Below are positions 1 to 64,000 of a stretch of DNA of 64,000 nucleotides, one piece after another. Position 1 is the stretch's first letter. Every line of letters begins with the position of its first letter. Made by a program: the position numbers and the translations under genes. The DNA is from an uncultured Tateyamaria sp. (lineage in GTDB: Bacteria; Pseudomonadota; Alphaproteobacteria; Rhodobacterales; Rhodobacteraceae): positions 620,001-684,000 of the forward strand of contig NZ_CANNDN010000001.1 of assembly GCF_947503465.1 (NCBI RefSeq), read 5' to 3'. Below the pieces are notes generated by a model. The model saw only the letters and a list, made by a program, of their open reading frames with translations, made no database searches and was not told the origin of the DNA.

Positions 1-1500
<1,500 letters not shown>

Positions 1501-1509
1501 CGGGTCAGA

Positions 1510-1569
1510 GGGGGCCAGCCCCCTCGGCGCGCGGCGCCTCACCCCCGAAGTATTTCCGGCCAGAAGAAG
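1510..1569 (-). repeat. Dispersed intergenic repeat, copy 1
   Basis: Read on the minus strand this starts with CTTCTTCTGGCC, continues through AAATACTTCGGGG, then a variable GC-rich hairpin, and ends with the hairpin GGGGGC-TG-GCCCCC. The same order of elements recurs at 11908-11950 and 44844-44899. It lies 10 nt after the ureohydrolase stop codon, so it might act as an mRNA 3' structure, but it has no U-run. Confidence 0.6.
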
Positions 1570-1668
1570 GGGCAATCTGCCGCCCCGGGGCATCCTGATG
1601 TCGTTTGACACCTTTCCCTTGCGCGCGAGGCTCCTATTGTGTGGCGAGGCAAGATTTTCGAGGCATGT

Positions 1669-3705
1669 ATGAGCACCGATCCACTCGTCGTTTTCACACC
1701 GTCCGGCAAACGCGGGCATTTCCCCGTGGGCACGCCAATCCTGACTGCGGCCCGGCAGTTGGGCGTTGACCTTGATTCGGTCTGCGGCGGGCGGGGCATC
1801 TGTTCCAAATGCCAGATCATGCCCAGTTATGGCGCGTTTCCCAAACATGGGGTCACGGTCAGTGACGATGCCCTGTCCGCGTGGAACAGCGTCGAAGAAC
1901 GGTACAAATCCAAGCGCGGTTTGACCCCTGGCCGCCGCCTTGGCTGTCAGGCGACCGTGCAGGGCGATGTGGTCATCGACGTGCCGCCCGAAAGCCAGGT
2001 GCACAAGCAAGTCGTGCGCAAAAGGGCCGAGGCGCGGGACATCGTGATGAACCCGTCCACCAAGCTTTATTATGTCGAGGTTGCCGAGCCCGACATGCAT
2101 GATCCGTCGGGTGATCTGGAACGTCTGGTGGCCGCGCTTGAGGCTGATTGGGGCGTGACCAACATCCATGCGGACCTGCACATTCTTCAGGACCTGCAAC
2201 CGGCATTGCGCAAGGGTGGCTGGAAGGTCACGGTTGCCATTCACCTGGGCGACGGTGAAAACGCGCCGCGCATCATGAACATCTGGCCCGGATATTATGA
2301 CGGGTCGGTCTATGGGTTGGCGGTAGATCTGGGATCCACGACCATCGCGGCACATCTGTGCGATCTGACCAGCGGTGAGGTCGTGGCGTCCTCGGGGATC
2401 ATGAACCCGCAGATCCGCTTTGGCGAGGACCTGATGAGCCGCGTCAGCTATGGCATGATGAACGCGGGCGGCGCGAACGAGATGACGGAGGCCGTGCGCG
2501 AGGGCATGAATGCCCTGTTCACCCAGATCGCGACCGAGGCGAATATCGACAAGCGCCTGATCGTGGATGCGGTTTTTGTCTGCAATCCGGTCATGCACCA
2601 CCTGTTTCTTGGCATCGATCCGTTTGAACTGGGCCAGGCGCCGTTTGCTCTGGCGACGTCAAACGCGCTGCGCCTGCGCGCCGATGACCTGAACCTGAAC
2701 ATTCACCCGTCTGCGCGTATCTACCTGTTGCCCTGCATTGCAGGCCACGTCGGCGCGGACGCCGCCGCCGTGGCCCTGTCGGAGGCACCCGACAAGTCCG
2801 ATGATCTGGTTCTGGTGGTCGATGTCGGCACAAATGCCGAGATCCTGTTGGGTAACAAGGACAAGGTGCTGGCCTGTTCGTCCCCCACCGGGCCAGCCTT
2901 TGAAGGCGCCCAGATCAGCGCAGGCCAACGCGCCGCCCCCGGTGCCATTGAACGGGTCGAGATTGACCCCGTCACCAAGATCCCGCGCTTTCGCATCATA
3001 GGCGTTGATCGGTGGTCGGATGAGGCCGGATTTGAGGCCGAGGCCGCAGGCACCGGCATTACGGGCATCTGTGGCTCGGGCATCATCGAAGCCATTGCAG
3101 AGATGCGCTTGGCCGGTCTGCTGGACGCGTCCGGCCTGATTGGCAGCGCGGCGCAGACAGGGTCGGACCGGTGCGTGCTGGATGGACGCACCCATGCCTA
3201 TGTGCTGCACGATGCCACCGCGACGGGCGGGCCGCGCATCACCATCACCAATCCGGACATCCGGGCCATCCAGATGGCCAAGGCCGCGCTTTATTCCGGT
3301 GCCCGATTGCTGATGGACAAGTTCGGCGTCGACACCGTGGACCGCGTGGTTCTGGCCGGGGCCTTTGGTGCGCATATCTCGTCCAAGCACGCGATGGTGC
3401 TGGGCATGATCCCTGACGCACCGCTGGACAAGGTGTCATCCGCGGGCAATGCCGCAGGTACCGGTGCGCGGATCGCCCTTCTGAACCGTGACGCCCGGGG
3501 CGAGATCGAAGAGACGGTGCGCCGCATCCACAAGGTCGAAACGGCCATAGAACCCCGCTTTCAGGAGCATTTCGTGAACGCGTCGGCCATTCCGAACGCG
3601 GTAGAGCCGTTTCCGATCCTGAACGGGATCGTGGACCTGCCCGATGTCAGCTTCAACACCGGCGGCGACACCGAAGGCGGTCGCAGGCGCAGGAGGCGTG
3701 CATGA
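1669..3705 (+). CDS. RACo-type reductive activator of corrinoid proteins (2Fe-2S plus ASKHA domain)
   Basis: A 678-residue protein of the DUF4445/RACo family, which uses ATP and a ferredoxin-type cluster to return oxidised Co(II) corrinoid proteins to active Co(I). The N-terminal domain has the plant-type 2Fe-2S ligands Cys39, Cys45 and Cys48 (CGGRGICSKC) plus Cys93. The C-terminal two thirds is an ASKHA actin-like ATPase, with phosphate-loop signatures VYGLAVDLGSTT and LVLVVDVGTNAEI. The tail is a run of six arginines, as in roseobacter homologues. ATG 1669 begins the conserved N-terminus. The gene overlaps the next methyltransferase by 4 nt (ATGA), implying coupling. No corrinoid protein or corrinoid methyltransferase is present nearby. 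Confidence 0.88.
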   Translation: MSTDPLVVFTPSGKRGHFPVGTPILTAARQLGVDLDSVCGGRGICSKCQIMPSYGAFPKHGVTVSDDALSAWNSVEERYKSKRGLTPGRRLGCQATVQGDVVIDVPPESQVHKQVVRKRAEARDIVMNPSTKLYYVEVAEPDMHDPSGDLERLVAALEADWGVTNIHADLHILQDLQPALRKGGWKVTVAIHLGDGENAPRIMNIWPGYYDGSVYGLAVDLGSTTIAAHLCDLTSGEVVASSGIMNPQIRFGEDLMSRVSYGMMNAGGANEMTEAVREGMNALFTQIATEANIDKRLIVDAVFVCNPVMHHLFLGIDPFELGQAPFALATSNALRLRADDLNLNIHPSARIYLLPCIAGHVGADAAAVALSEAPDKSDDLVLVVDVGTNAEILLGNKDKVLACSSPTGPAFEGAQISAGQRAAPGAIERVEIDPVTKIPRFRIIGVDRWSDEAGFEAEAAGTGITGICGSGIIEAIAEMRLAGLLDASGLIGSAAQTGSDRCVLDGRTHAYVLHDATATGGPRITITNPDIRAIQMAKAALYSGARLLMDKFGVDTVDRVVLAGAFGAHISSKHAMVLGMIPDAPLDKVSSAGNAAGTGARIALLNRDARGEIEETVRRIHKVETAIEPRFQEHFVNASAIPNAVEPFPILNGIVDLPDVSFNTGGDTEGGRRRRRRA

Positions 3706-4541
3706 GCAACGCGGATCAGGAAGAGTTCTGGACAGAGGCGGCAGGCCCGAAATGGGTCGCACACCAAGACGGTATGGATGCACTGCTGGCACCGGTGCTT
3801 GATCTTGTGATGGAGGGGGCCGCGCTGCGGCGCGGGGACAACGTTCTGGACATCGGATGTGGCACGGGGATCAGTGTTGCTGCCGCCGCGCAGGCGGTTG
3901 GAGATCAGGGGCATGTCACGGGTCTTGATATCTCGCACACCATGTTGGCGCTTGCGGCCTCGCGCCTTGGAGACAGGCCAAACATATCACTGCTGAAAGC
4001 CGATGCGCAGACCCATGCGTTCAGCCACGATTTTGATGCACAGATATCCCGCTTTGGTGTCATGTTCTTTGACAACAGCCGCGCGGCGTTTGCCAATTTG
4101 CAGGCCACCCTGGCCCCGGGTGGGCGCATGACCTTTGCCGCATGGGGACCCGCGCCGGAGAATCCCTATTTCATGGTGCCCGCCCGCGCCGCCGCAGCCG
4201 TCCTGGGCCCGATGCCCAAGACCGACCGCACCCTGCCTGGACCTTTTGCGTTTGAAGACAGTGACAGGACGCTTGCGATGATGGCCGATGCGGGAAGTGC
4301 GCAGGCACGGGTCGAAACCGTGACGCTGGACCTGACGCCACCCGGTGACTGCGCCGAAACGGCGGCCCTGATGATGCAAATTGGTCCGGCTGACGCAGCG
4401 ATCACACACCACCAGGCGGATGCTGCTGCGGCCGCAGATGTTCAGGCGGCCTTGGCCGAGGCGATGACCGCGTTCGACACCGGGTCAGGCCTACGCATTC
4501 CGGCCTGCATTCACATCTATTCGGCGGTCAAACCCGCTTGA
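3702..4541 (+). CDS. Class I SAM-dependent methyltransferase
   Basis: A 279-residue soluble methyltransferase of the UbiE/Coq5-like Rossmann type. Motif I is VLDIGCGTG (about residues 47-55), followed by the acidic end of beta-2 in VTGLDIS and the motif IV region QISRFGVMFF. The acceptor substrate is unknown. Its ATG overlaps the stop codon of the corrinoid-activator gene (ATGA), so the two are very likely co-translated; the activator is expected to serve methyl transfer chemistry, but this enzyme uses SAM rather than a corrinoid and the link is only contextual. Confidence 0.85.
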   Translation: MSNADQEEFWTEAAGPKWVAHQDGMDALLAPVLDLVMEGAALRRGDNVLDIGCGTGISVAAAAQAVGDQGHVTGLDISHTMLALAASRLGDRPNISLLKADAQTHAFSHDFDAQISRFGVMFFDNSRAAFANLQATLAPGGRMTFAAWGPAPENPYFMVPARAAAAVLGPMPKTDRTLPGPFAFEDSDRTLAMMADAGSAQARVETVTLDLTPPGDCAETAALMMQIGPADAAITHHQADAAAAADVQAALAEAMTAFDTGSGLRIPACIHIYSAVKPA

Positions 4542-4579
4542 CGCGGCACGCCACCGCGCCTATCCCAAGCGCCCAGAGC

Positions 4580-4653
4580 GCGGGTATGGTGAAAAGGTAT
4601 CACGCGAGCTTCCCAAGCTTAAGTTACGGGTTCGATTCCCGTTACCCGCTCCA
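4580..4653 (+). tRNA. tRNA-Gly (anticodon CCC)
   Basis: A 74-nt cloverleaf with encoded CCA. The acceptor stem is GCGGGTA (4580-4586) with TACCCGC (4643-4649), discriminator U at 4650 as expected for glycine, and CCA at 4651-4653. The D stem GTGA/TCAC, the anticodon loop TTCCCAA (4610-4616) and the T stem ACGGG/CCCGT around TTCGATT all fold. The outermost anticodon-stem pair is a C-A mismatch. It decodes GGG. Confidence 0.96.
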
Positions 4654-4701
4654 GATCCACGTTCACGCAGACGGACAATGCCCTCGGCCCAAAGCAAGAG
4701 C

Positions 4702-4740
4702 GCACGACCATGCCGCACGGCAGTCGTGCCCTTGTCTTTT
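4702..4740 (+). terminator. Intrinsic terminator of tRNA-Gly
   Basis: Stem GCACGAC (4702-4708) with GTCGTGC (4723-4729), extended inside by TGCC/GGCA around a 4-nt loop, with a 2-nt bulge, followed by CCTTGTCTTTT. It sits 48 nt after the tRNA CCA and is the right distance and strand to end that transcript. Confidence 0.6.
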
Positions 4741-5049
4741 CGCCGGGACCTAACCCGCAGTGGCATCTCGTCCAAAAGGGCGCGATGGACGCACCTGTCC
4801 ACCTGGGGCTAGCGCAGGGTCAATACCATTTGCGTGACACCTTCCCGCTGTTGACGCAGCGCGCCGAAGACCACTGGCCTGCCCGCCAGCGAGACAATGG
4901 CGAGAAATGTCCGCATTTCCGCCGAAACGGGCAAGGAACGCGCGGGCGCGACACCCTGCCCGTCACACCCTTCACTATCCTGTGCGCCCCGGGTTTCGCC
5001 CTTGATTTGGGAACCGATTGGTTCAATTTGAGGCCAAAGGAGGCAGATC
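4741..5049. other. Intergenic stretch with no recognisable gene
   Basis: Between the tRNA terminator and the NrtS-like gene. Short open frames exist on both strands, but none has a plausible ribosome site plus a recognisable product. It must contain the promoter for the downstream gene; the only clear element is the ribosome site AAAGGAGG just before 5050. Confidence 0.5.
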
Positions 5050-5295
5050 ATGGCCCACACCACCACCGCATGGGACATCGCGACAGATCGCACCGTCGTC
5101 AAACGCGCGGCCAAGATTGCCTTTGTGGTGGGCGTCATCATTGCGATGATCAACCACGGCGACCGGATTATGGGCGGCCAGATGGATGCCGCGGCCTGGA
5201 TGAAATGCGCACTGACATTCCTTGTGCCGTATTCTGTCTCAACCTACTCTTCGGTGATGGCCGTTCGGGAACGGCTGCAAAGCCTTGGGGACTGA
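5050..5295 (+). CDS. Small two-helix membrane protein, NrtS-like (nitrate/nitrite transport family)
   Basis: An 81-residue protein with two predicted membrane helices (about 23-38 and 50-68). The sequence INHGDRIMGG between the helices and LVPYSVSTYSSV in the second match what I recall of the small NrtS nitrate/nitrite transporter family, many alphaproteobacterial members of which are similarly short. The ribosome site AAAGGAGG lies 7 nt before ATG 5050. The gene is followed after 6 nt by the sulfatase-like gene, so the two may be co-transcribed, although no functional link is evident. No nitrate or nitrite reductase genes are near. The family assignment rests on recognition of short motifs. 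Confidence 0.7.
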   Translation: MAHTTTAWDIATDRTVVKRAAKIAFVVGVIIAMINHGDRIMGGQMDAAAWMKCALTFLVPYSVSTYSSVMAVRERLQSLGD

Positions 5296-5301
5296 CCAAC
5301 C

Positions 5302-6945
5302 TTGAACATTCTGTTTGTGATGTATGACCAGCTGCGGTTCGACTACCTCAGCTGCGCCGGCCATCCGCATCTGCATACCCCCAATTTCGACCGTGTTGCC
5401 GCCATGGGCGTGCGGTTCACCAATGCCTATGTGCAATCGCCGATCTGTGGCGGGTCACGGATGTGTTTCTATACGGGGCGGTACGCGTCTTCGCACGGGG
5501 CCCATTGGAACGGGTTCCCCCTGAAGGTGGGCGAACAGACCTTGGGCGACCACCTGCGCAAGATCGGGATGTCCTGTCATTTGATTGGCAAGACGCACAT
5601 GACCGTTGATGCCGAAGGGATGGACCGGCTGGGACTTGAGGCCGACAGCCTGATCGGCGTCCGCACATCCGAATGCGGCTTTGACCCCTGGGTGCGCGAT
5701 GATGGGCTTTGGGCCGAAGGGCCGGACGGGTTTTATGACGAAAGGCGAAGTCCTTACAACGAATACCTCAAGTCCGTTGGATATGATGGCACAAACCCGT
5801 GGGCGGATTACGCAAATGCTGGCGTCCGGGACGGTCACATCGCGTCGGGCTGGTTCTTTGACAACACCGACCTGCCTGCCAACATCCGCGAAGAAGACAG
5901 CGAAACGCCGTGGCTCACATCCGAGGCCATTCGTTTTTTCGACCAGGCGCAAGAGCCATGGTGCGCGCATCTGAGCTATATCAAGCCGCACTGGCCGTAT
6001 ATCGTGCCAGCGCCCTATCACGATATGTTCGGGCCTGCGCATGTGCCCCCTGCCACTCGCGCCGATGAAGAGCGGGACAACGCGCACCCGGTCTATGACA
6101 CCTTCATGAACGGCCCCGTCGGCCGTGCCTTTCAGGATGAAGAGGTCCGGGCCAAGGTCATCCCGGCCTATATGGGCCTGATCAAGCAATGTGATGACCA
6201 ATTGGGCCGCCTGCTGGATCATCTGGATGCGACGGATCAGATGGACGACACGATGATCGTACTGACCTCGGATCATGGCGATTACCTGGGCGACCATTGG
6301 CTGGGTGAAAAGAACCTGTTCCATGACCCTTCGGTCAAAGTGCCCATGATCCTTTATGACCCGCGCGCGACAGCGCATGGCACACGCGGCACGACCCGCG
6401 ATGCGCTGGTCGAATCCATTGATCTTGCCGCCACCTTCGTCGAAGCGGCGGGCGGCACCGTGCCGGACCACGTGATCGAAGGGCGCAGTTTGATGCCGTG
6501 GCTGCGTGGAGAGACCCCCGACTGGCGCGACTATGTGATATCCGAGTACGATTTTTCAGCCCAACCGGTCGCCGTGAAGCTGGGGCTGGACCCGCGCGAC
6601 TGTCGCCTTTTCATGGTGTTTGACGGACGCTACAAGCTGATGCATTGCGCGGCCCCCGGCTTGCGCAACATGCTGTTTGATCTGCACGACGACCCGGACG
6701 AGTTGCATGATCTGGCCAAGACCGAAGCCCGTGCAGACATTGAAGCACGGCTTTTGGCCCAACTGCACGATTGGGGCCTGCGCATGTCGCAGCGCACCAC
6801 ACGGTCCGAAGATCAGATCAAGGCGATGCGCGGCGCTTCGACCGGAAAAGGTGTGCTGATCCACCTCAAGGACGGCAGCGAAGTGGATCCCGAGCTGACA
6901 TCAAGATATCGCGGGCCCGCGCGGCAAAACCACCTGCCGGACTGA
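5302..6945 (+). CDS. Sulfatase/alkaline-phosphatase superfamily hydrolase (phosphonate monoesterase or arylsulfatase-like)
   Basis: A 547-residue metal-dependent hydrolase. The N-terminus gives the metal-binding start (NILFVMYDQLRFDYLS), the nucleophile region is SPICGGSRMCFYTGRY, and the second metal site and transition-state residues are in TSDHGDYLGDHWLGEK. Length and layout resemble phosphonate monoester hydrolases and related sulfatases. In most relatives the nucleophile cysteine lies in C-x-P/A-x-R and is converted to formylglycine; here the motif is CGGSR, without the proline. Start codon TTG 5302 is required because homology begins at once and no ATG precedes it. No signal peptide is seen, so it probably acts in the cytoplasm. 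Substrate unknown. Confidence 0.8.
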   Translation: MNILFVMYDQLRFDYLSCAGHPHLHTPNFDRVAAMGVRFTNAYVQSPICGGSRMCFYTGRYASSHGAHWNGFPLKVGEQTLGDHLRKIGMSCHLIGKTHMTVDAEGMDRLGLEADSLIGVRTSECGFDPWVRDDGLWAEGPDGFYDERRSPYNEYLKSVGYDGTNPWADYANAGVRDGHIASGWFFDNTDLPANIREEDSETPWLTSEAIRFFDQAQEPWCAHLSYIKPHWPYIVPAPYHDMFGPAHVPPATRADEERDNAHPVYDTFMNGPVGRAFQDEEVRAKVIPAYMGLIKQCDDQLGRLLDHLDATDQMDDTMIVLTSDHGDYLGDHWLGEKNLFHDPSVKVPMILYDPRATAHGTRGTTRDALVESIDLAATFVEAAGGTVPDHVIEGRSLMPWLRGETPDWRDYVISEYDFSAQPVAVKLGLDPRDCRLFMVFDGRYKLMHCAAPGLRNMLFDLHDDPDELHDLAKTEARADIEARLLAQLHDWGLRMSQRTTRSEDQIKAMRGASTGKGVLIHLKDGSEVDPELTSRYRGPARQNHLPD

Positions 6946-7070
6946 GCGTGCCAACGGTGCGCAGCGCAACACGCGTTCGTGACAAATTGCGGAAACTACT
7001 CTACCATAGCGGTAGTCTGGTCCGGTTGGCCCGATGACTTGGATATGTTCTCGTTTTCCTGAATTCACTG

Positions 7071-8438
7071 TTGAGACGGACGATATTGGATCACACCGCC
7101 CGGATCAGAACCATATTCGAAGAGGCGAAACACACTGAACGTGTTCTCAGCAACGAATTCCTGATCCGCTTAGTTCTCGTTATAGTTGCATGTTCCTGTG
7201 GTTGGCTGTTTCTCGGCATGGCCGTCCTGCCCTATTGGGTCGTGATCTACTACGTCGCCGTCTTTGCCGAAAAGACAGTGCTGCACATGCCGATCGACGG
7301 GCGCGAGACGACGGCCTTTGCAATGCTGTGGATCGTCAGCTTTGTGCAGGCCAGTATCTACGCCGCATTGCCCGTCTACATCTGGTCAATGGAAGATCCG
7401 GTCTGGCAATTCGGTACGGTCATTCTGTTCACGGGCGCGGTTTTGAACATCTTTCTGCTGCGGTCACGGAACTGGCTGTTGGGTGCGGCCTATCTGATCC
7501 CTGTGATCATGGCCACGCTGTGGATCGCCGCCGGGTTCTACGAAGGCACCTATGGCGGTGCGGCATTCTGGTCCGCGACGGTTCTCTGCCTGTGTCTGGC
7601 GGTCTACTTCGGCGTGTGCCTGTCCGAAGCGCACCGCGCCAATCGCGAACTCAAGGAAACGCGCGAGCAATTCCTGCAAGCCCAGAAAGTCGAGGCCCTG
7701 GGCACCCTGACCAGCGGTGTCGCACATGATTTCAACAACCTTCTCAGCGTGATACAGGGAAATCTTGAGCTGCTTGAAACCTATCCGGACGACAACGATC
7801 GCGATGAGTTTCTGTCCGCGGCTTTGACCGCGGCGCAGCGCGGCGCGCATCTGACACGCCAGTTGACCTCCTATGGGCGGAAGGCCGAACTGTGGCCGCG
7901 CCACATCGCACCCGACGACATCCTGCGCACCCTCGAAGACATGGCGCGGCGGGTGTTGCCCGCCAACATCGCGCTGAAAATCAGGTTCGGAGGCACCACG
8001 GCGTCGATCTTTACTGACGAAACCCTTCTGCAATCCGCGCTTCTCAACCTTGTCATCAATGCGCGGGATGCAATGCCCAAAGGCGGCAGCTTGCATATCA
8101 AGGTGACAGACGTCGCGCGCCCCGCCAGCAGCCTGAAACTGGCCGAGGGTGTCAAATACATCGCATTTGAAGTGACCGACACGGGCCAGGGCATTCCCGC
8201 CGATATCCTGCCCAGCATCCGCGACCCCTTCTTCACCACCAAGGCCGTGGGGCAAGGCAGCGGCCTGGGCCTGCCGATGGTGTGTGGCTTCGCTGTTCAG
8301 TCCGGCGGCGAGGTCGAGATCAACAGCCGCGTGGGCAAAGGCACCTCCATCCGGTTGTATTTGCCCCGCTCTGAACCCAGGCCCGATCAGGTCGTGACGC
8401 AAGCCCGCGCTCAGCCCACCAGCACATCTCCGAACTGA
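7071..8438 (+). CDS. Membrane-bound sensor histidine kinase (orphan)
   Basis: A 455-residue kinase. Residues about 30-185 form roughly six membrane helices with little periplasmic loop, then a short linker and a HisKA domain with the phosphoacceptor His219 in [10 protein letters not shown]. The ATPase domain shows the N box ([16 protein letters not shown]), G1 (DTGQGIP) and G2 (GSGLGLPMV). There is no receiver domain and no response regulator next door, so the partner is unknown. The start is uncertain: TTG 7071 is used and lacks a clear ribosome site. Its 3' end overlaps the convergent ligase gene by 28 nt. Confidence 0.85.
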
Positions 8439-10030
8439 TCCCGAAGGGTCCGTTTCAGAACCTTGCCCGTGGCATTGCGCGGCAGAGCATCTGTGAACAC
8501 AACCTTGTCCGGGATTTGCCATTTGGCAATCTTGCCGTCGAACACGGACAGAACCTCTTCCTCGCTGGGTGTTTGACCTTCGGCGGCCACGGCGATCAGG
8601 ACCGGGCGTTCATCCCATTTTTCATGCCGCGCACCGATCACGGCCGCATCGGCAAGTGAGGGGTGCGCGATCGCGATATTTTCCAGGTCCACGGACGAAA
8701 TCCATTCACCCCCCGACTTGATGATGTCCTTGGATCGGTCCTTGATCGACAGGTAGCCGTCCGGGTCCATTGTCGCCACGTCGCCCGTGTCGAACCACCC
8801 GTTGGTCAGCGTTTCTTCCGTTGTCTTCTGGAAATAACTGTCGAGAATCCAGTGCCCGCGTACCATCAACGCCCCCTGCGCTGCGCCGTCATGGGGCAAG
8901 GGGTTTCCGGCGTCATCCATGATCTCAAGCTCGACCCCCCAGGGCGGCCGCCCCTGGTTCTCGCGCAGCTTGTGCTGCGCGTCGAGCGGCAGGCTGGCAT
9001 GTTTTGCCAGCGGTTGGTTCGACGACCCAAGCGGTGACATTTCGGTCATGCCCCAGGCGTGGATCAATTCGACATCGTATGTTTCACGGAAGGCCGTGAT
9101 CATCGAGGGTGGACAGGCCGATCCCCCCACAACCGTGCGCTTGAGCGACGTGAGCTGCGAACCCGACGCCTCTGCCTCGCCCAAGAGGCCCAGCCAGATT
9201 GTCGGCACCCCCAAGGCAATCGACACTTTGCAATCGTCAATCAGCCTGACCAGCGACGGACCATCAAGGCCCGGCCCCGGCAGCACCATGCGCGCGCCAA
9301 CCTGTGCACAGGCATAGGGCGTACCCCAGGCGTTGACGTGGAACATCGGAACAACGGGCAGCACCACATCGCGCGCCGAAAACCCAATGCAATCGTGGGT
9401 GTTCGACGCAAAGGCATGCAGCACTGTCGACCGATGAGAATACAACACACCCTTGGGGTTGCCCGTGGTACCGGACGTGTAACACAGCGAAGAGGCCGTG
9501 TTTTCGTCGAATTCAGGCCATGCAAAATCCGGCGACCCGGTTGCGACCAGTTCGTCATAGAACTGCAACCCTTCGATGTCCGCCGCAGCGGCCTCATCGC
9601 GGCCGTCCATCAAGACGATATGCGCCACGCCAGGGATCTTGTCCCGGATCGCCTTGACCAGCGGAACAAAGGTACGGTCGATGAACAGCACCCGGTCCTC
9701 GGCATGGTTGATGATATAGATCAGCTGTTCGGGAAACAGACGCGGGTTGATGGTGTGACAGACTAGGCCCGCGCCGGACACGCCGAAGTAAATCTCAAGG
9801 TGTCGCCGGTTGTTCCACGCGATGGTGGCGCAGCGCGCTTGCGGTTCAAGCCCCAGCTTCAGCAGCGCATCGCCCAGACGATGCGAGTTGGCCCCGACCT
9901 GCCCCCAGCTTGTCTCTTCGACGCCACCTCCCGTATTGACGGAGGTGATCGCAGTTTCGCCGTGATACCGCGCGGCGTGGTCCACCAGCGACTGAATGGT
10001 CAGGGGGTAGTTCATCATTTGGCCAAGCAT
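8411..10030 (-). CDS. Acyl-CoA ligase, DmdB-like (methylmercaptopropionate or fatty-acid CoA ligase)
   Basis: A 539-residue AMP-forming ligase that activates a carboxylic acid as acyl-adenylate and transfers it to CoA. The P-loop is [11 protein letters not shown], the A5-type motif is [10 protein letters not shown], the hinge region is [19 protein letters not shown], and the catalytic lysine lies in [10 protein letters not shown]. The N-terminus [20 protein letters not shown] and the length are those of roseobacter DmdB and its medium/long-chain paralogues, so DMSP demethylation is possible but dmdA, dmdC and dmdD are not in the window. ATG 10030 has GGGAGG 6 nt upstream and is preferred over an upstream frame extension. 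Confidence 0.85.
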
Positions 10031-10165
10031 GGGCGCCTCCCGTATTTTGCTGTCAGAGCAACGCCTTGCCCACGTGGCCATGTACGGCTCACGTGCGTTC
10101 CTCCCTTGGGCCAACCCTGCCAAGGGCGCGCGACGCTTGCAAGCATGGCGTGCCGCGCATGACGC

Positions 10166-10197
10166 AAAGAAAGGGGGCCGACCCGGCGGCCAGCCCC
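10166..10197 (-). terminator. Intrinsic terminator of the haem peroxidase gene
   Basis: On the minus strand GGGGCTGGCC pairs with GGTCGGCCCC around loop GCCG (10 pairs, two of them G-U), followed by CTTTCTTT. It lies 23 nt after the stop codon of the peroxidase gene. Confidence 0.6.
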
Positions 10198-10219
10198 GAT
10201 CCAGATCAGCAATGCGCGC

Positions 10220-11704
10220 TTAGCCGCATTGCAGCGCATCGGCATGCTCAATGTGCCCGCGATGCGCCTCGACATAGGCGATCAAGCCCGCCATGATGCT
10301 AGGCTGCCCCTTGAAACCATGCCAGGGCTTGAAGTGCTTGATGTGAAGGAACGTGGTCGGATCGCGGCGCAGCAGGTTGGCAAAGACCGACGCCACCAGA
10401 CGGCCTCCTGCTCCGGTCAGCTTGCCGTGCCCTTTCTCTTGCGCCTCTTGCAGGCAATAGAACCATAGCGGGGTCTTGGTGATGCCCTTGGCCTTCAGGA
10501 TGTCAGGCGGATCAATGACATGCGTGCCCAGATGTGCCGCCAATTGCTGACCACTGGCCAGTTGGTAGGTATAGCGGTCCCGCACCATGTTGCGCAGGGC
10601 AAGGTTGCGTGACTGATCCAGGGTCAGCGTCTCTTCGATGTCCGCAAGCGCAATGGGCGCGTGCACGAAAGGCAGGTTCAGCAGCGGTGTGCCCAGTTTT
10701 GGCCCGACAGGCCGCGCCTTTTGCGAGGTCACATCGCCATTCATGCCAAAGAACTTGGCATAGTCGATGTTACCGCTGGTCGGCCGTCGGCCAAAACCCA
10801 GTGTGGCAAACAACCCTTTGGGATCGGCGCCGTCCGTCAACGCATATTCGAATTGGGTTGTGGCATGCCCGAACCGGTACGCAGCTCCGGTGAATTCGAC
10901 CGGCATGACCGGCGCGTCCCACCCGAACGGATCGTTTTCAAGCGCCCAGTCCAGGCAGTCCTGCTGCACAAAGGCGGGCAGCAATTCACACCAGACAATC
11001 CACTGGTAATGCAGGCGGATAAAGCGGCGCACTTCCTCAAAATTGGTCAACTTCGGGCTCACATGGTCATGCCAGACATGTTTGGGCAAGCCGTCATGCG
11101 CGCAGGCCTTGATGTCATCGGCGTCCTCGCCCTCTTCCGCCCGCTTGCTCATCAGGATGTTGTGCAATTCGATAAAGATCGCCTGAACCTGGGCCACGAT
11201 GATGTTTTCGTCATTGCGCGGATCGCCGATCAGCGCCTTACCCGCGCAGGTCCGGGCCAGGTCACGCGGATTGTCCTTGCGCCCGAACACCAGAAATTGC
11301 TCGGCCTCGCCTTCGCCATAAAGGTGCGGAGACGCTTCGGGGCCCGCACCGTAAACACAATCCAGATCAAGGCTGGGCGTGCGCACATTCGGAATGGTCG
11401 ACGGATCAATCCGCGTCCCAAGCGCCGAGGTCGCATCCAAAGTGATGTCATGATCGACGAACTGACCCAGAAATGTCAGGCCCGCGTCGGCGGGGCCGTC
11501 CTCGTTTTCAGTGGCCCCCATGGATTGGGCAAGCGTATCAAGCGTCGCAATGACATCGGCATGCGTGATATTCTTGATATGAACAGGGTTTGCAGGCAGT
11601 ACCCGGCCCAATGTTTGTGCAAAGGGCCGCGCGGGCCCCTTCCCGTGAAGACATGTTTTGAAGAGTTGATCGAGCCGTGTCAGCCCGTGCTGTGTGCCAG
11701 CCAT
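10220..11704 (-). CDS. Animal-type haem peroxidase (peroxinectin/myeloperoxidase superfamily)
   Basis: A 494-residue bacterial member of the animal haem peroxidase superfamily, expected to oxidise halides or organic substrates with hydrogen peroxide. The distal histidine lies in LGQFVDHDITLD and the proximal histidine in AAYRFGHATTQFEYAL, with the family arginine-rich GNIDYAKFFG and LPFVHAPIA regions between and after. The start ATG 11704 is fixed by GGAGG 7 nt upstream. No signal peptide or membrane segment is present, so it is cytoplasmic or leaves by a non-Sec route. It is a single-gene unit with its own terminator. Confidence 0.82.
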   Translation of the reverse strand: MAGTQHGLTRLDQLFKTCLHGKGPARPFAQTLGRVLPANPVHIKNITHADVIATLDTLAQSMGATENEDGPADAGLTFLGQFVDHDITLDATSALGTRIDPSTIPNVRTPSLDLDCVYGAGPEASPHLYGEGEAEQFLVFGRKDNPRDLARTCAGKALIGDPRNDENIIVAQVQAIFIELHNILMSKRAEEGEDADDIKACAHDGLPKHVWHDHVSPKLTNFEEVRRFIRLHYQWIVWCELLPAFVQQDCLDWALENDPFGWDAPVMPVEFTGAAYRFGHATTQFEYALTDGADPKGLFATLGFGRRPTSGNIDYAKFFGMNGDVTSQKARPVGPKLGTPLLNLPFVHAPIALADIEETLTLDQSRNLALRNMVRDRYTYQLASGQQLAAHLGTHVIDPPDILKAKGITKTPLWFYCLQEAQEKGHGKLTGAGGRLVASVFANLLRRDPTTFLHIKHFKPWHGFKGQPSIMAGLIAYVEAHRGHIEHADALQCG

Positions 11705-11907
11705 AATCTTGGCCTCCGGTGCATGTGAAAAGAAACAGAGCGCAAAATATGACGCGCCCTGCGTAACAATATTGCGCAAAGCACGGTCAACACAACCGTT
11801 GGCCAGGTCAGGCATTCCTGACCCCGCATGACATAATCGGCGAACAACCGCTCACGTATAGGTCGAAAATCGCCCGTCCGGTGGTTGAGCACCGCGCCCC
11901 ATCATGT

Positions 11908-11950
11908 CTTCTTCTGGCCCAAAATACTTCGGGGTTTGGGGCAGCGCCCC
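11908..11950 (+). repeat. Dispersed intergenic repeat, copy 2
   Basis: CTTCTTCTGGCC, then AAAATACTTCGGGG, a 3-nt spacer and the hairpin GGGGC-AGC-GCCCC. It is the shortest copy and lies between the pgi 3' end and the start of the peroxidase gene. See copies at 1510-1569 and 44844-44899. Confidence 0.6.
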
Positions 11951-11996
11951 AACAAGGAATGGATCGCGCTGCAAGCGCGCCGCGCGACAGACGTGC

Positions 11997-13571
11997 TCAG
12001 CGGTGCGCGTGCAGATACCGCACCAACGCCTGTGTCGATCCATCTTTTTCGTCGGCAGGTGCGGTGCCTTCGACAATCGGCTGCAGGGTCGTTGCCAGTT
12101 CCTTGCCCAACTCGACGCCCCATTGGTCATAGGAATTGATGCCCAGGATCACACCCTCGACAAACACGCGGTGTTCGTACAATGCCACGATCTGACCAAG
12201 GGTGAACGGATCAAGCTTGGGATAGATCAGCGTGGTCGACGGGCGATTTCCGGCAAAGACCCGGTGCGCGGCCTGCCGCTCCAACTCCGCGCCATCGAAC
12301 CTGTCCGAAATCTTCGCGCGGGCTTCTTCCAGGGACCGCCCTCGCATCAACGCTTCGGACTGGGCCAGGCAATTGGCAACCAGCAGATCGTGATGATGCC
12401 GCAATTCGGGTTCGTGTCCTTCGCAGGCCACCATGAATTCGCACGGGATCACCGATGTACCCTGATGGATCAATTGGTAGAATGCGTGCTGCCCGTTTGT
12501 ACCCGGCGCGCCCCAGACAACCGGGCCACTTTCGACAGGCACGGTGCCACCGTCCATGGTCACCGACTTGCCATTTGATTCCATCTCCAACTGTTGGAAA
12601 TAGGCAGGCAATTGGCCCAGGCGCTGGTCGTAGGGCAAAACCGCCCGCGTGGCATGGCCCAGAACCTGCCGGTGCCAGAGGCCGACCAGCGCCAGCATCA
12701 TCGGCATATTCTCGGTGCCATCGGCGACCCGGAAATGCGTGTCCATGTCCTGCCCGCCGCGCAAGAACGCGCGGAACCCATCCGGTCCGACCGCCAACAT
12801 CAGGGACAATCCGATTGGGCCCCACATCGAATAGCGCCCGCCGACCCAATCCTCGAACCCGAAGACGCGGGCCGCTGGAATGCCGAAATCGGATGTCTTT
12901 TCCAAGTTGGTCGACAGCGCGGCGAACTGTGCAGTGGGATCACCGCCATGGTCCTGCATCCACGCCCGCGCGGTGCGCGCATTTGTCATTGTTTCGATCG
13001 TGGTGAAGGTCTTCGATGCCACGATCACCAGTGTTGTCCTGGCATCAAGCCCACGCAGCGTGTCCGCAATATGCGCGCCATCGACATTTGACACGAAATG
13101 GCAGCGCGGGCCGTCGTGATAAGGCGACAGCGCCTGCACCGCCATGGCCGGTCCAAGGTCAGAGCCGCCGATGCCGATGTTGACCACATCGGTGAAGTCG
13201 CTGCCGCGCACCTCAGCCGCATAGGCATCCATCCGCGCCAGTGTCTCCAACACGCCGGGCATGACATCCGTGCCATCCACCACCACCGGATCGCCATCCA
13301 GATTGCGCAGGGCGGTGTGCAGAACGGCCCGTCCTTCCGTCTCGTTGATCTTTGCACCGGCAAACATTGCATCCCGCCGCGCCGCAACACCTGCAGCTTC
13401 GGCCAATGCCAACAGCATGTCGCGCGTTTCGGCATCTATGTTGGTCTTGGAATAGTCAAACCGCATATGTTGGGTCTGGACCGCAAAATCATCCGCCCGT
13501 GTGTCGTCAAACACATCCAGAATGGTACGATCCGCCACTGCGGCCGCCTTCCGCTTCAAATCGTTCCACAT
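11997..13571 (-). CDS. pgi: Glucose-6-phosphate isomerase
   Basis: A 524-residue phosphoglucose isomerase interconverting glucose-6-phosphate and fructose-6-phosphate. The signatures are [29 protein letters not shown], and the catalytic region [19 protein letters not shown], followed by the C-terminal lysine region [17 protein letters not shown] precedes ATG 13571. It is the third gene of zwf-pgl-pgi, starting 6 nt after pgl, so the operon links the three enzymes that handle glucose-6-phosphate ahead of the Entner-Doudoroff route used by these bacteria; edd and eda are elsewhere. Confidence 0.96.
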
Positions 13572-13577
13572 GGTTTT

Positions 13578-14246
13578 TCACTCCGCCCAATGTACGGTCA
13601 GGCCGTTCATGACGGCATTTATCGGCGCCTCGGCCGGATCAAGGCGCTCGGCCCGGTCCAACGCGGCCCGTTTCTCCGCGCCGAAAATCACCAGATGCTT
13701 GGCCATTGCCCCGGCCAGCGCGGGTCCCGAGAACGAGATGCGCGGCTCTTGCCCCTCGACCGAAACGGGCACCACCAGCGGCGCCGTGTCGGCCAGCATG
13801 TCAGCAAGACCGACGGCACCGGGAAACAGCGATGCCGTGTGCATATCCGCGCCCATGCCAAGCAGCAGCAACGATATCGGCATCTGCTCTGAGAGGCGTG
13901 CGGACAGATCCGGGGCGGCATCTGCCGGGGTTTTGCCATCCATGTAGAAGGGTACGAATTGCGCCGCGGCGGCGCGGCCTTGGAACAGCCTGTCCTTCAA
14001 CAGTGCGGCGTTTGACCGGTCATGGTCTTCCGGAACCCACCGCTCGTCGCTCAGCATCACATGCACGCGGGACCAATCAAGGTCGGCGGCACACAGGTTG
14101 TCAAAGATCGGACCCGGCGTTGTGCCACCAGGCACCACGAAAGAGGCCCAGGGGTGAACCAGCAGGCAATTCTTCAATTCGCTGGCAAGCGTGTCCGCCA
14201 ACCCCATGGCCAACAGATCGCGGTCGGGATATTCGACGATGTTCAT
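13578..14246 (-). CDS. pgl: 6-phosphogluconolactonase
   Basis: A 222-residue lactonase that hydrolyses 6-phosphogluconolactone to 6-phosphogluconate. Typical motifs are FVVPGGTTPGPIFDNL (sugar-phosphate binding), MLSDERWVPEDHDRSN, and LLLLGMGADMHTASLFPG, with the catalytic His in the last. Its ATG overlaps the zwf stop codon by 4 nt, so the pair is translationally coupled, and pgi follows at once. Confidence 0.95.
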   Translation of the reverse strand: MNIVEYPDRDLLAMGLADTLASELKNCLLVHPWASFVVPGGTTPGPIFDNLCAADLDWSRVHVMLSDERWVPEDHDRSNAALLKDRLFQGRAAAAQFVPFYMDGKTPADAAPDLSARLSEQMPISLLLLGMGADMHTASLFPGAVGLADMLADTAPLVVPVSVEGQEPRISFSGPALAGAMAKHLVIFGAEKRAALDRAERLDPAEAPINAVMNGLTVHWAE

Positions 14247-15694
14247 GGGCTCACTTTTCTCCAGACACGGGTATCGCGGGCCAGAAGCTGGACAGCATCG
14301 ACCGGCCCCTCACTGCCGGCATCATAGGTCTTGGGGACATCGCCGCGCGCATCCCAGCCATTGATGATGGGATCGGTCCAGGCCCAGGCGGCCTCGACCT
14401 CGTCCCCGCGCATGAACAGGGTCTGATTGCCCCGGATCACATCCATGATCAGCCGTTCATAGGCGTCGGTCTGGTCCGCCCCGTCCGGCCCAAGCGCATC
14501 AGCAAACGACATGTCCAGGGGCACGTTCATCAGACGCATGCCGCCCGGCCCCGGTTCTTTGATGGTGACGCCCAGCGTGATCCCCTCGTTGGGCTGCAAA
14601 CGGATCGACAGCTCGTTGCGGTGATCGCTAGATTCACCAAAGATCGAATGGTTGAGTTCCTTGAACACCACGACGATCTCGCTTGACCTGGCTTGCAGGC
14701 GTTTGCCCGTGCGCAGGTAGAACGGTGTGCCCGCCCATCGCCAGTTCGAAATGCCCACCTTCATGGCGATATAACTTTCGGTGCGGCTGCGCGGATCGCC
14801 AACGGCTTCGCGGTACCCGGGTTCGTTGCTGTCTGCCTCGTATTGGCCGCGCACGATATGATGCGGATCGACGTCGTCCAGCGCGCGAATGACCTTCAGC
14901 TTTTCGTCGCGCACAGCGTCGGGGTCAAATTTCGATGGCGGTTCCATCGCGATCAGGCACAACAACTGCATCAGGTGGTTCTGCACCATGTCGCGCATGG
15001 CGCCGGACTTGTCATAATACTCGCCCCGTCCACCGACACCGACGGTTTCGGCCACGGTGATCTGGATGTGGTCCACATACTGACTGTTCCACAACGGCTC
15101 GAACAACATATTGCCGAAGCGGACGGCCATCAGGTTCTGCACCGTCTCCTTGCCCAGATAGTGATCGATCCGGTAGATCTGCTTTTCGTCGAAGTGTTGT
15201 GCCAGATCGCGGTTCAGCGCCTGTGCCGACGGCAGATCCCGACCAAACGGTTTTTCGACAACAATGCGGCTATGTTCGTCCGTCAGGCCGTGCTGGTTGA
15301 GGCGCTGCGCAAGATCCCCGAACAGGCTGGGCCCCACCGAGAAGTAGTAAGCGCGCACCACGTCCGGGCGTACCAGTTTGGCGAGGTCGGCCCAGCCCGT
15401 GTCGCCACGCGCATCAATGGTGACAAATTCCATACACTCCAGAAATCCTGTCAGCGTGCCGTCCTCGCAGGTGCGCCCGCCCCCGAATTCGGCAACCGCA
15501 TCCGCCACGAACGCGCGATAGGCTGCGCTGTCCATGTCGCCACGTGCGGCACCGATCACCCGCGCGTCGGCAGGCATCTGACCCGCACAGTACCGGCGGA
15601 ACAATCCGGGCAGGATCTTGCGGCGCGCAAGGTCCCCCGTGCCGCCGAAGATGACCAAGTCAAAGGGATCAACCGGAATGACGCGCGATACCAT
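14243..15694 (-). CDS. zwf: Glucose-6-phosphate 1-dehydrogenase
   Basis: A 483-residue G6P dehydrogenase, the first gene of the operon. The coenzyme motif is FGGTGDLARRKILPGLF (about residues 14-30), the catalytic region is RIDHYLGKETVQN, and the C-terminal half carries ERLIMDVIRGNQTLFMRGDEVEAAW across short segments. AGGGA lies 11 nt before ATG 15694. It makes NAD(P)H and 6-phosphogluconolactone, which pgl then hydrolyses. The promoter must lie in the 200 nt shared with the divergent radical SAM gene. Confidence 0.96.
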   Translation of the reverse strand: MVSRVIPVDPFDLVIFGGTGDLARRKILPGLFRRYCAGQMPADARVIGAARGDMDSAAYRAFVADAVAEFGGGRTCEDGTLTGFLECMEFVTIDARGDTGWADLAKLVRPDVVRAYYFSVGPSLFGDLAQRLNQHGLTDEHSRIVVEKPFGRDLPSAQALNRDLAQHFDEKQIYRIDHYLGKETVQNLMAVRFGNMLFEPLWNSQYVDHIQITVAETVGVGGRGEYYDKSGAMRDMVQNHLMQLLCLIAMEPPSKFDPDAVRDEKLKVIRALDDVDPHHIVRGQYEADSNEPGYREAVGDPRSRTESYIAMKVGISNWRWAGTPFYLRTGKRLQARSSEIVVVFKELNHSIFGESSDHRNELSIRLQPNEGITLGVTIKEPGPGGMRLMNVPLDMSFADALGPDGADQTDAYERLIMDVIRGNQTLFMRGDEVEAAWAWTDPIINGWDARGDVPKTYDAGSEGPVDAVQLLARDTRVWRKVSP

Positions 15695-15902
15695 GGCAGG
15701 GGTTCCCTCTTGGATGCCAATGAAATGTTTGCGCTATCACTAGCAGATTCAAACAGATACTCAACGCCCAATGCTGCACGTGCATTCAAGCGATGCGTCT
15801 TTCTATCACAAAGCCGTCAAGGCAGCACAGTCCGCTTTCCCCTTGCTCCTGTTCGACGTACCTCTACGCTTCAGAACGACGGCAAGAACGGACGCGACCA
15901 CG

Positions 15903-16844
15903 ATGAAAGACCTCGCAAACCTGGGCAAGTTTCAAGACCCCGATGTGACAGCCAAGGGCGAAGCGCGAGCCAAGGTGTCGCTGACAAATCCCGATACGCT
16001 GTGGTTCAACACGGGCACGCTGTGCAACATCGCCTGCGCGAACTGCTATATCGAAAGCTCGCCCACCAATGACGCGCTGGAATACATGACCGCGGATGAG
16101 GTGTCGAATTATCTTGATCAGTTGGATGCGCGCGCCTGGAACGTCCGCGAGATCGGCTTTACCGGCGGTGAGCCGTTCATGAACCCCGCCTTCCTCGACA
16201 TGGTCGAACGGTCGCTTCTGCGCGGGTACGAGGTGTTGATCCTGACCAATGCCATGGCCCCGATGATGCGCCCCAGGGTCAAGGCCGGGATCGTGCCCTT
16301 GGTTGAACGCTACGGTGACAAGCTGACCTTCCGCATCTCTCTCGATCACCATGCCGCGGCTGTACATGATACCGAACGCGGCGTTGGCACCTATGCGAAG
16401 ACGCTGCGTGGCATCGACTGGCTGTCGTCCATCGGCGCACGGCTGGCAGTGGCCGGCCGGATCGAGATGGCCGAGAGCGAGGCCGAGGCCCGCGACGGCT
16501 ATGCCGCGCTGTATGCAAAGCATGGCTGGGACATTGACGCCCGAGATCCGGGCATGACGGTCCTGTTCCCTGAAATGGACGCGCAAGCCGAAGTGCCCGA
16601 AATCACCACCGCCTGCTGGGGCATCCTGAACAAACATCCCGAGGCGGTGATGTGTTCGTCGTCCCGCATGGTGGTCAAACGCAAAGGGGCTGAAACGCCC
16701 GCTGTTCTGGCCTGCACCCTGCTGCCCTATGACCCTCAGTTCGAAATGGGCGCAACGCTGGAAGAGGCCGAGGCGGACGTGTCCCTGAACCACCCCCACT
16801 GCGCCAAATTCTGCGTTCTGGGCGGGGCGTCCTGCAGCGCGTAG
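15903..16844 (+). CDS. Radical SAM protein of unknown function with a cysteine-rich C-terminus
   Basis: A 313-residue radical SAM enzyme. The 4Fe-4S cluster motif CNIACANC (C-x3-C-x2-C) follows NTGTLCN near residue 38, and IGFTGGEPFMNP is the GGE SAM-binding motif. The C-terminal quarter has extra cysteines in TACWGI, VMCSSSR, LACTLLP, HPHCAKFC and GGASC, arranged like an auxiliary-cluster (SPASM-like) domain. The frame is open further upstream, but the conserved part begins at MKDLANLGKF, so ATG 15903 is chosen; its ribosome site is weak. No peptide precursor or maturase partner lies beside it, so the substrate is unknown. Confidence 0.8.
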   Translation: MKDLANLGKFQDPDVTAKGEARAKVSLTNPDTLWFNTGTLCNIACANCYIESSPTNDALEYMTADEVSNYLDQLDARAWNVREIGFTGGEPFMNPAFLDMVERSLLRGYEVLILTNAMAPMMRPRVKAGIVPLVERYGDKLTFRISLDHHAAAVHDTERGVGTYAKTLRGIDWLSSIGARLAVAGRIEMAESEAEARDGYAALYAKHGWDIDARDPGMTVLFPEMDAQAEVPEITTACWGILNKHPEAVMCSSSRMVVKRKGAETPAVLACTLLPYDPQFEMGATLEEAEADVSLNHPHCAKFCVLGGASCSA

Positions 16845-16895
16845 GCGTCTGTCACTAGAAACAGTCCGGCGCCGATCCTACCGGCCCAGGCCATG

Positions 16896-17165
16896 TCAGT
16901 GCAGCGTGAATTCGCCGGTCACATGTCGCCATGTCCCGGCAGCCACCATCTTTCGATGGGTGAATCGCACCGAATGCAGTGGCCCTTCAATCTCGGCCTT
17001 CCAGAAATCGATAAATTTCAGCAAGCGGGGATGATCAGGTGCGATGTCGTACTCCTGCCAGACAAACGTGTTTAACACGTGGGTGTAGTCGGGCATGTGA
17101 TAGAACAGTTCCGCCGTGGTCAGCCCATAGCCTTTCAACATCAGTTCGGTTTCGGTTATTGCCAT
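16896..17165 (-). CDS. usg: Usg family protein
   Basis: An 89-residue protein of the Usg family (a conserved alphaproteobacterial protein named from its place near tryptophan genes in other species; function unknown). Recognisable parts are GYGLTTAELFYHMPDY, NTFVWQEYDIAPD and FWKAEIEGPLHSVR. CGAGGTG precedes ATG 17165. It diverges from gyrA, with 192 nt between the start codons. No tryptophan genes are nearby. Confidence 0.85.
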   Translation of the reverse strand: MAITETELMLKGYGLTTAELFYHMPDYTHVLNTFVWQEYDIAPDHPRLLKFIDFWKAEIEGPLHSVRFTHRKMVAAGTWRHVTGEFTLH

Positions 17166-17357
17166 TTTGCACCTCGAATTGCCTGCATTGGGATCAGCAG
17201 AGACGATCAGCGATTAATTTTCAATGAAAACAATACTATAGCACCACTCGACCGCGACTGCTAACAACGACGACCTACGCACCATTGCACCTTATCTGCG
17301 CTTTCTGATAGACTTTGCCGCAACATATAGCGCACGCGACAGAACGGGCAGAAAAAC

Positions 17358-20105
17358 GTGAACGACACGCCACAACCTCCTGAAAATGATGATGAAATGA
17401 CACCGGATAGGCCCGCATATGACGGCCCATCAGTGTCCATCGAAGACGAAATGCGCACGTCCTATCTGGACTATGCCATGTCTGTCATCGTCTCCCGCGC
17501 CATTCCTGACCTGCGGGACGGGCTGAAACCGGTGCACCGCCGCATCCTGTATGCGATGCACGAAACAGGCAACACGCACGACAAATCCTACCGCAAATCC
17601 GCACGCCCTGTGGGCGACGTCATGGGTAAATACCACCCGCACGGCGACAGCGCGATCTATGATGCGCTGGTTCGGATGGCGCAGGACTTTTCCATGTCGC
17701 TGCCGCTGCTCGATGGTCAGGGCAACTTCGGCTCAATGGACGGCGATAACCCGGCCGCCATGCGCTATACCGAAGTGCGGATGGACAAGCCCGCGGCGTA
17801 CGTGCTGGCCGACATCGACAAGGACACCGTCGATTTCCAGGACAATTACGACGGCAAGGACCGCGAACCGACGGTCCTGCCAGCGCGCTTCCCGAACATG
17901 CTGGTCAACGGCGCAGGTGGCATTGCCGTTGGCATGGCGACCAACATTCCGCCCCACAATCTGGGCGAAGTGGTGGATGCCTGCCTTGCCCTGATCGAAG
18001 ACCCGGACCTGTCGTCCGAGGCGCTGATCGAATTTGTACCCGGTCCCGATTTCCCCACGGGCGGCATCATGTTGGGCCGTTCAGGCGCCCGCAAGGCGTA
18101 TCTAGAGGGGCGCGGCAGCGTCATTGTGCGGTCAAAGACCCGCGTCGAAGAGATCCGCAAGGATCGTTATGCCATCGTTATTGATGAGATCCCTTACCAA
18201 GTAAACAAGGCCACGATGATCGAGCGCATCGCCGAGGCCGCGCGCGAAAAGCGGATCGAGGGCATTTCCCACGTGCAGGACGAATCCGACCGCAATGGCG
18301 TCCGTGTGGTGGTCGAACTCAAACGCGATGCCACGGCAGAGGTTGTGCTGAACCAACTGTTCCGCTTCACGCCCATGCAGACTTCCTTTGGCTGTAACAT
18401 GCTGGCCTTGAACGGGGGCCGGCCCGAGCAACTGACCCTGCGCCGGTTCCTGACCTCCTTCCTGGACTTCCGCGAAGAAGTTGTGATCCGACGCACCGCC
18501 TTTGACTTGCGCAAGGCACGGGACCGGTCGCACATCCTGTGTGGTCTGGCCGTCGCCGTATCGAACGTGGACGAGGTCGTTGCGACCATCCGGTCCTCTG
18601 CCGATGGGGCAGAGGCGCGCGAAAAACTGATGACACGCCGCTGGCCTGCCGCCTCCATCGAAAGCTATCTGCGCCTGATCGACGATCCGCTGTCGAAAAT
18701 GCACGACGATGGCACCTATAACCTGACCGAGGTTCAGGCCCGCGCGATCCTTGATCTGCGCTTGCAACGACTGACCCAGATCGGGGTCAAGGAGGTCACG
18801 GACGAACTTGAAGAACTGGCCGCAAAGATCAAGGAATACTTGGAAATCCTTGGATCGCGCGAACGGATCATGGGCATCATCGCGGACGAGTTGACCGAGG
18901 TGAAAGACCAGTTCGCCGTACCGCGTCGTACCGAGATCGTCGATTGGTCCGGCGACATGGAAGATGAGGACCTGATCGAGCGCGAAGACATGGTCGTGAC
19001 CGTCACTTCGGGCGGATACATCAAGCGGACACCGCTGGCTGACTTCCGCAGCCAGAAGCGGGGCGGCAAAGGCGTGAGCGGCATGCGAACCAAGGAAGAG
19101 GACGTGATCACCACCCTCTTCGTGGCCAACACGCACACGCAGCTTCTGTTCTTCACCACTGACGGGATGGTTTACAAGCTGAAGACGTGGCGCCTGCCGC
19201 AAGGGGGCCGCACGTCCAAGGGCAAGGCGATCATCAACATCCTGCCGATCCCCCAGGGGGTCAGCATCGCAGCCATCATGCCGGTGGACCGCGATGAAAA
19301 GGAATGGGATGACTTGCAGGTGGTCTTTGCCACCGACCACGGCACCGTGCGGCGCAACAAGCTGTCGGATTTCACCAATGTGAAGTCCAATGGCAAGATC
19401 GCCATGAAATTCGAAGGGGATAGCGAAGGCTGGAAACTGATCAATGCACGCATCGCATCGAATGATGATGACGTGATGCTGGTCACGGACGCAGGCCGCG
19501 CCATTCGCTTCCGGGCCGATGATGTGCGCGTGTTCAACTCACGCGCCTCTATCGGGGTGCGGGGTATCAAGCTGTCCGGCGATACCCGCGTCGTGTCCAT
19601 GTCTGTCATCCGCCACTTCGAGGCGTCCTCGGACGAGCGTGCGGCCTACCTCAAGATGCGCCGCGCCATGGCCGGCATCGCGGACGATCCGGACAGCACC
19701 GACGAAGAGGAAGGCAATGCGGACATGCCATTGCCGCAGGATCGCTATGCCGAAATGTCGGCAGTCGAAAACCTGATTCTGACAATTACATCCGGCGGGG
19801 CGGGCAAGTTGTCGTCGTCCCACGACTATCCCCTGCGCGGGCGTGGCGGAATGGGTGTGACGGCGTGGGACAAGCGCATGCAGACGGGCGGCATCGTCGC
19901 ATCCTTCCCCGTCGATTTGGACGACCAGATCATGCTGGCCACATCGAAAGGGCAATCCATTCGCGTGCCGGTGGACGGCATCAGCTTCCGGTCGCGCAGC
20001 GCGGGTGGGGTAAAGGTGTTCAACACGGGCAAGGGCGAAGAAGTTGTCAGCGTCGCGTGGATCGCGGATCAGGGCGACGCCGAGGGACACGGCGGCGAAG
20101 AGTAG
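17358..20105 (+). CDS. gyrA: DNA gyrase subunit A
   Basis: A 915-residue GyrA, the cleavage/religation subunit that introduces negative supercoils with GyrB. The catalytic tyrosine is Tyr137 in [12 protein letters not shown]. The quinolone-determining region [19 protein letters not shown] keeps Ser98 and Asp102 (equivalent to E. coli Ser83 and Asp87), so it looks quinolone-sensitive at these sites. The GyrA box is present as [11 protein letters not shown], which separates it from ParC. The start is GTG 17358, with a weak ribosome site; ATG codons 13 residues later are an alternative. A terminator hairpin follows 24 nt after the stop. Confidence 0.97.
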
Positions 20106-20129
20106 TCGCGACACCGCCAAAATTAAAAA

Positions 20130-20158
20130 AGCCCCGGGTCCAACATAGACCCGGGGCT
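20130..20158. terminator. Bidirectional intrinsic terminator between gyrA and the barrel-protein gene
   Basis: A perfect 11-pair stem AGCCCCGGGTC/GACCCGGGGCT with a 7-nt loop. On the minus strand it is followed by TTTTTTAATTTT, ideal for ending the barrel-protein transcript; on the plus strand the tail is ATTTCGTT, weaker but usable for gyrA. Confidence 0.9.
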
Positions 20159-20183
20159 ATTTCGTTCGATTGACGCGAAGACC

Positions 20184-21050
20184 TTAGAAGTTGGTCAGGT
20201 TTGCGATGTTTCCGGTCGCGTGGTTGATGATGTTCGTGACCGTGCGACGCGGCGACGTTTTGGCGCCGATCTCGTACTGCAACCCGAATGTCACGACATC
20301 AATGTCGTCCGCACCATCCGCGTTGAGACGGGAATAGGCGATCTCAGCACTCGCACCCGGAACGAATTCGTATTTCGCACCGATCGATATCGAATCCAAA
20401 TCGTCACCAAGGCTGACATGGGCCAATCCGCCAGTTACGTACGCCTTGTCGAAAACCTGATATTCACCACTGACCGCAAGGATATCCAGATCGTTGACGG
20501 ACAGGAAATCTGCGCTCAAGCCATAGCGATTTGTGTCATAATCTGCATACAACGAAACCAAAGTCTCGGATTCTATTTCCACCAGATCAATTCCAACACG
20601 TCCATTCTCCGTCACGTCCCACGTGCCGAATACCGAATAGACCGTATCGCCTAGATCGCTCGCTTCGCCAACGGACAGTCCCAATGCGAATTCGCTGAAA
20701 CTGTAGAACGTAAACAATGACACAATGTCAGAGTCGCCAAAGTCTTCTACGTCGAATTCCGAATAATCCAGACCGACCGATACGCCATTTTGGAATGCGT
20801 AGGACCCGCCAAGAGACAGCGTGTCAAGCGACAGGTCTTCGACGTCCAACCGTCCTGCCTCTCCGGAAAACGTGAAGTTTCCCGCCAAAAATTCGATACT
20901 TCCGCCATAAGCCTCGACATCAACATCCGCGTTGCCGTTGTCAAGATTATGGAACGTGGCAAATGCGTTCGCATAGCTCACCTCCGCCGCAGCGGCGCTT
21001 GCACTTAGCGACGCCACGATAATCCCGAGGCCGATTGATTTCGTTTTCAT
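20184..21050 (-). CDS. Outer-membrane beta-barrel (porin-like) protein
   Basis: A 288-residue exported protein with a clear signal peptide (MKTKSIGLGIIVASLSASAAA, cleaved near residue 21-22). The mature part is acidic and made of alternating hydrophobic/polar strands with tight acidic turns, as in a 12-16-strand barrel; there are no cysteines. The last barrel-like strand appears to be VTFGLQYEIG, after which a polar 28-residue tail ends in phenylalanine. It resembles small porin-type proteins of roseobacters, but no specific family was recognised. GAGGG precedes ATG 21050. Codon use is visibly less GC-rich than in neighbours. It has its own terminator. Confidence 0.75.
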   Translation of the reverse strand: MKTKSIGLGIIVASLSASAAAAEVSYANAFATFHNLDNGNADVDVEAYGGSIEFLAGNFTFSGEAGRLDVEDLSLDTLSLGGSYAFQNGVSVGLDYSEFDVEDFGDSDIVSLFTFYSFSEFALGLSVGEASDLGDTVYSVFGTWDVTENGRVGIDLVEIESETLVSLYADYDTNRYGLSADFLSVNDLDILAVSGEYQVFDKAYVTGGLAHVSLGDDLDSISIGAKYEFVPGASAEIAYSRLNADGADDIDVVTFGLQYEIGAKTSPRRTVTNIINHATGNIANLTNF

Positions 21051-21172
21051 ACTGCACCCTCAATACTAGTGATTTGGTAGCGTTCCACTAACCTTTGGGA
21101 ATTGGAGGTTACAGCCGATATCTCAGAAATTTTTTCAGAAACTGAATGCGGTGCAGTATTGCAACGCCCTGT

Positions 21173-21196
21173 AACCGGATCACAAATGACCCGGTT
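21173..21196. promoter_or_regulatory. 24-bp inverted repeat upstream of the barrel-protein gene (possible operator)
   Basis: Arms AACCGGATCA and TGACCCGGTT around CAAA: ten pairs, one a G-T wobble. It lies 123 nt upstream of the barrel-protein start and 70 nt beyond the M32 carboxypeptidase stop codon. It has no T-run, so an operator is more likely than a terminator. Confidence 0.35.
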
Positions 21197-21265
21197 TGTT
21201 TGCACAAATCTGCTGACTTTTTTGCGGCATCGCGTGATGTCAATGTTGTTGAAACGGGACGAGGT

Positions 21266-22741
21266 CTACAATTTGTAAATACCACTGAATTTATCTTTTA
21301 GATACGCCAGCAATGGCTCAGGGCCCGGTGCAGATCCGCTCGCCCGTTCAATGATCTCTCGCGGCTGGTACAGGCTGCCATGCTTCTGCAAATTGTCCCG
21401 GAGCCACCCCGTTGCTGAAGTCGTGTCACCCTTCGCGAGCTGCGCATCCAAATCTGGCACCGCACCGCGCAGCGCTTCGTAGAGGCAACCTGCATACACA
21501 TTGCCCAGCGAATATGTCGGGAAGTACCCGAACAGCCCCACGGACCAATGCACGTCCTGCAAAACCCCGTTGGACGGCCGGTCAACCGCATAGCCAAAGT
21601 CGGCCTCGAACCGGTCATTCCATGCGGCCTCGAGGTCGGGCACACCCAGATCACCAGACATCAGCGCCCGCTCCAGATCAAAGCGCAGCAAGACGTGCAA
21701 ATTGTATTGCACCTCGTCCGCCTCTGTCCGGATATAGCCGTTGGAAACCCGGTTTACGGCCGCATAAAACGCGTCTTCGCTGTCGATACCGAAGTCCCCA
21801 AACGCATCCCGCATCTGGCCGTAAAGCCAACCGGTAAACGCGCGGCTGCGTCCCAGCTGGTTTTCATAGATTCGGCTCTGGCTTTCGTGAACGCCCATGG
21901 ACACGCCCCGTCCCAGCGGGCTCAGCAAATAGGCATCATCGATGTTCTGCTCATAGCAGGCGTGCCCAACCTCGTGGATGGTTGAGTAAAAGCAATTGAA
22001 CGGGTCATCCGGGTTGGTACGTGTGGTGATGCGCACATCGCGCCCCGACCCCGAGGAAAAGGGGTGGACGGCCTTGTCGATCCGGCCGTGACCCAGATCA
22101 TAGCCAAAGCGCTGCGCGAGCGTCGCGCTCAGGCGCAACTGCGCCGCTTCATCAAAAGAACCGGTCAGGCCCTGCGGTGCGGGCTTGTCCAGAATGGCGG
22201 CCCGAAGGTTCGTCAGCGCCGGGCGCAGCGCACCGAACATGGCCTCAAGATCTGCGCCGGTTGTGCCGGGTTCGTAATCGTCCAGCATCGCATCATAGAT
22301 GTCCCCGCCGCCGGCCAGGGCGGCCCCTTCTTCGCGCTTCAGGCTGACGACTTCGGCCAGGACCGGGGAAAAGGCCGCATAATCATCTGCCTTGCGCGCC
22401 TCGGCCCACTTGCCCTGTGCGGTCGAGGTGACGCGGGCAATCTGTGCGGCCAGATCGGCGGGCACTCTGTTCGCGCGATCATAGCTGCGCTTGATCTCGC
22501 GCAGCTTCGCGGCTTCAACCTCATTCAAGGTGGCGGGATCAATTCCAGCCAGCCAGTCGCCCACTTTCGGATCTGTCCGGCGGGCATGAAGGACGCTCTC
22601 CATCGCGGCCATCTCTTCGGCGCGTTGGTCGGCTGCCCCGCGCGGCATCACGGTTTCCTGATCCCACCCCAACCGGCCCGCAACCTGACCCAAGGCCTGG
22701 GTTGTGTGATCAAAGGCCAAAAGATCGTCAAATGCGGGCAT
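21266..22741 (-). CDS. M32 metallocarboxypeptidase (carboxypeptidase Taq family)
   Basis: A 491-residue zinc carboxypeptidase that trims amino acids from peptide C-termini in the cytoplasm. The HExxH zinc motif is in FYSTIHEVGHACYEQN, the family-specific HESQSRIYEN supplies the third ligand, and HPFSSGSGRDVRITTR is the M32 fingerprint. Start ATG 22741 shares one base with the ctaA stop codon (TGATG), with GAGGAA upstream inside ctaA, so the genes are translationally coupled. The frame stays open into ctaA but that extension is not family-like. Confidence 0.93.
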   Translation of the reverse strand: MPAFDDLLAFDHTTQALGQVAGRLGWDQETVMPRGAADQRAEEMAAMESVLHARRTDPKVGDWLAGIDPATLNEVEAAKLREIKRSYDRANRVPADLAAQIARVTSTAQGKWAEARKADDYAAFSPVLAEVVSLKREEGAALAGGGDIYDAMLDDYEPGTTGADLEAMFGALRPALTNLRAAILDKPAPQGLTGSFDEAAQLRLSATLAQRFGYDLGHGRIDKAVHPFSSGSGRDVRITTRTNPDDPFNCFYSTIHEVGHACYEQNIDDAYLLSPLGRGVSMGVHESQSRIYENQLGRSRAFTGWLYGQMRDAFGDFGIDSEDAFYAAVNRVSNGYIRTEADEVQYNLHVLLRFDLERALMSGDLGVPDLEAAWNDRFEADFGYAVDRPSNGVLQDVHWSVGLFGYFPTYSLGNVYAGCLYEALRGAVPDLDAQLAKGDTTSATGWLRDNLQKHGSLYQPREIIERASGSAPGPEPLLAYLKDKFSGIYKL

Positions 22742-23886
22742 CAGGAGGTTCCTCGTATGGATGTGGCAATTGGATATGCCGCAAGAAAACGGGCCCGCAG
22801 GATCAATGCCCACAGCACGACGGCCAGGATCTGATGCAGGATCGCCACCTGCCATGGGGCACCATACAGCACCGTCACGATGCCCAGCACAATTTGCAGT
22901 GCCATCGCGGCAAAAACGGCGTTGAAGGCAAATCGCGTCGTTGGATGCGCAGATGCGCGCCCGCGCAGCCACACCACAACGGCAAAGACGAAAAGCAGGT
23001 AACCCGTCACGCGGTGAATGAACTGCACAAGGCCCGGGCTCTCGAAAAAGTTCCGCCACCAGGGCTCGAACACAAAGGCGGTCGCGGGAAACACCTGCCC
23101 GCCCATGAGCGGCCAATCGGTATAGCTGCGCCCCGCGTCAATACCGGCCACCAGCGCACCGATCAGGATTTGCAGAAAGGCAAAGTGCATCAGCCCGGTG
23201 GACATGGAAAACAGCTTGTCCTCCTTGGACCGGCGCGCCTGCATCAGGTCGCGCTCGTGGCGGCCAAGCAGGTAGGTGTACCAGGCGATAAAGCCCAGAA
23301 TGACAAAGGCCAGACCCAGATGGGTCGCAAGCCGGTAGCTGGCCACGTCCAGCATGCCTTCGCCTTGTGTCACGCCGCTGGCGACCATCCACCAGCCGAT
23401 GGCCCCTTGCAGCCCTCCCAGCACGCCCAGCCCCAAAAGGCGCGGCGTCCAGCCTGTAGGGATCTGACGCCGCAGAAGAAACCAGAAGAACCCGATGGCC
23501 CAGACCAAGCCAATGACACGGCCCAGTTGCCGATGCCCCCATTCCCACCAGTAGATCACCTTGAAATCTGCCAGCGTCATCCACTGATTTTGCAGGCGGA
23601 ATTCGTCGATCTGCTGATACAACGCGAACTCGGCCTCCCAATCGGCCTGGTTCAGCGGCGGGACGGCCCCGGTGAAAGGGCGCCATTCGGTGATGGACAA
23701 CCCGCTGTCGGTCAGGCGGGTCAGTCCGCCCACGGCGATCATCACCACAACAAGGGCAAAGAGCATCATCAGCCAAACACGGATCGCACCGCGTGCGCCG
23801 CCCCTGCCCTTGTCGATCACACCTGTCTCGACCACCTGCTTTTCGGTGGTACCCACCTCTTCGAAGATACTGCGGTTCTTTGCCAT
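22741..23886 (-). CDS. ctaA: Haem A synthase
   Basis: A 381-residue inner-membrane protein that oxidises haem O to haem A for aa3-type cytochrome oxidase. About eight membrane helices are visible. Haem-ligand histidines lie in WWEWGHRQLGR and in IHRVTGYLL, and the N-terminal GGLTRLTDSGLSITEWRP is the family signature. The 380-residue length and lack of a paired-cysteine loop fit the alphaproteobacterial type. It lies between trmJ (59 nt upstream) and the M32 peptidase (overlapping by one base), so the three genes probably share an mRNA. Confidence 0.95.
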   Translation of the reverse strand: MAKNRSIFEEVGTTEKQVVETGVIDKGRGGARGAIRVWLMMLFALVVVMIAVGGLTRLTDSGLSITEWRPFTGAVPPLNQADWEAEFALYQQIDEFRLQNQWMTLADFKVIYWWEWGHRQLGRVIGLVWAIGFFWFLLRRQIPTGWTPRLLGLGVLGGLQGAIGWWMVASGVTQGEGMLDVASYRLATHLGLAFVILGFIAWYTYLLGRHERDLMQARRSKEDKLFSMSTGLMHFAFLQILIGALVAGIDAGRSYTDWPLMGGQVFPATAFVFEPWWRNFFESPGLVQFIHRVTGYLLFVFAVVVWLRGRASAHPTTRFAFNAVFAAMALQIVLGIVTVLYGAPWQVAILHQILAVVLWALILRARFLAAYPIATSIRGTS

Positions 23887-23945
23887 TTCGGTCCCGGTCT
23901 TTGGTCTTGGCAGAACCTAAGTCTGCGATGGGCCAAGGTCCAGCG

Positions 23946-24674
23946 TCACTGGCGCGACGCCCAGCGGACCATCTGACGCAGCATGCCGTGCAAGGTCTGC
24001 ACATCGGCGCGCGTCAGGGGCATCCGGCTCCACAGATTGCGCAGGTTCATCTTCATGCTAGGGGCCTTGTGTTCGGGAAAAAAGAAGCCCGCTTCCTCCA
24101 GCCGTTCCTCGAAATGGCGGGCCAGGTGGTCAATCTCGCGGCCCTCGGCCCAGTCGGTGCCTGCCATCTCGGTCACCTTGTGTTCGATCTCGGCGCTGGC
24201 GCGGCGCCACTCGTAACCTACGAGCAACACGCATTGGGCCAGGTTCAGGGACGGAAACTCCGGGTTCACGGGCACTGTGATCAACGCGTTGGCCTGGGCC
24301 AGATCCTCATTTTCCAACCCGGCCCTTTCGGGCCCGAACATGACGGCCACATGCTGGCCCCCGGCCATCCTGCGGGCGGCATCCTGCATCGCGGCCTCGG
24401 GGCTCAACACGTCCTTGGTCATGTCCCGCATTCGGGCCGTGGTGGCGTAGACATAGGTGCAATCACTAACGCTGCCGGCCACATCCGGGTGCACGGTGGC
24501 GGCATCCAGAACACGACCCGCCCCGCTGGCCATCGCCACGGCGGCCGGGTTCGGCCAGCCGTCACGCGGATCCACGATGCGCATCCGGTCCACGTCAAAG
24601 TTCAGCATGGCGCGGGCCGCGGCTCCGATGTTTTCGCCCATCTGCGGGCGCGTCAGCACAAATGTCGGTGTCAT
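23946..24674 (-). CDS. trmJ: tRNA (Cm32/Um32) 2'-O-methyltransferase, TrmJ-type SPOUT enzyme
   Basis: A 242-residue SPOUT (SpoU/TrmH) methyltransferase expected to methylate ribose 32 in the tRNA anticodon loop. Motif 1 is RPQMGENIGAAARAMLNF, motif 2 is VAVMFGPERAGLENEDL, and motif 3 is VNPEFPSLNLAQCVLLVGYE. ATG 24674 opens the conserved N-terminus TPTFVLTRPQ; a longer open frame upstream is not family-like and no clear ribosome site is visible at either place. First gene of the trmJ-ctaA-M32 set. Confidence 0.88.
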   Translation of the reverse strand: MTPTFVLTRPQMGENIGAAARAMLNFDVDRMRIVDPRDGWPNPAAVAMASGAGRVLDAATVHPDVAGSVSDCTYVYATTARMRDMTKDVLSPEAAMQDAARRMAGGQHVAVMFGPERAGLENEDLAQANALITVPVNPEFPSLNLAQCVLLVGYEWRRASAEIEHKVTEMAGTDWAEGREIDHLARHFEERLEEAGFFFPEHKAPSMKMNLRNLWSRMPLTRADVQTLHGMLRQMVRWASRQ

Positions 24675-24720
24675 GGCGGGCCATCTACCGCGACCCACCC
24701 CGACCGACAATCCCCTTCAC

Positions 24721-24748
24721 TTGGCAAAATAAACTTCCGCCGGAGGCA
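24721..24748 (+). repeat. Dispersed intergenic repeat, CCGCCGGAGGC variant
   Basis: TTGGCAAAATAAACTTCC followed by GCCGGAGGC, in the space between the divergent trmJ and ThiE-like genes. A second example of the same pattern, in opposite orientation, is at 31169-31201. The GCC/AAA/ACTTC core resembles the first part of the CTTCTTCTGGCC copies. Confidence 0.4.
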
Positions 24749-24811
24749 TAAAAGTTGTTCAAGCCCATCGGTTTGGGCTAGAGCCAGCCCAAGACCAAAA
24801 GGACGACGCCA

Positions 24812-25426
24812 ATGAGTGACCCCGAGCAGCCGCAGCTTTACCTTCTGACCCCGCCCGTGTTCGAACTGTCGGTGTTCCCGGATCAACTCGCCTCGGTTCT
24901 GGATGCGCACGACGTGGCCTGCATCCGCCTGGCGCTCGCAACCCGGGACGAAGACCGCATTTCCCGCGCGGCCGACGCGTGCCGCGAAGTGGCCCATGCG
25001 CGCGACGTGGCAATCGTGGTGAACGACCATGTAGGATTGGCCGAACGGCTGGGACTAGATGGCGTGCACCTGTCGGACGCCGCGAAATCCGTACGCGACG
25101 CGCGCAAGGCGCTTGGACCCGATGCCATCGTCGGCAGTTTTTGCGGCACGTCTCGCCATGATGGCATGACAGCGGGCGAAGCGGGTGCGGACTATGTGGC
25201 GTTCGGTCCGATCACCGGCCTCGGGGACGAGGCAGCCGCCGATGACGCCCTGTTTGCCTGGTGGTCCGAGATGATCGAGGTGCCCGTGGTCGCCGAGGGT
25301 GGCCTGACCGAAGCCACGGTCAAGCGTCTGTGCCGCATCACCGACTTCTTCGGCGTCGGAGAAGAGATCTGGGGCGACGATGACCCGGCGGCCGCCCTCG
25401 CCCGGCTGATGATCCCGCTGGACTAA
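24812..25426 (+). CDS. Thiamine phosphate synthase-like protein (ThiE/TenI superfamily)
   Basis: A 204-residue TIM-barrel protein of the ThiE/TenI superfamily. Support comes from QLYLLTPP at the N-terminus, VAIVVNDHVGLAERLGLDGVHLSD, GSFCGTSRHD and EAGADYVAFGPITG. True ThiE has a GPIFxTxTK loop binding the pyrimidine pyrophosphate; here it reads GPITGLGDEAA, without the threonine-lysine pair. It may therefore be a ThiE relative without synthase activity. AAAGGACG precedes ATG 24812. Its stop overlaps the convergent HupE gene by 4 nt. Confidence 0.75.
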   Translation: MSDPEQPQLYLLTPPVFELSVFPDQLASVLDAHDVACIRLALATRDEDRISRAADACREVAHARDVAIVVNDHVGLAERLGLDGVHLSDAAKSVRDARKALGPDAIVGSFCGTSRHDGMTAGEAGADYVAFGPITGLGDEAAADDALFAWWSEMIEVPVVAEGGLTEATVKRLCRITDFFGVGEEIWGDDDPAAALARLMIPLD

Positions 25427-26616
25427 AGAAGCGTCCGTTCAATCACCCAATAGATCGCGATCACGGCAATGATCAGCGACCCGGTCACGGACCAGGCGCG
25501 GAACATGACATTGTAGTCTGTGATCGTCTCTTCCTGCCCTTCAAGGTCGGACATCCGCGCGGCCCGCACGCCCAGCCACAACGCAATCGCGGCAAGTGCA
25601 ATGACGGTCAGCTGCCCCAGTTCCACCCCGATATTGAAGCCGATCAAGGCAGGAATGAACTGGCCGTCCGGCAATCCGAATTCCCCAAGGACCGATGCAA
25701 AACCCAACCCGTGCAAAAGGCCAAAGCCAAAGATGATCACCGGTCGCCACGTGCTCAGACCCCGGGCAAAGATGTTCTCGATCGCCACATAGACAATCGA
25801 GGCCGCGATCAGCGGCTCAACAATGCTGCCGGGAATGTTGACCAGCCCCAGCGCTCCCAGGGCCAGCGTGACCGTGTGGGCCAGTGTGAACGCTGTGACC
25901 TGCCACAGCAGCGGCCCGATCCGCGTCGACAGGAAGAACAGGCCAAGGACGAACAGGATATGGTCCAGTCCCTTGGGCAGAATGTGATCAAACCCGACTG
26001 GAATGTAGGCCCCAAAAGTCTGCCAGCCTGACGCCGCATCCCCGCCGGATACCGAAATGGCACCACTGTTCCCGCCGCCACTGATCAGACCGGTATAGGG
26101 CGCATCGACCCCCTGTTGTCGCAGAATCAGGTCACCCGCGCCGTCAGGCCAGGCCACCGTGATCTGTTTTGTCTCCGCTGGGACAGCAGCACTGAGCGCG
26201 ATATCCGAAACCCGGGCAAGCTCTTGATTTGCAACTTCGGGCACCGTCACGGTGTCCAGAACAAGGGTTAACGGTGCGCCATCGACTGTCACAATCGGCA
26301 GGGCATTCCAGACGTCAACGAGGTCCGGCGCTCGCGCGGCCACATCGGCCCCGCTCAGTGCACGCAAGGCGTCATAATCCGCCGCATTCTCCGCATTGTC
26401 GGTGTCGGCCACCGCATCCAGATCTATGCCGGACAGTTGCGCCTCGATGTTGGCGCGCACGTCCAGGCGCAAAACCTCGCCCTCCACTGTCACGTCGGCG
26501 ATTGTTGGCACAACTTCGTGAGCCGCAAGCCCCTGTGCCCAAAGTGAACAGCAAAGAGTTGACAAAACCGCCCAAAGCCGCAGCTTCAAAGGCACTCGAT
26601 CAAAGGCATCCGGCAT
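25423..26616 (-). CDS. HupE/UreJ-type membrane protein with periplasmic N-terminal domain
   Basis: A 397-residue protein. Residues about 1-33 are a signal peptide ending LWAQGLAA, so the mature protein would begin His-Glu. A periplasmic domain of roughly 190 residues follows, then about six to seven membrane helices starting with IPVGFDHILPKGLDHILFVL, the HupE/UreJ signature with conserved Asp/His pairs; a second one is GFGLLHGLGFASVLGEF. HupE/UreJ proteins are linked to nickel (sometimes cobalt or copper) uptake. ATG 26616 has GGGGAAG upstream. The start codon overlaps that of the divergent DUF4198 gene, which encodes another exported protein with metal-transport connections. Confidence 0.85.
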   Translation of the reverse strand: MPDAFDRVPLKLRLWAVLSTLCCSLWAQGLAAHEVVPTIADVTVEGEVLRLDVRANIEAQLSGIDLDAVADTDNAENAADYDALRALSGADVAARAPDLVDVWNALPIVTVDGAPLTLVLDTVTVPEVANQELARVSDIALSAAVPAETKQITVAWPDGAGDLILRQQGVDAPYTGLISGGGNSGAISVSGGDAASGWQTFGAYIPVGFDHILPKGLDHILFVLGLFFLSTRIGPLLWQVTAFTLAHTVTLALGALGLVNIPGSIVEPLIAASIVYVAIENIFARGLSTWRPVIIFGFGLLHGLGFASVLGEFGLPDGQFIPALIGFNIGVELGQLTVIALAAIALWLGVRAARMSDLEGQEETITDYNVMFRAWSVTGSLIIAVIAIYWVIERTLL

Positions 26617-27418
26617 GTATCTTCCCCGACTTTTTCTTGCGCTTTGGTGCGCCATCCTGACCACAAGCGCAACCGCTCATGAGTTCTGGATCGAACCCGA
26701 AGTGTATCAAGTGCCGCCATCGGGTAAAATCATAGCGCGTCTCAAGAACGGCGAGACATTCGAGGGCGTGAACCTGGCATATTTCGAACGCCGGATCGAA
26801 CGGTTCGATGTTGTGGTCGGTGACACCATCCGCCCGGTCGAGGCGCGGATGGGCGACAACCCCGCCCTGGATGTGCCGGCCCCGGTGGGCGGGCTTGTGG
26901 TGGTTGTGCATGAAACAACGCCGTCGCTGCTGACCTACAAGGAATGGGCGAAGTTTCTGAAATTCGCCGACCACAAGGATTTTGCGGATATCGAGGCGCG
27001 CCATGCGGCCAATGACTTTCCCGCACCTCCTTTCAAGGAACGCTATACCCGGCACGCCAAGGCCCTCGTTGCCGTGGGGGACGGCGCCGGCCGGGACCGG
27101 GCGCTGGGTCTGAAAACCGAATTCATTGCCCTGACAAACCCCTATGCCGCCGATTTTGACGGGGCGATGCGCGTGCAGGTTACGTTGGACGGACAGATCA
27201 GGGCGAACGCGCAAGTCGAAGTGTTTGACCGTGCGCCAGACAATACCGTCACGGTGAGCCTGCACCGCACCGATGCAGAGGGAATTGCGACAGTGCCGGT
27301 CCAGCCCGGCCACGCCTACCTGTTTGATGCCGTTTCCATTGCACCGGTCGCAGACACCGATACGGACGCTGTCTGGGACACCTTTTGGGCGGCGCTGACC
27401 TTCGCGGTTCCGGGCTAG
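26615..27418 (+). CDS. DUF4198 periplasmic protein (putative metal-uptake component)
   Basis: A 267-residue exported protein of the DUF4198 family, related to the periplasmic component of cobalt/nickel uptake systems. The signal peptide MYLPRLFLALWCAILTTSA ends at ATA, leaving HEFWIEPEVYQVPP as the mature N-terminus; a histidine at position 1 is typical of the family and could bind metal. The rest looks like beta-sandwich domains (KNGETFEGVNL, LKTEFIALTNPYAADF). The ATG at 26615 overlaps the start codon of the HupE gene on the other strand in the palindrome CATG, so the two promoters and ribosome sites lie inside each other's 5' coding ends. Confidence 0.85.
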   Translation: MYLPRLFLALWCAILTTSATAHEFWIEPEVYQVPPSGKIIARLKNGETFEGVNLAYFERRIERFDVVVGDTIRPVEARMGDNPALDVPAPVGGLVVVVHETTPSLLTYKEWAKFLKFADHKDFADIEARHAANDFPAPPFKERYTRHAKALVAVGDGAGRDRALGLKTEFIALTNPYAADFDGAMRVQVTLDGQIRANAQVEVFDRAPDNTVTVSLHRTDAEGIATVPVQPGHAYLFDAVSIAPVADTDTDAVWDTFWAALTFAVPG

Positions 27419-27463
27419 CACGGCGCCCTTGCCACTTGAGCCCGAGAGCGGCACAAGGCGGAC

Positions 27464-28357
27464 ATGACAAAGACGCCCGACATTCTGTGCATTGGATCGG
27501 TCCTGTGGGATGTGATCGGACGTGCGCCGCTTGCCATGCGCCAGGGCTCGGACGTGCCTGGGCGCATCACCCGCCTGCCCGGCGGCGTCGCCATGAACAT
27601 CGCGATGACGCTGGCCCGCTTTGGGCTGACACCTGCCCTGCTCAGCGCGATTGGCCGCGACGCGGAAGGGGATGAATTGATTGCTGCCTGCACGGCACGT
27701 GGCATGATCACGGATACGGTCTACCGCTCGGAAGACCTGCCAACGGACCAATACATGGCTGTCGAAGGGGCCAACGGGTTGATCGCGGCCATCGCGGATG
27801 CCCATTCGCTGGAAAGTGCCGGCGCCAAGATCCTGCGTCCGCTGACCGATGGCACAATTGCGACCACCGCAGCGCCCTATGCGGGTCTTGCCGCCCTTGA
27901 CGGCAATCTCACACTTGATCTGCTGAACGAAATTGCAACCAGTCCCGTTCTGGCCCAGGCAGACCTGCGCGTGGCACCGGCGTCACCCGGCAAGGCCGAG
28001 CGGCTGGGGCCGTTCCTGACCCATGGACGCGGCACGCTTTACGTCAACCTTGAAGAGGCGGGATTGCTGTGCCAGCGCGGCTTTGACACGTCGATCGCGG
28101 CGGCGGAGGGGCTTTTAGATCGCGGTGCGGCGCGGGTTCTGGTGACCGATGGCGGCAACACAGCGACCGAAGGGACATCACAGGGCCTGATCAGCGCCAC
28201 GCCGCCGCAGGTCCTGGTGACCCGCATTACAGGCGCAGGCGACACCTTCATGGCCGCCCATATCGCGGCGGAACTGCGCGGCGCGGACCGGAACGGCGCG
28301 CTGCACGCCGCCCTGGAGGCGGCGGCCATCTACGTATCAGGAAAGACACCGACATGA
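27464..28357 (+). CDS. psuK: PfkB-family carbohydrate kinase, probable pseudouridine kinase
   Basis: A 297-residue ribokinase-fold kinase. LCIGSVLWDVIG and the GG-rich LPGGVAMNIAMTLARFG form the N-terminal signature; ITGAGDTFMAAHIA holds the catalytic aspartate. The pseudouridine call rests on its 4-nt ATGA overlap with psuG: together the pair phosphorylates pseudouridine to its 5'-phosphate and splits it into uracil and ribose-5-phosphate. AAGG lies 8 nt before ATG 27464. It starts 45 nt after DUF4198 and could share its transcript. Confidence 0.88.
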   Translation: MTKTPDILCIGSVLWDVIGRAPLAMRQGSDVPGRITRLPGGVAMNIAMTLARFGLTPALLSAIGRDAEGDELIAACTARGMITDTVYRSEDLPTDQYMAVEGANGLIAAIADAHSLESAGAKILRPLTDGTIATTAAPYAGLAALDGNLTLDLLNEIATSPVLAQADLRVAPASPGKAERLGPFLTHGRGTLYVNLEEAGLLCQRGFDTSIAAAEGLLDRGAARVLVTDGGNTATEGTSQGLISATPPQVLVTRITGAGDTFMAAHIAAELRGADRNGALHAALEAAAIYVSGKTPT

Positions 28358-29274
28358 CCCTGTTCACCCCGGCACCCGACGTCGCTGACGCCCTTGCCAC
28401 TGGCGCGCCCGTCGTCGCGCTTGAAAGCACGATCATCACCCATGGCATGCCCTATCCGCAGAACCTGGACGTTGCCCGGCAGGTCGAAGCGGACGTGCGC
28501 GCAGGCGGCGGGGTGCCGGCCACGATGGCGGTGATCAACGGCACGCTGCACGTGGGCCTGACCGACGCGGCGCTCGAAGACCTGGCCCAAGCCCGGAATG
28601 TAGCCAAGCTGAGCCGCGCGGACATGGCAGCCTGCATCGCGTCGGGCGGTACGGGGGCAACCACGGTGGCGGCCACGATGATCGCCGCGCGGATTGCGGG
28701 CATTGCCGTCTTTGCGACGGGTGGCATCGGCGGCGTGCACCAGGGGGCCGAGGCCAGCTTTGACATCTCTGCCGACCTGATGGAATTGGCACAAACGCCA
28801 GTGACCGTCGTGGCCGCCGGGGCCAAGGCGATCCTCGATATACCCAAAACCCTGGAGGTGCTGGAAACCCAAGGGGTGCCGGTCATCGCGTTCGGTCAGG
28901 ACGATGTGCCCGCCTTCTGGTCGCGCAGCGCCGGTATCTCTGCCCCCCTGCGCATGGACAGTGCGGCAGAGATCGCAGCCGCCCACGCACAGCGCGCGGC
29001 CTTGGGCGTTCCGGGGGGCCAGTTGGTCGCCAACCCGATCCCCGCCGAAGACGAGATCGACCGCGCAACGCTGGCACCCATCATCGAGCAAGCCGCACGG
29101 GACGCGGATGCACATGGCATCACAGGCAAGGGCGTGACGCCCTATCTGCTGCAACGCATCTTTGAATTGACAGAAGGCCGGTCGCTGACCGCAAACATCG
29201 CGTTGGTGCGCAACAACGCAAGGCTCGCCACGCAAATCGCAACCGAATTGTGCGCTCTGCAAAAGGATGCCTGA
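28354..29274 (+). CDS. psuG: Pseudouridine-5'-phosphate glycosidase
   Basis: A 306-residue C-glycosidase that breaks the C-C bond of pseudouridine 5'-phosphate. The family signatures are VVALESTIITHGMPYPQN, GGGVPATMAVINGTLHVGL, SGGTGATTVAATMIAA, FATGGIGGVHQGAE and TPVTVVAAGAKAILDIPKT; the lysine in the last supplies the Schiff-base nucleophile and Glu near the start of the protein is the acid/base. Overlaps psuK by ATGA. Confidence 0.95.
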   Translation: MTLFTPAPDVADALATGAPVVALESTIITHGMPYPQNLDVARQVEADVRAGGGVPATMAVINGTLHVGLTDAALEDLAQARNVAKLSRADMAACIASGGTGATTVAATMIAARIAGIAVFATGGIGGVHQGAEASFDISADLMELAQTPVTVVAAGAKAILDIPKTLEVLETQGVPVIAFGQDDVPAFWSRSAGISAPLRMDSAAEIAAAHAQRAALGVPGGQLVANPIPAEDEIDRATLAPIIEQAARDADAHGITGKGVTPYLLQRIFELTEGRSLTANIALVRNNARLATQIATELCALQKDA

Positions 29275-29346
29275 TTAAACGGCGGAAACCATTGTAGTGC
29301 CCGACCCGTTGACATACTTCTTTGATGACTTTGTGCCGGGACCCCG

Positions 29347-30096
29347 ATGAATACCCCATTTGATCCAGAAACGCCCCGGCGCCCCGGTTTGTTTTCTCGT
29401 TTGCGCGCCTCGTTCCTGACGGGTATCGTCGTGATTGCACCGGTGGGTTTGACCGTATGGTTGATCTGGACGGTGATCGGCTGGGTCGATGGATTTGTCT
29501 GGCCGCTGGTGCCGACGGCGTGGCAACCGGATTCGATCGTCAACTATTGGCTCAACAATCCGCGGTTCATCGAACAGAACGGATCGCGCCTGCCAAACCC
29601 GGACTGGATCAACGTGAACGTCCGCGGCGTGGGCGTCATCGTCTTCTTGCTGTTCACGATCTTTGTGGGCTGGATCGCCAAAGGCTTCATTGGCCGGTCC
29701 TTGATCCGCTATGCCGAAAGCCTGGTGGAACGCACCCCGGTGGTGCGGTCGATCTATTCCGGGATCAAGCAGATCTCGGAAACGATCTTTGCCCAGTCCG
29801 AACGGTCCTTTGAAAAGGCATGCCTGATCGAATACCCGCGAAAGGGGATCTGGGCCATCGGCTTCATCTCGACCACCGCCAAGGGCGAGGTCAGCGAACG
29901 GGCGGGCAATACCGGTGCGCTGCTCAGCATTTTTGTGCCCACGACACCCAACCCCACTTCGGGCTTTTTGCTGTTCTTTCCGGCAGAGGACGTGATCGAA
30001 CTGGACATGACGGTCGAGGACGCGGCCAAGCTGGTGATATCGGCAGGCCTTGTCTATCCCAACGGCAAGGACCCGACGACGCCGCCCCCACAATAG
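29347..30096 (+). CDS. DUF502 membrane protein
   Basis: A 249-residue inner-membrane protein of the DUF502 family, function unknown. Two membrane helices are visible (about residues 23-45, FLTGIVVIAPVGLTVWLIW; and about 94-116), followed by a soluble domain starting with the conserved LVERTPVVRSIYSGIKQ and GFISTTAKGEV. GGGACC precedes ATG 29347. It follows psuG by 72 nt and converges with the patatin gene, with only 8 nt between the stop codons. Confidence 0.88.
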   Translation: MNTPFDPETPRRPGLFSRLRASFLTGIVVIAPVGLTVWLIWTVIGWVDGFVWPLVPTAWQPDSIVNYWLNNPRFIEQNGSRLPNPDWINVNVRGVGVIVFLLFTIFVGWIAKGFIGRSLIRYAESLVERTPVVRSIYSGIKQISETIFAQSERSFEKACLIEYPRKGIWAIGFISTTAKGEVSERAGNTGALLSIFVPTTPNPTSGFLLFFPAEDVIELDMTVEDAAKLVISAGLVYPNGKDPTTPPPQ

Positions 30097-30104
30097 GCTG
30101 AGCG

Positions 30105-31136
30105 TCAGCTGAACATGGTGCGCATGTCGATGCTGTCGCCGGTACCGATCTGATCGAAATGGCTGTCCAGAAACTGCTCGGCCGCTCGCGCGCCCGCGTC
30201 GCGCAGGGTGCCGATCACATAGCCGTTGGGCACCACCTTGGTGGCAATACTCAGGTCGTTCATCAACGCATCATCTGCAATCATGTGCATGTTGATGCGC
30301 CGCATCTGCCCTTCCTGGATCGTGCCCTCGTCAATCAGGCGCTTCACAAAGGAAATCGCCCGCATTTCGCGCAGAAGTGACGAGTTAAAGCTGATCTCGT
30401 TGATCCGGTTCTGGATCTGCTGCGGCGTGCGCGGCAGCTGTTCGCGTTCCAGCGGGTTGATGTTGATAACGATGATGTCGTCCGGCAGCGACCTGTCAAA
30501 CAGCGGAAACAGCGCCGGGTTGCCGGTATACCCGCCGTCCCAGAACTCTTCGTCCTGCCCTGTTTCGGTGTCGTGGATCGTCACGGCCTGAAACAAGGTG
30601 GGCAAACAGGCCGACGCCATGATCACCTCGAGCGTCACCTCGGCTTGCCGAAACACGCGCAGCTTTCCGTTTCGGACGCGGGTGGCATTGATGAACAACT
30701 GCGGGCCGTCATCGCAACAGACCTTGTCCATGTTGAACTTGGACACGATATCCGTCAGCGGATTGCGGTAGAACGGACCATAGGCATAGGGCGACACCAT
30801 GCGGCCTATTGCGTCTCCGATGGCATAGGGCAGCGAATATTCCAGCGCCTGGCTGACCTGTGCGGGCCCGAAGGGCGCCATCCACGACGCGATCCGCAGG
30901 TCCTGGACCCCCGCCACCTGGTCCCACAGCCAGTCCAGATTATCGCGGGCCGCCTGTTCGCCGGCCAACGCCAGACCTGCCTTGACCGCCGCGCCGTTCA
31001 ACGCCCCCGCAGAAGTGCCTGACACGCCCGCGATATCGATACGGTCATCGGCCAGCAGAACATCCAGCGCGCCCCAGGTGAACGCGCCATGGGCGCCGCC
31101 GCCCTGCAAGGCCACATTGATCTTTTTGCGCGTCAT
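30105..31136 (-). CDS. Patatin-like phospholipase
   Basis: A 343-residue lipid acyl hydrolase. The oxyanion-hole motif is ALQGGGAHGAFTWGAL near the N-terminus, the nucleophile serine is in GVSGTSAGALNG, and the catalytic Asp is in DGGYTGNPAL. There is no signal peptide, so it is cytoplasmic or peripheral to the membrane. It follows the 3-hydroxybutyrate dehydrogenase gene by 70 nt on the same strand. Since 3-hydroxybutyrate comes from polyhydroxybutyrate and patatin proteins occur on such granules in some bacteria, a role in storage polymer turnover is conceivable but unproven. Confidence 0.88.
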   Translation of the reverse strand: MTRKKINVALQGGGAHGAFTWGALDVLLADDRIDIAGVSGTSAGALNGAAVKAGLALAGEQAARDNLDWLWDQVAGVQDLRIASWMAPFGPAQVSQALEYSLPYAIGDAIGRMVSPYAYGPFYRNPLTDIVSKFNMDKVCCDDGPQLFINATRVRNGKLRVFRQAEVTLEVIMASACLPTLFQAVTIHDTETGQDEEFWDGGYTGNPALFPLFDRSLPDDIIVININPLEREQLPRTPQQIQNRINEISFNSSLLREMRAISFVKRLIDEGTIQEGQMRRINMHMIADDALMNDLSIATKVVPNGYVIGTLRDAGARAAEQFLDSHFDQIGTGDSIDMRTMFS

Positions 31137-31168
31137 GGATCGCCCTTTGCTGGGGTTGAGAGTGCGGG

Positions 31169-31201
31169 AGCTTCCGGCGGGAGTTTTCCGGCAAGATGAA
31201 G
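31169..31201 (-). repeat. Dispersed intergenic repeat, CCGCCGGAAGC variant
   Basis: On the minus strand CTTCATCTTGCCGGAAAA, then CTCCCGCCGGAAGCTC. It lies between the stop codon of the 3-hydroxybutyrate dehydrogenase gene and the patatin gene. It matches the pattern at 24721-24748. Confidence 0.4.
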
Positions 31202-31206
31202 GTGAA

Positions 31207-31992
31207 TCAGAGCGCCGTCCAACCGCCGTCCACGCTGATTGTCGTGCCGGTGATCTGATCGGCGGCTGGCGAACACAGGAACACCGCCGTGCCGCCCATC
31301 TGTTCGGTTGTCGCGAATGCCTTCGATGGCTGGCGCTTGAGCATGACGTTCTTGATCACGTCCTCGCGGTCCATATCGTATTCCTTCATCGTGTCGGGGA
31401 TCTGGCTTTCAACCAGCGGGGTCAACACATATCCGGGGCAGATGGCGTTGGCGGTGATTGGTTCTTCGGCAGTTTCGAGGGCCGTTGTCTTGGTCAGGCC
31501 AACAATTCCGTGTTTGGCCGCGATGTAGGCGGATTTGTAGGGCGACGCCGTCAGGCCATGGGCCGACGAGATGTTGATGACGCGCCCCCAGCCGGCGGCC
31601 CGCATCAAAGGCAAAGCGGCAGCTGTTGTGTGAAAGGCGGAACTGAGGTTGATGGCGATGATCGCGTCCCACTTGTCGACGGGGAAGTCAGGGATGCCTG
31701 CCACATGCTGGATCCCTGCGTTGTTGATCAGGATGTCGCAGGCACCCGCCTGTTCGATCAATGCGCGGCACTGGTCGCCCTTGGACATGTCCGCCTGAAT
31801 GTAGCGGGTGTTGGTGCCCGTCTCCTCTGCGATATCCTTGGCGAGGGCGTGGTCCTCATCCGTGTTGGTGAACGAATTCAGCACCACGTCCGCCCCGGCC
31901 CGCGCGAGTTCCCACGCCATGCCCAGTCCGATACCTGAATTCGATCCGGTGATGACGGCCGTTTTGCCGCCGAGCGAGATTTCAAATGCCAT
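31207..31992 (-). CDS. 3-hydroxybutyrate dehydrogenase (SDR family)
   Basis: A 261-residue short-chain dehydrogenase that interconverts 3-hydroxybutyrate and acetoacetate with NAD. The cofactor motif is VITGSNSGIGLGMAWEL, NNAGIQHV follows, and the catalytic Ser-Tyr-Lys set is in NISSAHGLTASPYKSAY and IAAKHG. QHVAGIPDFP and the C-terminal MLKRQPSKAFAT are typical of the bdhA group. AAAGGA precedes ATG 31992; the frame is open further upstream but is not family-like. A strong minus-strand terminator lies 92 nt upstream of the start, in its 5' region. Confidence 0.9.
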   Translation of the reverse strand: MAFEISLGGKTAVITGSNSGIGLGMAWELARAGADVVLNSFTNTDEDHALAKDIAEETGTNTRYIQADMSKGDQCRALIEQAGACDILINNAGIQHVAGIPDFPVDKWDAIIAINLSSAFHTTAAALPLMRAAGWGRVINISSAHGLTASPYKSAYIAAKHGIVGLTKTTALETAEEPITANAICPGYVLTPLVESQIPDTMKEYDMDREDVIKNVMLKRQPSKAFATTEQMGGTAVFLCSPAADQITGTTISVDGGWTAL

Positions 31993-32083
31993 GGGGGTGT
32001 CCTTTCGTGCGTGGTAGGCGCATCCTGTCATGCTGCACCTGCGAAAGAAATGGCCGGACCATCCCGATCGTTGCCATCGAGCC

Positions 32084-32112
32084 AAAAAAAACGCCAGCAC
32101 GAAGCTGGCGTT
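32084..32112 (-). terminator. Strong intrinsic terminator on the minus strand
   Basis: Perfect 9-pair stem AACGCCAGC/GCTGGCGTT with loop TTCGT, running into eight T residues on the minus strand. No minus-strand protein gene ends here; the 3-hydroxybutyrate dehydrogenase gene starts further on. It must end a short RNA or act as a leader attenuator. Confidence 0.85.
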
Positions 32113-32160
32113 AAGTTATTGAGGCAGGTTTCATACAGGCAAGAAACCTATCGAGCAGTG
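32084..32160 (-). ncRNA. Candidate small RNA or attenuated leader upstream of the 3-hydroxybutyrate dehydrogenase gene
   Basis: About 75 nt between a promoter-like sequence and a strong terminator. It holds a hairpin with arms AGGTTTC/GAAACCT (32126-32132 and 32143-32149, 10-nt loop) and the terminator stem. A smaller hairpin GAGC-ACT-GCTC (32153-32163) overlaps the predicted start point. No convincing protein frame fits. It is either a free-standing small RNA or the prematurely ended leader of the downstream gene; the family was not recognised. Confidence 0.45.
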
Positions 32161-32165
32161 CTCTT

Positions 32166-32195
32166 GTTATACGCAAACCCGCCCGAAGAGTCCAA
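32166..32195 (-). promoter_or_regulatory. Promoter-like sequence for the candidate small RNA
   Basis: On the minus strand TTGGAC (32190-32195), 18 nt, then TATAAC (32166-32171). The -10 matches the consensus at five of six bases; the -35 keeps the TTG that alphaproteobacterial housekeeping promoters prefer. Predicted start point about 32158-32161. Confidence 0.4.
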
Positions 32196-32274
32196 GCTAA
32201 AAGTTTGATAATGCGTAAATGTCCCGGGGCCGCTATTGTTAACAAAACAAGGGCGATTGAGGATTGTTTACGAA

Positions 32275-34107
32275 ATGAGCAGGCATTTTTTCCAAATCGG
32301 AGCAAGCAAGAACCGGACCTTCGCGGTGATTCTTGCAAGTCTCGTCAGCTTTGCCGCCGTGGCACAAGCAGAGCCACAACATGGCATAGCTATGTATGGG
32401 GACCCTGCCCTGCCACCGGATTTTGTGGCCTTGCCGCATGCGAATCCCGATGCACCCAAAGGGGGCAGCATCACGTTGGCCAATACAGGCAGTTTTGATT
32501 CGCTCAATCCCTACATCCAGAAAGGCAACGTACCCTGGCAGCTGCGCTTTCTGACCCATGAAAGCCTGATGGGTCGCAGCGGGAACGAACCGTTTGCCCT
32601 TTATGGTCTGCTGGCCGAATCGATTGAGACGGACCCGGACCGCACCTGGGTCGAATTTACCCTGCGCGAGGGCGCCACGTTCTCGGATGGCAGCCCGGTC
32701 ACGGTCGAAGATGTCCTGTGGTCTTATGAAACGCTCGGTACGCAGGGGCATGGGCGGTATCGCAGCCTATGGACCCAGATCGAAACGCTGGAACAGACCG
32801 GTCCGCGCAAGATCAAGTTCACCTTCAACACCGAAAACCGCGAACTGGCACTGCTGGCCGGGATGCGCCCGATCCTGCAAAAGGCGCAATGGGACGGAAA
32901 GGACTCTGCCGCCGCCACCATCAATGATGTGCCCATCGGTTCCGGTCCTTACGTCGTCAGCGATTTCGAGGCGGCGCGGTCCGTCACCCTAACGCGAAAC
33001 CCCGACTATTGGGGCAATGACCTGAATTTCCGGCGTGGCACGTTCAACTTTGACGAGATCACGATCGACTTCTACGGCGATGGCGATGTGGTGCTTGAGG
33101 CCTTCAAGGCCGGTGACGTGTCCGCAGTGCGCGAGTTCAACGCCGAGGCGTGGAACAGCCGCTATGACTTCCCCCGCGCCCAATCCGGCGACGTGGTCAA
33201 AACCGAGATTGCGCATCAGAAACCATCAGGCATCACCGGTTTTGTAATGAATACACGCCGCGCGCCATTTGACGATTGGCGCGTACGCGAGGCGCTGATC
33301 ACCGCCTTCAACTTCGAATACATCAACGACACGCTCACGGGTGGCGCGCAACCGCGCATCACATCCTATTTCTCGAACTCGCCGCTTGCGATGGAACCGG
33401 GGGCCGCCAAGGGCCGCGTGGCCGAACTGCTTGCCCCCTTCAATGGCAACCTCTTGCCTGGGGTAATGGAGGGCTACACCCTGCCCGAAAGCGACGGCAC
33501 CTTGCGCAACCGACGTGGTTTGCGACGCGCATTGGGTCTGTTGGAAGAGGCGGGATGGACCACGCGGGATGGCAAGCTGCGCAACGCGGATGGAACCGCG
33601 ATGTCCTTCACCATCCTGCTGGACCAGCAACGGACCGAGGATCGGGCGATTGCCGACCTCTATACCCAGGCGTTGGACCAATTGGGCATCGATGTCAGCG
33701 TCGACCTGGTGGACGGCGCACAATTCACCGCCCGCGAGGATGCCTTTGACTTCGACATGACCTATCACCGCCGTGCCATGTCGCTCAGCCCCGGCAACGA
33801 ACAATGGTTCTATTGGGGATCCACGGCGGCGGACGAGGAAGGCTCGGCCAACCTGATGGGCGCACAGGACCAGGCCATTGATGCCATGATCACCGCCATG
33901 CTGACCGCCACCACGCGCGAAGACAGCATTGCCGCCACTCGTGCGCTTGACCGGCTGCTCACGGCCGGGCGCTATGTGGTGCCGTTCTGGCAATTCACCA
34001 CAGGCCGCATCGCCCATGTCTCGGACATGAAACACCCAAAGGTGATCCCGCTTTATGGTGACGGGCCGGACTGGATGCCGCAATTCTGGTGGTGGGACGC
34101 GAACTGA
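32275..34107 (+). CDS. Extracellular solute-binding protein, family 5 (YejA-type peptide/opine binding protein)
   Basis: A 610-residue periplasmic ABC transporter binding protein. The signal peptide runs to about residue 33 (FAVILASLVSFAAVAQA, then EPQHG). GIAMYGDPALPPDFVALP and NPDAPKGGSITLANTGSFDS are the YejA group signature, FSDGSPVTVEDVLWSYE is the family 5 core, and the protein ends in an aromatic QFWWWD. ATG 32275 follows GAGG by 12 nt; an upstream GTG frame would spoil the signal peptide. The permease and ATPase genes expected beside it are absent, so it may serve a transporter encoded elsewhere. Confidence 0.88.
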   Translation: MSRHFFQIGASKNRTFAVILASLVSFAAVAQAEPQHGIAMYGDPALPPDFVALPHANPDAPKGGSITLANTGSFDSLNPYIQKGNVPWQLRFLTHESLMGRSGNEPFALYGLLAESIETDPDRTWVEFTLREGATFSDGSPVTVEDVLWSYETLGTQGHGRYRSLWTQIETLEQTGPRKIKFTFNTENRELALLAGMRPILQKAQWDGKDSAAATINDVPIGSGPYVVSDFEAARSVTLTRNPDYWGNDLNFRRGTFNFDEITIDFYGDGDVVLEAFKAGDVSAVREFNAEAWNSRYDFPRAQSGDVVKTEIAHQKPSGITGFVMNTRRAPFDDWRVREALITAFNFEYINDTLTGGAQPRITSYFSNSPLAMEPGAAKGRVAELLAPFNGNLLPGVMEGYTLPESDGTLRNRRGLRRALGLLEEAGWTTRDGKLRNADGTAMSFTILLDQQRTEDRAIADLYTQALDQLGIDVSVDLVDGAQFTAREDAFDFDMTYHRRAMSLSPGNEQWFYWGSTAADEEGSANLMGAQDQAIDAMITAMLTATTREDSIAATRALDRLLTAGRYVVPFWQFTTGRIAHVSDMKHPKVIPLYGDGPDWMPQFWWWDAN

Positions 34108-34120
34108 CGGGACGGGTACC

Positions 34121-34774
34121 GTGCAGAAACTTGTGGCCGAAGGGCTGGGAACCGCGCTGCTTCTGATCAGTGTCGTGGGTTCGGGCATCATGGGCGAGGA
34201 CCTGGCTGGCGGAAACATCGCCATCGCACTTCTGGCCAACGCGATTGCGACGGGCTGCATGCTTTATGTCATCATCTCCGTGCTGGGGCCGATTTCTGGC
34301 GCGCATTTCAATCCCGCCGTCACCCTCGCCTTCTGGCTGCGGGGAGAGATCACGACGCGGCCCGCGCTGGCCTATGTCAGCGTCCAGATCGCAGGCGGTG
34401 TGCTGGGCGTCTGGGCCACGCACGCAATGTTCGATCTGCCGATCCTGCAAAGCTCGGCCACGCTGCACCGCACCGGCCTTGCGCAATGGTGGTCCGAGGG
34501 GATTGCCACCTTTGGCCTGCTTTTTGTGATCTTTGGCGGGTTGCGGGCACGGCCCGATGCGGTGCCGACCCTGGTCGCACTCTATATCACCGGCGCTTAC
34601 TGGTTCACCTCCTCGACCAGCTTTGCCAATCCGGCGGTCACGATCGCGCGCGGATTTTCTGACACGTTTGCAGGCATTTACCCCGGGCACGTGGCCGCCT
34701 TTGTCTGCGTTCAAGTGCTTGCCGTCTTTGCCGCCCATCCGATCTTGCGCAGGTTGTTCGACCTCAAGCCTTGA
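34121..34774 (+). CDS. Aquaporin/glycerol-channel family protein (AqpS-like)
   Basis: A 217-residue major intrinsic protein with about six helices. Both NPA boxes are present: GAHFNPAVTLAF (first) and SFANPAVTIARGFSDTFAGI (second, with the selectivity-filter arginine 5 residues after NPA). The second box and its context resemble AqpS-type channels that pass arsenite in ars operons of alphaproteobacteria, but no ars gene is nearby, so the substrate is open. GTG 34121 is the best start, 13 nt after the binding-protein stop codon; earlier starts lie inside that gene. Confidence 0.85.
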   Translation: MQKLVAEGLGTALLLISVVGSGIMGEDLAGGNIAIALLANAIATGCMLYVIISVLGPISGAHFNPAVTLAFWLRGEITTRPALAYVSVQIAGGVLGVWATHAMFDLPILQSSATLHRTGLAQWWSEGIATFGLLFVIFGGLRARPDAVPTLVALYITGAYWFTSSTSFANPAVTIARGFSDTFAGIYPGHVAAFVCVQVLAVFAAHPILRRLFDLKP

Positions 34775-34890
34775 TCTGTCAAAAAATTGCAATATTGTTC
34801 GGCGCGTGGTGGATGTCTGCTTGGCGTAGGGAGCGCTGGCAGGGGTGCGTGTTCAACACACCAAGTAACCGAAAAGCCTCGGGGGTACGC

Positions 34891-35115
34891 ATGAACTGGA
34901 ACGACCTGACCCGCAATTGGGCGGAGAACTATCGCGCGCTGTGCAAAGTGTTCCCGAAACTTGAACCCAGTGCGATGCCTTTCCTCAAGGCAGATCAGGA
35001 TCGGTTCGAAAGCTATCTGGCTGCCACCCACGACATGTCGCTCAAAGAGGCGCAGGACGCGTTCGACGATTTCATGTCGCAGCGTGCCCAAGAGGTGCGG
35101 GTCGCATCGGCCTGA
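34891..35115 (+). CDS. Small conserved-looking protein of unknown function
   Basis: A 74-residue soluble acidic/amphipathic protein starting MNWNDLTRNWAENYRALCKV. It looks entirely helical, with no signal or membrane segment; the MNW start recalls CsbD-like stress proteins but the rest does not fit. ATG 34891 follows a GGGG-containing site. Its stop codon abuts that of the convergent XRE-cupin regulator (TGA immediately followed by the reverse stop). Codon use is like its neighbours, so it is probably real. Confidence 0.65.
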   Translation: MNWNDLTRNWAENYRALCKVFPKLEPSAMPFLKADQDRFESYLAATHDMSLKEAQDAFDDFMSQRAQEVRVASA

Positions 35116-35739
35116 TCAGGCCAGCGACGTTACCCACAAGATCAACGCATCCTCGTCGCTGACTGACACCACGTTGTGACCCATCGTGGCATCATAATAG
35201 GCACTGTCTCCGCGTCGCATGTCGACCGGCTCGTAGAACTCTGTATACAGTCGGATGACACCGGTCAGCACATAGAGGAACTCTTCGCCGTCGTGCCGTA
35301 CCCAGCCGTCAAATTCGTCCATCGACCGGGCACGCACCCGCGCGCGATAGGGCAGCATCTGCTTTTTCGTCAGGGTTTCGGCCAGCAACTCGTGTTCATA
35401 GGTCACGGTGGCCTGCGCGTTGCCTTCGCCCGACTGGGTCACGACCATACGCCCGTTGATCTGCCCCTTTTCCGGCGGCGTGAACAATTGCGGCACGCTG
35501 ATCTCAAGGCCGACGGCCAGCTTCTTCAGCGCTTCGTAGGTGGGCGACATCTGACCATTCTCGATCTTCGACAGGGTCGACCGGGCCAACCCGGCCTGGT
35601 TTGCGGCCTGTTCAAGCGTCCAGTCGCGCGCCTTGCGCAATTCGCGCACGCGTGCGCCCAGATCAAGCGGCTCTGCGGTGTCGTCCTTGCCTGTGGAGCG
35701 GGCAATCTGGATCAGGGTTTTGGGGTCTTTGCCTTGCAT
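35116..35739 (-). CDS. XRE-family transcriptional regulator with C-terminal cupin domain
   Basis: A 207-residue repressor-type protein. Residues about 30-85 are a Cro/CI helix-turn-helix (LGARVRELRKARDWTLEQAA, then GLARSTLSKIENGQMSPTYE); the C-terminal half is a cupin barrel (GWVRHDGEEFLYVLTG, DSAYYDATMGHNVVS) that should bind a small ligand. ATG 35739 has GAGGTCGCC upstream. Only 44 nt separate it from the divergent acyl-CoA ligase gene, so it very probably controls that gene and the following FrnE-like gene from a shared operator, sensing an acid or its CoA ester; the ligand is not known. Confidence 0.88.
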   Translation of the reverse strand: MQGKDPKTLIQIARSTGKDDTAEPLDLGARVRELRKARDWTLEQAANQAGLARSTLSKIENGQMSPTYEALKKLAVGLEISVPQLFTPPEKGQINGRMVVTQSGEGNAQATVTYEHELLAETLTKKQMLPYRARVRARSMDEFDGWVRHDGEEFLYVLTGVIRLYTEFYEPVDMRRGDSAYYDATMGHNVVSVSDEDALILWVTSLA

Positions 35740-35783
35740 GGCGACCTCTATAGGACGCGAGGTACGCCCTTGCAACGCCACCC

Positions 35784-37307
35784 ATGCTGAGCATAACGCA
35801 AGGGCCCGCGGCGCCCGCCTGCCCTGCCCCGTTCAACATGGCAGCACATGTTCTGGCTCACGCCGATGCACATCCTGACAAGGTCGCCGTATCCGTGGTG
35901 CAGAATAACACCGCCGCCGGGATGACCTATGGCGCCCTGAAACGGGCCGTTCTGGGCACCGGGGCCGGATTTCTGGCCACAGGCTGCGTGCCTGGCGATA
36001 TCCTGTTGATGCGGCTGGGAAACACCATCGATTTTCCAATTGCATATCTCGGGGCCCTGGCTGTCGGGCTGGTACCGGTGCCGACCTCAGCCGCCCTGAC
36101 AGAGGCCGAGGTCGCAAACATCGTCGCCGAGCTGCAACCGCGCATGATCCTCAGGGACCCGCAGGTTGCATCAGCGCCGGGTGCGCCCGAAATCGGCCTT
36201 GCCACCCTTCAGACCCTGCGCGACACCGCCCCCGCCGACTGGCACATGGGCGATCCCGACCGTTTGGGCTATGTCATCTATACGTCCGGCACGTCGGGCA
36301 GACCGCGCGCCGTGGCCCATGCGCATCGCGCGATCTGGGCCCGGCAGATGATGCATCAGGGCTGGTACGGCCTGAGGCCCGATGACGTGCTGATGCATGC
36401 GGGCGCCTTCAACTGGACCTATACGCTGGGCACCGGGTTGATGGATCCCTGGACGGTCGGGGCCACCGCGCTGATCCCGGCAGCAGGTACCCCGCCCGAG
36501 GATCTTGGTGCGTGTCTTGCAGCGCACAAGGCCAGCATTTTTGCAGCGGCGCCGGGGGTTTACCGCCAAATCCTCAACCGCTCGACACTGCCGGCATTGC
36601 CGCATCTGCGTCACGGGCTCAGTGCCGGAGAGAAGCTGTCCGAGGCCGTCGCCCAGGCGTGGCGGCGGGCAACGTCCACGGACGTATACGAAGCCTACGG
36701 CATGTCTGAATGTTCGACCTTCATCTCGGCCTGCCCCACGGCCCCCGCCAAACCCGGCCGCCTGGGACAGCCACAACCGGGGCGGCGGGTTGCGATCATG
36801 GGCGATGGCGGGCCAATGCCGCGTGGCACGCCCGGCACCATTGCGGTGCACCACACAGATCCCGGCCTGATGCTGGAATACCTGAACGCACCCGACGACA
36901 CCCGCGACCGGTTTGCTGGCGACTGGTTCATGACAGGCGACATCGGCGTCATGGACGAAGACGGGCAAATTGGCTATCTGGGGCGCAACGACGACATGCT
37001 GAATGCGGGCGGCTACCGCGTCTCGCCGATCGAGGTCGAGGCGGCGCTGGCTGGCGCTCCGGGCCTGTCATCCGTTGGCGTGGCACAGGTCGAGGTCAAG
37101 CCCGGCGTCTTTATCATTGCCGCGTTCTACACGGCGTCCGCCCCACTGGACGAAAGCGCCTTGCGTGCCTATGTCGAGCCGAAGCTCGCGGGGTACAAGC
37201 AGCCCCGCGCCTATGTCCACGTGCCAACACTGCCCACGGGTGGAAATGGCAAGCTGGTGCGACGGCGGTTGCCGCTGTTCTGGCACAAAGCAACGAAAGC
37301 CCAGTGA
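35784..37307 (+). CDS. AMP-dependent acyl-CoA ligase of unknown specificity
   Basis: A 507-residue adenylate-forming ligase. The P-loop is YVIYTSGTSGRPRAVAH, in which the usual lysine is arginine; VYEAYGMSECSTF is the A5 region, DWFMTGDIGVMDEDG and GYLGRNDDMLNAGGYRVSP are A7/A8, and GNGKLVRRRL carries the catalytic lysine. The chain is closest in style to benzoate/acetate-type ligases, with no clear specificity. No strong ribosome site precedes ATG 35784. It overlaps the FrnE-like gene by one base (TGATG) and diverges from the XRE-cupin regulator. Confidence 0.85.
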   Translation: MLSITQGPAAPACPAPFNMAAHVLAHADAHPDKVAVSVVQNNTAAGMTYGALKRAVLGTGAGFLATGCVPGDILLMRLGNTIDFPIAYLGALAVGLVPVPTSAALTEAEVANIVAELQPRMILRDPQVASAPGAPEIGLATLQTLRDTAPADWHMGDPDRLGYVIYTSGTSGRPRAVAHAHRAIWARQMMHQGWYGLRPDDVLMHAGAFNWTYTLGTGLMDPWTVGATALIPAAGTPPEDLGACLAAHKASIFAAAPGVYRQILNRSTLPALPHLRHGLSAGEKLSEAVAQAWRRATSTDVYEAYGMSECSTFISACPTAPAKPGRLGQPQPGRRVAIMGDGGPMPRGTPGTIAVHHTDPGLMLEYLNAPDDTRDRFAGDWFMTGDIGVMDEDGQIGYLGRNDDMLNAGGYRVSPIEVEAALAGAPGLSSVGVAQVEVKPGVFIIAAFYTASAPLDESALRAYVEPKLAGYKQPRAYVHVPTLPTGGNGKLVRRRLPLFWHKATKAQ

Positions 37308-37951
37308 TGCCCGACCCGATCAAGCTCGATATCATGTCCGACCCGATTTGCCCCTGGTGCTATATTGGCAAGGCGCATCTTGACCGCGCGCTCGAAGCGC
37401 ATCCGGACCACCCGTTTGTCATCGAATGGCATCCGTTCCAGCTGAACCCCGACATGCCCGCCGAGGGCATGGACCGGCGGACCTATCTGGAAACGAAATT
37501 CGGTGGCAAGGATGGTGCCGTGCGGGCCTATGCACCCGTTGTCGAACATGCCGAAAAGGCCGGTCTCAAGATCGATTTCGAAGGCATGACACGCACCCCA
37601 AACACGCTCGATGCCCATCGCCTGATCCATTGGGCCGGGATCGAGGGCAAGCAGACAGCCGCCGTATCCGCCCTGTTCAAGGCGTATTTTGTCGAAACCC
37701 GCGACATCGGAAACGCCGAAGTGCTGGCCGACATCGCAGACGGGATCGACATGGATGCCAGTGTCGTTCTGCGGCTTCTGGCCTCGGACGCGGACCGCGA
37801 CGACATCGCCGCGCGCGATGCGCATTCCCGCCAGATGGGAATCGGTTCGGTCCCCACCTTCATCGTGGCCAACCAGCATGCCGTTCCGGGGGCCCAACCG
37901 CCCGAGCTTTGGGCAAAAGTCATCTCGGAACTGCGGGCCGGCGCCGCCTGA
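37307..37951 (+). CDS. DsbA-family oxidoreductase, FrnE/2-hydroxychromene-2-carboxylate isomerase-like
   Basis: A 214-residue cytoplasmic thioredoxin-fold protein. The CPWC motif (Cys15, Cys18) is in MSDPICPWCYIGKAHLD, followed by WHPFQLNPDMP, and the cis-proline region is IGSVPTFIVANQHAVPGAQP, all standard for the FrnE branch. Such proteins act as protein disulfide enzymes or as glutathione-type isomerases in polyketide or aromatic pathways. Its start codon shares a base with the ligase stop codon, suggesting a joint pathway. Confidence 0.88.
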   Translation: MPDPIKLDIMSDPICPWCYIGKAHLDRALEAHPDHPFVIEWHPFQLNPDMPAEGMDRRTYLETKFGGKDGAVRAYAPVVEHAEKAGLKIDFEGMTRTPNTLDAHRLIHWAGIEGKQTAAVSALFKAYFVETRDIGNAEVLADIADGIDMDASVVLRLLASDADRDDIAARDAHSRQMGIGSVPTFIVANQHAVPGAQPPELWAKVISELRAGAA

Positions 37952-38078
37952 CAGGCGGATGCGTTCACATTTTAACCGTTTGGTCGATTTTCAACCATAA
38001 GTCGTTGCCATTTCCATTGCGCATCCCCAATGTGCTGCGGAACAGCGTCACCGCAGAACCAACAGAGCAAATCGCCAC

Positions 38079-39290
38079 GTGACCGATCCGGAGGGACAAC
38101 GATTAGGGAAAGCAGAGTTCATTGCCCTGATGGCAATGATGTTTGCAACCATCGCGTTTTCCATTGACGCGATGCTGCCCGCCATGCCCGCCATTGCCGC
38201 CGAGATTGCACCGGGTGGTGTGGCACAGGCCGCTCTGGTCATGACCTTCTTCGTCATCGGCATGGGCGCAGGCACCTTCTTTACCGGGCCGTTGTCGGAT
38301 GCGATCGGGCGCAAGCCGGTGGTTTACCTGGGGCTTGCTGTCTACGCCGTGGGTGCGGTGCTCAGCTGGGTGGCGCCGACGCTTGAACTGATGCTGGCCG
38401 CCCGCGTGTTGCAGGGCCTGGGGGCTGCGGGTCCCCGCGTGGTGTCGACCGCCATCATCCGAGACCTCTACGCTGGTCGGGCCATGGCCAGCATCCTGTC
38501 GCTGACCATGATGGTGTTCCTGCTGGTGCCTGCCATCGCACCGCTTTTGGGCCAGATCATCATGGAGGCCGCGGGCTGGCGTGCGATATTCCCCGCCTTT
38601 CTGATCTTTGCCGTCATTCTGCTGCTGTGGTTCGGCCTGCGGGTGTCTGAAACCCTGCCGCCCGAAAACCGGCGCCCTTTGCGCTGGCCTCTGATGAAAG
38701 ACTCCGTGCGCCAGATGTTTGCGCACCGCACGGTGCGCCTGTCGATCTATGTGCAGACGCTCATGTTGATGATCCTGTTTTCGATCCTGACCATGGTGCA
38801 GCCCATTTTCGAGGTGACCTTTGACCGGGTCGATACGTTCCCGCTGTGGTTCGGCGCCATCGCGCTCGCTTCGGGTATTTCAAGCCTGCTGAATGCTGCC
38901 ATCGTCGGCCGGTTCGGGATGCGGCGGCTGGTGACCTGGGCGCTTGCCGCGCAGGTGGTCATCTCGACCGTCTTTGTGCTGTGGATGGTGGCGGACCTGC
39001 CGGGGCTGTTCTGGTTCTACATCTTCTGGCAATGGGGCGTGATGTTCCAGGGCGGGCTGACCGTTGCCAACCTGAATGCCATCGCGATGGAACCGATGGG
39101 CCACATCGCGGGCATGGCCGCCTCCGTCATCGGGGCCGTATCGACCGTGCTGGGGGCCGCCCTTGCGTCGCCCATTGGCCTGATGTTCGACGGCACGCCC
39201 ATGGCGTTGGTCGCCACCGTTCTGATGGCCTGCATCGTGGCATCCGTGCTTATGCAGCAGATGCGCCGGGCGGAAGAGGCTGTGGCTTAG
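38079..39290 (+). CDS. Multidrug efflux transporter, Bcr/CflA family (MFS)
   Basis: A 403-residue major facilitator protein with 12 predicted helices. The Bcr/CflA features are SIDAMLPAMPAI in helix 1, the loop 2-3 motif GPLSDAIGRKPVVYLGLAVY, and VLQGLGAAGPRVVSTAIIRD in helices 4-5. Proton-driven drug or metabolite export is expected. GTG 38079 is the only reasonable start and lacks a strong ribosome site. The regions on either side carry no regulator of its own. Confidence 0.88.
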   Translation: MTDPEGQRLGKAEFIALMAMMFATIAFSIDAMLPAMPAIAAEIAPGGVAQAALVMTFFVIGMGAGTFFTGPLSDAIGRKPVVYLGLAVYAVGAVLSWVAPTLELMLAARVLQGLGAAGPRVVSTAIIRDLYAGRAMASILSLTMMVFLLVPAIAPLLGQIIMEAAGWRAIFPAFLIFAVILLLWFGLRVSETLPPENRRPLRWPLMKDSVRQMFAHRTVRLSIYVQTLMLMILFSILTMVQPIFEVTFDRVDTFPLWFGAIALASGISSLLNAAIVGRFGMRRLVTWALAAQVVISTVFVLWMVADLPGLFWFYIFWQWGVMFQGGLTVANLNAIAMEPMGHIAGMAASVIGAVSTVLGAALASPIGLMFDGTPMALVATVLMACIVASVLMQQMRRAEEAVA

Positions 39291-39291
39291 T

Positions 39292-39456
39292 TCACGCGCG
39301 TCCGGGCGTCTTCAGGACCAATGCGACGACCAAAAGTATGGACGACACAGACAAAGTCGTAACACAAAGCCATATCAGGCAGCGTTCATTTTTGACTTTG
39401 AAAGTCACACCGGGGATGTCGATGTGGACGGCATAGGTTTCGCTCGTGTTTGTCAT
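39292..39456 (-). CDS. Possible small single-helix membrane protein
   Basis: A 54-residue frame, MTNTSETYAVHIDIPG and onward, with one membrane helix (CLIWLCVTTLSVSSILLVVA) near its C-terminus. ATG 39456 has CGGAG 9 nt upstream. It ends 2 nt from the MFS stop codon on the other strand. No family is recognised; kept because the ribosome site and helix are coherent. Confidence 0.4.
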   Translation of the reverse strand: MTNTSETYAVHIDIPGVTFKVKNERCLIWLCVTTLSVSSILLVVALVLKTPGRA

Positions 39457-39608
39457 AAGAACCAACTCCGAAGTGCAGCTGATTCTTGCATACTCCAACG
39501 CATGGGATAGTCGCGATTAAGCAATTCTGACTCGCGCATCCAGCGTCAGTTAAATTTTTCTTGTCTACCCTATGTAGGTGTGCAGTCCTGCAAACTACCA
39601 GATGCCGT

Positions 39609-42600
39609 TTACGCCTTCGTCTTTTTCTTCTCCGCCACGATTTTCTCCGCCAGATCACGTGCAAGCGCAAAGGCGCCCTTGATCTTGTCGCTGTCCTTTT
39701 TCCAGTCCCGTCGCACCACGATCTTGTTGTCCTTGACCTTTGCCATGCCGCGCTGGTCCTGGATGAACTCCACCAGCCCCTGGGGCGAGGCGAACTTGTC
39801 ATTGTGGAACTGGATCGTCGCCCCTCTTGGCCCGCCATCCAGCTTGGCAATGCCCGCCCGCTTGCACATCGCCTTGATGCGCACCACCAGCATCAGCGTG
39901 TTCACCTCCTTGGGCAGCTTGCCAAAGCGGTCGATCAATTCGGCGGCAAAGCCTTCCAACTCCACCTTGGTCGTCAACTCGGACAACCGGCGGTACAGGC
40001 CCAGCCGCACGTCCAGGTCGGGCACGTAATCGTCGGGGATCAGCACCGGCACGCCCAGATTGATCTGGGGCGCCCATTGCCCGTCGTCATCGGCCAGCCC
40101 CTCCATCTCGCCCGCCTTGATCTTGCCGATCGCCTCTTCGAGCATGGATTGATACAACTCAAAGCCCACATCGCGCATCTGGCCCGACTGTTCCTCGCCC
40201 AAAAGATTGCCAGCCCCGCGAATATCAAGGTCCTGAGACGCCAGCGTGAACCCCGCCCCCAGCGTATCCAGCGACCCCAGCACGCGCAGCCGCTTTTCCG
40301 CCGTGACCGTCAGCTTGGCACGCGGCTTGGTGGTGAGATACGCATAGGCCCGTGTCTTTGAGCGACCCACGCGACCCCGGATCTGGTACAGCTGCGCCAG
40401 ACCAAACATGTCGGCCCGGTGAATGACCATCGTGTTGGCCGTCGGAATATCCAACCCGCTCTCGACAATCGTGGTCGCCAGCAACACATCGAACTTGCCG
40501 TCGTAAAAGGCGTTCATGCGGTCATCCAACTCGCCCGCTGCCATCTGACCATGGGCCACGACATAGGTAAGTTCGGGAAGTTGTTCTTTCAGGAACGCCT
40601 CGATCTCCGGCAGGTCACTGATACGCGGCACGACATAAAAGCTTTGCCCACCACGATAATGCTCGCGCAGCAGCGCCTCGCGGATCGTCACAGTATCAAA
40701 TTCGGACACGTATGTACGGATCGCCAGACGGTCCACCGGGGGTGTGCCGATGATCGAAAGGTCACGCACGCCGGTCAGCGACAATTGCAGGGTCCGTGGA
40801 ATAGGCGTGGCTGTCAGGGTCAGCACATGCACGTCAGACCGCATCTGCTTCAGCCGCTCCTTGTGGCCCACACCAAACTTCTGTTCCTCGTCGATGACCA
40901 GCAGACCCAGGTTCTGGAACCGCACCCCCTTGGCCAGCAGCGCATGCGTGCCCACCACGATATCCGCCGTGCCCTTCGACATCCCGTCGCGGGTCACCGC
41001 CGCATCCTTGGCACTGACAAAGCGCGAAAGCTGCCGCACTTCGATTGGAAACCCCCGAAACCGCTCGGCAAAGCTCTTGTAATGCTGCCGCGCAAGCAGC
41101 GTCGTGGGCGCAATTACCGCCACCTGTACGCCCGACATGGCGGCCACAAAGGCCGCGCGCATCGCCACTTCGGTCTTGCCAAAGCCCACATCGCCGCAGA
41201 TCAGCCGGTCCATCGGCTGCCCAGCCCCCAGATCGTCCATCACGGCGGCAATGGCATTCAGCTGATCGTCGGTTTCCTGATAGGGGAACCGTGCCGCAAA
41301 GGCGTCCCACATGCCCGGGGGCGGCTCCAGGATCGGGGCCTTGCGCAAGGCACGTTCGGCAGCGATGCGGATCAACCGGTCCGCCATCTCGCGAATACGC
41401 TCTTTCAGCCTTGCCTTCTTGGCCTGCCACGCGCCGCCGCCCAGCCGGTCCAGCAGGCCCTCATCGTGGCCATATTTGGACAGCAATTCGATGTTCTCGA
41501 CCGGCAGGTACAGCTTTGACCGCTCTGCGTATTCCAGCAGCAGACACTCATGCGCGGCACCGGCCGCAGTCACCACCTCCATGCCCTGATAGCGGCCAAT
41601 CCCGTGATCCACATGCACCACCAGATCACCAGGCGACAGCGATTGCGTCTCGGTCAGGAAATTCTCGGCCCGGCGCTTCTTCTTGGGTTGACGGATCAGC
41701 CGGTCGCCCAGCACATCCTGTTCGGAAATGACGGTCAGGCCCGGCGCCTCGAACCCATGTTCCAGCGCCCAGACCGCCAGGTGCAGGCCGCGTTTGCCCA
41801 CACGCGTGGCGTTGGGGATCGGAACGACCCCGGCCAAACCCTCGTCTTCAATCAGGCCGGTCAGACGCTCGCGCGCCCCTTCGGAATAGCTTGCAATGAC
41901 AACCGGACCATCGGCCATCTTCGCTTTGACATGCGCCGCCAAAGACCCGAACAGGCTGACGGTTTCCTGTTGACGTTCGGGTGAAAAATTGCGCCCGATG
42001 CGCCCGCCCGCATCAATCACACCGGGGCCGGTTGCCTGCGGCAGTTGCGCGAATGACAGCACGCGGAACCCGGCCACCGCCGCCTCCCACGCCGCATCGT
42101 CCAGATACAGACCCGACGGCTTAGCCGGCTTGTAGACGCTGTCCATTTTCGACCGGTTTTCCATCGCCAGCCGGCGCGTCTCGTACTGGTCCTCGATGCT
42201 GTCCCAGCGGGCAAGGCGCGCAGGCGTCACCTGATCATCCAGCGTGATCGTCGCCCCCGGCAGGTAATCCAGCAGCGTGTCCAAACGATCATGGAACAAG
42301 GGCAACCAATGCTCCGCCCCCTGATGCTTGCGCCCCGCGCTCACCGCCTCGTACAGCGGGTCGTCCGTACCCGCCGCCCCGAATTCAAGGCGATAGTTCT
42401 GCCGGAACCGCGTGATCGCTGCCTCGTCCAGGATCACCTCGGACACCGGGGCCAGTTCGATCACATCCAGCTTTTCGGTCGTGCGCTGCGTGGCCGGATC
42501 AAACCGGCGCGCGCCGTCCAGCACATCGCCAAACAGGTCCAGGCGCACAGGCCCCAAATCGCCGGGAGGATAGATGTCGATGATGCCGCCCCGAATGGCA

Positions 42601-43061
42601 TAGTCGCCGGGCTCCATCACCGTGGGGCTTTGGACAAAACCCATGCGCACCAGAAATTGCCGCAGCGCGCCCTCGTCCACGCGGTTGCCCACGGTCGCGG
42701 AAAACGCGGCCTCGCGCAGCAAAGCGCGCGCAGGCACCCGCTGGGTGGCGGCATTGAGCGTGGTCAGCAATATGAACCGGTCGGGCATCCCGTGTACCAG
42801 CGCGGCCAGTGTCGCCATCCGCTGGGCCGAGATATCGGCATTGGGCGACACCCGGTCATAGGGCAGGCAATCCCAGCCGGGAAAGACCAGAACCGGCATG
42901 TCGGGTGCAAAGAACCGCAGCGCCGCCTGCATCGCCGCCAACCGCTTGTCGTCGCGCGCGACATGGCACACCGGACCACCCTTGGCGACCTCGTCAAGGA
43001 TCAGACGTGCGTCAAATCCCTCGGGCGCGCCGGACACGGTGATATGGGTCTGCTCGGGCAT
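39609..43061 (-). CDS. mfd: Transcription-repair coupling factor
   Basis: A 1150-residue Mfd, which removes stalled RNA polymerase from damaged DNA and recruits UvrA. From N to C: UvrB-like domain; RNA-polymerase-interacting domain (LSPGDLVVHVDHGIGRYQGM); helicase motor with Walker A LICGDVGFGKTEVAMRAAF, the DEEQ box VIDEEQKFGVGHKERLK, TLTATPIPRTL and QIRGRVGRSKTRAYAYL; and the C-terminal autoinhibitory domain (DYVPDLDVRLGLYRRLSEL), ending in a lysine-rich tail. ATG 43061 follows a short ACGAG site. Confidence 0.97.
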   Translation of the reverse strand: MPEQTHITVSGAPEGFDARLILDEVAKGGPVCHVARDDKRLAAMQAALRFFAPDMPVLVFPGWDCLPYDRVSPNADISAQRMATLAALVHGMPDRFILLTTLNAATQRVPARALLREAAFSATVGNRVDEGALRQFLVRMGFVQSPTVMEPGDYAIRGGIIDIYPPGDLGPVRLDLFGDVLDGARRFDPATQRTTEKLDVIELAPVSEVILDEAAITRFRQNYRLEFGAAGTDDPLYEAVSAGRKHQGAEHWLPLFHDRLDTLLDYLPGATITLDDQVTPARLARWDSIEDQYETRRLAMENRSKMDSVYKPAKPSGLYLDDAAWEAAVAGFRVLSFAQLPQATGPGVIDAGGRIGRNFSPERQQETVSLFGSLAAHVKAKMADGPVVIASYSEGARERLTGLIEDEGLAGVVPIPNATRVGKRGLHLAVWALEHGFEAPGLTVISEQDVLGDRLIRQPKKKRRAENFLTETQSLSPGDLVVHVDHGIGRYQGMEVVTAAGAAHECLLLEYAERSKLYLPVENIELLSKYGHDEGLLDRLGGGAWQAKKARLKERIREMADRLIRIAAERALRKAPILEPPPGMWDAFAARFPYQETDDQLNAIAAVMDDLGAGQPMDRLICGDVGFGKTEVAMRAAFVAAMSGVQVAVIAPTTLLARQHYKSFAERFRGFPIEVRQLSRFVSAKDAAVTRDGMSKGTADIVVGTHALLAKGVRFQNLGLLVIDEEQKFGVGHKERLKQMRSDVHVLTLTATPIPRTLQLSLTGVRDLSIIGTPPVDRLAIRTYVSEFDTVTIREALLREHYRGGQSFYVVPRISDLPEIEAFLKEQLPELTYVVAHGQMAAGELDDRMNAFYDGKFDVLLATTIVESGLDIPTANTMVIHRADMFGLAQLYQIRGRVGRSKTRAYAYLTTKPRAKLTVTAEKRLRVLGSLDTLGAGFTLASQDLDIRGAGNLLGEEQSGQMRDVGFELYQSMLEEAIGKIKAGEMEGLADDDGQWAPQINLGVPVLIPDDYVPDLDVRLGLYRRLSELTTKVELEGFAAELIDRFGKLPKEVNTLMLVVRIKAMCKRAGIAKLDGGPRGATIQFHNDKFASPQGLVEFIQDQRGMAKVKDNKIVVRRDWKKDSDKIKGAFALARDLAEKIVAEKKKTKA

Positions 43062-43125
43062 GAAACTCGTCAGGCGGAAGGGTTCGGGATCAAGAGCGCT
43101 TCAATTGGGGCTTTCGCCCCGACTG

Positions 43126-43653
43126 TCAACCGGCCAGCGGCCCGATTGACAGGTTTTGGTACATCCCCCACAGCGCGGTCACGAAAATCGACACCATGCC
43201 GATGGCCTGCACCATTGTGCGATGGCGCGTCATGCGCCGCCACAACGCCTCTCCGGTCGCTTCCTCTTCCTGGATCAGGCGGGCGGTGGACAGGTTCAGC
43301 GCCCCGACGATGCTCATTGGAAAGCCCAGCAGGAACAGGGCTTGCGCAAATTCCAGATCATAGATGAAACCCAGCAGAACCAGACCGGTCAACACGAAAC
43401 ACGCAAACCCCAGCAGCCACAGGCCCGACACGGATGCAATGAACAGGATGCGGTTGGTATTGATGCGGATCAGGTCCTCCAGATCCGCCGCCGCCTGCCC
43501 GCCATGCCGACGGGCCCGCGCGACCATGTCGTAAGGCACGCCCAGCACCCAGTGGCTGGCGGTCGACCACACGACCGCCAACGCGATCCAGAACCAAAGG
43601 TTCGAGAACGAGCGCATGTCGATGAGCTCAAAGATGGTGTCGTACCAGTCCAC
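43126..43653 (-). CDS. Four-helix inner-membrane protein of unknown function
   Basis: A 175-residue protein with about four membrane helices (near 15-37, 70-95, 100-125, 145-168) and a cytoplasmic loop rich in Arg. MDWYDTIFELIDMRSFSNLW is strongly conserved-looking. I recall roseobacter homologues being labelled component of SufBCD complex, but nothing here supports that: no suf genes are nearby and the protein is integral to the membrane. Start is GTG 43653 with AGGACAG upstream. It precedes mfd by 64 nt on the same strand. Confidence 0.7.
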   Translation of the reverse strand: MDWYDTIFELIDMRSFSNLWFWIALAVVWSTASHWVLGVPYDMVARARRHGGQAAADLEDLIRINTNRILFIASVSGLWLLGFACFVLTGLVLLGFIYDLEFAQALFLLGFPMSIVGALNLSTARLIQEEEATGEALWRRMTRHRTMVQAIGMVSIFVTALWGMYQNLSIGPLAG

Positions 43654-43794
43654 GCGCTGTCCTGTCGCCGCGTTTCGCGGGCTTTCTTGCTTGCTTCGCG
43701 GTCCCTCTTAGCGTGCACGCGCCCCGGTGCCTAGACTTGGCAAGCGCAAAAATCCATGCCACCCATGCACTGTCACTCAAACTGGACACTTGTC

Positions 43795-44808
43795 ATGCGC
43801 CCGACCCAAGCCCCCTATCCCACCACCCGCCTGCGCCGCACCCGTCAAAGCCCCGCGATCCGTGGCCTCGTGCGGCAAAACACGCTGTCGGTCGACGATT
43901 TCATCTGGCCGGTCTTCGTGCGCAGCGGCGAACGGATCGAGGAACCCATCCCGTCGATGCCCGGCGTCGTGCGCCGCTCGGTCGACAAGGTGGTCGACGC
44001 CGCCCGCGAGGCCGCCGATCTGGGCATCCCCGCCATCTGCATCTTCCCCTATACCGGATTGGAAGAACGGACCGAAGACTGCGCGGGCGCATGGGACCCC
44101 GACAACCACGCCAACCGCGCCATCCGCGCCATCAAACAGGCGGTGCCCGACATCGCGGTCATGACCGATGTGGCCCTGGATACCTATAACATCAACGGCC
44201 ATGACGGGTTTGTCGAAGATGGCAAGATCGTGAATGACCGCACGGTCGAGGCGCTGGTGAAAATGGCCCTGTCGCAGGCCGACGCGGGCGCCGACATCAT
44301 CGGCCCCTCGGACATGATGGATGGCCGTATCGGCGCCATCCGCGCAGCCCTTGAAGGCGCAGGGCATCAAAACGTGATGATCCTCAGCTATGCCGCAAAA
44401 TATGCCTCGGCCTTCTATGGGCCATTCCGCGATGCGGTGGGCGCATCCGGGGCCCTGACGGGTGACAAGAAGACCTACCAGATGGACCCCGGCAATTCGG
44501 ACGAAGCCCTGCGGCTGATCGAACGGGACCTCGGCGAAGGGGCCGACATGGTCATGGTCAAACCCGGCCTGCCCTATCTCGACATCTGCCGACGCGTCAA
44601 AGATGCCTTCGGCGCGCCAACCTTCGCCTACCAGGTGTCGGGCGAATACGCGATGATCAAGGCCGCCAGCGCCAACGGATGGGTGGACCACGACCGGGTG
44701 ATGATGGAAAGCCTGATGGCCTTCAAACGTGCAGGCTGTGACGGCATCCTGACATATTTCGCCCCCGCAGCGGCAACACTGCTGAACAGCAGCCAGGCCA
44801 GTCCCTGA
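43795..44808 (+). CDS. hemB: Delta-aminolevulinic acid dehydratase (porphobilinogen synthase)
   Basis: A 337-residue HemB, which condenses two 5-aminolevulinate molecules to porphobilinogen for haem, bacteriochlorophyll and B12. The two active-site lysines are in LSYAAKYASAFYGPFRD and MVMVKPGLPYLDICR. The metal loop reads DVALDTYNINGHDG rather than the cysteine-rich zinc version, marking a magnesium/potassium-type enzyme as known from Rhodobacter. ATG 43795 begins the family N-terminus; an upstream in-frame ATG at 43756 adds 13 unlike residues and is less likely. Confidence 0.95.
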   Translation: MRPTQAPYPTTRLRRTRQSPAIRGLVRQNTLSVDDFIWPVFVRSGERIEEPIPSMPGVVRRSVDKVVDAAREAADLGIPAICIFPYTGLEERTEDCAGAWDPDNHANRAIRAIKQAVPDIAVMTDVALDTYNINGHDGFVEDGKIVNDRTVEALVKMALSQADAGADIIGPSDMMDGRIGAIRAALEGAGHQNVMILSYAAKYASAFYGPFRDAVGASGALTGDKKTYQMDPGNSDEALRLIERDLGEGADMVMVKPGLPYLDICRRVKDAFGAPTFAYQVSGEYAMIKAASANGWVDHDRVMMESLMAFKRAGCDGILTYFAPAAATLLNSSQASP

Positions 44809-44843
44809 CACACAAGCGCGCGACACCCATGACGCCCCTCAAT

Positions 44844-44899
44844 TTCTTCCGGCTCAAAATATCCCGGGGGAGGTGCCACGCACCGGGGGCAGAGCCCCC
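44844..44899 (+). repeat. Dispersed intergenic repeat, copy 3
   Basis: TTCTTCCGGC, then AAAATATCCCGGGG, a hairpin GGTGC-CAC-GCACC, and the closing hairpin GGGGGC-AGA-GCCCCC. It lies 36 nt after hemB. The element order matches copy 1 at 1510-1569. Confidence 0.6.
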
Positions 44900-45021
44900 A
44901 AATCCCCGGCAAAAACCCGCCCAGACCCCACCGCATAGTGACAGGCCGTCGCAATCGGCGTATATTTGCACACAAGCGCGGGTAAACCGCGCAAACCCAA
45001 GAACTATACAGGCGGTTCACT

Positions 45022-45588
45022 ATGAAAACGAACGGGATCTCGCGGCGTGCATTCGCCGCAGGGGCGCTGGCAGGCACGGGCCTTCTGGCGGCATGTGGAA
45101 ATGGCATTGGCAGTCGCGGCGGGTCGCTGATCGACGCGCGGGTCGATGCAACACTTGAAGAAATGTACCGCAGCTACCCCAACACGGTACAATTGGCGCA
45201 AAAGGCAAACGGCATGCTGGTGATGCCACTGGTGACCGAAGCCGGGCTTGGCTTTGGCGGGGCCTATGGACGCGGCGCGCTGCGCGTGGACAATGCCACC
45301 ATCGACTACTACTCGGTGCTCAAGGGGTCGGGCGGGCTGCAGATCGGCGCACAGCAATTTGCGCATGTCCTGTTCTTCATGACCCAGGATGCGCTGAGCG
45401 AATTCCGCCGTGGCCCCGGCTGGGCCGCAGGTGCGGACCTCGAATATGTGGTGTCCGATCAGGGCGACAGCGTCGCGGCTGACACGACAACAGCGCTGTC
45501 ACCGGTGCTGGCGGCCGTCTTCGCGCGCGCCGGCCTGCGCATCGGCGCCACGCTTGAAGGCACCAAATACACGCGCATCATTCCCTGA
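45022..45588 (+). CDS. SYLF-domain (Ysc84/DUF500) lipoprotein, probable Tat substrate
   Basis: A 188-residue exported protein. The N-terminus MKTNGISRRAFAAGALAG carries twin arginines and leads to the lipobox LLAAC (Cys25), so it is probably a Tat-exported lipoprotein. The mature part matches the lipid-binding SYLF domain: VMPLVTEAGLGFGGAYGRGAL, DYYSVLKGSGGLQIGAQ and VVSDQGDSVAADTTTALS. Bacterial SYLF proteins are little characterised; membrane lipid binding is the usual guess. A modest AGGCGG site precedes ATG 45022. Confidence 0.85.
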   Translation: MKTNGISRRAFAAGALAGTGLLAACGNGIGSRGGSLIDARVDATLEEMYRSYPNTVQLAQKANGMLVMPLVTEAGLGFGGAYGRGALRVDNATIDYYSVLKGSGGLQIGAQQFAHVLFFMTQDALSEFRRGPGWAAGADLEYVVSDQGDSVAADTTTALSPVLAAVFARAGLRIGATLEGTKYTRIIP

Positions 45589-45648
45589 TACCGGGCCGGT
45601 GGGCGGGCGAATTGGCAAAGCCAAGAGTCCACCCGCCGGCAGAGATCA

Positions 45649-46521
45649 TCACCCGATGTTGCGCAACCGCTTGAACAGGCTGGACGTGTCCCAACGCCCG
45701 CCCCCCATCTTCTGCACGTCCTTGTAAAACTGATCGACCAGCGCCGTCACCGGCAGACTGGCTCCGTTCTCGTCCGCCGTGTCCAGACAGATGCCCAGAT
45801 CCTTGCGCATCCAGTCCGTGGCAAATCCGTGATCAAAGTGGTCATCCAGCATGGTCTCATACCGGTTCGACATCTGCCACGATCCCGCAGCGCCCTGTGA
45901 AATCACCTCGACCACGGCGCGCCCGTCCAGCCCGGCCTTCTCGGCGAAATGCAGTGCCTCGGACAGGCCCTGTACCACACCGGCAATGGCGATCTGGTTG
46001 CACATCTTGGTCATCTGTCCTGCGCCGCTGCCCCCGATCCGGCGGCACAGCTTGGCATAGGCCTGCATGATCGGCTCGGCCCGGTCATAGGCCCCTTGGT
46101 CACCGCCGCACATGATCGACAACTGCCCATTCTCGGCCCCCGCCTGCCCGCCCGAAATCGGGGCATCCACAAAACTGATCTGGGCCGCATCGGCCGCGGC
46201 ATACAGCTCGGCCGTCACCTTGGCCGACACGGTGGTATGATCGACAAACACCGTGCCCGTCCCCATCCCGGCAAAGGCGCCATCATCCCCCAGACAAACG
46301 GACCGCAAATCATCATCATTGCCGACGCAGGCCATCACGAAATCGGCCCCTTCGGCGGCGACACGCGGTGTTGTCGCCATGGCGCCACCATGGTCGCTGA
46401 CCCAATTCTGCGCCTTGGACGCCGTGCGGTTATACACTGTCACCTGGTGACCCGCTTTCAACAGATGCCCCGCCATCGGCGCGCCCATCACGCCCATCCC
46501 CAAAAATGCCAGCTTCGCCAT
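45649..46521 (-). CDS. NAD(P)-dependent beta-hydroxyacid dehydrogenase (3-hydroxyisobutyrate dehydrogenase/GarR family)
   Basis: A 290-residue dehydrogenase. Residues 1-165 form the Rossmann domain starting LAFLGMGVMGAPMAGHLLKAGH, with the substrate motif DAPISGGQAGAENGQLSIM; the helical C-terminal domain has the catalytic lysine in GAGQMTKMCNQIAIAG. Substrates in the family include 3-hydroxyisobutyrate, tartronate semialdehyde and succinic semialdehyde; this sequence does not decide among them. GAGGGATC precedes ATG 46521. It diverges from the acylase gene. Confidence 0.9.
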   Translation of the reverse strand: MAKLAFLGMGVMGAPMAGHLLKAGHQVTVYNRTASKAQNWVSDHGGAMATTPRVAAEGADFVMACVGNDDDLRSVCLGDDGAFAGMGTGTVFVDHTTVSAKVTAELYAAADAAQISFVDAPISGGQAGAENGQLSIMCGGDQGAYDRAEPIMQAYAKLCRRIGGSGAGQMTKMCNQIAIAGVVQGLSEALHFAEKAGLDGRAVVEVISQGAAGSWQMSNRYETMLDDHFDHGFATDWMRKDLGICLDTADENGASLPVTALVDQFYKDVQKMGGGRWDTSSLFKRLRNIG

Positions 46522-46629
46522 GATGATCCCTCGCCTTTTGCGCCGCCTGCGGCTTGCGCTTCTTCCCCTGCCTACCTAACAGTCATGGCCCAAGCGTCAA
46601 CGCATCCAAGGACAAGGATCAGCATCGGC

Positions 46630-49095
46630 ATGGCAGTGGTGTTTCAATGGCTGGTTCGCCTGACGGCCGGGGTGATCGTCCTGGTCGTTCTGGGCGTGGG
46701 CATGGTCTATTACCTCGCGGCGCGATCCCTGCCCAATTATGATGCCCGCGTGCGCGTGCCCGCCATCACCGCCCCGGTCGAAATCGTGCGCGACAACGCA
46801 AATGTGCCCCACATCTTTGGCAGCACGGACACGGATGTGTTCCATGGGCTGGGCTTTGCCCATGCACAGGACCGGCTGTGGCAGATGATGATGCTGCGCC
46901 GCACGGCACAGGGACGGCTCAGCGAGCTCTTCGGCACCGCCACGGTGGACGTCGACAGCTTTATCCGCCGGCTCGACATCTACAGGCTGTCCGTTCAGTC
47001 GGTCGAGGCGCAGGATGCCGCCACCCGCGCCGCCCTCGATGCCTACGCCTCGGGAGTGAACGCCCGGCTTGACCAGATCAATGCCGAGGCGCTGGGGCGC
47101 GGCGCGCCCGAAATGTTCCTGTTCAACAGCCCCCTGGCCCCGTGGCGCCCGGCAGACAGCATCGCCATCGCCAAGCTGATGGGCCTGCAACTGTCCGGCC
47201 ACCTCAGCGAAGAGGTGCTGCGCGCGCGCATGTCGCTGGCCCTTGATGACCCTGCGCGCCTTGCCGACATCCTTCCGGACGTCCCGGGCGACGGCATCGC
47301 AAGCCTGCCCGAATACGCCAGCCTCGTCCCCGGCACGTCGCCCACATTTGCGGCTGCCGAACCTGACCCGCACCCGCTCTCGCCCTTCAAACCCCGCGGC
47401 TTTGCAGGCGCGTCCAACGCATGGGCCGCTGCCGCCGCGCGGTCGGCCTCGGGCGGCACGTTGCTGGCCAATGACCCGCATCTGGGGTTCTCTGCCCCCG
47501 CGATCTGGTACCTCGCGCGCCTCGAACTGCGCACCGGCGGCGTGATTGGCGGCACGATCCCCGGCATGCCCGTGGTCCTGACAGGGCGCTCCGACAGGCT
47601 GGGTTGGGGGCTCACCACGGCCTATGTCGACGATCAGGACGTGTTCATGGAAGAGTTGAACCCGCAGGACCCGTCCCAGTATCGGACCCCAACGGGATGG
47701 AAAGCGTTTGAGTCGCGTGATTCCATTCTGCAAATCGCCGACGCGGACCCGGTAACGCTTACCCTGCGCTGGACGGACAATGGGCCCGTCCTGCCCGGCA
47801 GCTTCCGCAACCTTGGGACCGTCACACCGCCTGGACATGTGGCCGCGCTCAGCTGGACAGTGCTCAGCCCGCGCGACACCTCCCTGACCGCGGCACTGGG
47901 GATCATGAAGGCGCAGACGGTGGCCGAAGCCATCACCGCAGGCGAAGCCTATATCGCCCCCGCCCAGAACATCACGCTTGTCGATCGCGGATCGATCGCA
48001 ATGAAAACCATCGGCGCGGTCCCGAACCGCAACGACGCCCACCAAAGCCAGGGCCGTCTGCCTGCGCTTGGCTGGCGCAGTGAAAACCGCTGGCAGGGGC
48101 GCATGCCATACACCTCGAACCCCGGTTTCGTCTCGCCCGTGGGCGGCATCCTGGGCAACACCAACAACAAGACCGTCGATCGTCCGTTTCCCAACCACAT
48201 CAGCTTTGTCTGGGGCGACACGCAACGGGTGCAACGCTGGCGCCGCCTCATGCAGGCGCGCGAAGTCCATACGCGTGACAGCTTCATCGAGGCTCAGCTT
48301 GATACGGTCAGCTTCACCGCCCGTTCGCTCCTGCCCCTGATCGGATCCGAACTGTGGTTCACCGGCGAGGCCGCCCCCGCAGGCACCCCCGAACGCCAGC
48401 GCCAACGCGCGCTGTCGCTTCTGGCCGAATGGAACGGCGAGATGAACGAACACTGGCCCGAACCGCTGATCTACGCGGCCTGGCTGCGCAAGTTGCAGGA
48501 CCGGCTGATCCGGGACGAACTTGGCCCCATGGCCGACACGCTGACGCATGTCGAGCCGCTTTTTATCGAACGGGTCTTCCGCAATGTGGACGGGGCCGGC
48601 ATCTGGTGCGACGTGCGCCAATCGGCCCCCGTGGAAACCTGCCCCGACATGGCGCGCTTGGCACTGGACGACGCCCTGCTCGACATCAATGAAACCTGGG
48701 GCACGCAACTGGAAAGCCTGCGCTGGGGCGATGCGCATCAGGCCACCCACGACCACCAGGTGCTGGGCGAGGTGCCGATCCTGCGCTATTTCGTCAACAT
48801 CCGGCAAAGCACCTCCGGTGGCGACAACACCCTCCTGCGGGGGCTGACCAAGGGCACAGGCCCCGATCCGTTCAACAACGTGCATGGCGCGGGCTACCGC
48901 GGTGTCTATGACTTTGCCGACCCCAACAGTTCCGTCTTCGTGATCTCGACCGGCCAGTCGGGACACGTCCTGTCGCGGCACTATGACGACCTGGCCCAGC
49001 TGTGGCGACGCGGCGAATACATCCCCATGTCTCTGGACGAAGGGCTCGCGCGGGCTGCGGCTGTGGGCATCACAAGGCTCGAACCCCTGCGATGA
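46630..49095 (+). CDS. Penicillin acylase family N-terminal-nucleophile hydrolase
   Basis: An 821-residue precursor of the penicillin/cephalosporin/AHL acylase family, anchored or exported by one N-terminal helix ([20 protein letters not shown]). [20 protein letters not shown] and [12 protein letters not shown] mark the alpha subunit. The autocatalytic cut should fall at the serine of [13 protein letters not shown], which becomes the beta-subunit nucleophile. The enzyme hydrolyses amide bonds; natural substrates in such bacteria include acyl-homoserine lactones, but this is not shown. Start ATG 46630 fits the family N-terminus and has AAGGA 13 nt upstream; ATG 46585 in the same frame is the alternative. 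Confidence 0.87.
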
Positions 49096-49120
49096 CCCAC
49101 CTCTTCATTGTTCCAAAAAT

Positions 49121-49687
49121 ATGCACACGCAGGCTGTGCAACCCGTGACAACGATCCTGTTCAACAAGCCATTCGGCGTTTTGTCCCAATTCACCGACAA
49201 GGGCACCGCGGGCGCATCCCGGCCCACCCTGTCGCAGTATATCGACGTGCCGGGTGTCTACGCCGCAGGCAGGCTGGACCGCGACAGCGAAGGGCTGATG
49301 GTGCTGACCAGCGATGGCGCGCTGCAATCCAGGATCGCACACCCGAAATACAAGGCGCCCAAAACCTACCTCGCACAGGTCGAGGGAATGATCACCGAAG
49401 ATGCCCTGATCCAATTGCGCCGCGGCATCACGCTCAAGGACGGACCAACCAAACCGGCCAGGGCCCGCGCCATCACCCCCCCCGACATCTGGGACCGGGA
49501 CCCACCGATCCGGGCACGCAAGTCAGTGCCCGACAGCTGGCTGGAACTGACGCTGACGGAGGGGCGCAACCGACAGGTGCGGCGGATGACAGCGCATGTG
49601 GGCTTTCCGACACTCCGGCTCGTCCGCATAAAGATCGGCGACTGGACGTTGGGCGACTTGCAGCCCGGGCAATGGCGCCACGCCTGA
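49121..49687 (+). CDS. rluE: Ribosomal large subunit pseudouridine synthase, RluE type
   Basis: A 188-residue RsuA/RluB/E/F-family pseudouridine synthase without an S4 domain, as in RluE, which modifies U2457 in E. coli 23S rRNA. The catalytic Asp is in [34 protein letters not shown] and [20 protein letters not shown] are the other family signatures. The start is uncertain: ATG 49121 lacks a ribosome site, and an in-frame GTG 24 nt later would also preserve the fold. It follows the acylase gene by 25 nt. Confidence 0.87.
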
Positions 49688-49722
49688 GACCCTGCACGGC
49701 GCGGGTGTGCGGCGCCCCGGGA

Positions 49723-50994
49723 TCAAAGACCGTCAAAGCGCGCCTTCTGGATCGCGGTCCACCGCACGTCAAACTGGAACCCGTCCTCGCCCTGACGTTC
49801 TGCCTGCACCACGTCCTGCTCGAACAGCCACGCGCGCTTGCGGCCCTCGGCATAGGGCAACCGCAGCGTCTCCTCCATCACCGCCCCTTGCAGGGTCGTC
49901 GCCACATGGGCCAGCAACGCGTCGATCCCCTCGCCGGTGATCGCGGACATGGCAAAGACGTCGTCGTCCCGCTCGGCCCGCGCACGGGCGGCGTCGGCCT
50001 CCTCGTCGGGCAAAAGGTCGATCTTGTTCCAGACCTCGACCATCTCGCGGCCCTCCCCCACGCCCAGATCCGTCAGGATCGTGCGCACATCCGCGGCCTG
50101 CGCTTCGGTCTCGGGATGCGAAATATCGCGCACGTGCAGAATGATGTCGGCCGCCAAAACTTCTTCCAGCGTCGCCCGGAACGACGCCACCAACTCGGTC
50201 GGCAGGTCCGAGATGAACCCAACCGTGTCCGACAGGATCACCTCCGGCCCATCCTCCAACTCGACCCGCCGCATGGTCGGGTCCAGCGTGGCAAAAAGCA
50301 TATCCTTGGCCATCACATTGGCCCCCGTCAGGCGATTGAACAGCGTGGACTTGCCCGCATTGGTGTAGCCGACCAGCGCCACAATCGGATACGGCACCTT
50401 GGCCCGCGCCGCGCGGTGCAGGGTCCGGGTCTTGACCACCTTGTCCAGTTGTCGGCGCAGACGGACCAGTTGTGTGTCAATGGCACGGCGGTCCGCCTCG
50501 ATCTGCGTCTCGCCCGGACCGCCGACAAAACCCAAACCACCGCGCTGGCGTTCCAGGTGCGTCCAGGCCCGCACCAGACGCGTGCGCTGGTAACTCAGGG
50601 CGGCCATCTCGACCTGCAACACACCCTCGCGGGTGGCGGCACGGTCGCTGAAAATCTCCAGGATCAGCCCGGTGCGGTCCAGTAATTTGACCTTCCAGGC
50701 CTTTTCCAGGTTGCGCTGCTGAACGGGGGTCACAGGCCCGTCGATCAGAACCAGTTCCACCTCGGCATCATGCAGACGGGTCGCCAGTTCCTCGATCTTG
50801 CCCGACCCGAACAACAGGCCCGCGCGCACACGCGGCAAGGGCACGATCTCGCTGCCTACGACATCCAGTTCAGGCAGCGCATGGGCCAGGGACACGGCTT
50901 CGGCCAGCGCGAACTTTGCCTCGCGCCGGTTCGGATCGGATTTGATATCGGGGTGGAGCACCCAGGCGCGGGTGAACTCCGGCTGCTCACCCAT
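49723..50994 (-). CDS. hflX: GTPase HflX
   Basis: A 423-residue ribosome-associated GTPase that splits stalled ribosomes. The N-terminal HflX domain has VELVLIDGPVTPVQQRNLE and EIFSDRAATREG; the linker GFVGGPGETQIEADRR is diagnostic; the G domain has GYTNAGKSTLFNRL (G1), DPTMRR (G2), DTVGF (G3) and VWNKIDLL (G4). ATG 50994 shares one base with the hfq stop codon (TGATG), which is more plausible than the TTG one codon upstream. Last gene of the hfq-hflX unit. Confidence 0.95.
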   Translation of the reverse strand: MGEQPEFTRAWVLHPDIKSDPNRREAKFALAEAVSLAHALPELDVVGSEIVPLPRVRAGLLFGSGKIEELATRLHDAEVELVLIDGPVTPVQQRNLEKAWKVKLLDRTGLILEIFSDRAATREGVLQVEMAALSYQRTRLVRAWTHLERQRGGLGFVGGPGETQIEADRRAIDTQLVRLRRQLDKVVKTRTLHRAARAKVPYPIVALVGYTNAGKSTLFNRLTGANVMAKDMLFATLDPTMRRVELEDGPEVILSDTVGFISDLPTELVASFRATLEEVLAADIILHVRDISHPETEAQAADVRTILTDLGVGEGREMVEVWNKIDLLPDEEADAARARAERDDDVFAMSAITGEGIDALLAHVATTLQGAVMEETLRLPYAEGRKRAWLFEQDVVQAERQGEDGFQFDVRWTAIQKARFDGL

Positions 50995-51233
50995 CAAGAG
51001 GCGTCTTCGCCCTCATAGAGGCTGATCGGCTGGCTGGGCATGATGGTCGAAATGGCATGCTTGTAGACCAACTGGCTTTGGCCATCACGGCGCAGCAAGA
51101 CACAGAAATTGTCGAACCACGTGATAACACCCTGCAATTTCACACCATTAATAAGGAAAATCGTCACGGGCACCTTGGTCTTGCGCACGTGATTCAGGAA
51201 TGCATCCTGCAAATTCTGTCGGTCCGAAGCCAT
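50994..51233 (-). CDS. hfq: RNA chaperone Hfq
   Basis: A 79-residue Sm-like hexameric RNA chaperone that pairs small RNAs with mRNAs. Sm1 is [20 protein letters not shown] and Sm2 is [10 protein letters not shown], with the proximal-face [13 protein letters not shown] helix at the N-terminus. The C-terminal tail is short, as in alphaproteobacteria. It lies between the trkA-trkH terminator and hflX, and overlaps hflX by one base. Confidence 0.97.
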
Positions 51234-51324
51234 GTCGGTTAACCCTTTTTTTCTTGCTTAGGCCTGCGGATCAGACCGTCCCTCCGGGCGGAGTATGTCG
51301 TGGGGTTTAGAAAGATTCCACCCC

Positions 51325-51346
51325 AAAAAACAGTCCGTTACGGACC
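51325..51346 (-). terminator. Intrinsic terminator after trkA-trkH
   Basis: On the minus strand GTCCG-TAA-CGGAC followed by TGTTTTTT. The stem is only 5-6 pairs but the T-run is good. It lies 17 nt after the trkH stop codon, and implies a separate promoter for hfq-hflX within 51234-51324. Confidence 0.6.
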
Positions 51347-51362
51347 TACCGCGACACCCCGC

Positions 51363-52910
51363 CTACCCGCGCCACAAATCCGGAGTGAAAAGGGCGATGA
51401 TGGCCAGCGTTTCCAGGCGGCCCAGAACCATCGCGGCCGTGAAAATCCCCTTGGCCGCACCGCCAAGATCGGTCAGCGAAATGGGCGCATCCTTGGCCAC
51501 ATCCAAAAGCGGCCCCGTGGTCGAAAGACCCGAAACCGCAAGCACCAGCGCGGTGTCGAACGCCACGCCTGTAAAGGCCAGCAAAATGGTGATCAGCGCC
51601 AGCGTCAGCGCAAAAAGCATAAAGAAGATCCACGCGATGAACGCGCCGTCTTTCTGCAACCGCCGCGCGCGTGGCCCGGCCGAACTGACAGAGGACGGAT
51701 GCACAAGGCGCTCCATCTCCCTGACGCCATTGCGATAAAGTGCAAAAACCCGCAGCAACTTGACCCCGCCCGCCGTGGTCGCAACGCCGCCCCCGATCAG
51801 CGCAAGACCCATCAGCAGCAGCCCCGGCGTCTCAAGCCCGGACCACGCCTGTGCGTCGACCCAATTGGCCGATGCAAACCCGGTGGTGGTCAAAAAGGAC
51901 ATGACGGTAAACGCACTGCCCCACAACGCCCGGCCCGCGCCCACAAGGTCGGTTTCGGCGGCCACGTCATAGGCCCCCAGAAAATGACGCAGAAACAGGA
52001 ACAGGGGCACTGCAATCACCACCGCCGCCCCGATGCGAAATTCGGGGTCCTGCCACAGCCCGCCGGATTCAGCGGTGGTCGTGTCGGTCGAGAACGTCAA
52101 ACGCGACAAGGCGAACAGCATGAAAAGCAGCATGACCGCCTCACCCGCCATCCCGGACCCTGCCGTCTCCAGTCCGCCCACCGGCGAGATGCCTGAGGTC
52201 GCAAGGATCGCCATCGCGTGGCACAGGGCAACCAGACCTTCGTCCCCGCCCACCGCAAGCAGAACCCACAGCAACAGGGTCAGCCCGGCATAGATCGGGA
52301 TCAGCACCGCCGCGACCTTTGCAACACGCGCACGCACCTCGGGCGCGCTCATCCCGATGTCGCGGCTCGAGGATCGGCCCGGTTCGGCCCGCGCGGTGAC
52401 TTCGAAACCACCGAGGTTCAGGGGCGCCAGAATGGCCGAGGCGGCGATCCACATCAGCAATCCGCCCAGCCACCCGACGATGGCGCGCCACAGGTGCAGC
52501 GTCCCGTTCAGCCGCCCGGGATCGTCGAACATCGTGGCCCCGGTGGTTGTCACCGCACTCACCATCTCCACATAGGCATTCAGGAACGTGGTTGTGCGCA
52601 GCCCCTCGTAAAACGGCACCGCCAGAAGGGCCGGCAGGATGACAAAGGCGCTCAGCAGCGACACAAGCGGCCCAAGGGGGCCATGGCGCGGGTCGCGTCC
52701 CGCATGGGCCAACCCGATCAGGGCAAAGATCACAAGGCCCAGCACACCCGAATACAGAAACGCCCGCGCCGCCACCAATTCGCGCACCACGCCCCCATAG
52801 ATGGCGGGCACCAGCATCGCGGCGGAAAACACCCCCACCAGCAGCAGGAACAGCGGCAATTGCAGAACCGACAGCCAAAAGGGCTGGCGCGGCTGAACCC
52901 GTCCCTGCAT
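51363..52910 (-). CDS. trkH: Potassium uptake protein TrkH
   Basis: A 515-residue potassium translocating subunit with four helix-pore-helix repeats. The four filter segments are visible as AVTTTGATMFDDPG, AILATSGISPVGG, SFLTTTGFASANW and VSGLSTTGPLLD, each with its conserved glycine. It works with the cytoplasmic NAD/ATP-sensing ring TrkA. ATG 52910 shares one base with the trkA stop codon (TGATG), so the two are coupled. Confidence 0.95.
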   Translation of the reverse strand: MQGRVQPRQPFWLSVLQLPLFLLLVGVFSAAMLVPAIYGGVVRELVAARAFLYSGVLGLVIFALIGLAHAGRDPRHGPLGPLVSLLSAFVILPALLAVPFYEGLRTTTFLNAYVEMVSAVTTTGATMFDDPGRLNGTLHLWRAIVGWLGGLLMWIAASAILAPLNLGGFEVTARAEPGRSSSRDIGMSAPEVRARVAKVAAVLIPIYAGLTLLLWVLLAVGGDEGLVALCHAMAILATSGISPVGGLETAGSGMAGEAVMLLFMLFALSRLTFSTDTTTAESGGLWQDPEFRIGAAVVIAVPLFLFLRHFLGAYDVAAETDLVGAGRALWGSAFTVMSFLTTTGFASANWVDAQAWSGLETPGLLLMGLALIGGGVATTAGGVKLLRVFALYRNGVREMERLVHPSSVSSAGPRARRLQKDGAFIAWIFFMLFALTLALITILLAFTGVAFDTALVLAVSGLSTTGPLLDVAKDAPISLTDLGGAAKGIFTAAMVLGRLETLAIIALFTPDLWRG

Positions 52911-54286
52911 CAGAAAAAGTCGATGGACACCTGCATCAGGCGCTCCACCTCGGGCACATCAGTGGCCAGGGCAAAGATGGCGATCACGTCACCTTCGTCA
53001 ATACGGGTGCTGCCGACGGGGCGGCTGACCTTGTCACCCTTGCGAATGGCCCCGATCAGCACCCCTTCGGGAAAGTCTATCTCGTTGATCTTCTTGCCCG
53101 CCATGGGCGACGTCGACAGCACCTCGGCCTCGATCACCTCGGCATCCGCATCGCCGATGGAGTAGACAGAGCGCACGCGGCCATGGCGAATATGGCGCAG
53201 GATGGATGACACGGTCGTAGCGCGCGGGTTGATATAGGCGTCAATGCCCAGGGGGCCCATCATCGGCACCAGCGTCGGGTCGTTGATCAGCGCAATGGCA
53301 TAGGGACAGCCCTCGGATTTGGCACGCACGGCGGCCAGCATGTTGGTCTTGTCGTCGTCGGTAACGGCCAGCATGGCATCGGCCCGGCTCACCCCCGCCT
53401 CGGTCAGCAGGTTCACATCCAACCCGTCGCCGTGCAGAACAATGGTCCGCTCCAGCGCTTCGGCGGCCAGTTCCGCACAACGGCGGTTCCGCTCGATCAC
53501 CTTGGCGCGCACCCGGCTGGCGCGTTTCTCAAGGGCGCGGGCCACGGTCAGGCCGACATTGCCGCCACCCACCAGTACCACACGCTCCTGCTTGCGCATG
53601 GTCTTGCCAAACACCTCCATGGTGCGCGGCACGTCATCCACATGGGCAAAGACATAGGCCTCGTCCCCCTCGAATAACTGGTCCGACGCTTCGGGGGCAA
53701 ACAGCGTGCCCTCGCGGCGCACGCCCACCACGACAACACGCAAGGTCGAAAACAGGTCGGTCAACTGACGCAGAGGCGTGTTGAGCACCGGACAATCGGC
53801 ATCCAGCGCAATACCCAGAAGCTGGGCCTGCCCGTCAATGAACAGTTCGGTGTCAAAGGCCGCAGGCGCGCTCAGGCGCTGCAAGGCGGCGGCGGCCACC
53901 TCGCGCTCGGGCGAAATCACCACGTCGATGGGCATGTGATCCCGACGATAAAGGTCGGAATAGATGGCGGTCAGATAGGACTGGCTGCGCAGACGCGCGA
54001 TCTTGCGGTTGATGCCGAACACGGAATGGGCCACCTGACAGGTGACCATGTTGACCTCATCGGAATGGGTGGCGGCAATGACCATGTCGGCGTCGCGCGC
54101 CCCCGCGCGGTCCAGCACATCCGGATAGCTGGCAAAGCCCGCAACCCCCTGCACATCCAGCGTATCGGTGGCCCGGCGCACCAGATCGGGGTCACTGTCG
54201 ACCACCGTCACATCGTTGCGCTCACCCGACAGGTGGCGGGCAATCTGCCAGCCCACCTGGCCTGCCCCGCAGATGATGACTTTCAT
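52910..54286 (-). CDS. trkA: Trk potassium uptake regulatory subunit TrkA
   Basis: A 458-residue peripheral regulator made of two tandem TrkA_N/TrkA_C halves. The nucleotide-binding motifs are VIICGAGQVGWQIARHL (residues 3-19) and VVLVGGGNVGLTVARAL (about 234-250), each followed by an acidic strand end and a TrkA_C domain. Start ATG 54286 opens MKVIICGAGQVG exactly as in homologues. In related bacteria this gene directly follows ntrX; here 5.9 kb of other genes lie between. Confidence 0.95.
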   Translation of the reverse strand: MKVIICGAGQVGWQIARHLSGERNDVTVVDSDPDLVRRATDTLDVQGVAGFASYPDVLDRAGARDADMVIAATHSDEVNMVTCQVAHSVFGINRKIARLRSQSYLTAIYSDLYRRDHMPIDVVISPEREVAAAALQRLSAPAAFDTELFIDGQAQLLGIALDADCPVLNTPLRQLTDLFSTLRVVVVGVRREGTLFAPEASDQLFEGDEAYVFAHVDDVPRTMEVFGKTMRKQERVVLVGGGNVGLTVARALEKRASRVRAKVIERNRRCAELAAEALERTIVLHGDGLDVNLLTEAGVSRADAMLAVTDDDKTNMLAAVRAKSEGCPYAIALINDPTLVPMMGPLGIDAYINPRATTVSSILRHIRHGRVRSVYSIGDADAEVIEAEVLSTSPMAGKKINEIDFPEGVLIGAIRKGDKVSRPVGSTRIDEGDVIAIFALATDVPEVERLMQVSIDFF

Positions 54287-54452
54287 CCATGTCCCCGTTT
54301 CGACGCGCCAGCACACGGCGCATTCAGCCTCTTTGCATGACAGACAGGGGGCATGCGGTCAACGCTTGGCGGGGCGTCAGGCGCGCATCGGGGCGCAGGC
54401 GGTGATGCGGGGCCGGATCACGGCGAAACAATCGCGCGCGCGGTACGCAACC

Positions 54453-54995
54453 TCAGGCGGCCACCCCCAACTGGTCCAACACCCATGCATTCGGGACCAC
54501 ATCAAGTGTCAGGTTGACACGCTCTTGGGTGCCGTGATGCAGCACACGGTGCGGATCGTTCAGCTTCATGTACCAGCACTCGCCCGGCTGCATCGGGACC
54601 GGGTCGCCATTCAACAGGAACTCCACGTCATCCGTGGGGGTAATGGGGATCGTCAACCGGACAACGCTGTCTGGCACATCCAGGCCAAGGGTCGGGTCAG
54701 TATGTTCCTGCACCTCGGCCCCGGCCTCCAGCCGCAGCAGCCGCGTCAGGGTGACCACCGTATGGGCACGAAACCCGTCGATGATCGACTTGGTGTATGG
54801 GATGTCGCTCAGATCGCCGTTGTCCTTCGACGGGGCCCGGGACGCCCCCGTATGGGCGCTCAGATCCGGCGGCACGGTCAGCATGACAACGGAATAATAC
54901 AGAAACGGCTTGGCCAAGTCGGATGAAAGTTCATCCAGCATGCGCCCCGCGTCATAGTGGAACGGTAGTTTTATGCGATCAGGTGCCTGTGTCAT
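54453..54995 (-). CDS. Aspartyl/asparaginyl beta-hydroxylase-like protein
   Basis: A 180-residue single-domain member of the Asp/Asn beta-hydroxylase cupin family (Fe(II)/2-oxoglutarate dioxygenase). The first metal histidine is in VQEHTDPTLG, the core strand is VVRLTIPI, and the second histidine plus the 2-oxoglutarate arginine lie in LNDPHRVLHHGTQERVNLTLD. No signal peptide. Substrates of bacterial members include small peptides and free amino acids; this one is unknown. GAGGGG precedes ATG 54995. It is the gene nearest trkA in the block separating trk from ntr genes, and is GC-rich like the core chromosome. Confidence 0.82.
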   Translation of the reverse strand: MTQAPDRIKLPFHYDAGRMLDELSSDLAKPFLYYSVVMLTVPPDLSAHTGASRAPSKDNGDLSDIPYTKSIIDGFRAHTVVTLTRLLRLEAGAEVQEHTDPTLGLDVPDSVVRLTIPITPTDDVEFLLNGDPVPMQPGECWYMKLNDPHRVLHHGTQERVNLTLDVVPNAWVLDQLGVAA

Positions 54996-55326
54996 GACTG
55001 CCCCTCGGGAATGACCAGAAGACTAGGGGTGGCACAGGCAAAGCGTCAAGCAATGGCCGCGGCGGCACAGGGGAAGGCCCGCGTCCCCCGGGAAGTGCCT
55101 GTTCAAGGGGGACAGACCACGATCCAGTCGCGGGGCCACCCAGGCCATCGCCCGACGCCGGGGGCAAGGACGATGCGCAAGGCGCAGCACGGCGGTGCAC
55201 CAAAAATGTCTTGGATGCGGCGACTTGCCACCGGCGGCTTTGCGGGACGAAGCTGACCTTGGAGGCAATCGGATTGCCACTGTAGACCAAGGCTTGTAGC
55301 CAAGGCCCCGACAGCAGCTGTAGTCG
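54996..55326. other. Intergenic stretch marking a composition boundary
   Basis: Between the hydroxylase and the SUKH gene. Open frames exist on both strands but none resembles a known protein. The first 250 nt are GC-rich; from about 55270 onward the sequence becomes clearly AT-richer, the apparent left edge of the acquired segment. No integrase, terminal repeat or tRNA is visible. Confidence 0.5.
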
Positions 55327-56049
55327 GTGACGCCTTTGAAAGACGAAAAAGTGGCGAAGGTAATCCTAGACCTCGCGCAAGAAATACGCAGTAGATGGGA
55401 CAGGCTGGGCTATCTGGAAACGGATGATGGTGCATTCGCTACTGGCCATGTTCCGAATGTAGCTCCACACGCATATCTGTGTCGCTTTTATCCGGGTCTT
55501 TCGGATGCTGGGCTTGATGATGCCGAGGCAGAGAGTGAACGATACTTGCCGCAACCCTATCGAGATATTCTTAGTTCGTTTAATGGCGCGAGAATTATGG
55601 GCATCTCGTTGCACGGAGCGACTGGTGGCCAGACCGTCCGAGACGCTGAAGGTATCGGGCAGCCGATAAGTATCAGATACCAAAATGTTTTCTACACTCG
55701 ACCAGAGTTCATTCCAGAAGGCCACTTTGGCTTGGGGGCCATGAATGGCCCTCGATACTCGCAAGGCCATCTGTATCTCACGAGCGTTGGCGAAGTTGAA
55801 TTGATCAATAGAGACCACGATTTGGTCGCCATGAAGTGGCCGTCATTAACGGAATTTCTCAATCAAGAGATTGCGAGACAACTGTCGCGGTACGACGACG
55901 AAGGCCGAGAAACTGGCGAGGTCCCACGACTGCCAGGAAATACGGATAATTGGGAAGCATTGGGCAAAGAAACGTCAGATAGAAGAAAGAAAGAGGATTC
56001 AGTTTTGCACAAGACCTTCACCAAGCTCAGCGTGTTTCGAAAGAAGTAG
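55327..56049 (+). CDS. SMI1/KNR4 (SUKH)-family protein, probable immunity protein
   Basis: A 240-residue soluble protein. The SUKH core is visible at about residues 60-180: FYPGLSDAGLDDAEAESE, LPQPYRDILSSFNGARIMG, and later strands HLYLTSVGEVELINRDHD and WPSLTEFL. Bacterial SUKH proteins neutralise diverse polymorphic toxins. A lysine-rich tail follows. The start must be GTG 55327 because no ATG lies before the domain, and its ribosome site is weak. Codon use is AT-richer than the core genes. No toxin gene lies directly beside it on its strand; the RHS-type toxin starts 1.3 kb away, facing it. Confidence 0.68.
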   Translation: MTPLKDEKVAKVILDLAQEIRSRWDRLGYLETDDGAFATGHVPNVAPHAYLCRFYPGLSDAGLDDAEAESERYLPQPYRDILSSFNGARIMGISLHGATGGQTVRDAEGIGQPISIRYQNVFYTRPEFIPEGHFGLGAMNGPRYSQGHLYLTSVGEVELINRDHDLVAMKWPSLTEFLNQEIARQLSRYDDEGRETGEVPRLPGNTDNWEALGKETSDRRKKEDSVLHKTFTKLSVFRKK

Positions 56050-56276
56050 TCGCCGACAATCCTGAAGCTGCGTTTGCCCTGTTGAGACATGCGGCAGTAA
56101 GACAAAATGGGCTCAGACCGGTCATCTGACACAAACGCTCGGGAATTTCGGCCTCAGGTCCGCACCCGAGGTCGGCTTGGCAGGACAAACCGCACTTTCG
56201 CTGCGTTAGCGCCAATGGCCGCTTAGAGTTGGCTGAACTTTGAGGCTCCGACGCCCATAGGGTTCACTATGTGAAG

Positions 56277-56570
56277 TTAACCGCTTTGAACGAACGCTGA
56301 TGTTTTGAAGCAGCCAAAACACACGAAAACGTACAGCATACCTACATCGGCAAAAGTCATCTCTTCACCGATAGAGTCGATTTGAGCAATAAAGGTCATT
56401 TCTGCGCCACATGATGGACAAACCTGAGCTTCATGGTCTTGAAGGAAATCCGGCGAGCCACCTACTTTTGACCTAGTCCCGATATGGGGGTCTGCCCACT
56501 TGAACCCCATTTTTTCCTGCGCCTCGTCGGTAAGCGGCGTCAGTACGACTTTATATTCTGGCCAGCTCAT
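56277..56570 (-). CDS. Small zinc-ribbon protein, candidate immunity partner of the RHS-type toxin
   Basis: A 97-residue cytoplasmic protein with four cysteines placed as a zinc ribbon: Cys51/Cys54 in VCPSCGAEM and Cys84/Cys87 in FVCFGCF. The surrounding pattern (VGGSPDFLQD, MTFIAQIDSI, ADVGMLYVFVC, QSG) resembles the C-terminal part of DUF1963-like proteins. It begins 3 nt after the toxin stop codon, the usual position for an immunity gene, and shares its AT-rich composition. Function is inferred from position. Confidence 0.65.
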   Translation of the reverse strand: MSWPEYKVVLTPLTDEAQEKMGFKWADPHIGTRSKVGGSPDFLQDHEAQVCPSCGAEMTFIAQIDSIGEEMTFADVGMLYVFVCFGCFKTSAFVQSG

Positions 56571-56573
56571 TAG

Positions 56574-57395
56574 TCACCTGTATGGAGTAATTGGTAAATC
56601 ATCTAGGTGGAAATCCCGTCTCATTTTGTTCATTTGTTGAAAAATCTGCTCACGATTCGCGTTTGGATTCTTGGATATGAAGTCTGACCATTCTTTGTTC
56701 CAATTTCCTCGAAGAGCGCCGCCACCTCTTCCGTGAACCTTCGACAAATGAACTGTCCTCCCCAGTGCCACAGTATAGTTGTCGATGTCTATTCCAGCAT
56801 TTTTAAAGAAACCTTTGAATTGCTGAGAAAAAAGATGATGTTTGTGTACCACCAACCGTGACGCTTGCTTCGATCCCGAAGCCGCTGCAGCAGCTGCTGC
56901 AGCCTTGGCAAGATCATCAAGCTGCTTGACGGACAGGTTCGCAGCGTTTCTTGCAAGCGCTGTGGCTCCTAGACCTAAAAAATCAAATATAAAATCACCT
57001 GATCCGAGCTCACCCGATTGCAGATACTCGGCCCAATCGGCCGCGTTCAGGCTATAAGCTCTCTCTTCAGGTGATTGGCCATTATAGAAGTCAGTAGACG
57101 TAAACTCCAAAAGGCGTTCATAGTGTTCTTGCCGAGTTTCCCGTGATCCACTATCATCACCGCTTGCGTGTCTTCCGCTGTAATAACTGTCAGGAGTCCC
57201 ATATCCGTAGTCCGGGGCATTTCCGCCAGGGTCCGCCAGATTTATTGGGTCATTGGGAGAATAGGAGTAGCGATTTGTGCCAACGGCAGGATCATCTACT
57301 TCCCACCAATCTGGCTGAATAAACATGGCGGATGCCTGCGACGCAAAGATCGCAAATAGCGTGGTCATTATAAATTGCTGTAAAATGCGAAGCAT
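56574..57395 (-). CDS. Miniature RHS-derived polymorphic toxin with its own signal peptide
   Basis: A 273-residue protein in three parts. Residues 1-23 are a signal peptide (MLRILQQFIMTTLFAIFASQ, ending ASA). Residues 24-59 are the tail of an RHS-repeat core (FIQPDWWEVDDP, GTNRYSYSPNDPINLADPGG), the part that normally precedes the toxin tip of a giant RHS protein. After a polar linker and an alanine run, residues about 180-265 form a histidine-rich domain (HKHHLFSQQF at 184-193, His216, His221, GNWNKEW at 230-236) resembling the DUF2380/SitA-type toxin tips of myxobacteria. The RHS shell is absent. GGGGTG precedes ATG 57395. The candidate immunity gene follows after 3 nt. Confidence 0.72.
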   Translation of the reverse strand: MLRILQQFIMTTLFAIFASQASAMFIQPDWWEVDDPAVGTNRYSYSPNDPINLADPGGNAPDYGYGTPDSYYSGRHASGDDSGSRETRQEHYERLLEFTSTDFYNGQSPEERAYSLNAADWAEYLQSGELGSGDFIFDFLGLGATALARNAANLSVKQLDDLAKAAAAAAAASGSKQASRLVVHKHHLFSQQFKGFFKNAGIDIDNYTVALGRTVHLSKVHGRGGGALRGNWNKEWSDFISKNPNANREQIFQQMNKMRRDFHLDDLPITPYR

Positions 57396-57433
57396 CTAAC
57401 ACCCCAGTCTTTCAATTCGCATTTTACGCTAAC

Positions 57434-58357
57434 CTATCTTTGCAGAGGTCGCCAACCTAAAGATTCCGCTTGTTGAAAAGAACCTTGGTTCACACGCTGA
57501 AGGTAAGCCAGATAAGGGCGCTGATCTTCGGGCACGTCCTGCACATTCGGGTACTTCTCGTGGAACTCCGTGCGCAGCAGGTGATAAGATGCCGTAGCTT
57601 TCTTCACCATGATGTAGGCGAACATCGGATAATGCTCGATCAGGATTTCCGCCACGGCAATGGCATCATGATAGCGCTCCTGCTCAATCAGCTCTTCGAC
57701 AACCACTGCGGCGATGACCGCGACGGACTGTTCCGCATTCAGTGGGGCTAGGAACACGCCATTTGCAATCGCTGCATCCGTGATAGGCAGCAGTTCTCGG
57801 TAGTGTTGATCCCGTGCTCGCCCGGCCCCACTGGTGGTTTCGAGATTGTGTGTGACGCCCTGATCGACGGTGAACTTCACAAAGACATGCAATGGGGCCA
57901 TGGCAGGTGTCACATCCAACCCAAGCCGTTGCCCAAGAATAACGAATAAGAATGGCATAGTGATGCAGTTGCCGCGTCGATCTTGGATATAGTCGCTCAA
58001 CAACTTGTTGCGCACATCCAGGCCGTAAGGATCATCGTGGTCATAGCTGAATGCCCTGCCATCGTTCCATGGCCCTGGCTGATAGATATAGCGCCGGATT
58101 GCTTCCACCTTTGTCCAACTATCGGCATTGCGCGGCAGCATCGCACGGATTGCGGCAACCATGTCATCGATTTGAACCAGTTGCGCTTCAACATCGATAC
58201 TGGAATCAATCATGCGATCCACTTCGATTTTCACGCGAGCAAAATCGAGGGCGTCCATGTTGTGAGTGAATAGCTCGCGCACGTCAGCGCGGATGTCGGC
58301 AAATGCGGAGCTAGCGAAAACCCATACTAGAGAAACAGAAAGAACAATAAACCGCAT
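57434..58357 (-). CDS. Exported transglutaminase-like (SirB1-type) protein
   Basis: A 307-residue protein with a signal peptide (MRFIVLSVSLVWVFASSAFA, cleaved after residue 20). The core matches the transglutaminase-like fold of SirB1 proteins: the catalytic Cys131 in QDRRGNCITMPFLF, His157 in APLHVFVKF, and an acidic partner at Glu172 in HNLETTSG. The C-terminal part, EELIEQERYHDAIAVAEIL and onward, looks like tetratricopeptide helices. It may act as a peptidase or amidase in the periplasm; the substrate is unknown. ATG 58357 is chosen for the signal peptide. It lies just upstream of the toxin gene on the same strand. Confidence 0.75.
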   Translation of the reverse strand: MRFIVLSVSLVWVFASSAFADIRADVRELFTHNMDALDFARVKIEVDRMIDSSIDVEAQLVQIDDMVAAIRAMLPRNADSWTKVEAIRRYIYQPGPWNDGRAFSYDHDDPYGLDVRNKLLSDYIQDRRGNCITMPFLFVILGQRLGLDVTPAMAPLHVFVKFTVDQGVTHNLETTSGAGRARDQHYRELLPITDAAIANGVFLAPLNAEQSVAVIAAVVVEELIEQERYHDAIAVAEILIEHYPMFAYIMVKKATASYHLLRTEFHEKYPNVQDVPEDQRPYLAYLQRVNQGSFQQAESLGWRPLQR

Positions 58358-58640
58358 TCGCACACCATGAGTCGATTGCTGCAACCCTAGGTTCTGCGTC
58401 CAACTGAAATCAACGATGAATTTGCAGAATTGAAGGAATCGCGCTTGTAATCTCTTCGGCATCGACAATGTTGACTTTAGGGACCGTGGAAGCGGACATC
58501 GGGGCACCACGCAGCATTTGGAGCTTTGGGCTCTCTGCCGCCGTTCCGGTGGTCACGGATCAAACGCGGCTCACGACCGCCGGAAACGCCCGTCCAAACC
58601 CCAATTGCCAAAGCCTCCAAGCTGCGGCAATGTCCCCGCG

Positions 58641-59105
58641 ATGCGCGTCCTGCTTACCCTCGCCCTGCCCGTGGCCCTGTCCGGCTGCCTGCCCCTCTCG
58701 ACCTACTATGCCGAGGGCGTCAGCTTGGCACAGTTCGAACGGGACACCACGACCTGCGATGTGCAGGCGCTGCGGGACGCTCCGGTCGCCAACACGGTGC
58801 GACAGGGCGCACCGCGCTACGTTCCACGCCGGGTCTGCCGCGCCGATGGCCACTGCCACACCCGTGGCGGGTTCTGGGTCCCGGGCGAGATCTACACAGT
58901 CGATGTCAACGCCCAGCTGCGCGCTCGGGTCAAGGGGCAGTGCATGGGCGATCTGGGCTATCGCCCGGTCGAAATTCCCGCCTGTCCCCAAGGGGTGGCA
59001 CAGGCCGCACCGCCGGGCCCGTCGACAACCCTGCCCCGGCTCAACGGGCGCAGCTGCGCCATCAGAACCGGTGATGGCCGGTTCCGCATCGTCACCCAAG
59101 GATGA
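58641..59105 (+). CDS. Cysteine-rich lipoprotein of unknown function
   Basis: A 154-residue protein. The signal peptide MRVLLTLALPVALSGC ends in the lipobox ALSGC (Cys16). Six further cysteines (in TTTCDV, RRVCRA, DGHCHT, KGQCMG, IPACPQ and GRSCAI) are spaced so as to suggest three disulfides in the periplasm. GGFWVPGEIYTVDVN may be a beta segment. No ribosome site is evident at ATG 58641, but the signal peptide fixes the start. It overlaps the next gene by 4 nt (ATGA), so the two are co-translated. No family recognised. Confidence 0.7.
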   Translation: MRVLLTLALPVALSGCLPLSTYYAEGVSLAQFERDTTTCDVQALRDAPVANTVRQGAPRYVPRRVCRADGHCHTRGGFWVPGEIYTVDVNAQLRARVKGQCMGDLGYRPVEIPACPQGVAQAAPPGPSTTLPRLNGRSCAIRTGDGRFRIVTQG

Positions 59106-60121
59106 ACATGACCACCACCCTCGCCCATGCCAAAGCAATTGTTCTGGCGCATCACGCAGCCCTTGCACGGGCCGAACCCGCATGCTGTTTCACCACCCTG
59201 TCGCAGCACTTTCTGCCCGACACGCTGTGGCGTGGCATGCACCCCTTTCACGAACAGCGCGGGCCGCAGGCCGTGGCCGACGCGTTCTGGTCCCCGTTTC
59301 TGGCCGCCATGTCACGGGTCCAGCGGCGGCAGGACATCTTCTTTGCCGGGCACAATCATCTGGACGCAGGCGGCGGGACATGGGTTGCCTCGATGGGCCA
59401 TCTCATGGGCCTCTTCGATGCGCCCTTTCTGGGCATCCAGCCGACGCGCAAGATCACCATGGTGCGCTATGCCGAGTTTTCGAAGGTCGAAGGCGACCGG
59501 ATTGTCGAACAGGCGCTCTTTGTGGACCTGCTGCACCTCATGGCGCAGGCGGGCCAGTACCCCCTGCCCGGCATGACCGGCGCCCAACTGGTCCAGCCGG
59601 GGCCGCTGACCCATGATGGTCTTCTCTTTGAAGATCAGGACCCCGCGACGGGCCAGGAGACGCTGAACCGCATCCACGCGATGATGGACGCCATCACGCA
59701 GGCGAACGCATCAGATACGCCACTGCCGCCCGCACAGGAACTTGCCCGCGATTGGCATGACGACATGCTTTGGTGGGGCCCTACCGGGATCGGGGCCACC
59801 TATACGATCGACCGCTATATCGAACAGCATCAGCGCCCGTTCCGCACCCAGCTTGGGGACCGCACCTTCAACGGCCATATCTGCCGCATGGCCGAAGGGA
59901 CCTATGGCGGGTTCTTTGGCTGGCCGAACCTGACGATGGCGTGCACCGGCCCGTATCTGGGCCTGCCCCCATCCGGCAAGAAGGCCGACATGCGCGTTGT
60001 CGATATCTATCGCCGCGACGGGGACAAGCTGGCCGAGAACTGGGTCTTTATCGACATCCTGCACTTTCTGAACATGCAGGGTCTTGACGTACTGGCACAG
60101 CTTGAGGTGCGCAAAGGTTAA
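59102..60121 (+). CDS. Tandem NTF2/SnoaL-like domain protein
   Basis: A 339-residue soluble protein containing two NTF2-like (polyketide cyclase/SnoaL) domains: residues about 1-165 (GMHPFHEQRGPQAVADAFW, KITMVRYAEFSKVEGDRIVE) and about 205-335 (DMLWWGPTGIGATYTIDRYI, RVVDIYRRDGDKLAENWVFI). The second copy keeps the ENWVFIDILHF motif that binds small hydrophobic ligands in such folds. ATG 59102 overlaps the lipoprotein stop; ATG 59108, behind AAGG, is equally possible. Enzymatic activity and substrate are unknown. Confidence 0.8.
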   Translation: MNMTTTLAHAKAIVLAHHAALARAEPACCFTTLSQHFLPDTLWRGMHPFHEQRGPQAVADAFWSPFLAAMSRVQRRQDIFFAGHNHLDAGGGTWVASMGHLMGLFDAPFLGIQPTRKITMVRYAEFSKVEGDRIVEQALFVDLLHLMAQAGQYPLPGMTGAQLVQPGPLTHDGLLFEDQDPATGQETLNRIHAMMDAITQANASDTPLPPAQELARDWHDDMLWWGPTGIGATYTIDRYIEQHQRPFRTQLGDRTFNGHICRMAEGTYGGFFGWPNLTMACTGPYLGLPPSGKKADMRVVDIYRRDGDKLAENWVFIDILHFLNMQGLDVLAQLEVRKG

Positions 60122-60172
60122 CGGGTTTTAACCTTTGGAAATTTCAAGATCCTGAAATCATTGACTTTTTCG

Positions 60173-60196
60173 AATCTGTCCCCGCGGGGACAGATT
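60173..60196. terminator. Palindromic terminator between convergent genes
   Basis: A perfect palindrome: arms AATCTGTCCC and GGGACAGATT around CGCG, followed by TTTC on the plus strand. It lies between the NTF2-like gene and ntrX, ending 1 nt before the ntrX stop codon on the opposite strand. The T-run is short, so efficiency is uncertain. Confidence 0.5.
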
Positions 60197-60197
60197 T

Positions 60198-61610
60198 TCA
60201 GCCCGCCTGCGCCTCTTCCTCATCCAGATGCGCCACCCGCGCGCCCGCCTTGGACGAGGTCACGACACCCAGCGACTTCAGCTTGCGGTGCAGGGCCGAC
60301 CGTTCCATGCCGACGAAATTCGCGGTCCGGCTGATGTTGCCGCCGAAGCGGTTGATCTGGGTCAGCAGGTATTCGCGCTCGAACGCCTCGCGCGCCTCGC
60401 GCAGCGGCAGGGTTGCAAGCGCGCCAGACAGAACCACGCGCCCTTCCTCGCCCTCGGGCTCGTCTGCGCCGGGCAATTCCTTGGCGTCGATGGGGCCCGT
60501 CCCGTCCCCCAGGATCAACACGCGTTCCACCATGTTTTTCAACTGACGCACGTTCCCGGGCCACACCATCGTCTGCATCAGCGCCGCCGCGTCCTCGGTC
60601 AGTTCGCGCTTGGGCAGGCCCTGGGCGGCGTTGCATTCCTCGATGAAATGCGCGGCCAGGACCGGGATATCCTCGCGCCGTTCTTCCAGGCTGGGCACGG
60701 CGATCGGGACCACGTTCAGGCGGTGGTACAGCTCTTGCCGGAAGGTTTCGGCGGCAATCGCCTCTTCGAGGTTGCGGTTTGTGGACGAAATCACGCGCAG
60801 ATCGACGCGCACCTTGTCTGTCCCGCCAACCCTTTGAAATTGTTGATCAACAAGCACGCGCAGGATCTTGGACTGGGTGCCCAGCGGCATATCCGCGACT
60901 TCGTCGAAATAGATCACGCCGCCATGGGCCTGCTCCAGCAGGCCCGGCTCGACCCCGCGTTCGGCACCTTCCCTGCCAAAGAGGACTTCTTCCATGTTTT
61001 CGGGGGCTACACCGGCACAGTTGACCGTGATGAACGGCGCGTCTGCCCGGTTCGACTTGGCATGGATGTAGCGCGCCGCGACCTCCTTGCCGCATCCGGC
61101 GGGGCCGGTCAGCATCACGCGACCGTTGGACTTGGTCACCTTGTCCAGTTGCGAGATCAGCGCGCGGAAGCTGGCAGAGGCACCGATCATCTTGGCCTGT
61201 GCGGCTTCGGGCCGGCGCAGGCTCTGGTTCTCGCGCCGGAGACGGCTGGTTTCCATCGCGCGGCGAATAACGACCAGCAACTGATCGATATTAAAGGGTT
61301 TTTCAATAAAGTCGTAGGCCCCCTGCTTGATCGCGGCCACCGCGATCTCGATGTTGCCATGTCCCGAGATGATGACCACCGGCACACCGGGATTGTCGCG
61401 CTTGACCGCCTTGAGAATGTCGATCCCGTCCATCCGGCTGTCCTTGAGCCAGATGTCGAGGATGATCAGCGCCGGTTCCTCGGTGTTGATGGCGGCCATG
61501 GCGTCGTCGGAATTGCCCGCAAGCCGGGTGGCAAAGCCTTCATCTTCGAGAATATCCGAAATCAGCTCCCGGATGTCCCGTTCGTCGTCCACGATCAGAA
61601 TGTCGCTCAT
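60198..61610 (-). CDS. ntrX: Response regulator NtrX
   Basis: A 470-residue NtrC-family regulator: receiver domain (phosphoacceptor Asp52 in LIILDIWLKD), AAA+ domain with Walker A LTGPAGCGKEVAARYIH and Walker B GGVIYFDEVADMP, arginine-finger region RQELYHRLNVVPI, and a Fis-type helix-turn-helix (GGNISRTANFVGMERSALHR). The GAFTGA loop that contacts sigma-54 is missing: the segment reads LFGREGAERGVEPGLLEQA. It should therefore act without sigma-54. Overlaps ntrY by ATGA. Partner of NtrY in nitrogen, redox or envelope control in alphaproteobacteria. Confidence 0.96.
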   Translation of the reverse strand: MSDILIVDDERDIRELISDILEDEGFATRLAGNSDDAMAAINTEEPALIILDIWLKDSRMDGIDILKAVKRDNPGVPVVIISGHGNIEIAVAAIKQGAYDFIEKPFNIDQLLVVIRRAMETSRLRRENQSLRRPEAAQAKMIGASASFRALISQLDKVTKSNGRVMLTGPAGCGKEVAARYIHAKSNRADAPFITVNCAGVAPENMEEVLFGREGAERGVEPGLLEQAHGGVIYFDEVADMPLGTQSKILRVLVDQQFQRVGGTDKVRVDLRVISSTNRNLEEAIAAETFRQELYHRLNVVPIAVPSLEERREDIPVLAAHFIEECNAAQGLPKRELTEDAAALMQTMVWPGNVRQLKNMVERVLILGDGTGPIDAKELPGADEPEGEEGRVVLSGALATLPLREAREAFEREYLLTQINRFGGNISRTANFVGMERSALHRKLKSLGVVTSSKAGARVAHLDEEEAQAG

Positions 61611-63847
61611 ACTGCTTCCTCTTTCTCATCTTCATGGGCGGGTGCCATGACGGGCAGTGTGATGACTGCCATGGCGCCGCTATGGGTCTGGCCCGCAAAC
61701 GGGGCCGCGTCTTCGAGGGTCAGCGTGCCCCCGTGTTCTTCGATGATCTTCTTGACGATGGGCAGGCCAAGGCCGGTGCCTTCGTCGCGGGTGGTGACGT
61801 AGGGTTCGAACAGACGCGCGCGGTCTTCGGGCAGACCGATGCCATTGTCCGAAATGGTGATGACGGCCCCGGTAGGTCCGGTGGTCATGCGGACCTCGAT
61901 CCGTGGGGCATGCCCATCTGGTACGCCTTTTTCCTTCAGCGTATCAATGGCTTCTCCGCCGTTCTTCACCAGGTTTGTCAAGGCTTGCGAAATCATTGTC
62001 GCGTCGACTTCGGCCTGGATCGCCTGTGTGGGCAAATCGGCGGCAATCTCGACGTCCGGCTGGCCGGACTGCTGCAACAACACCGCGTCGCGGACCAGTT
62101 GCACCAGGTCCTCGGACTTGCGTTCCGGTTCGGGCATGCGGGCGAATTTTGAAAATTCGTCCACGATGCGGCGCAGATCACCCGTCTGGCGCACGATCAC
62201 GTCGGTCATCTGGTCCAGGCTTTCGCTGTCGTCCCCCAGTTTGGGGCTGAACTTGCGCTTGATCCGTTCGGCGCTGAGCTGGATCGGGGTCAGCGGGTTC
62301 TTGATCTCGTGCGCGATGCGGCGGGCCACATCACCCCAGGCGGCCATGCGTTGGGCCGATACCAGATCTGTCACGTCATCGAAGGCGACCACATATCCTT
62401 CGAGCGTGCCTTCGACGCTGCGGCGGGTTGCCATGCGCACCAGCAGGTTTTCAAGTCGCCCGCCCCGCGTCACCTTCACCTCGCCCGTCGCCACCTCTTG
62501 GGGGCTTGCACGCAGCAGGGCGAACAGGGCCGCGAATTCGGGCACAGCCACGGCGAGCGGCACCGCCTCTTTCCCCTCTTGCCAGTTCAGCAGGGTCGCG
62601 CCGGAGCGGTTCACAAACGTCACGCGCCCATGCGCGTCCACACCGACAACGCCCGATGTGACGGAACTGAGCACCGAATCGAACAGCCGGCGGCGGCGTT
62701 CGATCTGTTCGGTATTGGCCAGAAGCGTCTGGCGCTGGCCCTTCAACTGCTTGGTCATCTGGTTGAAGTAGCGGCCCAGCATGGCGATTTCGTCATCGCC
62801 TTCCTCTTCGCGCACCTGAACGTCAAGATCGCCCGCCCCGACCCGCTGCGCCGCCCCGGTGAGACGCCCCACGGGGCCTGACAGGCGTTCGGCAAACCAC
62901 AGACCCAGCCAGATCGCCGCCAGGATCAGGATCACCGCAAAGCCGAGATAGAGCAGCCCGAACTGAAACAGCACCGTGCCCCGTTCGCTTTCCAACTGCT
63001 GATACAGGCGCACGGTTTCCTTGGTTTCATCCAGCAGGGACAGAATTTCGCCGTCCACATCGCGGCTGACATAAAGAAAGCGGTCCACATAGCTGGCCAG
63101 CGGCACAAGCGCGCGGAATTCGTTGTTGGGCCAGTCCTGGATCACCAGCCCACCGGTGTCGATGGACTGGCTGATCTGGTCCGCGGAGGGTTTTTCAAAA
63201 TCAAACAGGTAGGACCGGTCGCCCCGGGCGCGAATTTCGCCTGTCCCGTCGATCAGATACGCCTCGCGCAGTCCGCGCTGGACCTGCAATTGTCCCTCTG
63301 TCAGCACCTCGCGGTCGCCCACCGGCTGCGCCCCGCGCACGGTGTCGATATAGCGCGCCAATGCCCGCGCGTCCGTGATCAGATCGCTGCGCTGTTCGGT
63401 CTCGTACGCCTCGGCGGCGGCAAGAGAGGCCCCGACCACGCGGCTGACCCGGTCCGAAAACCACCCTTCGAGGCCGATATTCACGGTCAGACCGGCAAAG
63501 ACGGCCACCGTGACCGTCGGGATCAGGGCCAGCAGGGCAAACACCCCGGTAAGACGCAAATGCAACCGGGAGCCTGCGGATTTGGCCCGGCGCGCCGCGA
63601 TCAGCCGTCCGATTTGCGACAGCACCAGCGCGCCCACCAGCAGGACATAGACCAGGTCGGCCAGCAGGACCAGCCGCAGCGACAGCGCGTTCGCCCCCTG
63701 ATCAAGCGGCCCCAGCACCAGGAACGTCGCCAGCGCCAGCACCGGCCCCAGCAGGACCAGCCCCAGCGTCGCAAAGTTGCGCACACGTCTGCGTCGCCGC
63801 AAACGGCCCAGCGTCATCCACCAGCTGGTGCGTGTTTCGGATGCCAC
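61607..63847 (-). CDS. ntrY: Sensor histidine kinase NtrY
   Basis: A 746-residue membrane kinase. Three N-terminal helices (about 25-120), a periplasmic or membrane-proximal sensor of about 170 residues, another helix, a HAMP domain (RLTGAAQRVGAGDLDVQV), a PAS domain (DSVLSSVTSGVVGVDAHG), HisKA with the phosphoacceptor in ARRIAHEIKNPLTPIQLS, and HATPase with NLVKNGGEAI, SDNGIGLP and GTGLGLPIV. Starts at GTG 63847 behind AAAGGG. Phosphorylates NtrX, whose gene overlaps by 4 nt. Confidence 0.95.
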   Translation of the reverse strand: MASETRTSWWMTLGRLRRRRRVRNFATLGLVLLGPVLALATFLVLGPLDQGANALSLRLVLLADLVYVLLVGALVLSQIGRLIAARRAKSAGSRLHLRLTGVFALLALIPTVTVAVFAGLTVNIGLEGWFSDRVSRVVGASLAAAEAYETEQRSDLITDARALARYIDTVRGAQPVGDREVLTEGQLQVQRGLREAYLIDGTGEIRARGDRSYLFDFEKPSADQISQSIDTGGLVIQDWPNNEFRALVPLASYVDRFLYVSRDVDGEILSLLDETKETVRLYQQLESERGTVLFQFGLLYLGFAVILILAAIWLGLWFAERLSGPVGRLTGAAQRVGAGDLDVQVREEEGDDEIAMLGRYFNQMTKQLKGQRQTLLANTEQIERRRRLFDSVLSSVTSGVVGVDAHGRVTFVNRSGATLLNWQEGKEAVPLAVAVPEFAALFALLRASPQEVATGEVKVTRGGRLENLLVRMATRRSVEGTLEGYVVAFDDVTDLVSAQRMAAWGDVARRIAHEIKNPLTPIQLSAERIKRKFSPKLGDDSESLDQMTDVIVRQTGDLRRIVDEFSKFARMPEPERKSEDLVQLVRDAVLLQQSGQPDVEIAADLPTQAIQAEVDATMISQALTNLVKNGGEAIDTLKEKGVPDGHAPRIEVRMTTGPTGAVITISDNGIGLPEDRARLFEPYVTTRDEGTGLGLPIVKKIIEEHGGTLTLEDAAPFAGQTHSGAMAVITLPVMAPAHEDEKEEAV

Positions 63848-63947
63848 TCGGTGCGCCCTTTATGATGTGGCACCTTTGGTGCCGTACCGCCATATCCGGT
63901 GATCCGAGGAACACTGCGCCCCATCGGCCACGGGTTGTGTGGCAGTA

Positions 63948-64000
63948 TTACATCAACTTGCGGCGGCGTGTCACCTCAATATCCAGATCTGTGATCTTCT
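63948..64000 (-). CDS. ntrC: Nitrogen regulator NtrC, last 16 codons
   Basis: The visible codons read KITDLDIEVTRRRKLM and stop, which is how roseobacter and Rhodobacter NtrC proteins end. The gene continues beyond the right edge. It precedes ntrY by 100 nt on the same strand, as expected for ntrBC-ntrYX. The short stretch limits certainty. Confidence 0.75.
   Translation of the reverse strand, partial: KITDLDIEVTRRRKLM

Follow-up and report, generated by a model that had tools for sequence, protein, structure and literature searches.

A signal-peptide-bearing RHS-core tail with a DUF2380 tip beside a menin-like transglutaminase gene in a Tateyamaria genome: a candidate toxin subunit of a split RHS weapon

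An RHS toxin is understood to be a single-chain protein in which a cage encloses its own toxin, and most RHS toxins of Gram-negative bacteria are delivered by the type VI secretion system. The passages of PMC8636562 dealing with full-length RHS proteins place the cut that frees the toxin behind two DPLGL motifs, which are separated by 17 residues within the autoprotease of the C-terminal plug; the second motif bears the catalytic Asp. For BcnA of Xanthomonas perforans, the sections of PMC7259588 on its gene cluster report that an RHS protein (ORFA), ORF2 and a 290-aa signal-peptide protein (ORF4) with some similarity to RHS/WapA proteins are all required, and that ORF5 is the immunity gene. 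The activity of BcnA was present in the supernatant and lost in a type II secretion mutant; in these same sections the authors describe ORFA as devoid of signal sequence and ORF4 as an accessory for delivery or processing. The third relevant system is pMF1.20 of Myxococcus, a DUF2380 protein for which the part of PMC6091211 devoted to it describes DNase activity in vitro, toxicity to E. coli and neutralisation through the product of a neighbouring gene.

The gene analysed here belongs to an uncultured Tateyamaria sp. and lies in a stretch of 64,000 nucleotides, hereafter referred to as the window, where it occupies positions 57395-56574 of the minus strand and encodes 273 residues, the plus-strand frame at this place being full of stops. 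In its product, a signal peptide leads into the last ~35 residues of an RHS core, and the protein finishes with a DUF2380 tip. Residues 1-23 (MLRILQQFIMTTLFAIFASQASA; 57327..57395, minus strand), identified by eye and with a hydrophobicity script, have the form of a Sec signal peptide with a predicted cleavage after ASA-23. They are directly followed by MFIQPDWWEVDDPAVGTNRYSYSPNDPINLADPGGN, a stretch of the RHS-core tail (residues 24-59, MFIQPDWW...DPGGN; 57219..57326, minus strand) that matches the closing portion of TIGR03696. Residues 22-58 align with the end of this Rhs_assc_core model (profile positions 42-75 of 76; E 7e-5, 23.3 bits), a match which falls below the cut-off of 32.5 bits, only the end of the model being present. 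They are also the only part of the protein matching an RHS model, and no YD-repeat shell was found in it. A variable linker or pre-toxin stretch (residues 60-174; 56874..57218, minus strand), which shows no family match and varies between homologues, separates the tail from the tip. The tail contains two aspartates, D29 and D55, invariant across the 22 rows of its alignment (A1), which may represent the pair of Asp motifs found in the autoprotease segment of RHS proteins; this correspondence can only be proposed, since their spacing of 26 residues is four residues longer than the 22 given for full-length RHS in the relevant passages of PMC8636562. The database copy of the protein (P0001, 250 aa) begins at M24 and thus misses the signal peptide. 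M1 appears to be the likelier start codon, because a GGGGTG stretch is located 5-10 bases upstream of it and because the signal-peptide codons are conserved in relatives.

The tip (residues 175-265; 56601..56873, minus strand) matches PF09533 (DUF2380) with an E-value of 1e-17 and 64.7 bits, for a cut-off of 26.3. It also matches TIGR02269 (SitA6) at 58.5 bits, below the equivalog cut-off of 85.75, and the toxin protein contains no Cys, so that it has no lipobox; from its sequence, we assign the tip to DUF2380 and do not consider the protein a SitA6 lipoprotein proper. The tip retrieves pMF1.20 (E 4e-7, 30% identity), with which, together with two other proteins, it shares H186, H187, H216, H221, E235 and W236, the four histidines and E235 being invariant in the four-row alignment. 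A word search for tip homologues returned one besides the tip itself, and a sequence search of solved structures with the toxin gave two irrelevant matches. From its sequence, the tip is best described as a predicted DNase, in which the conserved histidines could be catalytic.

An earlier note on this DNA had described a signal peptide joined to an RHS tail and a histidine-rich, toxin-like tip, with no cage in the same protein and a Sec-type signal of its own. The fusion and its lack of a cage hold, as does the affiliation of the tip to a toxic family, now established with the DUF2380 profile. "Histidine-rich" has to be narrowed to the four histidines conserved with other DUF2380 proteins, and the structure prediction called for by the note was too poor for a fold search (pLDDT 49.7), the histidine cluster being recovered as conservation in the sequence.

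The gene starting 3 bp after the toxin stop (56277..56570, minus strand) encodes 97 aa and is, by its position, the natural immunity candidate. Its product contains two CxxC pairs (CPSCG and CFGC) and a weak DUF1963 match below cut-off, neither of which proves this role; it does not match PF09535, the family of pMF1.19 itself, does not align with pMF1.19, and gave seven weak partial matches when relatives were searched in plasmids. Convergent to it, a SUKH-1/SMI1-KNR4-like gene (240 aa; 55327..56049, plus strand) with a PF09346 match below cut-off (E 3.8e-4) and a GC content of 50% probably belongs to the same island and is a possible second immunity gene.

Directly upstream of the toxin gene, a gene (57434..58357, minus strand) encodes a secreted menin-like transglutaminase (TG, 307 aa) with its own signal peptide, the predicted partner of the toxin; the menin-like assignment was reached on fold similarity. 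C131, H157 and E173, the acid being a Glu, are invariant in 73 TG rows, an alignment (A2) of 73 of the 120 homologues among the matches listed, out of 423 in all, and probably form the catalytic triad. This gene, absent from the earlier note, is a frequent neighbour of the signal-peptide-tail module, i.e. the 59 residues from the start of the protein to the end of the RHS tail. Of 32 module loci, 21 have it next to the module, with two different orientations seen, and a C-terminal fragment of it was the only trace in the 48 named loci devoid of module (1/48). All six places where TG occurs in 394 genomes of the family are within 2 kb of a signal-peptide-tail gene, and the five TG-bearing plasmid records all carry the module. 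The association extends to other proteobacterial families (L119, L160, L161 and L165). TG is missing from 11 of the 32 module loci and is shortened or frameshifted in several. We considered that TG could ligate a conserved Gln of the tail and rejected it as a general rule, several rhizobial tails having a Ser at this position. In L119 (679-2364, minus strand) TG and the signal-peptide-tail-toxin share a single open frame, through natural fusion or because of an assembly frameshift. L160, L165 and L161, from other proteobacterial families, have canonical RHS tails (RYxQSDxIGL..., RFLSVDPV...) with signal peptides, placed behind TG; such short genes may be widely under-annotated.

The earlier note had also called for a comparison of relatives. 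Among 105 homologues, one of which is the toxin gene itself, 96 carry the same RHS tail immediately preceded by a signal-peptide-like stretch, four are in an RHS context and five have short N-termini. A small-x-Ala motif precedes the mature start in 94 of these 96 and the second D-x-x-G motif is kept in 95, while the tips beyond the tail fall into 43 clusters (BLAST E 1e-5), with precomputed Pfam domains including PF15605, PF15542, PF15636, PF14411 and PF07591. At the locus level, the best 80 of 249 relatives in genome contigs (79 loci) were retained; with our own locus they hold 99 copies of the tail, 59 in RHS context, 33 signal-peptide-like and seven of neither form, mostly truncated. One doubtful signal-peptide-like copy without small-x-Ala (L066) was dropped, leaving 32. 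For the 24 of these 32 whose DNA could be compared ungapped, mean pN was 0.32 in the signal peptide and 0.19 in the tail, and mean pS 0.68 and 0.89, giving ratios of the means of 0.46 and 0.21, to be read with synonymous sites near saturation; ungapped DNA identity drops to about 0.3 just beyond the module. The signal-peptide-tail fusion is an old, translated sequence under purifying selection, and the toxin gene is a member of a conserved class, neither a one-off fusion nor a decayed end. The tip is very short at three loci (L010, L014 and L018) and a Mesorhizobium gene (L122) ends right after the tail, without tip. In four Shimia-type loci (L021, L022, L023 and L036) the tail-toxin gene is located just before ribosomal protein genes, with adenylate kinase just upstream in three of them, which is an unusual place for an insertion, within a core operon. 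The module had no match in 50,697 phage records and PADLOC had none for the four genes of the locus, which led us to reject a phage-borne module and anti-phage defence, respectively; the one PHROGs match was weak (E 0.019) and of unknown function. Queries on split RHS, transglutaminase-RHS and roseobacter RHS repeats found the module undescribed in open-licence titles and abstracts.

In some relatives the RHS shell is a separate neighbouring gene, which replaces the idea of the earlier note that the shell was shed as an isolated event. On two rhizobial plasmids (L120/L126 and L121/L125) the gene order is cage, TG, signal-peptide-tail-toxin and next gene; the cages, of 1855 and 1832 aa, each have a hydrophobic export-like start, as judged by eye, and run as far as GLMYLNARYYDPAFGRF(I/V)PKDD and a brief extension, the point beyond which an RHS protein would go on. 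A third plasmid (L123) shows cage remnants only. In the Rhodobacterales loci L020, L025 and L027 the tail-toxin gene begins 75-79 bp after the cage stop, the cage being seen whole only in L020, cut by a contig end in L027 and read over 494 residues in L025. All these cages stop right after NARYYDPxxxxF(I/V)xxD, upstream of the signal-peptide-tail gene, and TcdB_toxin_midN, FG-GAP and RHS repeats are found in both the Neorhizobium cage and that of L020. The break falls inside the C-terminal plug, so that cage and tail-toxin together make up one RHS core, and some rhizobia and Rhodobacterales can be described as having a split RHS toxin, with cage and tail-toxin as separate genes. This split RHS system is our own grouping, comprising L020, L025, L027, L120 and L121, and BcnA by our reading. 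The L020 cage adjoins genes for a prepilin peptidase, GspG, GspF and a secretin, and the Neorhizobium cage (L125) adjoins gspD and gspG. Alphaproteobacterial RHS, cage or tail-toxin genes near type II secretion genes were seen in L038, L040, L079, L020, L029 and L125. Of 86 loci searched by tblastn with six type II proteins of our genome, 18 gave homologues, a count without control regions beside it, in which two locus pairs overlap and which may include other relatives of secretins or ATPases. In genome G304, to which L005, L016 and L020 were matched by their coordinates, the three signal-peptide-tail toxins of these loci occur along with the split cage of L020 and a full-length RHS gene, a combination one might expect if a single cage served several plug-toxins.

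The genome of the toxin gene itself, whose assembly is rated 100% complete, yielded no RHS cage with TIGR03696, PF25023, PF12256 or the L020 cage end, TIGR03696 matching the toxin gene and one other place at 12 bits only. With the L020 cage-end query, which a more distant cage could escape, no cage was found in 15 of 26 distinct module genomes (two pairs of entries with identical sizes and places being merged as the same genome). Our genome encodes a type II GspD (442 bits, over cut-off) about 1.3 Mb from the locus. A type II secretin is present in 14 of the 26 module genomes versus 11 of 25 genomes that were selected by way of RHS-type loci and may themselves contain the module; it is thus not clearly commoner, and was rejected as a general mark of the module. 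Within the module genomes it goes with the presence of a cage (9/11 versus 5/15, Fisher p 0.02, the cut being chosen post hoc).

The explanation that we favour, and hold to be somewhat more probable than not, is that our gene encodes a tail-toxin of the kind which serves relatives as the toxin subunit in a split RHS weapon, our locus being the toxin-TG-immunity half of such a system on a low-GC island. The last part of the C-terminal plug, with its two-Asp strand, and the DNase tip would be exported by Sec as a polypeptide of their own; in the complete form, the cage is a second protein, with an export-like start where its N-terminus is seen, stopping before the two-Asp strand. Both would meet outside the cytoplasm, where the tail would dock into the open plug of the cage, and the assembly would leave by the type II secretion system, autocleavage at DPxG then freeing the tip inside a competitor. 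The neighbouring secreted TG would most likely process or chaperone the tail-toxin subunit. Support for this explanation comes from the recurrence of the fusion (96/105) with 43 tip clusters under purifying selection, from the separate cages stopping before the tail, from the TG linkage and the type II genes at L020 and L125, from the BcnA precedent, and from pMF1.20 as a neutralisable DNase in the part of PMC6091211 describing it. Against it stand the absence of a cage in our genome and, with the single Rhodobacterales query, in 15 of 26 module genomes, the gaps in TG presence (11/32), the short tips of L010, L014 and L018 and the tipless L122, the unenriched type II secretin and the poor model of the toxin (pLDDT 49.7), as well as the account of BcnA in the sections cited of PMC7259588, in which ORFA lacks a signal sequence and ORF4 is seen as an accessory. 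Since no cage was found in its own genome, our gene is a homologue of a split-RHS toxin subunit and not a complete split system, and the split-cage role would be inactive here without a cage from outside.

A copy without cage can be read in the two ways already named in the earlier note, as a captured orphan kept for immunity or as a free secreted toxin. In the latter case, the tail-toxins of cage-less genomes would be exported and act alone, TG being a dedicated activating or delivering enzyme and the RHS tail being retained as its substrate or recognition site. This would make them a distinct toxin class of several proteobacterial families, with a Sec-exported RHS plug strand and interchangeable tips, delivered or activated by a secreted menin-like TG instead of an RHS cage, a joint reading that we hold only tentatively. 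The lack of a detected cage in those 15 module genomes is in line with it, as are the close tracking of the module by TG, with a single fragment in the 48 loci without module, the invariant C131, H157 and E173, and the in-frame, nearly full-length TG genes of cage-less loci (our own, L006, L013, L018 and G207). However, the four Shimia-type loci have neither TG in the locus nor a detected cage in the genome, other cage-less loci have a broken TG (L008 and L010) or short tips (L010 and L018), one would not expect a plug fragment of 35 residues to fold by itself, and it would have no known route across the target envelope. The orphan reading, which we hold just as tentatively, supposes a horizontally acquired module without delivery of its own, kept for immunity and as a store of tips recombining onto cages. 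The low-GC island agrees with such an origin, its genes having 47-53% GC (47.4% for the toxin and 52.7% for TG) versus 61.4% for the window, and the kilobase of the toxin being the lowest of the window (1-kb segments, steps of 500). So does a patchy distribution, only 27 of 394 family genomes matching the module alignment, many by the RHS tail alone, and the DUF2380 tip being found in one of 321 genomes of the order, that of the toxin gene. The tail common to RHS-type and signal-peptide forms, and G304 with three module copies, one split cage and one full-length RHS, would also suit such exchanges. Yet an unused store needs no signal peptide, whereas this one is under selection, with a cleavage site in 94 of 96 homologues, and the frames of the toxin and TG of our locus are intact.

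Two further explanations have far less in their favour than the split RHS weapon. Delivery of the tail-toxin by the type VI secretion system is very unlikely: the two VipB matches of our genome would allow it, but 11 of the 22 module genomes tested have no VipB match, which led us to reject it as a common route, a Sec-type signal peptide fits this system poorly, and the family scans found no PAAR domain. That the gene is what decay has left of the 3' end of an RHS gene, its hydrophobic start being fortuitous, could be argued from the sub-threshold TIGR03696 match and from the database start at M24; this appears improbable in the extreme given the same fusion in 96 of 105 homologues, a signal peptide under selection and the four genome searches in which no RHS shell was found elsewhere. 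The outcome by which the earlier note could have been refuted, a full-length RHS gene at this place of which ours would be the decayed end, was not found, and the interpretation given in the note is partly supported overall.

The secreted TG beside a cage-less tail-toxin is the new element; single-chain RHS toxins and, by our reading, BcnA already exist. A split form whose exported cage could take different plug-toxins, with a transglutaminase partner, would account for the exchange of tips with no giant gene to be rebuilt. Such a form would also point to a role for BcnA ORF4 and to a type II route for Gram-negative RHS toxins. Many short genes annotated as "RHS core" or "hypothetical" thereby become testable toxins.

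Among described systems, BcnA is a likely experimental precedent for split RHS, as far as descriptions of genes, and not sequences, are compared. It shares an RHS gene, a separate signal-peptide RHS-like gene and an immunity gene, as its cluster is presented in PMC7259588, and differs by having ORF2 and ORF3 (124 and 100 aa in that description) where the toxin locus has the transglutaminase; ORF4 as the toxin would be our interpretation and not that of its authors. The SitA6/DUF2380 lipoproteins (pMF1.20, SitAI6) share the toxin family, an export by signal peptide without cage and a downstream partner gene. SitA proteins, as stated in the part of PMC12077181 concerning them, are transferred as lipoproteins through outer membrane exchange, whereas the toxin protein has neither Cys nor lipobox; unlike SitA6, it bears an RHS tail and its neighbour is not PF09535-like. 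With full-length RHS and TcB-TcC proteins, the toxin has in common a tail that is the end of their C-terminal plug, and the separate cages have in common TcdB_toxin_midN, FG-GAP and RHS repeats; in contrast to them, cage and toxin are on two polypeptides, or the cage is absent. MafB and other signal-peptide polymorphic toxins, as outlined in the relevant passages of PMC3482391, also combine a constant exported N-terminal module with variable tips, but here the constant module is an RHS tail and not MafB-N, and TG is a frequent neighbouring gene. Finally, the RHS toxins with an inactive transglutaminase domain mentioned in PMC3482391 also link a transglutaminase-type domain to exported RHS; in that account the domain belongs to the same protein and has lost at least one triad residue, whereas TG is a separate gene in which C, H and E are invariant.
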